43,201 nucleotides of DNA from an uncultured Verrucomicrobia subdivision 3 bacterium (GTDB lineage: Bacteria; Verrucomicrobiota; Verrucomicrobiia; Limisphaerales; UBA11358), in NCBI GenBank assembly GCA_903827955.1, contig CAIKKJ010000033.1, positions 1-43,201 of the forward strand, given 5' to 3'. Of this stretch, positions 1 to 43,201 are shown in pieces. Below the pieces are notes generated by a model. It worked only from the letters and a program-made list of their open reading frames with translations, was not told the DNA's origin and did no database searches. A program made the position numbers and the translations under genes. Each line of letters starts with the position of its first letter. The first letter of the stretch is position 1.

Positions 1-2731
1 ATCCGACAATCGCCGTGCGGTTTGTTGGCGATGCCACGATTTGTGGTGGCGCATAAACCGCCAGTGTCGCAATCGAACTGGTCACGCTGCCGAAGGTATT
101 GGTGATGCTCACGGAATAATTTCCGTTAAGGTTCGTCGTCGCGTTCGCCAGCGTGAGCGTGAACGTGTTGACGCCGGAAACGCCGCCGGAATTTGCGAGC
201 GCGGTTCCGTTTTTGCGCCACTGATAAAACAGCGTGCCGCTGCCGGTCGCAGTGACATTGAGCGCAACGGTGTTGCTCCGCGTGGCGATCTGGCTGGCTG
301 GCTGCACCAAAATGAATGGCGCGGAACTCACCGTCACGCTGGCGCCGGCGCTGGTGGCGAGACCGAGAAAATTGCTGACCACCACAAAATAAATATCCAC
401 GTCGTTGGTCGAAAGCGACGAGATGGTGAGCGCGCTGGTGTTCGCTCCGGAAATGTTGCCGCCATCGGCCAGCGCGTTGCTGCCTTTGAACCATTGATAC
501 GTCAGCGGCGCGGAACCCGTCGCCACGACGGTGAGCGTCACGGAATTTCCCGGCGGGCCGTCCTGGTTTGCCGGTTGCGTGGTGATGGCGGGCGGCAGCA
601 GCACCGTGAGCGTGGCGACGGCGCTGGTGATCGAACCGGCGGCGTTGCCGACGACGACGGAATAATTCCCTGCGTTGCCGAGGCCGATGTTCGCAAGTGA
701 AAGCGTGTCCGTATTCGCGGCGGAAAGGTTCACGCCATTTTTTTGCCACTGGAAAGTGAATGGTGCCGTGCCGTTCGCGGCGACGGTGAAGCTGATGTTC
801 GTTCCCGCCACTGCCGTGACCGGCGCGGGCGGCGTGACGATGGCCGGCGGCACGATGACAGTCAGGCTGGAGGCGCTGCTGTTGGTGCTGCCCGCCGCAT
901 TGACGATCGTGAGGGAATAATTTCCCGCGTCGCTGCTGGTCACGGCGGCGAGATTCAAATTCGTTGTGCTGCTGCCGGAAATATTTCCGCCGTCGGCGAG
1001 CGGCTGGCTGTTCTTGAACCATTGCAGATGCAGCGGCGCGGTGCCGGTGACGTTCGCGGTGAACGCCGCGTTCGCGCCGAGCGACACGGTGGTGTTGACG
1101 GGTTGTGAAAGGATTGTCGGCGGCGACAAAACGGTCAGGCTCGCGGCGGAACTGGCCGCGCCGCCGACGGCGTTGGAGACGGTGACGGAATAATTTCCCG
1201 CGTCGTTCGCGGAAATGTTCGCGAGCGACAGCGTGGCGTGGTTCGCGCCGGAAAGGTTCACGTTGTTTTTGCTCCACTGATAATTGAGCGGCGTGGAACC
1301 GCTCGCGAGCACGGTGAAAGTCGTGCTGCCGCCCACGTTGACGGTGGCCGCGACCGGCGCCGTGACGATGCCGGCCGGAATCAACACCGCCAGCGCGGCG
1401 TTGGAACTGGTGGCGCTGCCGAGCGCGTTGGAGACGATGACGGAATACGTTCCGGCGTCATTCACTGTCGCGGCAGAAAGATTTAAATTCGTCGTGCTGC
1501 TGCCGGAAATGTTTCCGCCATCGGCGAGCGGCTGGCCGTTTTTCTGCCAGAAATAAAACAGCGGGGTGGAACCGGCGGCGGCGATGGCGAAGCTGACGTT
1601 CGCGCCGGTGGCCACCGTGCGGCCGATCGGCTGCACGGAGATCGTGGGCGAAGTGACGATGGTCAGCGCGGCGGGCGAACTGGTCACACTGCCGGCGGTG
1701 TTGCTGACGATGACGGAATAATTTCCCGCGTCGGTCGTGGCGATGCCGGTGAGGCCGAGCGTGGCAGTGTTCACACCGGAAATTTTGGCGGAGCTGGCGA
1801 GCGCACTGCCGTTCTTGAGCCAGAAATAATTCAGCGGCGCACTGCCGGTGGCGACCACGCTGAAGCTGGCATTGCCGCCGGCGGTCGCGGCGACCGCTTG
1901 CGGCGGCGTGGTGAGGCTGGGGGGAATGATGACGCCGAGCGCGGCGCTGGTGCTGGTCGCCTTGCCGGCGGTGTTGGTGACGGTGACGGTATAATTTCCC
2001 GCGTCAGCCGCCGAGACGCTGGCAACGGTGAGCGTGGCGGTGGCGCTGCCGGAAATGTTGCCGCCATCGGCGAGCGGAGAATTATTTTTTGACCACGCGT
2101 AATTCAACGGCGCGGTGCCGGTGGCGGTGACTTTGAAAACGGCGTTATGTCCGGCGATGACGTTCGTGCCGACGGGCGGCGCGGTGATGCCGGGCGCGAC
2201 TGGGCCGGAGGAACCGGTGATGGTGATGGTGATGTTCTGCGAGAGCGCGGCGTTGCCAGGGCTGACAATGAGCACGGTGGTCGGGTAAGTGCCGGCGGCG
2301 GTCGGCGTGCCGCTGATGCTGCCGCCGATATTGACCGAACCGTTGACCCACGAGGCGGTGAAGGTGAGTCCGGGCGGCAACGTGACCGAAGTGCTTTGGC
2401 CGCTGCCTAACAACGGCGAGGTGATTGTGCCGGAGCTAAGGACGATGTAGTCGGAAGACGCAGCGGTGTTGCCGCCGCCGATGCTCACATTCACGCTGGC
2501 ATTGAACGGCGTGCCGACCGTGCCGCTGAAGGCGCTCGGCGTGGTGAAGACAGACGTCGCGCCGGAGACGGAATCAAACGCGCCGACTGCCGCCGTGCTG
2601 CCGACCGCCCAGCGGAACACGATGGCCCAGGTGGAAGCGGCGGCGGGATGCGTGAGGACCGTCTTGACGAACGGCAGCAATTGCAACAGCGCGGCGAGTA
2701 GCAGGGAATGATTTTTTAGCCGATACGTCAT
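1..2731 (-). CDS. Secreted Ig-like repeat protein, C-terminus beyond window
   Basis: The minus-strand frame is open from the ATG at 2731 to the window edge, about 910 codons with no stop. Residues 1-60 form a hydrophobic leader (begins MTYRLKNHSLLLAALLQLLP). Residues 60-175 include a segment resembling a bacterial putative-Ig (He_PIG) domain, with LPPGLTF and SGTPTAAGTY. From about residue 177 there are eight complete Ig-like repeats of 85-91 residues, each with a PLxYxWxKN strand and a DAGNYSVxVSN strand, and a ninth begins near 894. Such repeats usually mediate surface adhesion or carry an exported protein; no enzymatic domain is visible. It starts 7 bp after the upstream paralogue and is probably co-transcribed with it. 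No clear Shine-Dalgarno site is seen. The repeat family is secure, the function is not. Confidence 0.85.
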   Translation of the reverse strand, partial: MTYRLKNHSLLLAALLQLLPFVKTVLTHPAAASTWAIVFRWAVGSTAAVGAFDSVSGATSVFTTPSAFSGTVGTPFNASVNVSIGGGNTAASSDYIVLSSGTITSPLLGSGQSTSVTLPPGLTFTASWVNGSVNIGGSISGTPTAAGTYPTTVLIVSPGNAALSQNITITITGSSGPVAPGITAPPVGTNVIAGHNAVFKVTATGTAPLNYAWSKNNSPLADGGNISGSATATLTVASVSAADAGNYTVTVTNTAGKATSTSAALGVIIPPSLTTPPQAVAATAGGNASFSVVATGSAPLNYFWLKNGSALASSAKISGVNTATLGLTGIATTDAGNYSVIVSNTAGSVTSSPAALTIVTSPTISVQPIGRTVATGANVSFAIAAAGSTPLFYFWQKNGQPLADGGNISGSSTTNLNLSAATVNDAGTYSVIVSNALGSATSSNAALAVLIPAGIVTAPVAATVNVGGSTTFTVLASGSTPLNYQWSKNNVNLSGANHATLSLANISANDAGNYSVTVSNAVGGAASSAASLTVLSPPTILSQPVNTTVSLGANAAFTANVTGTAPLHLQWFKNSQPLADGGNISGSSTTNLNLAAVTSSDAGNYSLTIVNAAGSTNSSASSLTVIVPPAIVTPPAPVTAVAGTNISFTVAANGTAPFTFQWQKNGVNLSAANTDTLSLANIGLGNAGNYSVVVGNAAGSITSAVATLTVLLPPAITTQPANQDGPPGNSVTLTVVATGSAPLTYQWFKGSNALADGGNISGANTSALTISSLSTNDVDIYFVVVSNFLGLATSAGASVTVSSAPFILVQPASQIATRSNTVALNVTATGSGTLFYQWRKNGTALANSGGVSGVNTFTLTLANATTNLNGNYSVSITNTFGSVTSSIATLAVYAPPQIVASPTNRTAIVG

Positions 2732-2738
2732 GGCTTTT

Positions 2739-4022
2739 TTACGGTTGAACTAGCACGCGGAAGAACAGGTTCGGTTGGCCCGGCGGATTGATGACGGTGA
2801 TGGGATTGTTGTTGGCGGGCGGCGGGAGGTTGGTCCAAACGCCCCAACTGCCGCCGGAGAGATTACCATTGGTCTGCACGGTGTTGGTTAGGCCGGGGAT
2901 GCCGTTGAAGGTGAATTGAAAATTTGCGCCGTTGATGATCGGCGAACTGGCGGCGGGCGGCAGCGGGTTGGTCACAAGCAACGCGGCAGGCGCACTGGTG
3001 ATCGCCCCGGCGGAATTGGTGATGACCACGGAATAATTTCCCGACTGGCTGGCACGGAGGTTGGCCAAATTAAACGTGGCGCTCGTTGCTCCGGCTTGCG
3101 GCGTGGCGGCGTTGAAGACCCACTGATAATTCAGCGCCGGCACACCGCCGGCGGTGACGCTAAAGCCGGCGCTGCCACCGGCGACGTTGGTGCTGCCGGT
3201 GGGATTGTTGGTGATGATTGGCGGTTGCCAGACGGTGAGCAGGGCGTTGGCGCTATTCGTTGAACCGGCGCTGTTGGTAATGGTGCAGCGATAATAACCG
3301 GCGGCGGTCAGTTGGATATTCGTGAGGCCGAGCGTGGCATTGGTCGCGCCCGCGACGGCAGTGTTGGTGTTGAAAAACCATTGGTAACTCAACGGTGACG
3401 TTCCGCCGGCAGTCACGCTGAATAATGTATTCGTGGTGCCGACCAGATTTGTGGCTCCAGCAATGGGTTGGTTGGTTATGTTGGGTAGTGATGAACCGGC
3501 GATGACGATTAACGTGAGGTTGCTACGAATAATATTGTTTTGGTAACCAGCCCAGATGTTGAAATTTGTAGTTCCTGTTGAAGTGGGGGTTCCAAAAATT
3601 ATTCCGTAGACAGGTTTTGATGGAGTATTGTTGTCGTTTTTATCAATACACTTAAAAGTTAATCCGGGCGGCAAAAATAGAGTAGATGTTTGATTGCTTA
3701 TGATTTGGCCAGACGTTGCGTGTGTCACTACATTGCTGAGTAAAAACCAAGCGCCAGGTGCTTCCTGATTGGTCAAAATAGTAATGTTATTTGAACTATA
3801 AAAACCGTTAGTCCAGACAAAGGTATTGGTGCTGGTAAAATAATTGGAAGCTGCTGATCGTGCATCATACGCCCCGACGACCGCTGCCGTGCCCACGCCC
3901 CAGCGCAGGATGAATGCGAAGTTGGAAAGGGCGGCGGGGTTGGTGAAAAAATTTCGCACCAGCGGCAGAATTTGCAGCAAGGCGGCCAGGAGGATGGCAT
4001 GACGTTGGACGGAGTTTCTCAT
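2739..4022 (-). CDS. Secreted Ig-like domain protein with C-terminal sorting-like module
   Basis: This is a 427-residue protein. Residues 1-60 resemble the leader of the next gene downstream (LAALLQ, RWGVG, VGAYD positions match). A He_PIG-like segment (LPPGLTF near 120) follows, then two Ig-like repeats at about 175-262 and 263-350 with QWxF and GNYSVVITN strands. The last 75 residues (FQFTFNGIPGLTNTVQTNG to FFRVLVQP) resemble a C-terminal module common in secreted Verrucomicrobia and Planctomycetes proteins, often at the end of multidomain exported proteins. It lies 39 bp after the DUF4266 gene. It is Asn/Thr-rich, as expected for an exported protein. A surface role is inferred; no ligand can be named. 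Confidence 0.8.
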   Translation of the reverse strand: MRNSVQRHAILLAALLQILPLVRNFFTNPAALSNFAFILRWGVGTAAVVGAYDARSAASNYFTSTNTFVWTNGFYSSNNITILTNQEAPGAWFLLSNVVTHATSGQIISNQTSTLFLPPGLTFKCIDKNDNNTPSKPVYGIIFGTPTSTGTTNFNIWAGYQNNIIRSNLTLIVIAGSSLPNITNQPIAGATNLVGTTNTLFSVTAGGTSPLSYQWFFNTNTAVAGATNATLGLTNIQLTAAGYYRCTITNSAGSTNSANALLTVWQPPIITNNPTGSTNVAGGSAGFSVTAGGVPALNYQWVFNAATPQAGATSATFNLANLRASQSGNYSVVITNSAGAITSAPAALLVTNPLPPAASSPIINGANFQFTFNGIPGLTNTVQTNGNLSGGSWGVWTNLPPPANNNPITVINPPGQPNLFFRVLVQP

Positions 4023-4061
4023 GGTGTGACTTTGAGTTGAGGGTTCGTCTTCGGATTGTAT

Positions 4062-4292
4062 TTAGTTGCAGCCGCAGCCGCCGCCACCAACTCCACTGCC
4101 ACCGCTGGCTTCTTCGCGCGAGAACCAGATGTGTTCTTTTTGCGCGATGCCCAGCGGGTCGCGGTCGGGTCGCATCGTGTAGTCGGCGAGGTGTTCGCGT
4201 TCCCACGGTTTGACATTGGCACAGCCGGTAGCACCTAAGAGCACGACCGATGCCAGTAGAAAAAAGTATTTGGTTTTCATGGGTAAAATCAT
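4062..4292 (-). CDS. DUF4266-type mini-lipoprotein
   Basis: A 76-residue protein whose ATG overlaps the TGA of the thioredoxin gene (ATGA), implying translational coupling. An internal Met at residue 5 (4280) gives a more typical signal sequence, MKTKYFFLLASVVLLG. A lipobox-like ATGC ends at Cys24. The mature part has VKPWEREHLAD, RDPLG and SREEASGG, and finishes GVGGGGCGCN with Cys73 and Cys75. This matches the DUF4266 family, whose biochemical role is unknown to me. The position between a TlpA-like thioredoxin and Ig proteins, in an operon with ApbE and DUF3570, suggests an envelope redox role. The CxC tail could be a substrate of the neighbouring thioredoxin; that is inference. Confidence 0.85.
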   Translation of the reverse strand: MILPMKTKYFFLLASVVLLGATGCANVKPWEREHLADYTMRPDRDPLGIAQKEHIWFSREEASGGSGVGGGGCGCN

Positions 4293-4783
4293 TTCAAGAG
4301 GGTTTCAATTTCGCTGAGATATTCTTTTCGGGTGGTTTCGCCGTGAAATCCGCCGTGCAGAAAACGGACTTTGCCAGTGCCATCCAGAATGAATGAGGTG
4401 GGCATGGTTTCGGGCGAGACAGCGGCGACCAGTTTCCGCTCACCATCGCGGACAACGGTGAAGCTGACGGGATGCTTCTTCAAAAACTTGTCCATGTTCG
4501 GGGCTTTTTCGTCCACGTTCACGCCGATGATGACGAGCTTGTCGCCGTATTTTTTTTGCAGCTCGTCGAGCACCGGAAAAGATTCCGCGCAAGGCAGGCA
4601 CCACGATGCCCAAAAATCCACGATGACGATCTTGCCTTTAAGATTGTCGGGCAATTTGCCCTCGAGCTTGAAGCTCGCGAGGTCAGGCAGGGTGTCGCCG
4701 ACTTTAAGCGCGGCGTGGGCGGTGAAAAACGTTCCGGCGAGCAGCGCGGCCAGAACGGATTTTTTAAGCAGGGATGTATTCAT
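4289..4783 (-). CDS. TlpA/ResA-like periplasmic thioredoxin
   Basis: A 164-residue exported thioredoxin-fold protein. An N-terminal signal peptide (about 1-24, ending FFTAHA) is followed by the thioredoxin-like domain with VDFWASWCLPC; the active-site pair is Cys62/Cys65 within WCLPC at 61-65. The conserved cis-proline is in MPTSF (Pro128). The length and the extra segment between the active site and the cis-Pro fit the TlpA/ResA/AhpC-TSA branch, which reduces disulfides in extracytoplasmic proteins. Its start lies inside the end of the ApbE gene (20 bp overlap) and its stop overlaps the DUF4266 start, so the three are translated as a unit. The partner could be the DUF4266 CxC tail or another exported protein. 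Confidence 0.92.
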   Translation of the reverse strand: MNTSLLKKSVLAALLAGTFFTAHAALKVGDTLPDLASFKLEGKLPDNLKGKIVIVDFWASWCLPCAESFPVLDELQKKYGDKLVIIGVNVDEKAPNMDKFLKKHPVSFTVVRDGERKLVAAVSPETMPTSFILDGTGKVRFLHGGFHGETTRKEYLSEIETLLK

Positions 4784-5762
4784 GGAATTTGCGGGAATAA
4801 ATTTTCGTGGTGTTCGTGGTGATGGCGCCAGCCGCGCCCGGATGAAGTTCGATCAGCTCCATGCCTTCTTTCGCCCCCAGAATGCAGACGCCGGTGGAAA
4901 GCAGGCCGGCGATGGTGCAACTCGGCGCGATGATGCTCACGGCGCGGCAGTCGTTCAACGCCGGGTAGCCGGTGCGCGGATCGAGGATGTGGCCGTAGCG
5001 GACGCCGTTGAAAGTAAAGTGGCGGAGATAATCGCCGGAGGTGGCCACAGCGTGGTCGGTGATGGCCACGCCCGCCCAGCATTTGCCGGGGTTTGCCGCG
5101 TCATCCAGGCCGATCCACCAGAATTTTTTTTCCGGCGCATGGCCGCGCACGCGCACGTCCTGGCCAAAATCCACGAGCACATTTTGAACGCCGCGCTGGA
5201 TGGCCAGGTTCATGACGCAGTCCACGGCGTATTCCTTGCCGATGCCGCCGAGGTCGAGCGCCATGCCGCGTTGCGGGAGAAAAATACCGCCGGGCCGGCG
5301 CTGGATTTTATTCCAGCCCACGAGTTCGCGCGTGGCGCGGATGGCGTCGGCGGTGGGCACGACGGGCGGCGACTGTTTCCAGTTCCACAATTTCATCAAC
5401 GGCAGCGCCGTGGGATCGAATGAGCCCCGGGTGAAGAAAAATAATTCCTGGCAGAGTTGAAAGAGCCGGTCGGTCTCGGGATCGGTTTCCACCCAGTGTT
5501 CACCGGCGGCGGCATTGATTTTGCCGATGAGGCTATCCGGAATGAAGCGCGAGTAACGGGCTTCAAATTGCGCGACCCAGTTCACGGCATCGCGCAGGAA
5601 TTCTTGCGCGACGGACGCGGCCACGCCGTGAACTTTCACCTGGCACGGCGTGCTCATGGCGCGGAAATCCAGCCGGTGCAGGCCGTTCTCGACCGTCACC
5701 CGCGCAGATTCGGTCACGCGGGCGATGGCTTCGGCGGCAGAACTGGGACTGTTCATCACCAT
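4764..5762 (-). CDS. apbE: ApbE-family FAD:protein FMN transferase
   Basis: A 332-residue protein with the diagnostic ApbE features: FRAMSTPCQV near 34-43, a GGIGKEYAVD motif, DFGQDVRVRG, ATSGDY, and the GHILDPRTGYP motif towards the C-terminus. ApbE enzymes cleave FAD and attach FMN through a phosphoester to Thr or Ser in exported proteins bearing a Dxx(S/T)GA(T/S) consensus, using Mg2+. No lipobox signal is obvious, so export of this copy is uncertain. A second ATG at 5756 overlaps the TGA of the DUF3570 gene (TGATG). Immediate coupling to DUF3570 suggests a dedicated target; see findings. Confidence 0.93.
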   Translation of the reverse strand: MVMNSPSSAAEAIARVTESARVTVENGLHRLDFRAMSTPCQVKVHGVAASVAQEFLRDAVNWVAQFEARYSRFIPDSLIGKINAAAGEHWVETDPETDRLFQLCQELFFFTRGSFDPTALPLMKLWNWKQSPPVVPTADAIRATRELVGWNKIQRRPGGIFLPQRGMALDLGGIGKEYAVDCVMNLAIQRGVQNVLVDFGQDVRVRGHAPEKKFWWIGLDDAANPGKCWAGVAITDHAVATSGDYLRHFTFNGVRYGHILDPRTGYPALNDCRAVSIIAPSCTIAGLLSTGVCILGAKEGMELIELHPGAAGAITTNTTKIYSRKFHEYIPA

Positions 5763-6922
5763 GATATTGAGAGGCCGATGGTCAATATATTTGCGGTGGG
5801 ATACATCGCGGCGGGCGTAGCATCTAGCCCGTTCATTTGGTAGCGGTGGTAACCGCCGGTAACGCGAAGGTGGTCGGTGAAAATGACTGTGGCTTGCAGC
5901 CCGTAGTCGAGCGAATAAAATTCCGAGAGGCGATAATCAGCAGAGTAGAATTGTGAGGTGAGGTTGCCTTGCACGATGCCGGGATAGTAAAACGAGGCGG
6001 CGTTCTGTTCGTAGAACCGGAACATGGGTTCGACGATTAGGTGTGCGCCAAGCCATTGATGCCAAGTTAGGCCTAGTGTGTTGGCGTAGATGCCATAGGA
6101 GTCGTGGTAAAAGCGGTAGCTGCCTTCGATGCTGGCGTTCAGTGGTTCAATGAAATGGGTGAGCGAGGTTAGCAAAATTTCTTTGTTGCGGTGGGCGGGA
6201 CGGTTGTCGTCGGCGGGGATGCCGAAGAAAAATCCGGGCGGGAGATATTCGATAACTCGATACGGATCGTTTAGGTAACCGGAGTCATTGCCAAAGGTGA
6301 AATTGGCGGCAAGGATGGTCTTCGGAGAAAGGAGTTGGGAAATGCCGATAATGATGTCAGTGGAGGTTTTATCTTGCTGCGTGCGCGGCGAGTTTGAGAT
6401 TGAGTCTAGCACGCTGTCAAAGTTGTGCGAGGCGCCGAGTTGCACGATTGTATTTTTGTCATTGAATTCAAACGCGTCATTGAGTGATATGCCGTAGGAC
6501 TCGTAATCGTTTTCTTTGCTGTAGGCAAAGCCGGGAGTGAGGGTGTTTGGCCCAAATTTCCAATCCAAGGCGAGGTTGCCCGCTCGGCGTATGTCATGCA
6601 CTGAACTGGTGAGAACTTGGCCGTTGAATCGGTAAAATCCCGACGGTGATGCGCCTGAAATACCATCATAAATCATCTCGCCCTTGGCGACTAAGGCATC
6701 TGACAACTTCTGCTCGAAATACACCGAGTGCGTCTCGATAGTCATGCGGTTGTTCTCTTCCGCATAATACTCGTAGCGGTAGTCCACGTGATTTTCGGCC
6801 CGCAAGATTTGCGGCAGACCGAACGCCAGGCCGAGCGGCAGGAAGCGCTGCCATTGGCCAAGGAGGGAGCGGAATTTGTTCGCGGCACTGGCGAACCCGG
6901 AAGAGTTTTTTGTTTTTGTCAT
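5756..6922 (-). CDS. DUF3570 family outer-membrane-type protein
   Basis: With the start at 6922 the product is 388 residues. Starts at 6952 and 6985 are possible, but 6922 gives the best signal peptide (hydrophobic run FLPLGLAFGLPQ). The body shows alternating aromatic and polar strands ending in ILTIGLSISW, typical of an outer-membrane beta-barrel. The sequence VDYRYEYYAEENNRMTIET and the following DGISGASPSG (86-95 from this start) match the DUF3570 family signature. DGISGAS also fits the ApbE flavinylation consensus. The gene is first in the operon and overlaps apbE by TGATG. It is assigned confidently to DUF3570; barrel topology is inferred and the function is unknown. Confidence 0.85.
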   Translation of the reverse strand: MTKTKNSSGFASAANKFRSLLGQWQRFLPLGLAFGLPQILRAENHVDYRYEYYAEENNRMTIETHSVYFEQKLSDALVAKGEMIYDGISGASPSGFYRFNGQVLTSSVHDIRRAGNLALDWKFGPNTLTPGFAYSKENDYESYGISLNDAFEFNDKNTIVQLGASHNFDSVLDSISNSPRTQQDKTSTDIIIGISQLLSPKTILAANFTFGNDSGYLNDPYRVIEYLPPGFFFGIPADDNRPAHRNKEILLTSLTHFIEPLNASIEGSYRFYHDSYGIYANTLGLTWHQWLGAHLIVEPMFRFYEQNAASFYYPGIVQGNLTSQFYSADYRLSEFYSLDYGLQATVIFTDHLRVTGGYHRYQMNGLDATPAAMYPTANILTIGLSISW

Positions 6923-7048
6923 GACGTCTAAAATGTTTCCAAAATCTGCCATACTATAACCTGTCCACATAAAAACCACGGACATGCTAGATTAAAAAAA
7001 ATTTAAGTTCGGCCGGGAACGCGCGCCGGCGGGCACGGTGCCTGATGG

Positions 7049-8101
7049 TTAGATGTGGAAAGCGAGCGGTTGTTCCACGATGGGGATGCGGAGCAGGGTG
7101 GTGTAGTAATTTTTTCCATGCCGGCGTTGCAGGTGCAGTCCCGGTTCGAGCCGCAGCAACGCCGCCACCACGCGCAGGCCGAGGCCGAGGGTGGATTCGG
7201 GATTCGCCGTGCGGTTCACGCGGTTGGAGACGAGGAACACGACGCTGTGTTTGCGGCGTTTGAGGCGCACGGTCAAGTCGCCGCTGCCGTGCTTGAGCGC
7301 GTTGGTGAGCAGCGTGTGGATGATCTGCCGCAAGTGGCGCGGGTCGGCGGAAATCCAGCAGTCCTTGTCCGCGTGCAGGGTGAACTTTCGGTCCTGCTCC
7401 GTCGCGAGCAATTGAAAATCGCCGACCACTTCGGCGGCGGCGGCGGAAAAATCAAACATCGAACGCATCGGCAGCAAACGTCCTTGCTCGGCGCGGGCGA
7501 TGAGCAGCGACTGATCCACGACGTGCGTGAGGCGGTGCAGTTCATTCTCCAGCTCCTCCGCGAGTTCGGGCGCGATGCGTTCGCCGGCCTGCTCGACTTT
7601 CAGGCGCATGATGGAAAGCGGCGTGCGAAGTTCGTGCGCGACCTTGGCGGCGTAGTTATTCATTTCGCCAAAAGACGAATCCAGGCGCGCGAGCAGATCA
7701 TTCAATTGCCGCAGCAGGTCGCGAAATTCCAGATCCACTTCCGGCAGCGAAATCGGTTCGCCGAGGTTGCCGGGATTTTTCGCCTGCAACTGGCGGTTCA
7801 CGCTGGCGATGGGGCGCAGCGATTGCCGCGAGAGCCAGTAGCCGCCGACAATGGCGAGCAGCACCACCGGCGCGGCCCAGACGAGCGCAGACTTCATCAG
7901 CTCGCTCGCGATGGCTTTCACCTCGGCTTCGGTGAGTGTGTTGTGCAGGTTCCAGTCCGGCAGGTCGGGATACGCCTTGCTGCACGCCTTCTGCAGCAGT
8001 TCGGCTTCGAGCGTGTGGTTGATCAAAATGGTGAACGCCGCCGCGATGACGATGAAGCCGATGCCGAACCAGAGCGTGAGCCGTGAGCGAAGCGATTTCA
8101 T
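7049..8101 (-). CDS. Two-component sensor histidine kinase (HAMP, HisKA)
   Basis: A 350-residue membrane kinase. It has TM1 at about 10-28, a short periplasmic loop of about 45 residues, TM2 at about 73-90, a HAMP-like linker, a HisKA box AAKVAHELRTPL with phospho-acceptor His156, and an N box HTLLTNALKH (Asn266). The G2-like motif LGLGLRVV is present (about 304-311), but the usual DxGxG G1 box is missing: the sequence runs LVSNRVNRTANPESTLGLGL. The start overlaps the stop of the response regulator gene (ATGA), so the pair is translationally coupled. The signal is unknown. The small loop resembles CusS/QseC-type sensors only in general layout. Confidence 0.92.
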   Translation of the reverse strand: MKSLRSRLTLWFGIGFIVIAAAFTILINHTLEAELLQKACSKAYPDLPDWNLHNTLTEAEVKAIASELMKSALVWAAPVVLLAIVGGYWLSRQSLRPIASVNRQLQAKNPGNLGEPISLPEVDLEFRDLLRQLNDLLARLDSSFGEMNNYAAKVAHELRTPLSIMRLKVEQAGERIAPELAEELENELHRLTHVVDQSLLIARAEQGRLLPMRSMFDFSAAAAEVVGDFQLLATEQDRKFTLHADKDCWISADPRHLRQIIHTLLTNALKHGSGDLTVRLKRRKHSVVFLVSNRVNRTANPESTLGLGLRVVAALLRLEPGLHLQRRHGKNYYTTLLRIPIVEQPLAFHI

Positions 8102-8775
8102 GAGCGTTCCTCGCGCAGCGCAAAACCCACGCCGCGCACCGTGTGGATGAGCGGCGGCAGATTGGGCCGGTCAATTTTTTTTCGCAGCAGGTTGATGAAG
8201 ACGTTCACCACGTTCGTCTCGGAATCGAAATGCTGATCCCAGACGTGCTCGACGATCGCCGTCTTGCTGACGGGCTTCGGTGAATTGCTGATGAGAAATT
8301 CCAGCAGCGCAAACTCGCGCGGCGTCAAAACAATCTGCTCGCCCGCGCGCCGCGCCTCATGCGCGACGAGATCCAATTCCAGATCGCTGACGCGCACCAC
8401 GGTGGCGGATTGCGGACGCTGTCGGCGCAGCACGGCGCGCAAGCGCGCGAGCAGTTCGGAAATGGAAAATGGTTTGGTGAGATAATCATCCGCGCCGGCA
8501 TCGAGGCCGCGAACTTTATCCTGCACGTCGTCGCGCGCGGTGAGAAAAATCACCGGTGCGAGAATCTGCTTGCGGCGCAGGTGGCGCACGACGGTGAAGC
8601 CGTCCTTGTGCGGCATGGTGACATCCAGCAGCAACGCGTCGTATTGGTTTTCCTCCGCGAGCCAGATGGCCTCATCGCCATCGGCGGCAACATCCACGGC
8701 GTAGCCTTCGGCAGTGAGGCCGAGGCGGATATGTCCGGCGACTTTCGGTTCGTCTTCAGCGAGGAGGATGCGCAT
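8098..8775 (-). CDS. OmpR/PhoB-family response regulator
   Basis: A 225-residue regulator. The receiver domain (1-118) has the acidic pair in AEDEP, phospho-acceptor Asp51 in LLLDVTMP, Thr79 and Lys101 in LTKPF. The C-terminal winged-helix DNA-binding domain (about 127-222) has LTPREFALLEFLI, a recognition-helix region NVVNVFINLLRKKI and the wing IHTVRGVGFAL. It is co-translated with the downstream kinase. The next genes on the same strand are the DUF3570-ApbE operon 63 bp beyond the kinase, so that operon is a candidate target. The gene is divergent from the ribosomal operon. Confidence 0.94.
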   Translation of the reverse strand: MRILLAEDEPKVAGHIRLGLTAEGYAVDVAADGDEAIWLAEENQYDALLLDVTMPHKDGFTVVRHLRRKQILAPVIFLTARDDVQDKVRGLDAGADDYLTKPFSISELLARLRAVLRRQRPQSATVVRVSDLELDLVAHEARRAGEQIVLTPREFALLEFLISNSPKPVSKTAIVEHVWDQHFDSETNVVNVFINLLRKKIDRPNLPPLIHTVRGVGFALREERS

Positions 8776-8867
8776 GTTGGAAGTGCAACATGATGAGAAT
8801 CATTACGCCTGTCAATTTTTGCTGAAACCCGTGCAGTTAGAGCACTGAAAATAATTTTAAAAAACTA

Positions 8868-8895
8868 TTGCATTCGAAATCAGCTTTGATAAATT
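8868..8895 (+). promoter_or_regulatory. Possible sigma70-type promoter for the ribosomal operon
   Basis: A TTGCAT hexamer at 8868-8873 and TAAATT at 8890-8895 are separated by 16 bp, upstream of rplB and in the 246-bp divergent spacer. The match is weak (4 of 6 at -10) and rests on inspection only. Confidence 0.3.
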
Positions 8896-8916
8896 ACGCG
8901 CTCCTCGTCGTCCGTA

Positions 8917-9000
8917 AGGCGGCAGGACAGCATGTTTGCAGACCGATAACTGATTCCCACCTGGGACAGGATTGATGGCCTGCCAACTTCAAAAAAGTTG
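8917..9000 (+). promoter_or_regulatory. Structured 5' leader of rplB
   Basis: The untranslated region before rplB can form a long-range pairing of GGCAGG (8921-8926) with CCTGCC (8979-8984). A hairpin CAACTT/AAGTTG (8984-8989 with 8995-9000, 5-nt loop) follows, 21 bp before the ATG; the two share base 8984. Ribosomal operons are commonly autoregulated through leader structures. Which protein would bind here is not evident. Confidence 0.3.
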
Positions 9001-9021
9001 CTGACCAAAACTTTAGTCATT

Positions 9022-9876
9022 ATGCCAGTCAAACATTTTAGACCGCTAACGCCGTCCACGCGATACATCACGATCGCGGACTTCAGCGACATTACGAAGA
9101 CGAAGCCGGAGAAGTCGCTCGTCCAGATCCGCAAAAAAACCGGCGGACGCAACGCCTACGGCCGCGTCACCGCACGCGGCATTGGCGGCGGTCACAAGCA
9201 GAAGATGCGCCTGGTGGATTTCAAACGCAACAAGCACGGCGTGGAAGCGACGGTCGCGGCGATTGAATACGATCCGATGCGTTCGGCGCGTCTCGCGCTC
9301 CTCCAATACAACGACGGCGAAAAGCGCTACATCATCGCTCCGGTCGGTATTGTGGTTGGTAAAAAAGTTTCCAGCGGCCCGTCGGCTCCGCCTGAGGTTG
9401 GCAATTGCCTGCCGTTGAAGGCGATTCCGGTCAGCAGTGCCATTCATAATCTTGAGCTCAGTCCTGGTCGCGGTGGTCAGATTGTGCGTTCAGCGGGCAC
9501 GTCGGCGACGTTGATGTCGGTGGATGCGGGCTACGCGCAGATTCGTCTTCCGTCCGGTGAGATCCGCCGCGTCAATGAAGATTGCTACGCGACTATTGGC
9601 CAGGTTGGCAATACCGAGCACGAAAACGTGATTCTTGGTAAAGCGGGTCGCACGCGCCATCGTGGGCATCGTGGTATTACGCGCGGTATGGCGCGCAACC
9701 CGGTTGACCATCCGAACGGCGGCGGTCAGGGTAAATCCAAGGGCGGTGGCGGCTGGCAGCAGCTCGTTTCCCCATGGGGCAAGGTTGCCAAGGGTGGTAA
9801 AACCCGCGCCAAATATAAATTTTCCAACCAGTTCATTGTGGTCCGCCGCAACGGGCTGCCAATCAAGACGAAATAA
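9022..9876 (+). CDS. rplB: 50S ribosomal protein L2
   Basis: A 284-residue L2, a primary 23S rRNA-binding protein next to the peptidyl-transferase centre. The start MPVKHFRPLTPSTR aligns with the usual L2 N-terminus, so the longer frame from TTG at 8998 is not used. Conserved L2 segments include SPGRGGQIVRSAGTSA, LPSGEIRRV and SPWGKVAKGGKTR. The normally invariant loop reads RNPVDHPNGGGQG (225-237), keeping Asp-His but differing from the usual MNPVDHPHGGGEG. It is the first gene of the merged operon, and no SD precedes it. Confidence 0.97.
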   Translation: MPVKHFRPLTPSTRYITIADFSDITKTKPEKSLVQIRKKTGGRNAYGRVTARGIGGGHKQKMRLVDFKRNKHGVEATVAAIEYDPMRSARLALLQYNDGEKRYIIAPVGIVVGKKVSSGPSAPPEVGNCLPLKAIPVSSAIHNLELSPGRGGQIVRSAGTSATLMSVDAGYAQIRLPSGEIRRVNEDCYATIGQVGNTEHENVILGKAGRTRHRGHRGITRGMARNPVDHPNGGGQGKSKGGGGWQQLVSPWGKVAKGGKTRAKYKFSNQFIVVRRNGLPIKTK

Positions 9877-9879
9877 TTT

Positions 9880-10161
9880 ATGGGACGTTCGATTAAAAAA
9901 GGTCCGTTTGCTGATTTTCACCTGCTGGATAAAGTCCAGAAGGCTAAAGCCACCAACCAGAAGACGCCCATCAAGACGTGGTCGCGCCGCTCAACGATTT
10001 CTCCCGATTTTGTGGGGCTTACGTTCAACGTGCACAATGGAAAAGTGTTCAGCCCGGTGTTTGTCACGGAAAACATGGTTGGTCACAAGCTCGGTGAATT
10101 TGCGCTGACCCGCACGTTCAAGAAACACGGCGCCCACACCGCGAAGGCGGAAGCCAAATAG
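9880..10161 (+). CDS. rpsS: 30S ribosomal protein S19
   Basis: A 93-residue S19 (E. coli 92), which with S13 contacts the 16S rRNA head near the A-site finger. Family motifs are complete: [22 protein letters not shown], and [17 protein letters not shown]. It begins 3 bp after the rplB stop. The start is preceded by AATAATTT rather than an SD, the pattern seen through most of this operon. Confidence 0.97.
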
Positions 10162-10166
10162 TTTTT

Positions 10167-10499
10167 ATGGAAGTTTTCGCCATCACCAAAAATATCCCGA
10201 TGTCCGCGCAGAAAATGCGCGAAGTCGTCCGGCAGATTCAGGGCTTACCCGCCTTGGAAGCCGAGCAGATTCTGGCTGTCGTGCCGCGCAAAGGTGCGCG
10301 CTTCGTTGCCAAGACGTTGCACTCCGCCATTGCCAACGCGGAAAACAACAACAAACTGCGCCCGGAAACTCTGCGCATCAAAGAGGCGGTCGCCGGCACA
10401 GCGGCGACACTGAAGCGTTTTCAACCCAAGGCGCGTGGTTCGGCGGGTCCGATCCTTAAACGCCGTTGCCACATCAAAATCACTTTGTCCGACGAATAA
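10167..10499 (+). CDS. rplV: 50S ribosomal protein L22
   Basis: A 110-residue L22, the same length as in E. coli. The globular part binds 23S rRNA, and the C-terminal beta-hairpin (about 80-105, with [19 protein letters not shown]) reaches into the nascent peptide exit tunnel. N-terminal [15 protein letters not shown] and AIANAENNN are conserved family segments. It lies 5 bp after rpsS and 1 bp before rpsC. The start is preceded by a T-rich stretch and no SD. Confidence 0.97.
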
Positions 10500-10500
10500 T

Positions 10501-11178
10501 ATGGGCCAAAAGACCAATCCAATCGGTTTGCGCGTCGCGGTCAACAAAGACTGGCGCTCGAAGTGGTATGCCGACAAAAAAGAATTTAGCAAGCTGTTGA
10601 CGGAAGATCGTGAAATCCGCACGTTGCTCAAGAAAAAGCTGGAGACGGCTTCCGTCCCGAAAATTTTGATCGAACGCGCGACGAACCGCTGCCGCGTGAC
10701 GATTCTGACCGCCCGTCCGGGCGTGGTCATCGGCCGCAAAGGTTCCGAGATTGACAAGCTCAAAGAAGAATTGAGCAAGAAGACCGGTAAAGAAGTTTAC
10801 GTCGACATCGTTGAAGTCAAACAGCCTGAACTCGACGCGCAGTTGGTTGCTGAAAGCATTGCGTTGCAGCTCGAGCGCCGCGTTTCTTTCCGGCGCGCGA
10901 TGAAAAAAGCATTGCAGACCGCGAAAGATTTTGGCGCGGAAGGCATCAAGGTTCGTGCCGCTGGCCGTCTTGGTGGCGCGGAACTGGCCCGGGTTGAAAT
11001 GTATCACTGGGGACGCGTTCCGCTGCACACATTGCGTGCGAACATTGACTACGGATTTGCGGAAGCGCTGACGGTCTATGGCAAGCTCGGCATTAAATGC
11101 TGGATTTGCAAGGGTGACAACAAGCCGCAGAAGCGGAATTCCAATGAGTCTGCTCCGGCAGCGGCTCCGGCGAACTGA
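10501..11178 (+). CDS. rpsC: 30S ribosomal protein S3
   Basis: A 225-residue S3 (E. coli 233). It starts [11 protein letters not shown], the standard S3 N-terminus, which fixes the ATG at 10501. The KH-type RNA-binding domain has GVVIGRKG at residues 74-81. The C-terminal domain includes [19 protein letters not shown] and ends in an Ala/Pro-rich tail. S3 lines the mRNA entry channel with S4 and S5. It is separated from rplV by one base. Confidence 0.97.
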
Positions 11179-11200
11179 TTTTTAAGAAAGATTTTTTGTT

Positions 11201-11623
11201 ATGGCATTGCAACCAGCAAGAGTGAAGTATCGCAAGATGCACCGTGGCAGCCGCACGGGCCTTGCGACCAGCGGCCAGACGGTCGCGTTCGGCGAATACG
11301 GCCTCATGGCTTTGGAGCGCTGCTGGATGGACGCGAAGCAGTTGGAAGCCGCGCGCGTTGCGGTGACCCGCCACATGAAACGCAAGGGCAAGATGTGGAT
11401 CCGCGTGTTCCCGCAGAAATCTTTCACGAAGAAGCCGCTTGAAACCCGAATGGGCAAGGGCAAGGCGCCGCTCGAAGGTTGGGTGGCGGTTATCCGTCCG
11501 GCGAACATTTTGTTCGAAGTGGACGGTATCACGGAAGCGGAAGCGCGCGAATCCATGCGCCTCGCAGCCACGAAATTGCCGATCAAGACCAAGTTTATTT
11601 CGCGTCATCACCACGCGAGTTGA
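11201..11623 (+). CDS. rplP: 50S ribosomal protein L16
   Basis: A 140-residue L16 (E. coli 136). Conserved segments are KYRKMHRG near the start, FGEYGLMALE, ITEAEARESMRLAATKLPIKTKF near the end, and a basic central region RHMKRKGKMWIRVFP. L16 organises 23S rRNA around the A-tRNA elbow and is assembled late. The 22-bp spacer after rpsC is T-rich and has no SD. It is tightly followed by rpmC (3 bp). Confidence 0.97.
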   Translation: MALQPARVKYRKMHRGSRTGLATSGQTVAFGEYGLMALERCWMDAKQLEAARVAVTRHMKRKGKMWIRVFPQKSFTKKPLETRMGKGKAPLEGWVAVIRPANILFEVDGITEAEARESMRLAATKLPIKTKFISRHHHAS

Positions 11624-11626
11624 TTT

Positions 11627-11836
11627 ATGAAGTTTGCTGAATTGAAAGACATGACGCTGGTGGAGCTGTCGGCCAAGGGCCGCGACCTCCGTCAGGAGAT
11701 GTTCAACCTGCGCCTGCAGCAGGCGAGCGCGCAGCTCGAAAAGCCCTCGCGCTTGCGCACGTTGCGCAAGGACATCGCCCGGGTCGAAACTCGTATTTCG
11801 ACGTTGAGCGACCAGGCGAAAAAGACCGCAAAATAA
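11627..11836 (+). CDS. rpmC: 50S ribosomal protein L29
   Basis: A 69-residue L29 (E. coli 63), a two-helix protein at the tunnel exit beside L23, near the docking site for trigger factor and SRP. The family signature FNLRLQQASAQLEKPSRLRTLRKDIARVET is spread over residues 26-55. Helical, charged composition and the position between rplP and rpsQ support the assignment. The start lacks an SD. Confidence 0.95.
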   Translation: MKFAELKDMTLVELSAKGRDLRQEMFNLRLQQASAQLEKPSRLRTLRKDIARVETRISTLSDQAKKTAK

Positions 11837-11842
11837 TTTTGT

Positions 11843-12136
11843 ATGGCTGAAGCAACGAACAATGTGGCAGTGGCCGGCAAGCGCAAGCAGCGCGTCGGCG
11901 AAGTCGTCTCCAACAAGATGACCAAGACAATTGTGGTGCGCGTGGAACGCCGTTTTCCGCACCCGCAATACAAGAAAATTGTGACGTCTTACAAGAAATT
12001 TTACGCGCACGACGACAAGTCCGAGGCCAAGGTCGGCGACACGGTGCGCATTGAGGAATCACGCCCGCTCTCGAAGCTCAAGCGTTGGAAACTGATTGAA
12101 GTGGTGGAACCTGCGGTGGTAACCGCCGCCGCCTGA
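11843..12136 (+). CDS. rpsQ: 30S ribosomal protein S17
   Basis: A 97-residue S17 (E. coli 84), an OB-fold primary binder of 16S rRNA. The core runs from [19 protein letters not shown] through [29 protein letters not shown]. The N-terminus has about 15 extra residues ([17 protein letters not shown]) and the C-terminus a short Val/Ala tail. It follows rpmC by 6 bp, with AATAATTTTGT before the ATG instead of an SD. Confidence 0.96.
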
Positions 12137-12145
12137 TTTGAATTT

Positions 12146-12511
12146 ATGTTGCAAGTTCGTTCCAGTTTGGATGTCGCAGACAACACCGGTGCCAAGATTG
12201 CTTGGAACATCGGCGTGTTGGGCAAGAACCAGCGTTATGCCGGCATCGGCGACGTCATCAAGGTTCACATCAAGGAAGCCGCACCGGACGGTTCCGTTAA
12301 AAAGGGCGAAGTGCATGACGCCGTGGTCGTCCGCACGCGCCACATCATCCGTCGCACCGACGGCTCATATCTGCGCTTTGACCGCAATGCTTGCGTGATC
12401 ATTGACAAGGAATTGAACCCCAAAGGCACGCGTATTTTTGGACCGATTGCGCGCGAGTTGCGCGAGAAAAAGTTCATGAAGATCATTTCGCTCGCGCCGG
12501 AAGTCATTTGA
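12146..12511 (+). CDS. rplN: 50S ribosomal protein L14
   Basis: A 121-residue L14 (E. coli 123), which contributes to intersubunit bridges and to binding of the silencing factor RsfS. Family segments: [42 protein letters not shown], and the C-terminal [22 protein letters not shown]. It lies 9 bp after rpsQ. The TGA is followed 5 bp later by the rplX ATG. Confidence 0.97.
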
Positions 12512-12516
12512 ACGTT

Positions 12517-12756
12517 ATGTCAAAATTTCATGTTAAAAAGGGCGACGCCGTCGTCGTGCTGGCCGGAAAAGAAAAAGGCAAGTCCGGTAAAATCATCGCC
12601 GTGTTGACGAAAAAGCAACGCGTGGTGGTCGAAGGCTTGCAGATGGTCAAAAAGCACGTTCGCAAGAACCAGCAGAACCCGAACGGTGCGATTATTGAAC
12701 GTGAGGGCAGCATCCACATCTCGAATGTGAAGAAATCCGAGGCTGCCGCCGCCTAA
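12517..12756 (+). CDS. rplX: 50S ribosomal protein L24, short form
   Basis: A 79-residue L24 from the ATG at 12517; a TTG at 12508 would overlap rplN and is not needed. The KOW motif is VKKGDAVVVLAGKEKGKSGK, followed by VVVEGLQMVKKHVR and EREGSIHISNV. The usual C-terminal 25 residues of the 104-residue E. coli protein are missing and replaced by a short Ala tail. L24 is an assembly initiator binding the 5' end of 23S rRNA. Confidence 0.95.
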   Translation: MSKFHVKKGDAVVVLAGKEKGKSGKIIAVLTKKQRVVVEGLQMVKKHVRKNQQNPNGAIIEREGSIHISNVKKSEAAAA

Positions 12757-12763
12757 AAAATTT

Positions 12764-12786
12764 CGTCACGGCCAAATCCGTGGCTC
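12764..12786 (+). promoter_or_regulatory. Intercistronic hairpin before rplE
   Basis: The rplX-rplE gap holds CACGG (12767-12771) and CCGTG (12778-12782) with a 6-nt loop, ending 10 nt before the rplE ATG. The same element occurs before rplR. In E. coli, S8 represses spc operon translation from a site at the rplE start, so a regulatory role is possible but unproven. Confidence 0.4.
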
Positions 12787-12792
12787 CAAAAA

Positions 12793-13335
12793 ATGAAAGC
12801 CAGACTTTACAAAAAATATACCGATGAAGTGGTGCCCGCTCTGAAGGCGAAACACAACTTCAAGAACATCCACCAGATTCCGAAATTGTCGAAGATTGTC
12901 GTGAACATGGGTGTGAGTGCCTCTTTGGAAAAAGGTGCGATTGATGATGCGGCGAAAGATTTGACGTTGATCACCGGACGCAAGGCGGCCATCAGCAAAT
13001 CCAAAAAGGCTGTCGCAAGTTTTAAGCTCCGCGAGAACCAGCCGATTGGCTGCCGCGTGACGCTGCGTCACGATGTAATGTATGAATTTTTTGACCGCTT
13101 GGTCGCGGCGGCGCTGCCGCGTATCCGTGACTTCCGTGGTTTGTCACCGCGCAAATTCGACGGTCGCGGTAATTACACTTTCGGCGTGTCTGATCAGGCG
13201 ATTTTTCCGGAAATTGAACTGGAAAAAGTCAAGCGCACGCAGGGTATGGACATCACGTTTGTGACGACCGCCCCGAATGACGAGCAGGCACGCGACCTGA
13301 TGAAGCTGATGGGTTTTCCGTTTGCAGAAAAATAA
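12793..13335 (+). CDS. rplE: 50S ribosomal protein L5
   Basis: A 180-residue L5 (E. coli 179), which binds 5S rRNA and contacts the P-site tRNA and S13. Conserved segments: [12 protein letters not shown]-type [57 protein letters not shown] and [10 protein letters not shown]. It starts after a 36-bp spacer containing a hairpin. No SD is visible; the ATG is preceded by CCAAAAA. Confidence 0.97.
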
Positions 13336-13340
13336 TTTTT

Positions 13341-13610
13341 ATGGCCAAGAAAGCATGGTTGGAGCGCAATAAGAAAAAGCAGGAGACGGTGAAGAAATTC
13401 GCCGCGATCCGTGCCGAACTCAAGGCGAAGCGTGATTACATCGGTTTGTCGAAGTTGCCGAAGAACGCCAGCCCGACGCGCGTGGTGAACCGCTGCGCGA
13501 TGAGCGGTCGCCGCCGTGGTTACTGGCGCAAGTTCGGGGTTTCACGTCTGACGTTCCGCGAGGCTGCGTTGAACGGGCTGATTCCCGGTGTGACAAAAGC
13601 GAGTTGGTAA
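13341..13610 (+). CDS. rpsN: 30S ribosomal protein S14, zinc-free form
   Basis: An 89-residue S14 located in the 16S head. It contains [29 protein letters not shown] and [18 protein letters not shown]. The paired CxxC motifs of the short zinc-binding form are absent, so this is a zinc-independent (C-minus) version, although shorter than the 101-residue E. coli protein. It lies 5 bp after rplE with AATAATTTTT before the ATG. Confidence 0.96.
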
Positions 13611-13630
13611 AATTTTAAGCGCCCTGGCTG

Positions 13631-13657
13631 TCGGTTCCACACAGGTGATGGAGCCGA
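13631..13657 (+). promoter_or_regulatory. Hairpin in the rpsN-rpsH spacer
   Basis: The 74-bp gap before rpsH can form a 9-bp stem TCGGTTCCA (13631-13639) with TGGAGCCGA (13649-13657), one G-U pair, and a 9-nt loop. No T-run follows, so it is not a terminator. It may be a processing or protein-binding site in the mRNA. Confidence 0.35.
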
Positions 13658-13684
13658 AACGCAGGACGAAAGCGAAGAAAATAA

Positions 13685-14071
13685 ATGAGCGATCCGATTT
13701 CAGACATGTTGACCCGCATCCGCAATGGTGGACGCGCGCTGTTGCCGGCGATTGAGCTGCCGCACTCCAAGATCAAGGAGAGCGTGGCGAAGATTTTGAA
13801 GAGCGAAGGTTACGTCACCGACGTGGTAGTTGAAGGCGAGACAAAAAAGACGATTAAAATCCGTTTGAAATACAATGGAAAGAAAAACGTCATCGAAGGT
13901 TTGAAGCGCATCAGCAAGCCCGGTTTGCGCAAGTATGTTGGCTCGACCGAAATTCCGCGCGTGCGCGGCGGTTTGGGCGTGGCGATTGTCTCGACCTCGG
14001 AAGGTCTGTTGACCGACCAGCAGGCGCGCAAGAAAAACCTCGGCGGAGAATTGCTCTGCTACATCTGGTAA
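13685..14071 (+). CDS. rpsH: 30S ribosomal protein S8
   Basis: A 128-residue S8 (E. coli 130), a primary binder of the 16S central domain and, in E. coli, the translational repressor of the spc operon. It has the typical start DPISDMLTRIRNGGRA, central YNGKKNVIEGLKRISKPGLRKYV, and C-terminal RGGLGVAIVSTSEGLLTDQQARKKNLGGELLCYIW. It follows a 74-bp spacer with a hairpin, the longest gap inside the spc part apart from none larger. Confidence 0.97.
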   Translation: MSDPISDMLTRIRNGGRALLPAIELPHSKIKESVAKILKSEGYVTDVVVEGETKKTIKIRLKYNGKKNVIEGLKRISKPGLRKYVGSTEIPRVRGGLGVAIVSTSEGLLTDQQARKKNLGGELLCYIW

Positions 14072-14078
14072 TAATTTT

Positions 14079-14615
14079 ATGTCGCGTATTGGAAAACAAC
14101 CGATTGCCATTCCTGCCAAAGTTAAGGTGGAAGTGAAGGGGCAGAAAGTTCATGTCGAAGGCCCGAAAGGCAAGCTTGATTGGGAATTGCCCGCCCGCAC
14201 CAGTCTCAAGGTGGAAGGCGACAAGATTGTGGTCAGTCGCTCCGGCGAAGACGCGCAGTCCCGCGCATTACACGGCTTAAGTCGCGCGCTCGTCAACAAC
14301 ATGGTCAAGGGTGTTGCTGAAGGCTTTGTCAAGAAGCTTGAAATTCAGGGGGTCGGTTTTAAGGCTTCCGTCACCGGCAAGGTCGTGAATCTTACGCTCG
14401 GTTTTTCGCACCCGATTAACTACAATATTCCCGACCAGATTAAAGTGACCGTCGAGGAAAACACCAAGCTCACGATTGAAGGCCCGGACAAGATGGTGGT
14501 CGGCAAGGTTGCCTCGGAAATCCGCGCTTATTACCCGCCGGAGCCTTATAAGGGCAAGGGAGTTCGTTACGCCGGCGAACACGTCGTTCGCAAAGAAGGC
14601 AAAACAGTCCAATAA
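14079..14615 (+). CDS. rplF: 50S ribosomal protein L6
   Basis: A 178-residue L6 (E. coli 177), with two related domains near the sarcin-ricin loop. Conserved parts: MSRIGKQPIAIPAKV, VEGPKGKLDWELP, and the C-terminal signature EIRAYYPPEPYKGKGVRY with VVRKEGK. It is 7 bp after rpsH, preceded by AATAATTTT rather than an SD. Confidence 0.97.
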   Translation: MSRIGKQPIAIPAKVKVEVKGQKVHVEGPKGKLDWELPARTSLKVEGDKIVVSRSGEDAQSRALHGLSRALVNNMVKGVAEGFVKKLEIQGVGFKASVTGKVVNLTLGFSHPINYNIPDQIKVTVEENTKLTIEGPDKMVVGKVASEIRAYYPPEPYKGKGVRYAGEHVVRKEGKTVQ

Positions 14616-14621
14616 CAATTT

Positions 14622-14645
14622 TTGTTCACGGCAATAACCGTGGAA
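14622..14645 (+). promoter_or_regulatory. Intercistronic hairpin before rplR
   Basis: CACGG (14627-14631) and CCGTG (14638-14642) enclose a 6-nt loop, 11 nt before the rplR ATG. The stem sequence, loop length and distance to the start match the element before rplE. Confidence 0.4.
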
Positions 14646-14653
14646 GCACTGAA

Positions 14654-15013
14654 ATGAGAACGGAAAAAAAACTTAAACTGCGCCAGTTGCGCCGCTATCG
14701 CATCCGGAAAAAAGTCACCGGCACTACTGAACGTCCGCGTATGGCGGTCTGTTTCACCAGCGAAAACATCCACATTCAGTTTATTGACGACACTGTGGGC
14801 AAGACGCTGGCCGCCGCCTCAACCGTGAGCAAGGGCGAGGAAAAGAAAATGTTCGCGAATGTCGCCGGTGCTAAAAAACTTGGTGCAATTGCTGCGAAAA
14901 ATGCTTTGGACAAGGGCATCAAAGAAGTGGTGTTTGACCGTGGTGGCACCCGTTATCATGGCAAAATAAAGGCGCTGGCGGATGCCGCGCGCGAAGCCGG
15001 ATTGAAATTTTAA
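14654..15013 (+). CDS. rplR: 50S ribosomal protein L18
   Basis: A 119-residue L18 (E. coli 117), which binds 5S rRNA with L5. It has the basic N-terminus KLKLRQLRRYRIRKKVTGT, the segment RPRMAVCFTSENIHIQFIDD, and the C-terminal VVFDRGGTRYHGKIKALADAAREAGLKF. A GGAAG at 14642-14646 lies 7 bp before the ATG and could act as a weak SD within the hairpin 3' arm. Confidence 0.96.
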   Translation: MRTEKKLKLRQLRRYRIRKKVTGTTERPRMAVCFTSENIHIQFIDDTVGKTLAAASTVSKGEEKKMFANVAGAKKLGAIAAKNALDKGIKEVVFDRGGTRYHGKIKALADAAREAGLKF

Positions 15014-15033
15014 CCAGCAACCAAATAAATACT

Positions 15034-15711
15034 GTGGCTGAAATCAATAAACCTGCAGAAGCTGCGGCCGTTACAGGCGGCGGTGGTGGTGGCGGCGAAC
15101 AACGCGGTGGTGGCTATGGCGGCGGTGGCTACGGCGGCGGCGATCGCCGTGGCGGTGGACGTGGCCGACGCAAGCCCAACGACGCATCCGAAAACTCCTT
15201 TGGCGGCGAAGATCTCGTCGAAAAAGTGGTTTTCATCAATCGTTCCTCAAAAGTTGTGAAGGGCGGACGCCGATTCAAGTTCAGTGCGCTCGTCGTTGTT
15301 GGCGACAAAAAAGGTCGCGTTGGTATCGCGCTTGGCAAGGCTGCGGAAGTTGCCGATGCCATCAAGCGCGGCGGCGAACTCGCCCGTAACAAGATGCAGT
15401 CTGTCTCGTTGAAAGACGTGACGATTCCACATGAGGTTTATTCCTGCTACGGTGGTGCAAAAATTTTGCTGCGCCCGGCCTCGCCTGGCACAGGAATCAT
15501 CGCCGGCAAGACGGTTCGTTCCGTTTTGGAATCCGCTGGTGTGAAAGACATCCTTACCAAATCGCTGGGATCGAAAAATGCCGCGAATGTGGTGAAGGCA
15601 ACCTTAAACGGTCTGTTGAGCCTCCGCACCCGTGAAGACATCTACAAGAGCCGTGGTTTGGAAATCAAAAAAGTGGCTGCCCCGAAAGCTCCGGAAGCCA
15701 TTGCTGCCTGA
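15034..15711 (+). CDS. rpsE: 30S ribosomal protein S5 with Gly-rich N-terminal extension
   Basis: A 225-residue S5 with a GTG start (E. coli 167). The core begins near residue 60 with [20 protein letters not shown] (double-stranded RNA-binding-like fold), then [13 protein letters not shown]-type [14 protein letters not shown] and [21 protein letters not shown]5 sits at the mRNA entry channel and affects fidelity. Residues 13-46 are an unusual Gly/Arg/Tyr-rich stretch with [12 protein letters not shown] and RGGGRGRR. The GTG at 15034 is the only in-frame start that includes the extension. There is no rpmD (L30) between it and rplO. Confidence 0.95.
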
Positions 15712-15719
15712 TATTTTTT

Positions 15720-16193
15720 ATGCGACTGCACAATCTTAAACCCCGTCCCGGCGCTAAACATCGCCGTAAACGGCTCGGTCAGGGCGAATCCAGCGGACGC
15801 GGCAAAACTGCCGGACGCGGTGGCAAAGGCCAGACTGCGCGTTCCGGTAGCTCAATTCGTATTGGTTTTGAAGGTGGCCAGATGCCGCTCATGCGCCGCA
15901 TCCCAAAACGTGGTTTTAATAATACTGCGTTTGAGACGCGCTACATTGCTGTCAATGTCAGCGATTTGAATGTTTTTGACAACGGTGCGACCGTTGACGA
16001 AACCGCGCTGCGTTCCGTTGGTCTGGCCAACGGGCCGGGCGATGGCATCAAGATTCTGGGCACGGGCGAACTTTCCAAGAAGCTCAACGTAAGCGCCAGC
16101 GCTTTCAGTGCTTCGGCGAAAACCAAGATTGAAGCCAAGGGCGGCAAGGTGGAAGTCGTCGGCCGCAAGGCTGTCGCTCCGGCCAAAGCCTGA
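15720..16193 (+). CDS. rplO: 50S ribosomal protein L15
   Basis: A 157-residue L15 (E. coli 144). The Gly/Arg-rich N-terminus (MRLHNLKPRPGAKHRRKRLG, then GRGKTAGRGGKGQTARSG) penetrates the 23S rRNA. The region GGQMPLMRRIPKRGF is the family signature. It directly follows rpsE by 8 bp where rpmD is often found. The start has TATTTTTT upstream and no SD. Confidence 0.97.
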   Translation: MRLHNLKPRPGAKHRRKRLGQGESSGRGKTAGRGGKGQTARSGSSIRIGFEGGQMPLMRRIPKRGFNNTAFETRYIAVNVSDLNVFDNGATVDETALRSVGLANGPGDGIKILGTGELSKKLNVSASAFSASAKTKIEAKGGKVEVVGRKAVAPAKA

Positions 16194-16208
16194 TTGCGGC
16201 ACTGAACC

Positions 16209-17591
16209 ATGTTCCGCAATCTCTTCACAACGTTCGCCAACTGCTTCAAAATTCCGGAGCTGAAGTCGCGGATTCTGTTCACGCTTGGGTTGCTGGCGGT
16301 TGCCCGTTTGCTAGCGGTTATTCGCATCCCTGGTTTGAACGGTGACGCGCTCTCTGCATTTTTTGCGCAACAGCAGGGCAGCGGGGGCCTGCTGGGAATG
16401 TATAACACTTTTGCCGGTGGTGCCTTTGAGCATTGCGCTATCGGTTCGCTCGGCATCATGCCCTACATCAGTGCAACGATCATCATTCAATTGCTCACGG
16501 CGGTATGGCCAAAGCTGAGTAAACTTGCCCGTGAAGAAGGCGGACGCACTAAAATCGTTCAATACGGACGCTATCTCACCGTTGTTCTCTGTGTTGGTCA
16601 GGGAATTTACTTTGCTGGTAACTGGCTACACCCACAAACTATTTTCAGCGGTTTTCAAGGCCAGCTTGTGCTGATTGATACCAAATGGATTTATTATGTT
16701 CTGGCTGTAACCGTGATGACGGCAGGCACCATGTTACTGATGTGGCTTGGCGAACAAATCACTGAACGCGGCATTGGCAACGGTGTTTCGTTGGTCATCA
16801 CCATAGGCATCCTTGCCCGTCTTCCGCAAGCAGTGACGGCGGCCAAAAACATGTTCTGGCCGGATGGCGGAGCGGAAGCCACACATTCAGCTTTAGGGAC
16901 AGGGTTGCTGCTGATTGCGCTTTTGTTCCTAGTCGTCGGTGGTGTCATCGCCATCACTCAGGCGCAACGCAAAATTCCCGTGCAATACGCCAGCCGCATG
17001 GTTGGACAAAAAATGTATCAGGGCGGAACAAACTACATGCCGTTACGCGTGAACTACGCCGGCGTGATGCCGATTATTTTTGCACAGTCCATTCTGATGT
17101 TTCCGCAGCCGATTTTGACATGGCTTGCGAGCCATCTCACGGTGATGCGCGATCCTATCCTTGCTGTTGCCAGTGCGTTGAACTACGGCTCTTGGCTCTA
17201 TATGAGCATCTACGCAATGATGATTTTGTTCTTCTCGTATTTTTGGGTGGCAACGCAGTTTAATGAAATTCAAATTGCAGACGATTTGAAGAAAAACGGA
17301 GGTTATATTCCGGGTGTGCGCCCTGGTCAGCAAACCAGCGATTATCTCCACAAGGCGATGAGTCGAATCACGCTCGCTGGCGCAATTTTTCTGACTGTCA
17401 TTGCAACGATTCCAATCATGTTGTCCAAGCAGTTAAACATTGATCAAAACGTCTCCCAGTTTTTTGGCGGCACGAGCATATTGATTTCCGTGGGCGTTTT
17501 GCTCGACACCATGCGTCAGGTGGAATCGCATCTGATGATGCGCCACTACGACGGTTTTTTGAAGAAGGGCCGCGTGCGCGGTCGCTTCTGA
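16209..17591 (+). CDS. secY: Protein translocase subunit SecY
   Basis: A 460-residue multispanning membrane protein (E. coli 443), the channel of the SecYEG translocon in the inner membrane. Ten hydrophobic segments can be read. Signature stretches include SLGIMPYISATIIIQLLTAVWP (TM2, around 87-108), LGEQITERGIGNGVSLVI, QRKIPVQYASR in the cytoplasmic loop, PLRVNYAGVMPIIFAQS, and the C-terminal LLDTMRQVESHLMMRHYDGF. It lies 15 bp after rplO and its TGA is 6 bp before map. Confidence 0.97.
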   Translation: MFRNLFTTFANCFKIPELKSRILFTLGLLAVARLLAVIRIPGLNGDALSAFFAQQQGSGGLLGMYNTFAGGAFEHCAIGSLGIMPYISATIIIQLLTAVWPKLSKLAREEGGRTKIVQYGRYLTVVLCVGQGIYFAGNWLHPQTIFSGFQGQLVLIDTKWIYYVLAVTVMTAGTMLLMWLGEQITERGIGNGVSLVITIGILARLPQAVTAAKNMFWPDGGAEATHSALGTGLLLIALLFLVVGGVIAITQAQRKIPVQYASRMVGQKMYQGGTNYMPLRVNYAGVMPIIFAQSILMFPQPILTWLASHLTVMRDPILAVASALNYGSWLYMSIYAMMILFFSYFWVATQFNEIQIADDLKKNGGYIPGVRPGQQTSDYLHKAMSRITLAGAIFLTVIATIPIMLSKQLNIDQNVSQFFGGTSILISVGVLLDTMRQVESHLMMRHYDGFLKKGRVRGRF

Positions 17592-17597
17592 TGATTT

Positions 17598-18377
17598 GTG
17601 GGCGGGATTAAATTAAAGTCCGAGGACGATTTAAAGTTGATGCGTCCGGCTTGCGTGGTCGCGGCAAAAGTTTTGGATGAGATTGTTGATTTCATCAAGC
17701 CTGGCATCACGACGCAGCAAGTAGACAATTTTGCGGCCGAACGGATGATGGCACACGGTGCGAAGAGCGCATTCTTGGGATACCGGAAGTATCCATGCCA
17801 CACCTGCATCTCGGTGAACGAAGAGGTCGTTCACGGAATGGCGAATGAGCGCGAATTAAAATTTGGCGACGTCGTCAGTGTGGATGTGGGCGTCCGCTAC
17901 AACGGTTTTATTGGTGATAATGCGAGAACGGTGGCGGTTGGTGGCTGTGGCGTCGCGGCCCAGCGACTGATGGATGTGACGGAGCAGTCCTTGTATTTGG
18001 GAATTGCCGCCGCCATACCGGGAAACCGGGTGACCGATATTTCGCGCGCGGTGCAGAATTACGTTGAGGGCCACGGGTTCAGTGTGGTTCGGGAATTTGT
18101 CGGTCACGGCGTCGGGCGCACGATGCACGAAGAGCCGCAGGTTCCGAATTTTGTGGATCGAACGATGAATGATCGGTTACGGCCGGGAATGACGATTGCC
18201 ATCGAACCGATGGTGAACGCGGGTTGTCCCGACGTAAAAATCTTGAAAGACGGCTGGACAGTAGTGACGCGAGATGGTTCACTATCAGCCCATTTTGAGC
18301 ATACCGTTCTGATAACAGACGGCAAACCGGAGATTTTGACATGGGCGAAGACGCCTTCCGCGTTGATGGTCGGGTGA
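17598..18377 (+). CDS. map: Methionine aminopeptidase, type I
   Basis: A 259-residue enzyme removing N-terminal Met from nascent proteins. The five metal ligands of the pita-bread fold are present: Asp96, Asp107, His170, Glu203 and Glu234, in SVDVGVRYNGFIGDNART, EFVGHGVGRTMHEEP, IAIEPMV and SAHFEHTV; His79 (VVHG) is the substrate-contact histidine. The start is GTG; an ATG at 17591 runs into a stop. It overlaps infA by 37 bp. No adk lies between secY and map. Confidence 0.95.
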   Translation: MGGIKLKSEDDLKLMRPACVVAAKVLDEIVDFIKPGITTQQVDNFAAERMMAHGAKSAFLGYRKYPCHTCISVNEEVVHGMANERELKFGDVVSVDVGVRYNGFIGDNARTVAVGGCGVAAQRLMDVTEQSLYLGIAAAIPGNRVTDISRAVQNYVEGHGFSVVREFVGHGVGRTMHEEPQVPNFVDRTMNDRLRPGMTIAIEPMVNAGCPDVKILKDGWTVVTRDGSLSAHFEHTVLITDGKPEILTWAKTPSALMVG

Positions 18378-18562
18378 CGCAGGTTTTGCCGAATGGCACC
18401 TGGCAGGCGGAATTAAAAAACGGCCATCGCCTGACGGCGTTTGTTGCCGGACGGGATAAGAAGATTTTTGCCGGCACGAAAGCCGGTGACGTGGTCAAGT
18501 TACAATTGACGCCCTACGATTTGAGCGTGGGGCGTATTTTAGTCGAAACGAAAAAGATTTAG
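18341..18562 (+). CDS. infA: Divergent translation initiation factor IF-1
   Basis: A 73-residue OB-fold protein. It matches IF-1 in FRVDGRVTQVLPNGTWQAEL, NGHRLTAFVAG and LTPYDLSVGRI. The usual KxRKNYIRILPGD segment is replaced by DKKIFAGTKAGD, so basic and aromatic residues that contact the 30S A site are largely missing. The position (map-infA-rpmJ) is the classical one and supports IF-1. The start lies inside map, 37 bp before its stop. It may be a derived IF-1, with a more typical copy elsewhere. Confidence 0.8.
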   Translation: MGEDAFRVDGRVTQVLPNGTWQAELKNGHRLTAFVAGRDKKIFAGTKAGDVVKLQLTPYDLSVGRILVETKKI

Positions 18563-18565
18563 AAA

Positions 18566-18679
18566 ATGAAAGTCCGAGCGTCAGTCAAAAAAATGTGTGA
18601 GCACTGCAAAATCGTGAAGCGTCGCGGCGTTATCCGCGTCATCTGCACGAACAAACGCCACAAGCAACGTCAAGGTTAA
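18566..18679 (+). CDS. rpmJ: 50S ribosomal protein L36
   Basis: A 37-residue protein beginning [20 protein letters not shown]. The zinc-binding set is Cys11, Cys14, Cys27 and His32, so this is the zinc-containing (C-plus) form. L36 stabilises 23S rRNA near the L7/L12 stalk base. It starts 3 bp after infA and ends 10 bp before rpsM. The length and order infA-rpmJ-rpsM are canonical. Confidence 0.96.
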
Positions 18680-18689
18680 ATAAAAATTT

Positions 18690-19085
18690 ATGGCACGCAT
18701 CATTGGTGTTGAAGTCCCGCCGAACAAGCGCATTGATATCGCGCTCCGTTACATCTACGGCATCGGCCCGGTCAACGCGGTCGAGATTCTCGAGCGCGCG
18801 AACATTGACCCGTCTATCCGCGCGAAGGATTTGACTGAGGCGCAGCTCTCCCAGATTGTTCACGCGATCCAGGAAGGCAAGTATGTCATCGAGGGCGATT
18901 TGCGCCGCGAACTTGGCATGAATCTCAAGCGTTTGCAGGGCATCCGTTGCTACCGTGGCGTCCGCCACCAGCGCAGCCTGCCGGTGCGTGGTCAGCGCAC
19001 CCAGACCAACGCCCGCACCCGCAAAGGCCCGCGCAAGACGGTTGGTGTGCAACGCAACCCCGCCGCCAAGGCCGGCATCCACTAA
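18690..19085 (+). CDS. rpsM: 30S ribosomal protein S13
   Basis: A 131-residue S13 (E. coli 118) in the 30S head, forming bridges to L5 and touching the P-site tRNA. It has [22 protein letters not shown]-type start, [12 protein letters not shown], and the C-terminal basic tail [22 protein letters not shown], which is diagnostic. The spacer is AT-rich (AAATAAAAATTT) with no SD. Confidence 0.97.
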
Positions 19086-19098
19086 GAATTAATTTGTT

Positions 19099-19674
19099 AT
19101 GTCCGAAGAAAAGAAAAAGCCAGCCGCTCCGAAGAAAGAAAAAGAATTGAAGGCCGATGCCACCGCACCTGCTGCGGAAGCCAAGCCGAAGAAGGAAAAG
19201 GCCGCTGCCGCTACGGCAGAAGCGCCGAAACCGCTGGAAGCTGCCGCGCCACCTGTGCCCACGGCCGCCGAGTTGCTCGGTGAAGACCCGAACGCAAAAA
19301 AAATTGTCAAGGCCAAGCACGCGAAAAACATCGCGTCCGGCATCGCGAATATTCTTGCCACTTTCAATAATACGCAGGTGACCATCACCGACGCACAAGG
19401 CAACCTGATCGGTTGGTCCACGGCCGGCCGCGTGGGCTTCAAAGGCTCCCGCAAGAGCACGGCTTACGCCGCACAGATGGTCGCTCAGGATGCTGCGCGT
19501 CAAGCGATGTCCCATGGCATGAAAGAAGTCGAAATTCGCGTCAAAGGTCCTGGTTCTGGTCGTGAATCCGCCATCCGCGCCTTGCAGGCGATTGGTTTGG
19601 AAATTTCATCCATCAAGGACATGACCCCGGTCCCGCACAACGGCTGCCGTCCGCGCAAGAAACGCCGCGTGTAA
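19099..19674 (+). CDS. rpsK: 30S ribosomal protein S11 with Lys/Ala/Pro-rich N-terminal extension
   Basis: A 191-residue S11 (E. coli 129). The core, from about residue 66, has [40 protein letters not shown], and the C-terminal [19 protein letters not shown]11 lies on the 30S platform next to the mRNA exit. Residues 1-62 are a Lys/Ala/Pro/Glu-rich stretch reminiscent of histone H1-like tails, absent from typical S11. The frame and the single upstream ATG leave little doubt that it is translated. Confidence 0.95.
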
Positions 19675-19706
19675 TCTCCAATCTTAACTTTTAACTATCT
19701 ACTAAA

Positions 19707-20315
19707 ATGGCACGTTACACAGGTCCTCGCGTCCGCATCAGCCGCCGTTTCGGCATCCCGATCTTTGGCCCGACAAAATATCTTGAACGCCGCAACTACG
19801 GTCCCGGCGTTCACGGTCCGAAGTCCCGCCGTAAAACCACCGAATATGGGGCAGGTCTCATTGAGAAGCAGAAGCTTCGCTATTACTACGGTTTGATGGA
19901 GAAACAATTTCGTGGCGTCTATGAAAAGGCCAAGAATCGTCGTGGGGTCACGGGCGAAACGATGTTGCAAATTCTCGAGACCCGCTTGGACAATGTTGTT
20001 TTCCACCTCGGTTTCGGCAACACTCGCGCTGCCGCGCGCCAGATGGTTAACCACGGTCATATTACCGTGAACGGCCGCAAGGCCGCCATCGCTTCGTTCG
20101 CTTTGAAGGTGAATGATGTCATCAGCGTCAAAAACCACAACGTCTCGAAGCAACTCGCGACGAAGGGGTTGGAAGTGGCGGCAAGTCGTGCGGTGCCGGA
20201 CTGGTTGTCGCTGAACAAGGAAGAGCTCAAGGGTGTGATCATGCGCATCCCTACGCGCGCCGAAATCCAGCCCATCGCCAACGAGCAGGCGATTGTCGAA
20301 TTTTATTCCCGCTAA
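19707..20315 (+). CDS. rpsD: 30S ribosomal protein S4
   Basis: A 202-residue S4 (E. coli 206), a primary assembly protein of the 16S 5' domain. The S4 RNA-binding domain includes ETRLDNVVFHLGFGNTRAAA and QMVNHGHITVNGR. No N-terminal zinc-binding cysteines are present (C-minus form). In E. coli S4 represses its own alpha operon. A 32-bp AT-rich spacer precedes it, and an 88-bp structured gap follows before rpoA. Confidence 0.97.
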   Translation: MARYTGPRVRISRRFGIPIFGPTKYLERRNYGPGVHGPKSRRKTTEYGAGLIEKQKLRYYYGLMEKQFRGVYEKAKNRRGVTGETMLQILETRLDNVVFHLGFGNTRAAARQMVNHGHITVNGRKAAIASFALKVNDVISVKNHNVSKQLATKGLEVAASRAVPDWLSLNKEELKGVIMRIPTRAEIQPIANEQAIVEFYSR

Positions 20316-20340
20316 ACCATAAACAGAAAACAATTATACG

Positions 20341-20378
20341 GGCTTTACCGGCCGGGAATAAGATTAGCCGGAAGAGCC
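20341..20378 (+). promoter_or_regulatory. Long stem-loop between rpsD and rpoA
   Basis: The arms GGCTTTACCGGC (20341-20352) and GCCGGAAGAGCC (20367-20378) pair at 11 of 12 positions including one G-U, with a 14-nt loop. No U-tract follows. It sits about 25 nt before rpoA and could be an mRNA control or cleavage site. Confidence 0.5.
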
Positions 20379-20403
20379 AGATTAAAATTGTTGAAAGGAT
20401 ACC

Positions 20404-21420
20404 ATGCCAGTTCGCCTCGGACGTTTTGAAATGCCCAAGCGGTTGCAGAAAGAAGATTCTTCTGCCACCGCCAACTACGCCAAGTTTGTTGCCGATCCAT
20501 TTGAAACCGGCTACGGCCACACCATTGGTAACTCGCTTCGCCGCGTGCTGCTGTCCTCGCTCGAAGGCGCGGCAATCACCTCCGTCAAGATTGACGGCGC
20601 GATGCACGAATTCGCCACGGTGGACGGCGTTGTGGAAGATGTCACTGATATTGTTTTGAATTTGAAGAAAGTCAAATTCAAGGCTCACACCCGCGACGAA
20701 CAGGTGCTTTTGCTTTCGGTCAACAAAGAAGGTGCGGTTACCGCTGCCGACATTGCGACCAACCAGAATGTTGAACTGGTCAATCCCGACCAGCACATCT
20801 GCACGCTCGACAAGAAGAAAAAGCTGGAAATGGAACTGACGGTCAAGGTTGGCCGCGGCTTCTGCCAGAGCGACGAAAATAAAAAGCCCGGACAGGCCAT
20901 CGGCATCGTGTCGATTGATTCCTTGTTCTCACCCGTGACTCGCGTTCGCTACAACGTCGAAGCCGCGCGCGTCGGCAACCGCACGGATTATGACCGCTTG
21001 GTCATGGAAATCTGGACGGATGGACGCATCACTCCCGACGACGCCCTCACTCAGGCTTCCGCAATTTTGGCACATCACCTCGACGTGTTTGTCGGCTACG
21101 ACAAGAACGCAGTTGAGTTTGAAGAAGCTGCCGACAAGCAGGACGACGAGAAGATGAAGATGAAGAAGCTTCTCAACATGAGCGTCAACGAAATCGAGTT
21201 GAGCGTCCGTGCGGCGAACTGCTTGAATAACGCAAATATCACGACGGTCGGCCAGTTGGCGATGAAGACTGAGCAGGAAATGCTCAAGTATCGCAACTTC
21301 GGCAAGAAGTCGCTGAATGAAATTAAAGATAAATTGGTCTCGCTCAATCTTTCCCTCGGCATGAATTTCGAGCCGGGTTTGATTGACACGACCGTCAAAG
21401 AAGAACCGAAAGCGGAATAA
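20404..21420 (+). CDS. rpoA: DNA-directed RNA polymerase subunit alpha
   Basis: A 338-residue alpha subunit (E. coli 329). The N-terminal dimerisation domain (about 1-235) has YGHTIGNSLRRVLLSSLEG and VVEDVTDIVLNLK. After a short acidic linker, the C-terminal DNA-binding domain (about 258-325) has ELSVRAANCLNNANITTVGQ, including the conserved Arg and Asn that contact UP elements, and RNFGKKSLNEIKDKL. A clear SD (GAAAGGA) lies 5 bp before the ATG, unlike most upstream ribosomal genes. Confidence 0.98.
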   Translation: MPVRLGRFEMPKRLQKEDSSATANYAKFVADPFETGYGHTIGNSLRRVLLSSLEGAAITSVKIDGAMHEFATVDGVVEDVTDIVLNLKKVKFKAHTRDEQVLLLSVNKEGAVTAADIATNQNVELVNPDQHICTLDKKKKLEMELTVKVGRGFCQSDENKKPGQAIGIVSIDSLFSPVTRVRYNVEAARVGNRTDYDRLVMEIWTDGRITPDDALTQASAILAHHLDVFVGYDKNAVEFEEAADKQDDEKMKMKKLLNMSVNEIELSVRAANCLNNANITTVGQLAMKTEQEMLKYRNFGKKSLNEIKDKLVSLNLSLGMNFEPGLIDTTVKEEPKAE

Positions 21421-21429
21421 GGAATTGCC

Positions 21430-21843
21430 ATGAGACATTTGAAGCGCACGGCCAAATTGGGCCGCACCTCGGAACATCGCAACGCGATGCTAGCCAACTT
21501 GGTTTGCAGCTTGATCGAACATAAGCGCGTGACGACGACTTTGGCCAAGGCCAAGGCGGCTCGTTCCGTTGCTGAAAAGATGGTCACGCTTGGCAAGAAG
21601 GGCACGATTCATTCACGCCGCCTCGCCGTCGCGCGTTTGCATCAAGAAGACGCGGCCAAGATTCTTTTCAAAGATATTGCCCCCGCGTTCAAAGACCGCC
21701 GCAGCGGTTATACCCGCATCGTCAAACTCGGTCAACGCAACGGCGATGCCGCCCAGCGCGCGATTTTGGAATGGGTTGATTTCACTTCCGCCGTCGAGAC
21801 CGCTCCCGCAGCGGCTGAAACCAAGCCGGAAGAAAAAAAGTAA
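21430..21843 (+). CDS. rplQ: 50S ribosomal protein L17
   Basis: A 137-residue L17 (E. coli 127), at the bottom of the 50S near the tunnel exit. It begins MRHLKRTAKLGRTSEHRNAM and contains LVCSLIEHKRVTTTLAKAKA and RSGYTRIVKLGQRNGDAAQ. The last 17 residues are an Ala/Glu/Lys-rich tail. An AAGGA SD lies 6 bp upstream of the ATG. It is the last gene of the operon; a strong terminator starts 15 bp later. Confidence 0.97.
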   Translation: MRHLKRTAKLGRTSEHRNAMLANLVCSLIEHKRVTTTLAKAKAARSVAEKMVTLGKKGTIHSRRLAVARLHQEDAAKILFKDIAPAFKDRRSGYTRIVKLGQRNGDAAQRAILEWVDFTSAVETAPAAAETKPEEKK

Positions 21844-21857
21844 GTCTTTGAAAACAC

Positions 21858-21888
21858 AAAGCCCGCTCATATGAGCGGGCTTTTTTTT
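21858..21888 (+). terminator. Rho-independent terminator of the ribosomal operon
   Basis: A perfect palindrome with arms AGCCCGCTCAT and ATGAGCGGGCT is followed by eight T residues (21881-21888), directly after rplQ. Confidence 0.93.
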
Positions 21889-21909
21889 GGCCGGGTTTTT
21901 CCGGCATCT

Positions 21910-21943
21910 AAAAAAACGCCAGGACAAGTTTTCTTGTCCCGGC
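21910..21943 (-). terminator. Terminator of the minus-strand small secreted protein gene
   Basis: On the minus strand, an 11-nt stem GCCGGGACAAG/CTTGTCCTGGC with one mismatch and an AAAA loop is followed by a run of seven T. It lies 13 bp beyond the stop at 21957 and faces the rplQ terminator. Confidence 0.85.
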
Positions 21944-21956
21944 ATTTGCTTTTTAA

Positions 21957-22217
21957 TCAATTGCCGACAAGTGTGCTGTCGGTGCTCAATGGCGCAGGTT
22001 TATTCTGGTCGCGGTCGTTACCCCGGGTCACGACGCGGTTACTGGTCTTGTCGCTGGCGGTGGCGCTGGCGGTGGCGGTTGTTTTGCTGCCGGTGAGAAT
22101 GATGCTTCCCGCTGGTTGGCTGCTGACGGTGGTCACGGAATTGGTGCTGCTGTCGTTGGCCAGCGTGGCCAAGCTGGTCATCGAGGTGATAGTGAGGAGT
22201 GTGAGGAGTTTTTTCAT
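21957..22217 (-). CDS. Small secreted Ser/Thr-rich protein, unknown
   Basis: From the ATG at 22217 the product is 86 residues. MKKLLTLLTITSMTSLATLA is a good signal peptide. The mature part is rich in Ser, Thr and Asn, with no Cys and no recognisable domain. An in-frame start at 22358 would add 47 residues of atypical composition before the signal peptide and is rejected. A well-formed terminator after the stop supports a real transcript. I do not recognise the family. Confidence 0.6.
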   Translation of the reverse strand: MKKLLTLLTITSMTSLATLANDSSTNSVTTVSSQPAGSIILTGSKTTATASATASDKTSNRVVTRGNDRDQNKPAPLSTDSTLVGN

Positions 22218-22385
22218 ATTCTTACAAGTTTTGGTTAATATTAAAGGCGGATGTCGCAGTGGATTGAAAGCAGCCAATATACCAACTGGCCACGCCGCTT
22301 GCGTCTGCGGTAAGGCGTCCATGAACGTGACAAAGACTGTCCGTATTTCTGGCGTCACATTTTCTTGCCGGACGCTGCCTGACCA

Positions 22386-22649
22386 TCAATGCCTGAAGAA
22401 AAGTAGAATCAATAGGATTAAGGCCAGTGCCGTTGCCCACCACAGCCATGAGATGCCGTGGGGTTTGGTTTCAGCCGCGAACTCCTCTTTTACGAACCGA
22501 TTGTAGTCAAAATTGTCGTCGGGAATTCCGAGGTTGCTCGCGTAGGCGGAATCCGACCAGCCGGTTTTTTCATCTGCGCCGCATTCTGGGCAGGCTTTGG
22601 CGTTGCGCGGCACGTCCGCGCCGCAGTTGGGGCAGGATTCGGGAGGCAT
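22386..22649 (-). CDS. Zinc-ribbon protein with C-terminal membrane anchor
   Basis: An 87-residue protein. The N-terminus carries a double CxxC zinc ribbon, SCPNCGADV and ACPECGADE (Cys6, Cys9, Cys20, Cys23). A polar middle with DDNFDYNRFVKEEF follows, and a single hydrophobic helix (about 66-84, WLWWATALALILLILLFF) ends the protein, so it is tail-anchored with the ribbon in the cytoplasm. Such proteins are common and mostly uncharacterised. Function unknown. Confidence 0.8.
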   Translation of the reverse strand: MPPESCPNCGADVPRNAKACPECGADEKTGWSDSAYASNLGIPDDNFDYNRFVKEEFAAETKPHGISWLWWATALALILLILLFFRH

Positions 22650-22670
22650 TTGGGAGAAGGTTGAAGGTTA

Positions 22671-22737
22671 AATTATGAAGGATGAAAAACTAAAAAACCG
22701 GATTATTTCATAATTCAGCCTTCATCTTTTATCCTTG
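22671..22737. repeat. Small inverted-repeat spacer element
   Basis: The spacer between the acetyltransferase and zinc-ribbon genes holds AATTATGAA (22671-22679) and its inverse TTCATAATT (22707-22715), plus AAGGAT/ATCCTT further out. It is AT-rich and noncoding. It may be a degenerate intergenic repeat. Confidence 0.35.
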
Positions 22738-22742
22738 AATGT

Positions 22743-23333
22743 TCACCCGCCCACACCCGCGTATTCCTCGTCGGTCTTCAGATTCAGCCCCATCAAAATA
22801 TAATCGTGCGTGATGGCCTGCATATCCTTCACATAATCTTCAAGGTGGATCAATTTGCAGAAGCCGAGCATGGCGAACATCTTCATCGCGGCCGCCTGTT
22901 CGCCGATGAATTCCGCCTCGACTTTTTCCAGGCTGGCGCGGCGCGCGATGTCCGTTGTGACTTCAATCAACGTCGTCGCCAGCCCGCGGCCGCGATAATC
23001 CGGATGCACTAGCACGCTGACGCGGCCGATGTGGCGTTTCCAGCCGCCGAGTTGCTGATGCAGGGTGGCCACGCCGACAATTTTTCCGCCGATGAGTGCG
23101 ACGATGGGTAGATTGCGGCCAAAATCAATTTTTTTGCACCAGTCGCGGATGACCTTGATGTCGGTCACGCGGTGCTTGATGAACATTCGTTCCTGCTCGG
23201 GAATGCCGAGAAATAATTTATGAAAATCCTTCTCGTCGGATTTTTCCAGCGGCCGCAAGATGGCGCGCTTGTTTTCCTTGAGCTTGACGTGTTTCGGAAA
23301 TTTCTGGAGTTCCAGTTCAATGCTGAATGACAT
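22743..23333 (-). CDS. GNAT-family N-acetyltransferase
   Basis: A 196-residue protein with the GNAT fold. Acetyl-CoA-binding motif A is VSVLVHPDYRGRGLATTLIE (about 105-124), with the R/Q-x-x-G-x-A type pyrophosphate loop RGRGLA. The preceding strand has KIVGVATLHQ and the C-terminal half AAMKMFAMLGF matches motif B. The substrate cannot be told from sequence. It is flanked by spacers of 58 and 93 bp, so is probably transcribed alone or with its minus-strand neighbours. Confidence 0.9.
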   Translation of the reverse strand: MSFSIELELQKFPKHVKLKENKRAILRPLEKSDEKDFHKLFLGIPEQERMFIKHRVTDIKVIRDWCKKIDFGRNLPIVALIGGKIVGVATLHQQLGGWKRHIGRVSVLVHPDYRGRGLATTLIEVTTDIARRASLEKVEAEFIGEQAAAMKMFAMLGFCKLIHLEDYVKDMQAITHDYILMGLNLKTDEEYAGVGG

Positions 23334-23391
23334 AAAAATCCTTTCGTTGCCGCACTGTGCGCGGGCGGCTGATTCCGCGCAACAAAATTTT

Positions 23392-24117
23392 TCAGCCGAA
23401 TGCCGATTTGCCTGCGATGCCGGTGGCCTGGCGGTAGGAACTGGCCTTCACTTCCGCCGGATCAAAGCTCCAGCGCGCGGCCAGCGCAGGGACTTTTTCA
23501 AAATTTGTCTCGGCCTCAAAAATGGTCGCCGCGTGATCGCCGTAGCCAAACGTTTTTACACCAATTTCAATCTCCGGTAACGTCTCGATGCCTTGATGCC
23601 ACGTGGTCTCGCCGGTCCAGGCATAGGCGCGGGTCACGCAACCGTCGTCGAGCCGCGCCCAAGCGTGGTGATGCAGTAGGCGGCTGGCGTGAAAATACTG
23701 CACGTGGCCGAGTTGTTTGCTCAACGCGGTGAGAAAAAGAAATGTCGCATCCACATCGTCGCTCGGATTCGGCAGGCCGAGGCCGGTGATGATGACCCAG
23801 CCGTGGACGCGCGGGCTGATGAAGAATTCGTGGCCGCCCGCCAGCCCTTCCTCCCATGAACACGGCGTGGCGTGGTTCAGGCCGAGTGCCATCTTTACCG
23901 CTTCCGGCGAAACCGAGCGCACGGCCACCCAGCTTTCCGGGCGGCCGGGGGAAGTGGTGTGGAATGACAAAAAATTCAGCGCCGGTTTAAATTTATTTTG
24001 TTCCTGCCGTTCACGCCGATGCACCGCGAGCATCCAGCCGAGGATGACACACCCGACGCCCAGCGCAAGGCCATGCGCGGCGAGCAGCATCAACGGAATC
24101 AGGTCGGTTTGATTCAC
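23392..24117 (-). CDS. Membrane-anchored protein of unknown function
   Basis: A 241-residue protein. One N-terminal membrane segment (about 8-30, LMLLAAHGLALGVGCVILGW) is followed by a basic stop-transfer (HRRERQEQ) and a 200-residue globular domain. Noticeable segments are PESWVAVRSVSPE, CSWEEGLAGGHEFFISP, VHGWVIITGLGLP, LGHVQYF, HHHAWARLDDGCVTRAYAW and the acidic tail. The HHHAWAR and DDGCVTRAYAW pattern looks like a conserved core of an uncharacterised family. I do not assign a function. Confidence 0.65.
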   Translation of the reverse strand: MNQTDLIPLMLLAAHGLALGVGCVILGWMLAVHRRERQEQNKFKPALNFLSFHTTSPGRPESWVAVRSVSPEAVKMALGLNHATPCSWEEGLAGGHEFFISPRVHGWVIITGLGLPNPSDDVDATFLFLTALSKQLGHVQYFHASRLLHHHAWARLDDGCVTRAYAWTGETTWHQGIETLPEIEIGVKTFGYGDHAATIFEAETNFEKVPALAARWSFDPAEVKASSYRQATGIAGKSAFG

Positions 24118-24159
24118 GAGGTGAATTTACGCCTGCGGTGCGCTGCTTCAAAGAAAATT

Positions 24160-24486
24160 TTAGCGGACTGCGGCGGCCAGCCAGTCGAGATATTTTTCGC
24201 CGCCCCCCTGCGGTATCAGCACGAGAAATTCCGGCGTAGTGTAAGGATGCCGGGCGATGATCATTTTTTCCAGCGCCGCCAGTTTTGATTTCCGGGTTTT
24301 GAAGATGAGCAGAATTTCCGCGCCCGATTCAATTTTCCCCTGCCAGTGGTAATGCGATTCGATTTTGGGGATGATGTTCGCGCAGGCGATTAGCTTGGTC
24401 TTCAGCGCCATTTTGGCGAGCGCCCGCGCCGTCTTCAAATCCGGCGCGGTGACGAGGACGAGGGCGAACTTCGCGGCGGACTTCAC
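24160..24486 (-). CDS. cutA: CutA divalent-ion tolerance protein
   Basis: A 108-residue protein of the CutA1 family, trimeric with a PII-like ferredoxin fold. It shows TAPDLKTARALAKMALKTKLIACANIIP, then ESHYHWQGKIESGAEILLIFKT, and the C-terminal HPYTTPEFLVLIPQGG, YLDWL. Cys and His residues in CANIIP and HYHW match the proposed metal site. It starts 3 bp after the stop of the upstream 94-residue membrane protein, so the two are co-transcribed. Confidence 0.93.
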   Translation of the reverse strand: MKSAAKFALVLVTAPDLKTARALAKMALKTKLIACANIIPKIESHYHWQGKIESGAEILLIFKTRKSKLAALEKMIIARHPYTTPEFLVLIPQGGGEKYLDWLAAAVR

Positions 24487-24489
24487 GTT

Positions 24490-24774
24490 TCAGTTCAGCG
24501 TCGAAAAATCACCGAGCGGGCGTGTGAACGTCGCCTCGGCGGGGTGGACGACCAGCGTGTCGGCCGTCGATTTGACGCTGCCGGAAATGGCGGCGAAGGG
24601 CAGAGCCACGGCAAAAATCGCCGTGCCGACCAGTGTGACGGCAAAGCAGCCCGGACGCACCAGCACGAGATCGCCCACGACTTCGAGCGAATTATCCACA
24701 GAGGCGCGCGAGTTACTGACGTCGCCGAAGCAGCAGGTGAATGCGCAAAGGACAAGGATGAGTTTGTTTTTCAT
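24490..24774 (-). CDS. Small conserved exported/membrane protein
   Basis: From the ATG at 24774 the product is 94 residues. MKNKLILVLCAFTCCFG is a signal peptide or first membrane helix. A second hydrophobic segment (about 40-62, FAVTLVGTAIFAVALPFAAISG) follows, then VVHPAEATFTRPLGDF near the end. I recall similar short uncharacterised proteins in proteobacteria with an RPLG-containing tail. An upstream in-frame start (24879) would extend through tRNA-proximal spacer with no support. It precedes cutA by 3 bp. Confidence 0.7.
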   Translation of the reverse strand: MKNKLILVLCAFTCCFGDVSNSRASVDNSLEVVGDLVLVRPGCFAVTLVGTAIFAVALPFAAISGSVKSTADTLVVHPAEATFTRPLGDFSTLN

Positions 24775-24928
24775 GGTCGGAATGGTTGCCAGCAAAATGC
24801 ACCTTCCTGATTTTATTTCAAGCTGATTGTCGCGATTTGATGGTGGAGTTTGTCTTCCTAAGTGTTCTTTGGCACTCACAATCCTGCTTTTGCTGGCTGA
24901 AAGCAGTTAAACCCTTGAAAAGATTAAA

Positions 24929-25003
24929 TGGCGACCCTACCGGGAATCGAACCCGGGCTATTCCCGTGAAAGGGGAATGTCCTAACCGCTAGACCATAGG
25001 GTC
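24929..25003 (-). tRNA. tRNA-Glu (TTC anticodon)
   Basis: The minus strand folds into a canonical 75-nt tRNA: acceptor GACCCTA/TAGGGTC, D-arm GTCTAGCGGTTAGGAC, anticodon stem TTCCC/GGGAA with loop CTTTCAC (anticodon TTC), 4-nt variable loop, T-arm CCGGG-TTCGATT-CCCGG, discriminator G and an encoded CCA. Confidence 0.97.
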
Positions 25004-25101
25004 GCAAAAGGGCGCGAAATATATCAGCCTTATCCAACTTGTCACGCGGAAATTCACGTTTGCTTCACTTCATTTTTTAGCGTAATTTGCCCGCCATTTG
25101 C

Positions 25102-25968
25102 ATGAAGATTTTTATTGATGGAAAATTTTGCAGCGAACGCGACGCCAAGGTGTCCGTGTTCGACCATGGTTTGCTTTACGGCGACGGCGTGTTCGAGGGC
25201 ATCCGCGCCTACAATGGCCGCGTTTTCAAGCTCAAGGAACACATTGACCGCCTGTTTTATTCGGCCAAGGCCATCCTGCTGCAAATTCCGATGACACACG
25301 CGCAGATGATGCAGGCCACCGTCGAGACCATCCGCGCGAACAAATTGCGCGACTGCTACATCCGCCTCATCGTGACGCGCGGCGTGGGCACGCTCGGCTT
25401 GAATCCGCGCAGTTGCAAAAAACCGTCCGTCATCATCATCGCGGGCAAGATTCAAGTTTATCCGCCGGAACTTTACGCGCGCGGCATGGACATCGTGACC
25501 GTGCCGACCGTGCGCAATTTGCACAGCGCGGTGAACCCGGCCATCAAGTCGCTGAATTATCTGAACAACATCCTCGCGAAAATCGAGGCGAACAACGCGG
25601 GCGTGGAAGAAGCCGTGATGCTGAACGCCGAAGGTTTTGTTTCCGAATGCACGGCGGACAATTTATTCATCATCAAGGACGGCGTGCTGCACACGCCGCC
25701 GAATTACGCGGGTGCGCTTTACGGCATCACGCGTGGCACGGTGATGGAACTCGCGGAACAATCCGGCATCAAGGTTTCGGAGACGAACCTGACGCGCTAC
25801 GATTTGTTCAATGCGGATGAATGTTTCCTGACCGGAACCGGCGCGGAAATCATGCCCGTTATCAAGATTGACGGCCGCGTGATCGGCAGTGGCAAGCCCG
25901 GCAAGCTCACACGGAAGCTTACCGAGGAATATCACGCCTTGACGAAAGTTTCCGGCGAGCCGATATAA
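25102..25968 (+). CDS. ilvE: Branched-chain amino acid aminotransferase
   Basis: A 288-residue fold-type IV PLP enzyme catalysing the last step of Val, Leu and Ile synthesis. Signature: VSVFDHGLLYGDGVFEGIRAYNGRVF-like N-terminus (SVFDHGLLYGDGVFEG), PLP lysine Lys149 in AIKSLNYLNNILAK, Glu182 in VSECTADNLF that contacts the PLP nitrogen, and GITRGTVMELA. The ATG at 25102 gives the standard N-terminus; a TTG at 25087 is unneeded. D-alanine or aminodeoxychorismate lyase paralogues are less likely. It lies 4 bp upstream of mcsA. Confidence 0.9.
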   Translation: MKIFIDGKFCSERDAKVSVFDHGLLYGDGVFEGIRAYNGRVFKLKEHIDRLFYSAKAILLQIPMTHAQMMQATVETIRANKLRDCYIRLIVTRGVGTLGLNPRSCKKPSVIIIAGKIQVYPPELYARGMDIVTVPTVRNLHSAVNPAIKSLNYLNNILAKIEANNAGVEEAVMLNAEGFVSECTADNLFIIKDGVLHTPPNYAGALYGITRGTVMELAEQSGIKVSETNLTRYDLFNADECFLTGTGAEIMPVIKIDGRVIGSGKPGKLTRKLTEEYHALTKVSGEPI

Positions 25969-25972
25969 AATT

Positions 25973-26473
25973 ATGCAGTGCTGCGTGTGCAAAGAAAAAC
26001 CGGCGACCGTGCATCTCACACAGATTGTGGGCGAGAAAATGCAGAAGCTGGATTTGTGCGAAGAATGCGCGAAGGCCAAGGGCGTCAATGACCCGACGAG
26101 CTTCGCGATGGCGGACTTGATGCTCGGCCTCGGCGCGTCGCAGGAAATCGCGGAGACGGCGGGCGTGGAATTGAAATGCCCGCGCTGCGGATTTTCGCAG
26201 GCGGATTTCAAAAAGTCCGGCCGCCTCGGTTGCCCGGATTGCTACAAAACTTTCGCCGAAGGTCTATCCAGCCTGCTCAAGACGATGCACAAAGGCACGC
26301 GTCACGTCGGCAAGGCGCCGGAGGCGTTGCGCCAGTCGCGCGATTATGCCGATCGTCTGAAACTGTTGCAGAAAAAACTCGCAAAGGCGATTGACGAGGA
26401 AAATTACGAGGCCGCGGCCGCATTGCGTGATGAGATCAAATCGCTCGGCGGCATAGCGGTGAAGTCGCGATGA
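25973..26473 (+). CDS. mcsA: McsA-like zinc-finger activator of protein arginine kinase
   Basis: A 166-residue protein. The N-terminal cysteine pairs (CCVCKEKPA, LCEECAKAKG) and a second set (CPRCGFSQ, GCPDCYKTF) form two zinc ribbons. The C-terminal UVR motif (KKLAKAIDEENYEAAAALRDEI, about 133-154) resembles UvrB/UvrC interaction motifs. In Bacillus McsA binds and activates McsB. Its TGA overlaps the mcsB ATG (ATGA), giving translational coupling. Confidence 0.93.
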   Translation: MQCCVCKEKPATVHLTQIVGEKMQKLDLCEECAKAKGVNDPTSFAMADLMLGLGASQEIAETAGVELKCPRCGFSQADFKKSGRLGCPDCYKTFAEGLSSLLKTMHKGTRHVGKAPEALRQSRDYADRLKLLQKKLAKAIDEENYEAAAALRDEIKSLGGIAVKSR

Positions 26474-27543
26474 AAGACATTCATTCATTTCTCTGTTCGC
26501 CCGCTGAGTCCACGCACCGCCATGGGCCGCACGACCGCATCGTGATTTCCAGCCGCGTTCGCCTCGCGAGAAATTTGCGCGGCGCGTCGTTTCCCGGCTG
26601 GGCGAAAAAGCCCGAGCGCGTAAAAATTCTCGAAGTCATCCAGCCCGCCGTGAGTTCGTTGCCGGACATGGCGGATTCGTTTGGCGAGGCGATGGATAAT
26701 TTCACCGCGCTGGACAAGCAGATTCTCGTTGAGCGCCATCTCATCAGCCGCGAGCACGCCGCAAAAAATGCCGGCAGCGGCCTCGTGCTGAACCGCGAGG
26801 AAACGTTTTGCGTGATGATCAATGAGGAAGATCATTTGCGGATGCAGGCATTGCGCCCCGGCCTGCAACTGCGCGCCGCGTGGAACGCGATTGACGCCTT
26901 CGATTCCGCGCTGGAAAAAAAATTAGATTTTGCCTTCGACAACGAACTCGGCTACCTCACCGCGTGCCCGACTAATTTGGGAACCGGCATCCGTGTCAGC
27001 GCGATGTTGCACTTGCCCGGCTGCGTGCTGGACGAGCAGATTAATCCGATCATCCAATCCGTCAACAAACTCGGCCTCGCCGTGCGCGGTCTTTATGGCG
27101 AAGGCACTGAAGCGCTCGGAAATATTTTTCAAGTTTCCAACCAGATGACGCTCGGCGAAAGCGAAACGGTTATCGTCGAGCGATTGGAAAAGGTTCTCGC
27201 CCAAATCATTGAGCACGAGCAGAACGCGCGCGAACGCCTGCTCGAAAAGAAACCTAAGACCGTCTTTAACCACATCGGCCGCGCCTACGGAATTTTGGCG
27301 AACGCTCACAGCATTTCATCCAAGGAGACGATGAATCTGCTCTCGTTGCTGAAGCTGGGCGTGGACATGAGCCTGTTCCCTGGCGCGGATCGCACGCTGG
27401 TGGATGAACTTTTTCTCTCTACACAGCCGGCGCATCTGCAGAAGCAGGTTTCCGACAAACTTTCCGCCGAGGAACGCGACCTCATCCGCGCGGACATGGT
27501 GCGTGACCGCCTGAAAAACGTGAGCCGGCCGGTGACAAAGTGA
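26470..27543 (+). CDS. mcsB: McsB protein arginine kinase
   Basis: A 357-residue phosphagen-kinase-fold enzyme that phosphorylates arginine residues in proteins. Recognisable motifs are VISSRVRLARNLRG, NREETFCVMINEEDHLRMQ, the catalytic-Cys loop TACPTNLGTGIR, and GLYGEGTEALGNIFQVSNQ. The C-terminal RDLIRA (336-341) matches the RDxxRA allosteric phosphoarginine site. In Firmicutes phosphoarginine marks proteins for ClpCP. A terminator-like hairpin follows before clpC. Confidence 0.95.
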   Translation: MKDIHSFLCSPAESTHRHGPHDRIVISSRVRLARNLRGASFPGWAKKPERVKILEVIQPAVSSLPDMADSFGEAMDNFTALDKQILVERHLISREHAAKNAGSGLVLNREETFCVMINEEDHLRMQALRPGLQLRAAWNAIDAFDSALEKKLDFAFDNELGYLTACPTNLGTGIRVSAMLHLPGCVLDEQINPIIQSVNKLGLAVRGLYGEGTEALGNIFQVSNQMTLGESETVIVERLEKVLAQIIEHEQNARERLLEKKPKTVFNHIGRAYGILANAHSISSKETMNLLSLLKLGVDMSLFPGADRTLVDELFLSTQPAHLQKQVSDKLSAEERDLIRADMVRDRLKNVSRPVTK

Positions 27544-27599
27544 CTTGGTCTGCTTTTGTTTGGATTTCAACCCGCTGCGTCAAATAACTCAGGTTTTCG

Positions 27600-27632
27600 C
27601 GCCGGATTTTTTTGGGGTCCGGCGGATTTTTC
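27600..27632 (+). terminator. Possible terminator after mcsB
   Basis: A 7-bp stem CGCCGGA/TCCGGCG (27600-27606 with 27618-27624) is followed by GATTTTTCC. It may separate mcsB from clpC transcription, or attenuate it. Confidence 0.5.
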
Positions 27633-27681
27633 CCTCTTGGCATTGGACAAATCTGCCGATTCATAGCAGTATGATTTCAGT

Positions 27682-30204
27682 ATGAGCGAAGAGTCCATGA
27701 GCAATTTTACGCCGCGGGCGCAGCAGGTGCTCGCGCTGGCACGCAAAGAGGCCGACCGCCTCAATCACAACTTTCTCGGCACGGAGCACCTCCTGCTTGG
27801 CCTTATCAAGCTGGGGCAGGGCGTGGCCGTGAATGTTTTACAGAAGATGGGCCTTGACCTAGAGACCGTCCGTCTCGAAGTCGAGAAACAGACGCCGAGC
27901 GGGCCTGATCAAAAAATGATCGGGAATATTCCTTACACGCCGCGTGTAAAAAAGGTCATCGCGCTCGCGCAAAAAGAGGCGAAAAATCTCAACCACACTT
28001 ACGTCGGCACGGAGCATCTTTTGCTCGGCCTGCTGCGTGAAGGCGACGGCGTCGCCGCAAAAGTTCTTCGCGCGCTCGACGTGGACATCGAACAGGCGCG
28101 TCAGGAAATTTTGAAGGAGCTGGATCCGAACTTTGCCGCGCAGGCTGGCGAAGAAGGTCAGCAGCAACCTGGCGAGCCGGGTGCGGAAAAGCAACCCGCT
28201 GCCGCCGGTGAAAAGAAAGGCGATGTTAAGACACCCGCGCTGAAGGCCTTTGGCCGCGACCTCACGGAAATTGCGCGCAAGGGCGACATGGACCCGGTCA
28301 TCGGCCGCAAAAATGAAATCGAGCGAGTCATCCAGGTTCTTTGCCGCCGCACGAAAAACAATCCGGTGCTGCTCGGCGAAGCGGGCGTGGGCAAGACCGC
28401 TATCGTCGAAGGTCTCGCGCAGGAAATCGCCGCCGGCAACGTGCCGGAGCTGTTGCTGAACAAGCGCGTCATCACGCTTGACCTCGCGCTCATGGTTGCG
28501 GGCACAAAATATCGCGGACAATTTGAGGAGCGCATCAAAGCGGTGATGGACGAAATCCGGCGCGCGAAGAATGTCATTCTGTTCATTGACGAATTACACA
28601 CCATCGTCGGTGCCGGTTCGGCGGAAGGCACGATGGACGCGAGCAACATCATCAAGCCCGCGCTCTCACGTGGCGAGATGCAGTGCGTCGGCGCGACCAC
28701 GCTGAACGAATACCGCAAATACATCGAGAAGGATGCCGCGCTGGAACGCCGGTTCCAATCGGTGAAAGTCGAGGCGCCTTCGATTGATGACGCGATTGCG
28801 ATTTTGAAGGGCCTGCGCCACAAATACGAGGAGCACCACAAGGCAGAGTTCACGGACTTGGCCGTTGAGCAGGCCGTGAAACTTTCCGACCGTTACATCA
28901 CGGACAGATTTTTGCCGGACAAGGCGATTGATGTTTTGGACGAAGCCGGTTCCCGCGCGCGCATCAGCACGATGACGCGGCCGCCGGAAATCAAGGCGAT
29001 GGAAGGCGAGATTGAGGAGATCAAGGGCAAAAAAGAAAAAGCCATCAAGAACCAGGATTTTGAAGGCGCGGCCAAGATGCGCGATCTAGAAAAGCAGGCG
29101 AAGGACAAGATGGAAACCCTGCTCAAAGAATGGCGCGCGAAAGGCGACGAGAAGCGCATCAAAGTGGACGAGGAGGAGATTTTGCAGGTCGTCTCGAAGT
29201 GGACGGGCATTCCGCTCCAGCGCATGGGCCAGGGCGAGATGCAGCGCTTGCTGACCGTTGAAATCGAGATGGAAAAAATCGTCGTCGGCCAGCGTGAGGC
29301 GGTGTCCGCGTTGTGCAAGGCGCTCAAGCGTTCGCGCGCGGATTTGAAAGACCCGAAGCGCCCGATTGGGACTTTTCTTTTGCTCGGCCCGACTGGCGTG
29401 GGCAAGACGCTGCTTTCCAAAACGCTCGCCGAGCAGATGTTTGGCGATGCAAAATCGCTCATCCAGCTCGACATGAGCGAATACATGGAGAAGTTCAACG
29501 TCTCGCGCCTCGTCGGTTCGCCGCCCGGTTACGTCGGTTACGAAGAGGGCGGCCAGCTCACGGAAAAAGTGCGGCGCAATCCGTATTCCGTAGTGCTATT
29601 CGACGAAATCGAGAAGGCGCATCCCGATGTCTGGAACATGCTGTTGCAGATTTTGGAAGAAGGAAAACTGACGGACAGCCTCGGCCGCATCGTGAATTTC
29701 CGTAACACCATCATCCTGATGACCTCGAATGTCGGCAGCGACACGTTGCGTAAATCCTCCACGATGGGTTTTGCGGCCATCACGGACGAGGCGACCTACG
29801 AGAAGGCGCGCGAGCGCGTTTTGGATGAGGCCAAGAAAATGTTCCGCCCGGAATTTTTAAACCGCTTGGATGATTTGATCGTGTTCCGCTCGTTCACCAA
29901 GCCCGACCTCATTCAGATTTTGAGTCTGGAAGTGGAAAAAGTTTTGGAACGGCTGCGGAAGAAAAATCTCCGCCTCGAACTCGATGACAGGGCGAAAGAC
30001 TTTCTCGTCGAAAAAGGCTACGATCCGCAATACGGCGCGCGGCCGATGCGCCGTGCTGTCGAACGTTTCTTCGAAGATCCGCTTGCGGAGGAAATTCTCA
30101 AGGGTGCGCTCGTCGAAGGCGACTTGATTCAAGTCACCGCCGATAAAGACAGATTGCTGTTCAACCAAAAGCCCGCCGCGACCGAGGGAGCGGTGGCGAG
30201 CTAA
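27682..30204 (+). CDS. clpC: ATP-dependent Clp protease ATP-binding subunit ClpC
   Basis: An 840-residue Hsp100 unfoldase. The N-domain (1-150) has two GTEHLLLGL repeats, the site that in Bacillus ClpC binds phosphoarginine. AAA-1 has Walker A GEAGVGKT (about 232-239). A UVR-type middle segment is at about 450-477. AAA-2 has GPTGVGKT (about 568-575) and pore-loop [11 protein letters not shown]-terminal D2 small domain follows. The second ATG at 27697 ([10 protein letters not shown]) is an equally plausible start. It sits after mcsAB as in Firmicutes. Confidence 0.96.
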
Positions 30205-30221
30205 ACACAAATTCATCTTCA

Positions 30222-30248
30222 AGCCGCGTTGAAAAACGCGGCTTTTTT
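30222..30248 (+). terminator. Rho-independent terminator of clpC
   Basis: A 9-bp stem AGCCGCGTT/AACGCGGCT with a GAAA tetraloop is followed by a T-run (30243-30248), 17 bp after the clpC stop. Confidence 0.92.
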
Positions 30249-30286
30249 GTTGGCGAAATCCGTCCGCAAAAATTACGCTGTCGCCC

Positions 30287-31168
30287 ATGAAAGGCATCAT
30301 CCTTGCCGGCGGCGCCGGTTCGCGGCTGTATCCGCTCACACTCGTCGCGAGCAAGCAGCTCCAGCCGGTGTTCGACAAGCCGATGGTTTATTATCCGCTC
30401 ACGACGCTCATCGAGGGCGGCATCCGCGAGCTATGCCTGATTTCCACGCCGCACGATCTGCCGCGTTTCAAACAACTGCTCGGCGACGGCTCGCAGTTTG
30501 GTGTGACCATCGAGTATCGCGAGCAGGCTAAACCGGCGGGCATCGCGCAGGCGTTTCTCATCGCGGAAAGTTTCATCGGCCAGGACAACGTGACGCTGAT
30601 CCTCGGCGATAATATTTTTTACGGCGGCGATTCGTTTTACAAAGCGTTTGCAGAATTCAAAAGCGGCGAGACGATTTACGGGTATCACGTCAACGACCCG
30701 GAACGCTACGGCGTCGTGGAGTTCGATGCGGATGGCAAGGCCGTGTCCATTGAGGAAAAGCCGAAGCAGCCGAAAAGCAATTACGCCGTGCCGGGACTTT
30801 ACATCTGTGATAATCAAGTCGTGGACATCGCGAAAAACTTGAAACCGTCGGCGCGTGGCGAATTGGAGATCACCGCCGTGAACGTGGAATATCTCAAGCG
30901 CGGCGCGTTGCGTGTGCAACGGCTCGCTCGCGGTTTCGCGTGGCTGGATGCTGGCACAAGCAGCAGCTTGCACGAGGCGAGCGCGTATGTGCAGACGATT
31001 GAAAAACGCGCGGGCATAAAGATCGGCTGTCCCGAAGAGGCGGCGTTTCGGCAGGGTTTTGTTTCGCTTGCACAACTGGAAAATATTGTCGGCGCGATGC
31101 CGAACTGCGAATACCGCGCGTATCTGGAAACGGAAGTTGTGGCTGAAGCCAAGCGCCTAAAAAATTAA
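30287..31168 (+). CDS. rmlA: Glucose-1-phosphate thymidylyltransferase
   Basis: A 293-residue nucleotidyltransferase making dTDP-glucose from Glc-1-P and dTTP. N-terminal KGIILAGGAGSRLYPLT with SKQLQPVFDKPMVYYPL is the RmlA signature; LILGDNIFYGG carries the metal-binding Asp, and ERYGVVEFD and EEKPKQPKS follow. The length matches RmlA (about 290). It is first in a tight three-gene cluster (2-bp gap to the next gene) for dTDP-sugar synthesis. Confidence 0.95.
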   Translation: MKGIILAGGAGSRLYPLTLVASKQLQPVFDKPMVYYPLTTLIEGGIRELCLISTPHDLPRFKQLLGDGSQFGVTIEYREQAKPAGIAQAFLIAESFIGQDNVTLILGDNIFYGGDSFYKAFAEFKSGETIYGYHVNDPERYGVVEFDADGKAVSIEEKPKQPKSNYAVPGLYICDNQVVDIAKNLKPSARGELEITAVNVEYLKRGALRVQRLARGFAWLDAGTSSSLHEASAYVQTIEKRAGIKIGCPEEAAFRQGFVSLAQLENIVGAMPNCEYRAYLETEVVAEAKRLKN

Positions 31169-31170
31169 TT

Positions 31171-32118
31171 ATGATCCTTCTCCTCGGTGCATCGGGCTAC
31201 ATCGGCGAGGCGTTTGCCACGGAACTGCGGCGGCGCAAAAAAACATTCACCACACTGTCGCGTAGTCAGGTGGATTATTCGCGTTTTGATTTGCTGCTGG
31301 AATTTCTGCGCACGAACCAGCCGACATTCGTCATCAACGCTGCTGGCTACACCGGCAAGCCGAATGTGGACGCCTGCGAGTTGGACAAGGCTGGCACGCT
31401 CGCCGGCAACACGCTGCTGCCGCAGACCATCGCGCACGCGTGCGCGGCGGCAAAAATTCCGTGGGGACACGTTTCGTCCGGCTGCATTTTCAGCGGCGCA
31501 AAGATTTCGGAGGCTGGAAAAGTGCGCACCGAAAAAGACATGACGCAGCCGGCGTTGCACGCGCTGGTTGAAAACAAATCACCGACGGTTATGGGCTTCG
31601 CCGAAGCCGACGCGCCAAATTTTTCCTTCCGCGACCAGCCGTGCAGTTTTTACAGCGGCACGAAGGCGCTCGGCGAGGAAACCATGGTCGGCATTGGCGA
31701 AAGTTACATCTGGCGGCTGCGGATTCCGTTCGATGAATTTGACGGCAAGCGGAATTATTTGAGCAAGGTGCAGCGTTACGCGAAGGTCTATGACAACGTG
31801 AATTCCATCTCGCACCGCGCCGATTTCGTCCGCGCCTGCCTCGACACTTGGGAACTACGCGCACCGTTCGGCACTTACAATGTCACGAATCCCGGCTACG
31901 TCACCACGCGGCACGTCGTGGAGCGGATTGAAAAAATTCTGAAGCCTGCGCGCAAGTTTGAGTTCTGGAAAAACGACGCGGAATTTTACCAGACCGCCGC
32001 CAAGGCGCCCCGCTCGAACTGCGTAATGGACGTTTCCAAGCTGCTGGCGGCGGGCGTGAAAATCCGCAGCGTCGAAGAAGCGCTGGAACATTCGCTGAAA
32101 AACTGGAAGCCAGAATAA
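31171..32118 (+). CDS. NRS/ER-like nucleotide-rhamnose epimerase/reductase
   Basis: A 315-residue SDR enzyme. Rossmann motif GASGYIG (6-12), then TGKPNVDACE (61-70), SSGCIFSG (102-109), catalytic YSGTK (Tyr161, Lys165), TNPG (239-242) and APRSN (279-283). It resembles RmlD broadly. The segments AAGxTGxPNVDxCE, GCIF, TNPG and APRSN are those I remember from plant NRS/ER and RHM C-terminal domains, which perform both 3,5-epimerisation and 4-reduction. The absence of rmlC beside rmlA and rmlB supports that bifunctional role. A monofunctional RmlD-type reductase is the alternative. Confidence 0.75.
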   Translation: MILLLGASGYIGEAFATELRRRKKTFTTLSRSQVDYSRFDLLLEFLRTNQPTFVINAAGYTGKPNVDACELDKAGTLAGNTLLPQTIAHACAAAKIPWGHVSSGCIFSGAKISEAGKVRTEKDMTQPALHALVENKSPTVMGFAEADAPNFSFRDQPCSFYSGTKALGEETMVGIGESYIWRLRIPFDEFDGKRNYLSKVQRYAKVYDNVNSISHRADFVRACLDTWELRAPFGTYNVTNPGYVTTRHVVERIEKILKPARKFEFWKNDAEFYQTAAKAPRSNCVMDVSKLLAAGVKIRSVEEALEHSLKNWKPE

Positions 32119-32127
32119 TTTTCAAAC

Positions 32128-33138
32128 ATGAATCTTCTCATCACCGGCGGCGCGGGCTTCATTGGCTCGAATCTCATTCACCACGTCATTGACGACGCGC
32201 GCATCGCCAAGCTCGTTAATCTCGACTGCCTGACTTACGCCGGGCGGCTGGAAAATTTGGAGAGAGTTTCCAAACATCCGAAATATATTTTTGAAAAAGT
32301 GGATTTGCGCGACAAGGCGGCAACGTTGCGTGTTGTGGAACAGCACAGCATCACGCATGTCATGCACCTTGCGGCGGAATCGCACGTGGACCGTTCCATC
32401 ACCGGGCCGGGCGATTTCATCACCACCAACATCAACGGCACGTTCAATTTGCTTGAAGCCTGCCGCGCGATTTGGAACGGCAAATTCGACGGCAAAAAAT
32501 TTCATCACGTCTCCACCGATGAAGTTTATGGCTCGCTCGGCAAGACCGGTCTGTTCACCGAGACAACACCCTACGCGCCAAATTCTCCGTATTCATCGAG
32601 CAAGGCATCGTCAGATTTTCTCGTCCGCGCGTATCATCACACTTACGGTTTGCCGACGGTCATCACGAATTGCTCCAATAACTACGGGCCGTTTCAGTTC
32701 CCGGAAAAACTGATCCCTGTTGTCATCCAAAGCGTCCTCGCGCGCAAATCCATTCCGGTTTATGGCGACGGCATGAACGTCCGCGACTGGCTTTACGTTC
32801 GCGACCACGCCGAGGCGTTGTGGACGGTGCTGGGCAAAGGCGCTCTCGGCGAGACCTACAACATTGGCGGTCACAACGAATGGGCGAACATCCACATCGT
32901 GCAACTCATCTGTGACACGGTGGATGAATTCGCGCCGCAGCTCGGCGGCAATTCGCGCTCGCTCATCACGTTTGTCAAGGATCGGCCCGGCCACGACCGG
33001 CGTTACGCGATTGACGCGAGCAAGATTCAGCGCGAACTGGGCTGGACACCGGCGCACAAATTTGAAGGCGGCATCCGCGAAACAATCCGCTGGTATTTGG
33101 ACAATCAAGCTTGGGTGAACTCCGTGCTGAAGAAATAA
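32128..33138 (+). CDS. rmlB: dTDP-glucose 4,6-dehydratase
   Basis: A 336-residue SDR enzyme converting dTDP-glucose to dTDP-4-keto-6-deoxyglucose with bound NAD. Motifs: [47 protein letters not shown] with the catalytic Thr-Asp-Glu, [10 protein letters not shown] (YxxxK), [17 protein letters not shown] and [11 protein letters not shown]. All RmlB-specific segments are present. It follows the NRS/ER-like gene by 9 bp. Confidence 0.96.
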
Positions 33139-33150
33139 GGCTGAACGCTT

Positions 33151-34560
33151 TTGCCTGCCGCGCCATCAAACCTTCAATTGAAAACCCACCGCGCCAAATT
33201 ATTTTTGCTGCTGGTATTTATGCTGGGCATCGTTGGCTTTGTTCCCGCGGCGCAAGAAAGCACGATCACTTGGAACGGCGCTGCTGACCGTGTCAGCGCG
33301 GATGTCCGCAAGCAGCCGCTGTTTTCCGTCTTGGAAATCGTCGCTCACCAGACGGGCTGGCACGTTTTTGTGGAGCCGGAAGCGGCGCGCAGCGTGGATG
33401 TGAAATTTTCCAATCTGCCGAGTGGCGAGGCGTTAAAAAAATTGCTCGGGAATTTGAACTTCGCGTTTGTGCCGCAGACGAATGAGGCGTCGCAACTTTA
33501 CGTTTTCGTCACGCAGCAGGGTAACGCGACGCGCGCCATCGGCACAAACATCGTCGCCGCGCCGCTGACCAAGCCCAAGCACGTTCCGAACGAACTCATC
33601 GTCAAGCTCAAGCCCGGTGCGGACATTGACGCGCTGGCGAAATCCGTCGGCGCGCAAGTCACCGGGCGCGACGATAAGCTCGGTATTTACCGGCTGCAAT
33701 TTGAGGACGAAGCCGCGCTGGAGGCCGCGCTGGAAAAATTGAAGGGCAGCAACGACGTGGCGGCGGTGGACTACAATTATTTTTATGACGCGCCGCAGAA
33801 ACCGCAGCCGGTGTCGAACGCAACCGCCAACCAGCCAAAGCTCACGCTGGATGATTCCAAGCCGAATGATCCGTGCCATCCCGTCGTGGCCGTGATTGAT
33901 ACACAGGTGCAATCACTCGGCAGCGACCTCGATAAGTTTGTAATGAAACCCGTCTCCGTTGTCGGCAGCGACATTGCCGTTGCGACCGGCCTGACGCACG
34001 GCACGGCGATGGTGAACGCAGTGTTGGACGCCTTGGCGCAATCATCTGGCGGACACAGCTCGGTGAAAATTTTGCCCGTGACGATTTACGATGCTGGCGA
34101 GCAGACGACCACGTGGAATGTGGCGCGCGGCGTGCAAGCGGCCGTGAACGGCGGCGCGACCGTGCTGAACATGAGCCTCGGCGGCGGCGGCGACAGCGCG
34201 GTGCTGAACGACATTATCCAGCAGGCGCTCGCGAAGGGCGTGGTGATTTTCGCGGCGGCGGGCAACACGCCGGTGACCACGCCGACGTATCCGGCGGCGA
34301 TTCCCGGTGTGAACGCCGTCACCGCACTGGGCGCGCCGGGACAACTGGCGGCGTATGCGAATCGGGGGAATTTTGTTTCATTAGCGTTGCCGGGCGCGAA
34401 CGTGGTGCAACAGGGCACCCAGTCATTTGTCGTTCAGGGGACTTCCACGGCCACGGCTTACGCATCCGGCGTGGCGGCGGGAACCAAGGGGATTGATTGC
34501 GCGACGTGGTCGCAGATTACGGGCGCGATGCAGGAGAAATATCCCGTGCCGCAGAAATAA
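33151..34560 (+). CDS. Secreted subtilisin-like protease with N-terminal STN-type domain
   Basis: A 469-residue protein with a TTG start. A signal peptide (about 15-34, hydrophobic LFLLLVFMLGIVGFVPA) is followed by a 45-120 region resembling the secretin/TonB short N-terminal (STN) domain (VSADVRKQPLFSVLEIVAHQ). A propeptide-like domain (about 146-210, PNELIVKLKPGAD to DYNYFYD) and an S8 domain with Asp250 (VAVIDT), His283 (THGTAMVN), Asn372 (AAAGN) and Ser432 (GTSTATAYA) follow. The triad is intact, so it is probably active. The STN-S8 combination is unusual. It begins 12 bp after rmlB. Confidence 0.82.
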   Translation: MPAAPSNLQLKTHRAKLFLLLVFMLGIVGFVPAAQESTITWNGAADRVSADVRKQPLFSVLEIVAHQTGWHVFVEPEAARSVDVKFSNLPSGEALKKLLGNLNFAFVPQTNEASQLYVFVTQQGNATRAIGTNIVAAPLTKPKHVPNELIVKLKPGADIDALAKSVGAQVTGRDDKLGIYRLQFEDEAALEAALEKLKGSNDVAAVDYNYFYDAPQKPQPVSNATANQPKLTLDDSKPNDPCHPVVAVIDTQVQSLGSDLDKFVMKPVSVVGSDIAVATGLTHGTAMVNAVLDALAQSSGGHSSVKILPVTIYDAGEQTTTWNVARGVQAAVNGGATVLNMSLGGGGDSAVLNDIIQQALAKGVVIFAAAGNTPVTTPTYPAAIPGVNAVTALGAPGQLAAYANRGNFVSLALPGANVVQQGTQSFVVQGTSTATAYASGVAAGTKGIDCATWSQITGAMQEKYPVPQK

Positions 34561-34562
34561 AT

Positions 34563-34718
34563 TCAGTGGGAGAGGCAGCCGTATTTGATGAAGGTGCCGA
34601 CGAAAACGCCCAGCGCGCCGATGAGCAGCCACGGACTGCCGTGCATCAGCAGGACGATGCCCCAACTGATGAAGAAGGTGAACAGCAGGAAAACCAGGAT
34701 GGCCAGCGCAAATTTCAT
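34563..34718 (-). CDS. Small two-helix membrane protein
   Basis: From the ATG at 34718 the product is 51 residues, nearly all in two hydrophobic helices (about 2-23 and 28-46), ending KYGCLSH. An in-frame ATG at 34754 would add 12 residues of poor composition. It is convergent with the protease gene (2-bp gap). I do not know a function. Its compositional pattern is strongly membrane-like, so a chance frame is unlikely. Confidence 0.6.
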   Translation of the reverse strand: MKFALAILVFLLFTFFISWGIVLLMHGSPWLLIGALGVFVGTFIKYGCLSH

Positions 34719-34810
34719 CGGCGCAGATTGTAGTGAATTCAGTTTCGTTCGCAAGCACTTCGCTGGTTTGCAGGCTTGTCTCGCCGCCGTTTTTCGAGAA
34801 TAACTCCCCG

Positions 34811-35329
34811 ATGCAAAACAAAACCGTGCTCGCGTTTCTTGACGATGTTTACGAAGACCTCGAACTCTGGTATCCCAAACTGCGGCTGGAGGAAGCAGGT
34901 TATTCGCTGAAATGCGCCGCGCCGGAAATCAAAACCTACGCTGGCAAACACGGCTATCCCGCCACCTCGGATTTGCTTTTGAAGGATGCGCACTCCAAAG
35001 ATTTCTGCGGCCTGCTTGTGCCCGGCGGTTTCATGCCCGACAAATTGCGCCGCGATGCCAAGGTGCTTTCCCTCACGCGCGAATTTTTTGAGCAGGGCAA
35101 GCTCGTCGCCTTCATCTGCCACGGCGGGTGGATTCCCATCTCCGCGAAAATTCTCAAAGGCAAGCGCGTGACCGGCTCACTCGGCATCAAGGACGATCTG
35201 GAAAACGCCGGCGGCATTTGGGTGAACGAACCGGTGGTCGTGGACGGTAATTTAATATCCAGCCGCACGCCCAAAGATTGCGCCCCTTTCGGTAAGGCGA
35301 TGGTGAAATTTCTCGATCAAGAAAAATGA
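34811..35329 (+). CDS. DJ-1/PfpI-family protein
   Basis: A 172-residue protein of the class I glutamine amidotransferase-like superfamily. It has VLAFLDDVYEDLELWYP at the start with the Glu that pairs with the nucleophile, LLVPGGFMPDKLR, and AFICHGGW with the nucleophilic Cys followed by His, as in PfpI, YajL and Hsp31-type members. The family includes proteases, glyoxalases and deglycases, so the precise activity is open. The first in-frame ATG with family homology is 34811. Confidence 0.88.
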   Translation: MQNKTVLAFLDDVYEDLELWYPKLRLEEAGYSLKCAAPEIKTYAGKHGYPATSDLLLKDAHSKDFCGLLVPGGFMPDKLRRDAKVLSLTREFFEQGKLVAFICHGGWIPISAKILKGKRVTGSLGIKDDLENAGGIWVNEPVVVDGNLISSRTPKDCAPFGKAMVKFLDQEK

Positions 35330-35332
35330 ATG

Positions 35333-35414
35333 AGGAAGGCAGGAAAACAGGAATGGGGATTAAAACTAGCATCAGAAACAGCCGGCAGACCTATTTGTCT
35401 TTTCCTGCCTTCCT
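35333..35414. repeat. 15-bp inverted repeat upstream of the GxxExxY gene
   Basis: AGGAAGGCAGGAAAA at 35333-35347 is the exact reverse complement of 35400-35414. The spacer of 52 bp is noncoding. It belongs with the direct repeats around the next gene. Confidence 0.7.
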
Positions 35415-35416
35415 GC

Positions 35417-35851
35417 CTTCCTGCTTTCCTTATTGAAATTCAGAACATGAATAAATTAGCACATGAAGAATTGACCGGGCGCATCATTGCTTGTGCGATT
35501 GAGGTTCACAAAGCACTTGGGCCAGGCTTTCTGGAATCCATTTACGAAGCAGCCATGCTGGTTGAGTTGAAACGCGTCGGATTGAAAGTGGAATCGCAAA
35601 AATCGCTACCTATTTTCTATCGTGAAACTTTGGTGGGTGAACACCGTCTTGATTTGCTGGTGGAGGATAAAATTATCGTCGAGTTAAAAGCCATTTCCGA
35701 ACTGGAAGACATTCACTTTGCAATTGTCCGTTCGTATTTGAAAGCCGTCGCCTTGGAACACGGTTTGTTGCTTAACTTCGCCACGATGCCGCTGACGGTC
35801 AAACGCGTGATCTGCCAGCCTCATTCCTGACTTCCTGCTTTCCTTATTGAA
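35417..35851. repeat. 21-bp direct repeats flanking the GxxExxY gene
   Basis: The same 21-bp sequence (CTTCCTGCTTTCC then TTATTGAA) is present at 35417-35437 and 35831-35851, on either side of the gene at 35447-35830. The copies are identical. Confidence 0.85.
35447..35830 (+). CDS. GxxExxY-family protein (PD-(D/E)XK-like)
   Basis: A 127-residue protein. GPGFLESIYEAAM (about 25-37) is the GxxExxY signature. A nuclease-like core is visible: HRLDLLVEDKIIVELKAI, where the Asp and the Glu-x-Lys fit a PD-(D/E)XK fold. Whether it is an active nuclease is unknown; such proteins are widespread and multi-copy in environmental bacteria. The ATG at 35447 starts family homology; the frame opens earlier at 35330 through repeat DNA that is not coding. 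It lies between 21-bp direct repeats. Confidence 0.88.
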   Translation: MNKLAHEELTGRIIACAIEVHKALGPGFLESIYEAAMLVELKRVGLKVESQKSLPIFYRETLVGEHRLDLLVEDKIIVELKAISELEDIHFAIVRSYLKAVALEHGLLLNFATMPLTVKRVICQPHS

Positions 35852-35881
35852 TTTTCCCCCGTCTGTTCTTAAACTTTTCCC

Positions 35882-36274
35882 ATGCAAGATTCGCAACTCG
35901 CACAGTATATTCCGATTCTGTTTCTGCTCGCTGCCGCCGTTGGCTTCGCGGGCGGGACGCTGCTGCTCTCCGTGCTGCTCGGCAAATACGCCAAGAGTGA
36001 CAAGGCCAAGGACGCCGCCTACGAATGTGGCAAGGATCCCATTGGCAGCAACACCGGGCGCTTCTCGGTGCAATTCTATCTGGTTGCGATGCTCTTCATC
36101 CTGTTCGATATCGAGGTGGTGTTCATGTATCCATGGGCCGTGGTTTATCGCGATATGCTTGCTGAACACGCCACGCGTAATCTTGTGCTCGGCTCGATGA
36201 TTTCGTTCCTCGGCATTTTGTTTCTCGGCTACATCTACGCCGTGAAGAAAAAAGCCCTCGACTGGAAAACCTGA
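35882..36274 (+). CDS. nuoA: NADH-quinone oxidoreductase subunit A
   Basis: A 130-residue membrane protein with three helices (about 10-30, 64-84 and 98-119). The NuoA/ND3 signature is KDAAYECGKDPIGSNTGRFSVQFYLVAMLFILFDIEVVF; the Cys in YECG lies in the loop that moves with quinone binding. NuoA couples the peripheral and membrane arms of complex I. No other nuo gene follows: the next gene is a phosphohexomutase. Confidence 0.95.
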   Translation: MQDSQLAQYIPILFLLAAAVGFAGGTLLLSVLLGKYAKSDKAKDAAYECGKDPIGSNTGRFSVQFYLVAMLFILFDIEVVFMYPWAVVYRDMLAEHATRNLVLGSMISFLGILFLGYIYAVKKKALDWKT

Positions 36275-36280
36275 TTCTCC

Positions 36281-36339
36281 GCCACAGAGTCACAGAGACT
36301 CCGAGAAAGCAAATCTCTGTGCCTCTGTGTCTCTGTGGC
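36281..36339. repeat. Imperfect palindrome of CACAGAG units
   Basis: Arms 36281-36297 (GCCACAGAGTCACAGAG) and 36323-36339 pair at 16 of 17 positions around a 25-nt loop, between nuoA and the mutase gene. No T-run follows on the plus strand. It looks like a dispersed intergenic repeat. Confidence 0.7.
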
Positions 36340-36348
36340 AAATAATTT

Positions 36349-37785
36349 ATGGCCACAATCAAATTCGGCACCTCCGGTTGGCGCGACATCATCGCCCGCG
36401 ATTTCACCTTCGATAACGTCCGCCTCGCCACACAAGGCATCGCGGACTATCTCAACGCAGAACTCAAAAATCCGGCGTCGCCGATTCACGGACGCAAACC
36501 GGTTTTGATTCTTGGCCACGATGCGCGTTTCCTTGGTCGCGAATTTTCCCTCGCCGCTGCCGAAGTGCTGAAAGCGAACGGCATCGAGTCGTTGCTCTGC
36601 GACCGCGATACGCCCACGCCGGTCATCTCGCACACCATCCGGCACAAGCGCGCCATCGGCGGCATCAACATGACCGCCAGTCACAACCCGGCGGAGTATC
36701 AAGGCCTGAAATTTTCCACCTACAACGGCGCACCCGCCACGCCGGACGTGACCAGCCAGATCGAGGCGAACATCGTCAAGTTGCAGGCGGCACATTGGGT
36801 TTTTAACGCGGTGCAGTTCGGCACCTTCACCTGCAAGGAGATTGATCCAAAACCGGAATATTTTCGTTGCCTGAAAAAATTCATCCGCTTCGACGTCATC
36901 AAAAAGGCGAAGATGAAGATTGCCGTCGAACTGATGTATGGCACGGGGCGCGGCTATCTCGATACGTTGCTGGAAAACTGCGGGGCAAAAATCACGCGCT
37001 TTCACGACGAAAAAAATCCGCTGTTCGGCGGGCATCATCCCGAACCGAACGCGCATGGCATGGCAGGCGCCAGCAAACTGGCCCGCAACGGCAAGGTGCA
37101 GATGGGCGTCGGCGTGGATGGCGATGCGGATCGTTTCGGCATCGTGGACAAGGACGGAACGTGGTTGACGCCGAATCAGATTCTCGCGCTCACATTGTAT
37201 CACCTGAAAAAAAATCGCGGCTGGACCGGCGCGGTTGTGCGCACTGTGCCGACGAGTCATCAGGTGGACGCCGTCGCCGCTATGCTCGGTGTGAAAGTTC
37301 ACGAGACGCCGGTCGGTTTCAAATACATCGGCGCGCTGATGGAAAGCCAAGCGATTATCGTCGGCGGCGAAGAATCCGGCGGCTTGAGCGTGAAAGGTCA
37401 CGTTCCTGAAAAGGACGGCATCCTCGCGTGCCTACTCATGGTGGAACTGGTTGCGACCGAGAAAAAATCCTTGGGTCAAATCCTCAAGGAGCTGGCGAAG
37501 CAGACCGGCGGCTTTTACAGCGATCGCATCAACATCCCCATCCAGCCGGAAAGCAAGGCGGCCATCATGGCCAAGCTTGGCGGCGGATTGAAAAACATCG
37601 GTGCATTCAAGGTGGAAAAATTCATCACCACCGACGGCTACAAATTTCTCCTGCCCAACCACGAATGGGTCGCCTTCCGCGCGAGCGGCACGGAACCGCT
37701 GTTCCGTTGCTATCTTGAAGCAAAATCCAGGGCAAACTTGAAAAAACTCGACGCCGCCTGCCGCACTTTGCTCGCGGCGAAATGA
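36349..37785 (+). CDS. Phosphoglucomutase/phosphomannomutase family protein
   Basis: A 478-residue alpha-D-phosphohexomutase with four domains. Phosphoserine Ser111 is in NMTASHNPAEY, the Mg2+ loop is VDGDADRFG, the sugar-binding loop is GGEESGGLS, and the phosphate-binding loop is RASGTEPLFRCY. It interconverts hexose 1- and 6-phosphates, here perhaps supplying glucose-1-phosphate for the rmlA pathway or for glycogen. Whether it prefers glucose, mannose or glucosamine phosphate cannot be told. Confidence 0.93.
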   Translation: MATIKFGTSGWRDIIARDFTFDNVRLATQGIADYLNAELKNPASPIHGRKPVLILGHDARFLGREFSLAAAEVLKANGIESLLCDRDTPTPVISHTIRHKRAIGGINMTASHNPAEYQGLKFSTYNGAPATPDVTSQIEANIVKLQAAHWVFNAVQFGTFTCKEIDPKPEYFRCLKKFIRFDVIKKAKMKIAVELMYGTGRGYLDTLLENCGAKITRFHDEKNPLFGGHHPEPNAHGMAGASKLARNGKVQMGVGVDGDADRFGIVDKDGTWLTPNQILALTLYHLKKNRGWTGAVVRTVPTSHQVDAVAAMLGVKVHETPVGFKYIGALMESQAIIVGGEESGGLSVKGHVPEKDGILACLLMVELVATEKKSLGQILKELAKQTGGFYSDRINIPIQPESKAAIMAKLGGGLKNIGAFKVEKFITTDGYKFLLPNHEWVAFRASGTEPLFRCYLEAKSRANLKKLDAACRTLLAAK

Positions 37786-37793
37786 TTGCGAAA

Positions 37794-37814
37794 CGCGCAG
37801 TGTTGCACTGCGCG
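37794..37814 (+). terminator. Possible weak terminator after the mutase gene
   Basis: A 9-bp GC-rich stem CGCGCAGTG/CACTGCGCG with a TTG loop lies 8 bp after the stop, followed by ATCATATTTTCC rather than a clean T-run. Confidence 0.5.
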
Positions 37815-37911
37815 ATCATATTTTCCTTAAGCCCCGGCCAATTTCGCCGAAATCGAAGGGTGAGGTTTCCTTGCTGGAAACCACCGGACAATTCAGCCCA
37901 ACGATTTAATC

Positions 37912-38706
37912 ATGAGCGCCGCGATCCAGCCAGCCGGAGAGAAACCATTTATTTTGATTGTCGAAGACAGCCTCACGCAGGCGGTTTTTCTTCGCCGCAT
38001 CCTCGAAAAAGCTGGTTACGAGGTTGTCCTGGCCGGCAACGGCGCCGAGGCGCTTGATTTGCTGGAACTTCGTCTTCCCTTGCTCATCATCAGCGACGTG
38101 ATGATGCCGGTGATGGACGGATACACATTTTGCCAGCGGACGAAGGCATCGGACAAGTTTTGCGGCGTGCCGTTCATGCTGTTGACTTCGCTGTCCGACC
38201 CGGCGGATATTTTTAAAGGACTGGAGTCCGGCGCGGATTTTTACAGCATCAAGCCTTATGACGGCGCGGTTTTGCTGGAACGAGTGCGGAACATCCTGAA
38301 CAGTGGCTCCGGTCAATACGCCACGAACGCGCAGTCCGGCATTGATGTCAGCTACGCCGGCCAGAAATATTGCATCAGCGCCGGTCGCACGCAGATTCTT
38401 GACCTGCTGCTGGCCACGTTTGAAAATATCGTTCGTAAAAACAACGAACTGATCGAGGCGAACAGCCGGCTTTCCGAAGCGCTGGAGGCGAACAAAACCT
38501 TGCGCGGGCTGATCCCAATTTGCGGCTATTGCAAAAAAATCCGCGACGATCAGGGCTATTGGAATCAGGTCGAGACATTTGTGGCGAAACATTCCGCCGC
38601 GCAGTTCAGCCACGGCATTTGCCCGACCTGCTTCGACAAACAGATCAAGACGCTCGGCTTGAAAAACAACAAGGCCGACAACAAGGCTGAGCCGGTGCCG
38701 GCGTGA
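37912..38706 (+). CDS. Response regulator with coiled coil and Cys4 tail
   Basis: A 264-residue protein without a DNA-binding domain. The receiver domain (about 12-130) has VEDS, phospho-acceptor Asp62 in SDVMMP, and Lys114 in IKPYD. A predicted coiled coil (about 165-198, ENIVRKNNELIEANSRLSEA) leads to a C-terminal module LIPICGYCKKIRDDQGYW and FSHGICPTC, with Cys204, Cys207, Cys237 and Cys240. Similar modules occur at the end of other receiver and GAF/PAS proteins. The tail may bind zinc; its output is unknown. No kinase gene adjoins it. Confidence 0.9.
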   Translation: MSAAIQPAGEKPFILIVEDSLTQAVFLRRILEKAGYEVVLAGNGAEALDLLELRLPLLIISDVMMPVMDGYTFCQRTKASDKFCGVPFMLLTSLSDPADIFKGLESGADFYSIKPYDGAVLLERVRNILNSGSGQYATNAQSGIDVSYAGQKYCISAGRTQILDLLLATFENIVRKNNELIEANSRLSEALEANKTLRGLIPICGYCKKIRDDQGYWNQVETFVAKHSAAQFSHGICPTCFDKQIKTLGLKNNKADNKAEPVPA

Positions 38707-38712
38707 CCTGGT

Positions 38713-40182
38713 TCACAGGAACGGCGAGAACAAGCGCGCCGTGGCGTCGCGCAACTTTTCCGGCACGGAACGGCCGTCCGCTTCCGCCAGCGTTACCTCG
38801 CGGGCCGCAGAAATCTTTTTCTCAATCAATGATTCCATCTGCGCGGCAAACTCGCGGCTGTAGCACTCCACGTTCAATTCAAAATTCAGCCGCAGACTCC
38901 GCGCATCCCAGTTGGCTGAGCCAAGCAGCACCCAATGGTTGTCCACGATCATCAGCTTGGAATGATCGAACGGCGGCGGCGTGAGCCAGATTTTGCAGCC
39001 GCGTTCCAGCACCTGCCACCAGAGCGAGCGCGACGCCCAATGCACGAACGGCAGATTGTTTTTCTCCGGCAAAATGATGTCCACGCGCACACCGCGCAAC
39101 GCGGCGAGGTTTAGCGCGGTGATGAGCGCGGTGTCCGGCAGAAAATACGGGGTGAGGATTTTCACGGAGGTCTGTGCCTCGGCCAAAGCGGCGAGCAGTG
39201 TCCAGCGGGCGTTTTCAAAATCCGCATCCGGTCCGTCGGGGATGACGCGGGCGATGATGTCGCCGGCATTCGGATATTCCGCGCGCAGAAAACGTGTTTC
39301 GGAATCTGGGAACCACGTTTCGTCGTCGAGGATTTCATCGGTGGTGAATGCCCAATCATTGGCGAATGCCTCCTGCAATTCTGTGACGACCGGTCCAGTC
39401 ACGCGGAAGTGCAAATCCTGCACGGGCTGTGCAGGTTTTTCCGCGAGCATATTGCCGTGCCGGAGGTTCATGCCGCCGGTGAAGGCGATTTCACCATCCA
39501 CGATCAGCGACTTGCGGTGGTTGCGGAGATTGATGGTGGCCACGCGCCACGGCGTGAGAATGGAGGTGGGGAGAAATTTGCCAAATGGAATGTTCGCTGC
39601 GCGCAATTTCCAGGTGATGGGCGGAAAGGAGTAGCGCGTGCCCGCCGCGTCCACTAGCACCCGCACCGCTAGGCCGCGTTTCACCGCGCGTTCCAGGGCG
39701 TCGACAAATTTTCGGCCACTCGCATCGTTGTCGAAAATATAACTGACGAGCGTGACGGATTTTTTGGCGGCATCAATCGCCGCCAGCATCGCGGGAAATG
39801 CTTCGTCGCCGTTGACGAGCGGTTCGATTTTATTTCCGGCGGTGAGCGGTTGCGTGGTGACGCGGTTGACCACGGCGGCGATGTGTTTAAGGTGTTCTGC
39901 GCCGTCGTGTTCGGGTTCGCCAAGATTTTCCGGCACGGGGCGGCTGCGGGTTTTGTGCACGCCGAGTTTGACGGCGTGGCGGCGGATGCGGTTGACGCCG
40001 AGGGCGAGGTAGAGCAGGGGGCCGAGCGCAGGCAGCGTCCAGATGACGCCAATCCAAATCGTAACGGCGCGGTTGTCGCGTTTGTGCAGCAGGGTGTGGC
40101 TGGAGGCGAGCAGGCAGGCGAGTAGGTCAAAGCCGGCCGCGCAGTGCGGCCAGAATCGGGACATGATGTCGAGCCAGTGCAT
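38713..40182 (-). CDS. Cardiolipin synthase-like phospholipase D family protein
   Basis: A 489-residue membrane protein. N-terminal hydrophobic segments (about 15-30 and 41-62) anchor it to the inner membrane. Two HKD motifs are intact: HRKSLIVDGEIAFTGGMN (about 223-240) and HSKLMIVDNHWVLLGSANWD (about 405-424). This layout matches bacterial cardiolipin synthases A/B, which join two phosphatidylglycerols. The C-terminal part ends in SPFL. It faces the next gene divergently across a 130-bp spacer. Confidence 0.9.
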   Translation of the reverse strand: MHWLDIMSRFWPHCAAGFDLLACLLASSHTLLHKRDNRAVTIWIGVIWTLPALGPLLYLALGVNRIRRHAVKLGVHKTRSRPVPENLGEPEHDGAEHLKHIAAVVNRVTTQPLTAGNKIEPLVNGDEAFPAMLAAIDAAKKSVTLVSYIFDNDASGRKFVDALERAVKRGLAVRVLVDAAGTRYSFPPITWKLRAANIPFGKFLPTSILTPWRVATINLRNHRKSLIVDGEIAFTGGMNLRHGNMLAEKPAQPVQDLHFRVTGPVVTELQEAFANDWAFTTDEILDDETWFPDSETRFLRAEYPNAGDIIARVIPDGPDADFENARWTLLAALAEAQTSVKILTPYFLPDTALITALNLAALRGVRVDIILPEKNNLPFVHWASRSLWWQVLERGCKIWLTPPPFDHSKLMIVDNHWVLLGSANWDARSLRLNFELNVECYSREFAAQMESLIEKKISAAREVTLAEADGRSVPEKLRDATARLFSPFL

Positions 40183-40312
40183 CGTGGAAAGTTTCGCGGA
40201 AAAACGGCGCGGCGCAAGCGCGGGGAAGTTGCTTGGAACGGATCCGATCTGGGACAGCTGGAGAATTCACGCTCGCCCTTCGGCGTGGTTTGTGATTGCA
40301 TCGCGGCTGTCT

Positions 40313-41260
40313 ATGGAACGAGCCGCCTCAAACTGGTTTCGTCAAAACGCTTGGCAGCGTGGGAGGTCTGCCTTGATGCTTTTCGCTGTCGCGTGCCTGC
40401 TGAATTCCGCGCACGTTTTCTCCGCCGAACCGATGCGCTACATTTACAACGCGCCGGAGTCCAACCTCGACAAAAGATACCTCTATCATTGGATCATCCT
40501 GAAAACTGCGCTGGAAAAAACTATTCCAAAATATGGCGCGTATGAAATGGTGCCGTCCAAGCCCATGACGGAAAAACGCCAGACGTTTGAACTAAAAAAT
40601 GCCACGGGAAAATTATCCGTCATGTATCTCGGCACGACGCCGAACATGGAGCGCGACCTGGTTCCAATCCGCATTCCGGTGGACAAAAACCTCGGTGGCT
40701 ATTGCGTCTTTCTCATCCGCAAAGAAAATCAGAAACGATTTGACCACATCAGCTCGCTCGACGATTTGCGAAAGTTCAAATACGGCCTCGGTCTTGGCTG
40801 GATTGACGTGGACATTCTCCGCTCCAACAATTTTCAAGTAGTCACGGCGTCCTGTTACGACTGTCTTTTTGAGATGATGAACAACAAGCGTTCTGACCTT
40901 GCCCTGCGCGCGGCGGTCGAGGTCATTGACGAATACGAGGAGCGAAAAGCCGCCATGCCCGATCTCTGCATCGAGACAAACATCCTGTTCTATTATCCCA
41001 TGCCGATGTATTTCTGGTTTCCGAAAACTGACGAGGGCGGACGGCTCGCCGCTCGCGCGGAGGATGGGATGCGGATGATGATCGCCGACGGGACCTATGA
41101 CAAAATTTTCGCCGAGTATCAGGATTCCAAAATCGAAAAGCTAAAGCTCAAGGATCGGAAAGTTTTTCGCATCGACAATCCGTTTCTCGGCTCGGAAACA
41201 CCGTTCGCCGACAAGCGCCTGTGGTTTGATCCGAAAACCTATCAACCGATTTCAAAATAG
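40313..41260 (+). CDS. Periplasmic solute-binding protein (family 3-like)
   Basis: A 315-residue protein. The ATG at 40313 gives a basic n-region followed by a signal peptide (ALMLFAVACLLNSAHVFSA). A second ATG at 40376 has a good SD (GGAGG, 9 bp upstream) but lacks the charged n-region. The fold resembles extracellular solute-binding proteins of the family 3 type (YNAPESNLDKRY, PIRIPVDKNLGGYCVFL, LRKFKYGLGLGW, ADGTYDKIFAEYQ). It is followed 9 bp later by a membrane sensor kinase, so it may present ligand to it. No transporter genes are visible. Confidence 0.82.
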   Translation: MERAASNWFRQNAWQRGRSALMLFAVACLLNSAHVFSAEPMRYIYNAPESNLDKRYLYHWIILKTALEKTIPKYGAYEMVPSKPMTEKRQTFELKNATGKLSVMYLGTTPNMERDLVPIRIPVDKNLGGYCVFLIRKENQKRFDHISSLDDLRKFKYGLGLGWIDVDILRSNNFQVVTASCYDCLFEMMNNKRSDLALRAAVEVIDEYEERKAAMPDLCIETNILFYYPMPMYFWFPKTDEGGRLAARAEDGMRMMIADGTYDKIFAEYQDSKIEKLKLKDRKVFRIDNPFLGSETPFADKRLWFDPKTYQPISK

Positions 41261-41269
41261 TCTGCTGCC

Positions 41270-43000
41270 ATGTTTCGCAATAGAATATCCATCGCTTTAA
41301 TGGTTGCCGTTGTTCTCGTGACGGCCACGACGCTGGTGCTCGGCGCATTGGGTGTAATTAACTACCGCAGCGCCAAAAACCGGGAACTGGAGAATGTGCG
41401 AATAGCCCTTACGGTCGATGCCGATCAGATTGCCCCAAGTCTCGACCTTCCAGTGTGGAATTTTGACCGGCCGGTCATTGCCAGGGTCGTCGAGGGTGTG
41501 ATGCTTGATTCCATACTTGAGGCCGTTGTGGTCAAATTGGTCGATAATCAGGCTTTAATTTGCGCGCGCGAACGTGACATCCAGGGAAAAATTAGACCGT
41601 TGGAAAAAGATTTTTCTGCCGCTGGATTGCTCGTGGAAAAAAGGAACATCACTTTTGCCAACGAAACACTGGCTACGGTGACACTTTACGGAACTACCAA
41701 ATCCGTGGACTCGAAGATGAGAAGTATTTTGGTTTGGACGGTTTTTAACATTTTGTCGCTGAATCTAATTTTAATCTTTGGCCTTTATTTGCTGCTTTGG
41801 CGGTTGGTGTTCAAGCCGCTGAAGATTTTGGAGCATCACGCCGCCGCCGTTAGCATCGGCGGTGGTGACAACTTAATCATCGAACGGACGCGCTTTCGCG
41901 GCGAACTTGAGAACTTACGTGGCTCGCTCGCAAAAATGTTTCAACTGCTGAATGCCCGGTATATTGAGCTTCAGGAAAGCGAAAGCCGTTTTCGAAGCCT
42001 AGCCGAGGCCGCGTTTGAAGGTGTGTGTATCAGCGAGAATGGAGTGGTTTTGGACATGAATAATCAAGGTTTTAAAATGTTCGGCTACGAGCGTGGCGAA
42101 CTCATCGGGAAGCAAATCACCGAATTGATCGCGCCGGAATCGCGGGTGGCCGTATCCGAGTCCATCTGTCTTGGCCGCGAGACGATTTATGAACATCAGT
42201 TACTGCGCAAGGATGGAAGCTCTTTTTACGCAGAAGCGCGGGCGAAGATGGTTCATGTTGGTGGCCGCACGTTACGGATGACCGCAATACGTGACATCAC
42301 TGAACGCAAACGCACGGAGGCCGAGCGCCAGCAGGCGGTGGAGCGCGAACAGCAGGCGCGCATCCAATACACCTTCCAGCTTATCGCCGCGCAGGAGGCC
42401 GAGCGCAAACGCATTGCCGCTGAATTGCACGACAGCATGGGGCAAAACCTTTTGCTCATAAAAAATCTCGCGCAAATGGCGTTGCAATCGCAGGCTCCAG
42501 AACAGGCGTATGAAAACATCGCCACCATCAGCCATCTGGCGACGCAGTGTGTCGCCGAAGCGCGGCAGATTTCCCGTGAACTGCATCCTTACCAATTGGA
42601 GCATCTCGGCCTGAAACGCGCCTTGGAGTTGTTGCTGGAAAACGTGACACAGGCCGGCATGGTGAAGTTTGACTGGAAGTTTGATGAGCCGGGAAAAAAA
42701 TTTTCCAATGCCGACGCCACCAACCTTTACCGCATCGTGCAGGAAAGCTTGAACAACATTCTCAAACATTCCCGCGCGCAAAATGTCCGCCTCCGTTTGG
42801 AACGCGACATCCATGATTTGCAGCTCACCATTGCCGACGATGGCTGCGGGTTTGTGCCGGAAAACCAGGCGCCGGGCATGGGTTTGAAGAACATCGCCGA
42901 GCGCGTGCACATGCTCGGCGGAACATATAAGCTGGATTCCGCGCCGGGTCGCGGCACGCGCATCGAGGTCATTATTCCGGTCGCTGATGCGATTGATTAA
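41270..43000 (+). CDS. PAS-containing sensor histidine kinase, NarX/HisKA_3 type
   Basis: A 576-residue kinase. It has TM1 at about 8-30, an extracytoplasmic domain to about 150, TM2 at about 151-178, a HAMP-like segment, a PAS domain (about 240-355, ending RDITERKR), a dimerisation domain HisKA_3 with RKRIAAELHDSMGQNLL (phospho-acceptor His387), and a HATPase domain with NLYRIVQESLNNILKHS, DDGCGFVP and GMGLKNIAERV. It pairs with the NarL-type regulator starting 45 bp downstream and with the upstream solute-binding protein. Confidence 0.93.
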   Translation: MFRNRISIALMVAVVLVTATTLVLGALGVINYRSAKNRELENVRIALTVDADQIAPSLDLPVWNFDRPVIARVVEGVMLDSILEAVVVKLVDNQALICARERDIQGKIRPLEKDFSAAGLLVEKRNITFANETLATVTLYGTTKSVDSKMRSILVWTVFNILSLNLILIFGLYLLLWRLVFKPLKILEHHAAAVSIGGGDNLIIERTRFRGELENLRGSLAKMFQLLNARYIELQESESRFRSLAEAAFEGVCISENGVVLDMNNQGFKMFGYERGELIGKQITELIAPESRVAVSESICLGRETIYEHQLLRKDGSSFYAEARAKMVHVGGRTLRMTAIRDITERKRTEAERQQAVEREQQARIQYTFQLIAAQEAERKRIAAELHDSMGQNLLLIKNLAQMALQSQAPEQAYENIATISHLATQCVAEARQISRELHPYQLEHLGLKRALELLLENVTQAGMVKFDWKFDEPGKKFSNADATNLYRIVQESLNNILKHSRAQNVRLRLERDIHDLQLTIADDGCGFVPENQAPGMGLKNIAERVHMLGGTYKLDSAPGRGTRIEVIIPVADAID

Positions 43001-43045
43001 TATTTCGCTAGCCAGCGGGGCCGATTTGAAGAAGATTGTCCGCGC

Positions 43046-43201
43046 ATGGCCGGACGCATCAAAGTTTTGATCGTGGACGATCACCCGTTGTTCCGCAACG
43101 GGCTGCGGTCGGTGATTGCGGCGTCCGCGCGGTTCGACCTCATCGGCGAAGCGGCGGATGGTGAAGCGGCTTTAAAGTTTATCCTCGAAAAAAAACCAGA
43201 T
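43046..43201 (+). CDS. NarL/LuxR-type response regulator, partial (5' end)
   Basis: 52 codons of a receiver domain are present (VLIVDDHPLFRNGLRSVI, EAADGEAALKFI) before the window ends. The acidic pair is visible in VDDHP; the phospho-acceptor Asp, the Lys and the DNA-binding domain lie outside. The VDDHPLFR style and the HisKA_3 partner indicate a NarL/FixJ-type regulator. Confidence 0.9.
   Translation, partial: MAGRIKVLIVDDHPLFRNGLRSVIAASARFDLIGEAADGEAALKFILEKKPD

Follow-up and report, generated by a model that had tools for sequence, protein, structure and literature searches.

The window analyzed here is a stretch of 43,201 nucleotides from an uncultured Verrucomicrobia subdivision 3 bacterium, and the locus under study lies between a DJ-1-like gene and nuoA. 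A previous reading of this DNA, made from the sequence alone, had placed a GxxExxY gene there, and both the position and the identity of the gene held (TIGR04256, E value of 7.9e-40; PF13366 PDDEXK_3, E value of 4.1e-38). The scores of 130.8 bits (cutoff, 22) and 135.8 bits (cutoff, 35) for the GxxExxY and PDDEXK_3 profiles (TIGR04256 and PF13366) exceed the curated cutoffs. The gene (35447 to 35830, plus strand) encodes 127 amino acids that model as a Cas4/RecB-like PD-(D/E)XK nuclease. A longer open reading frame of 166 amino acids, starting at 35330, runs through the palindrome described below; homology begins at its residue 47, and the start is therefore probably the ATG at 35447 and not 35330.

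The main structure at the locus is an imperfect inverted pair of arms, all on the plus strand as given here, that encloses the gene. The left outer arm (35321 to 35358) holds the DJ-1 stop codon (TGA at 35327 to 35329), and the GxxExxY gene has its stop codon inside the right outer arm (35819 to 35856). The outer end of this right arm overlaps a ATTGAATTTT-like stretch that precedes nuoA in empty sites as well. Together with the left arm, an inner right arm (35400 to 35437) makes a complete palindrome upstream of the gene, and the order is thus left arm, right arm, GxxExxY gene, right arm. The sequence-only reading had reported 21-bp direct repeats bracketing the gene and a 15-bp inverted repeat. 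Both are real: the 21-mer CTTCCTGCTTTCCTTATTGAA occurs at 35417 to 35437 and at 35831 to 35851 (plus strand; a 20-mer of it has 0 mismatches at both places), and the inverted repeat, 35333 to 35347 with 35400 to 35414, belongs to a 25-nt pair at 84%. The direct repeats do bracket the gene, but that reading missed the outer inverted pair. They exist because the right arm is present twice, as inner and outer arm, and we rejected att sites or target-site duplications as an explanation for them. Other copies of the element have the entire palindrome duplicated (L026, L047, and L076) or show no duplication (L001 and L067).

The best inverted repeat between the upstream and downstream flanks of the gene, which we used as a score throughout, reached 20.5 in the window, above all 15,000 shuffled scores over 75 genes (maximum, 18.0). 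When mismatched flank pairs from other GxxExxY genes serve as the control, in which shared arm families are frequent, the score is less extreme (P = 0.015). The hairpin from 35325 to 35440 has a folding z of -3.8. We rejected an Rfam RNA family at the locus, as the three matches were miRNA-precursor hairpins far below the gathering scores, and between 34700 and 36500 no rRNA match was found up to an E value of 0.1.

The sequence-only reading had also suggested a nuclease-like fold, which the PF13366 match, a structure model with a pLDDT of 94.6, and structural matches support. The best PDB match of the model is SSO0001 (4ic1), a Cas4 protein (Foldseek E value of 1.5e-3; VIA-align Z of 10.0, rmsd of 3.4 over 102 residues), followed in VIA-align by R.SwaI (Z of 8.2) and then by others of the wider nuclease fold. 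Foldseek gave nothing at an E value of ≤0.001, and a sequence search for a solved structure found none, with one match at an E value of 0.89. Among 75 GxxExxY genes, the E and D residues are conserved in 75/75 each, and in the ExK motif the E is conserved in 70/75 and the K in 74/75; an N-F pair is conserved as well. The window protein carries all of E, D, and ExK, whose catalytic role we presume from the nuclease superfamily. A QxxxY-like motif is less constant (Q in 66/75, Y in 61/75), and the window protein has Ile in place of the Gln. Searches for a known defense family (PADLOC) and for phage carriage (PHROGs families and 50,697 phage records) each gave 0 matches; 8 of 72,556 plasmid records had a match, all of them predicted to be nonmobilizable.

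The genome from which the window comes has four PF13366 matches, and all four lie between inverted arms. The sequence-only reading had proposed looking for the window repeats around the other GxxExxY genes. They do not occur around the other three; the palindrome family differs from gene to gene, a more unusual situation than that reading expected. The four families are CCACAGAGGCACAGAG.. (L001), AGGAAGGCAGGAAAACAGGAA (the window), AACAGGAGCAAACAGAGG.. (L003), and AGACAGAATTAACAAAATT.. (L004), and they share a design of about three copies of an 8- to 10-nt unit per arm. Gene-less copies of the window family occur elsewhere in the same genome. Within the window, a gene-less palindrome of the CCACAGAG family, as found around the GxxExxY gene at L001, lies right after nuoA (36274 to 36346); in relatives the palindrome at this site is missing or of a different family. 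Another gene-less palindrome (22652 to 22748) has arms that by eye resemble those around four-helix-bundle genes. In a sample of the genome, a plain palindrome scan gave no excess, with 54 palindromes (25 of them masked N blocks) versus 44 in a Markov control that was built from the same stretches, N blocks included. A tandem-unit scan gave 4 versus 1 in one shuffle, and one of the 4 is the window element. The gene-less copies that we describe were chosen by unit structure, motif search, or site comparison, partly by eye. We also considered the genome's own Y1 transposases as obvious partners and rejected them; the three Y1_Tnp matches lie elsewhere and are flanked, by eye, by other repeats. 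One of the loci (L270) has its Y1_Tnp gene in long inverted repeats with a CAAGCTCCGTCAGGAGCG palindrome, a REPtron-like arrangement.

Is the enclosure of GxxExxY genes by inverted arms a general property? GxxExxY genes are present in 50 of 59 related genomes. We scored 75 genes, mostly the highest scoring of 149 summed matches in the 59 genomes. Compared with dinucleotide shuffles, 72/75 had significant arms at P ≤ 0.05 and 65/75 at P ≤ 0.005; the three without significant arms are L048, L057, and the second gene of L063. A score of 14.5 was reached by 66/75 GxxExxY genes versus 4/261 neighboring open reading frames (Fisher test, 9e-55), the latter called by crude open reading frame finding in draft genomes. 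In a further control, the upstream flank of one gene was paired with the downstream flank of a gene in another genome; 63/75 genes scored above its 95th percentile and 28/75 above its 99th. This control is harsh because unrelated copies share arm families. Beyond the relatives, we took the 80 best matches to one protein, a set that is not random, of which 79 could be scored (L218 was too short). Arms were significant at 71/79 loci (P ≤ 0.05) against shuffles and at 46/79 (P < 0.05) against mismatched pairs. The titles of these genomes name Cyanobacteria, Planctomycetes, Chloroflexi, Proteobacteria, Acidobacteria, Bacteroidetes, and others, and many of the arms read like AACCGCCAAGACGCCAAGGACGCCAAG or AACCACAGAGACACAGAGGACACAGAG; one locus of this wide set (L160) is apparently the same place as one of the relatives set (L045). 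The gene-in-palindrome arrangement recurs in many bacterial phyla and may represent an undescribed class of mobile element.

The same arrangement is found around another gene. Four-helix-bundle (S23) genes (PF05635) occur in 50/59 of the same related genomes. We used a single match per genome for 30 genomes and added the copy in the window's own genome, 31 in total (L152 was too short), and found significant arms, often of the GAGTTGAGAGTTGAGAG type, around 25/30 tested genes. The sole four-helix-bundle gene of the window's own genome (L010) also lies between such arms, with a score of 26.5. Proteins of this family are known from 23S rRNA intervening sequences (PMC4990558), and 23S_rRNA_IVP genes have been noted near nuclease genes in cas loci (PMC3936711).

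Evidence for movement comes from shared host sites, for which we compared the best 30 loci each at nuoA, gltD, and sufC. At nuoA, the gene sits in its palindrome in 4 of the 30 (G000, G003, G017, and G025), the adjoining upstream gene of the G025 element being different from that of the other occupied loci. One more locus has a decayed remnant fused to DJ-1 (G035), 10 are empty, with DJ-1 and nuoA joined by 46 to 81 nt, 6 have a longer gap without the gene, and 9 have neither an adjacent DJ-1 nor the gene. A fifth genome, G018, which was read separately from the 30 loci, is also occupied. By nuoA, two of the three closest genomes (G028 and G030) are empty and more distant ones are occupied. 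The empty site of L116 may be a scar, because it keeps a short stretch like an arm end. In the remnant of G035 (L109), a deletion apparently joined mid-DJ-1 to mid-GxxExxY in one open frame, either a genuine event or an error of the assembly. The palindrome that follows nuoA is of the CACAGAG type in the window; other genomes have other families there or none. The sequence-only reading had viewed the arrangement as a small mobile or recombining cassette and had proposed comparing empty sites. The empty nuoA sites and the gene-less palindromes elsewhere in the window's own genome support this view; the opposite pattern, with the gene at the same place everywhere, no empty sites, and no repeats, did not occur.

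Other sites gave the same picture. Between gltB and gltD, 5 of the best 30 loci have the gene and 23 have only a short gap (printed stretches of 43 to 95 nt, which include a few coding bases). One is decayed, with the arms kept and the gene mostly deleted (L250), and one has another insert that looks palindrome-like by eye (L267). This site is used by two GxxExxY types (38 to 45% identity) with different arms, and more generally one site can carry, in different species, unrelated GxxExxY genes (33 to 45% identity) with unrelated palindromes. At the L024 site, G017 is occupied and G003 is empty, and the adjoining stretches are 88 to 94% identical. A junction with overlapping stop and start codons at this locus is intact in G003 and G028; in G017 and G018 it is split by gene-less palindromes that differ between the two genomes. 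The L022 site has no element (38 to 68 nt) in G013, G028, G007, G000, G027, and G058, a gene-less palindrome in G030 that is closely similar to the gene-filled one in G003, and another family in G017, so that gene-filled and gene-less palindromes are both observed at one site. Between sufB and sufC, 4 of the best 30 loci are filled with GxxExxY, and by eye at least 12, including the window's own genome, have gene-less palindromes. Several of the gene-less copies (e.g., L332, L338, and L341) have CAGAT units versus CGGAT in the filled ones, with spacers that are similar by eye, which looks like a matched change or replacement. No clear target-site duplication was found at the junctions compared; one junction of the L024 locus has a possible duplication of at most 3 nt, and other sites are too diverged. 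We also looked for a homing signature at shared sites. Gene identity was not clearly above flank identity (difference of +5 to -23 points); at most of these sites the gene DNA is no more similar than its flanks, and thus no recent homing between those pairs was seen.

The sufB-sufC junction is rich in small inserts with unlabeled open reading frames, some of them PIN-like by eye (L351, L343, L339, L344, and L348); the one PIN-like frame tested had no Pfam match. At L348, an open reading frame for a ParE-family toxin and a small partner frame lie beside the left arm. At L350 (sufB-sufC of G026), arms spanning 1700 to 2264 enclose a loop open reading frame of about 165 amino acids with a GIY-YIG-like pattern by eye; a Pfam search at 0.01 gave no match, and NCBIfam gave none that was credible. 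Another type of nuclease occupying a loop would be informative.

Arms of the window family are dispersed in the genomes that carry the element. The arm motif has 10, 13, 16, 29, 2, and 11 matches in the genomes that carry the window element or its remnant, and of 30 other genomes of the genus, 28 have 0 to 6, one has 9, and one has 21. The excess in genomes with the element or remnant is significant (P = 0.0008, or 0.005 after subtracting two matches each). The genome with 21 matches (G004) has no PF13366 match, and therefore copies can exist without the gene. At L080 (17344 to 17501), a palindrome of one family lies, by eye, inside the loop of another.

Arm sequence and protein sequence are coupled. 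Over 2,036 pairs from different sites and different genomes, protein identity correlated with arm similarity (r = 0.455), and 500 permutations reached at most 0.081 (66 genes with arms). Arms and gene moving together would fit this, and so would a protein that recognizes its arms; the correlation does not tell the two apart. The elements also lie in preferred places. Among the 59 of 66 relatives loci where both neighbors were called (with strands from the same crude calls), 42 were in operon sense, 0 antisense, 10 divergent, and 7 convergent; the wide set had 32 sense, 4 antisense, 20 divergent, and 5 convergent, and the S23 set had 15 sense versus 0 antisense. Left arms lay a median of 1 nt from the upstream stop codon in the relatives; the corresponding medians were 7 nt for the wide set and -2 nt for the S23 set. 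Selection for tolerated places may suffice to explain both the sense bias and the proximity to stop codons.

At the level of sequence, the genome comparison showed that identical host sites either carry the unit or lack it, that there are many palindrome families, and that arms and protein travel or evolve together. It likewise showed same-family gene-less palindromes to be dispersed and the units to lie beside stop codons and in operon sense. Mobility of gene and palindrome as a unit is well supported by these sequence comparisons; we infer that the nuclease is what drives it. On balance we favor a small selfish element, composed of a nuclease gene and its palindrome, in which the product is a candidate nuclease recognizing that palindrome. 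The unit is an imperfect palindrome with arms of about three 8- to 10-nt units and the gene for a predicted Cas4/RecB-like PD-(D/E)XK nuclease in the loop. We hypothesize that the nuclease recognizes its own family's arm units, of which there are six, inversely oriented and spaced by about one helical turn, and that it cuts or processes the arm DNA, probably as an extruded hairpin. Repair might then copy the palindrome, with or without the gene, to a new place or might put the gene into a gene-less palindrome. Insertion would be tolerated inside operons because the arm carries or abuts a stop codon, and within an operon the gene would be transcribed together with its neighbors. A bolder version, which we regard as tentative and would not yet bet on, is that GxxExxY nucleases drive cross-phylum homing elements that target palindromes of 8- to 10-nt units, each nuclease being matched to its own unit and copied into cut gene-less loops. 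The gene-less palindromes would be dependants, the S23 palindromes would form a second branch, and rRNA intervening sequences would be members of this second branch that inserted into rRNA stems.

Could the GxxExxY gene instead be a passenger in MITE-like palindromes that are moved by another enzyme, as one of several captured loop genes and maybe with a role in defense? The many arms without the gene in G004 fit this, as do the sufB-sufC loops with other open reading frames (e.g., L350 and L351), the ParE-type toxin by the left arm in L348, and the four-helix-bundle genes in the same arrangement. We nevertheless consider it rather unlikely, as arm sequence tracks GxxExxY sequence, the inverted repeats around the genome's own three Y1_Tnp matches are by eye unlike these arms, and PADLOC had no match for a defense role. 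GxxExxY also fills 8 of 12 long-loop palindromes at loci fetched mainly by neighboring genes, a count that is weak because the sites were chosen for having the gene in some genome.

Less probable still is an RNA-level element like the 23S rRNA intervening sequences, whose transcript would form a long stem with the open reading frame in its loop, be processed by RNase III, and spread by reverse transcription or RNA-linked recombination. The strong sense bias, the strong RNA hairpins, and the presence here, in comparable palindromes, of the four-helix-bundle proteins of rRNA intervening sequences (PMC4990558) would agree with it, but many copies have diverged arms with imperfect pairing, and the DNA-nuclease fold suits DNA better. 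The palindromes could also be host regulatory hairpins, terminators or attenuators, next to an ordinary vertically inherited gene. Such hairpins are common near gene ends, the nuoA copy is present in several species of the genus, and gene and flanks are similarly diverged; the empty sites in relatives contradict this explanation, and the different families at one site and the dispersed copies also speak against it, leaving it very improbable.

How does the proposed selfish element relate to known systems? A REPtron is a RAYT gene flanked by REP palindromes, and RAYT proteins are HUH Y1 transposases. As in REPtrons, where gene-less REP palindromes are scattered over the genome (PMC3733652), a single gene here is enclosed by inverted palindromic repeats that also occur dispersed without it. 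The element described here differs from REPtrons in that the gene (PF13366) encodes a protein with a PD-(D/E)XK nuclease fold and not an HUH Y1 transposase, the arms consist of tandem units, the gene is in the loop, and there are several families per genome. The 23S rRNA intervening sequences share with it a stem made from inverted repeats and a small open reading frame in the loop; their stem is formed by terminal inverted repeats, and mobility has been suspected (PMC4990558). Here, the element lies outside rRNA (between DJ-1 and nuoA), beside the stop codons of protein genes, and the open reading frame is mostly a nuclease. MITEs such as ERIC, RUP, and Correia are short palindromic elements dispersed between genes. 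The dispersed short palindromes described here resemble them (on such elements, see PMC10969869); the difference is that copies here have an internal gene, and we identified no terminal repeats that belong to a known transposase. The predicted fold, the E, D, and ExK residues, and the QxxxY-like motif of most family members are shared with Cas4 and RecB nucleases (SSO0001, AdnA, and lambda exonuclease). Cas4 has an iron-sulfur part; the minimal protein of 127 amino acids does not, and it has DJ-1 and nuoA as neighbors here rather than CRISPR or helicase genes. The proposed logic, a nuclease gene that sits in its own putative target, is that of homing endonucleases, but no intron or intein was seen, the putative target is a repeated palindrome, and there is no excess of gene over flank similarity.

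In the openly licensed PMC literature, we found no description of GxxExxY genes in palindromes, including in PMC8934634, PMC4853749, PMC2700814, and PMC11270868. The same literature likewise gave no stated function of GxxExxY or four-helix-bundle genes. The element lacks a defining feature of REPtrons (a Y1 transposase) and one of rRNA intervening sequences (location in rRNA). Mobile tandem-unit palindromes would give a context to the common GxxExxY and four-helix-bundle genes and would account for the CACAGAG- or CGCCAAG-type repeats met here in several phyla. The old question of the origin of rRNA intervening sequences becomes testable. If the nuclease recognizes the arm units, the large number of natural pairs of protein and unit would be a ready-made specificity code for a nuclease of 127 amino acids.

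Two further observations concern the palindromes themselves. In G013, a word taken from the gene-less palindrome that flanks L024 recurs head to tail every 21 nt (C81, 6 to 118, and C1, 23841 to 23931), which suggests tandem amplification of palindrome units. In G018 (L062, 792 to 1500) and G017 (L054, 2007 to 2600), two palindromes of the window family flank the DJ-1 gene itself.
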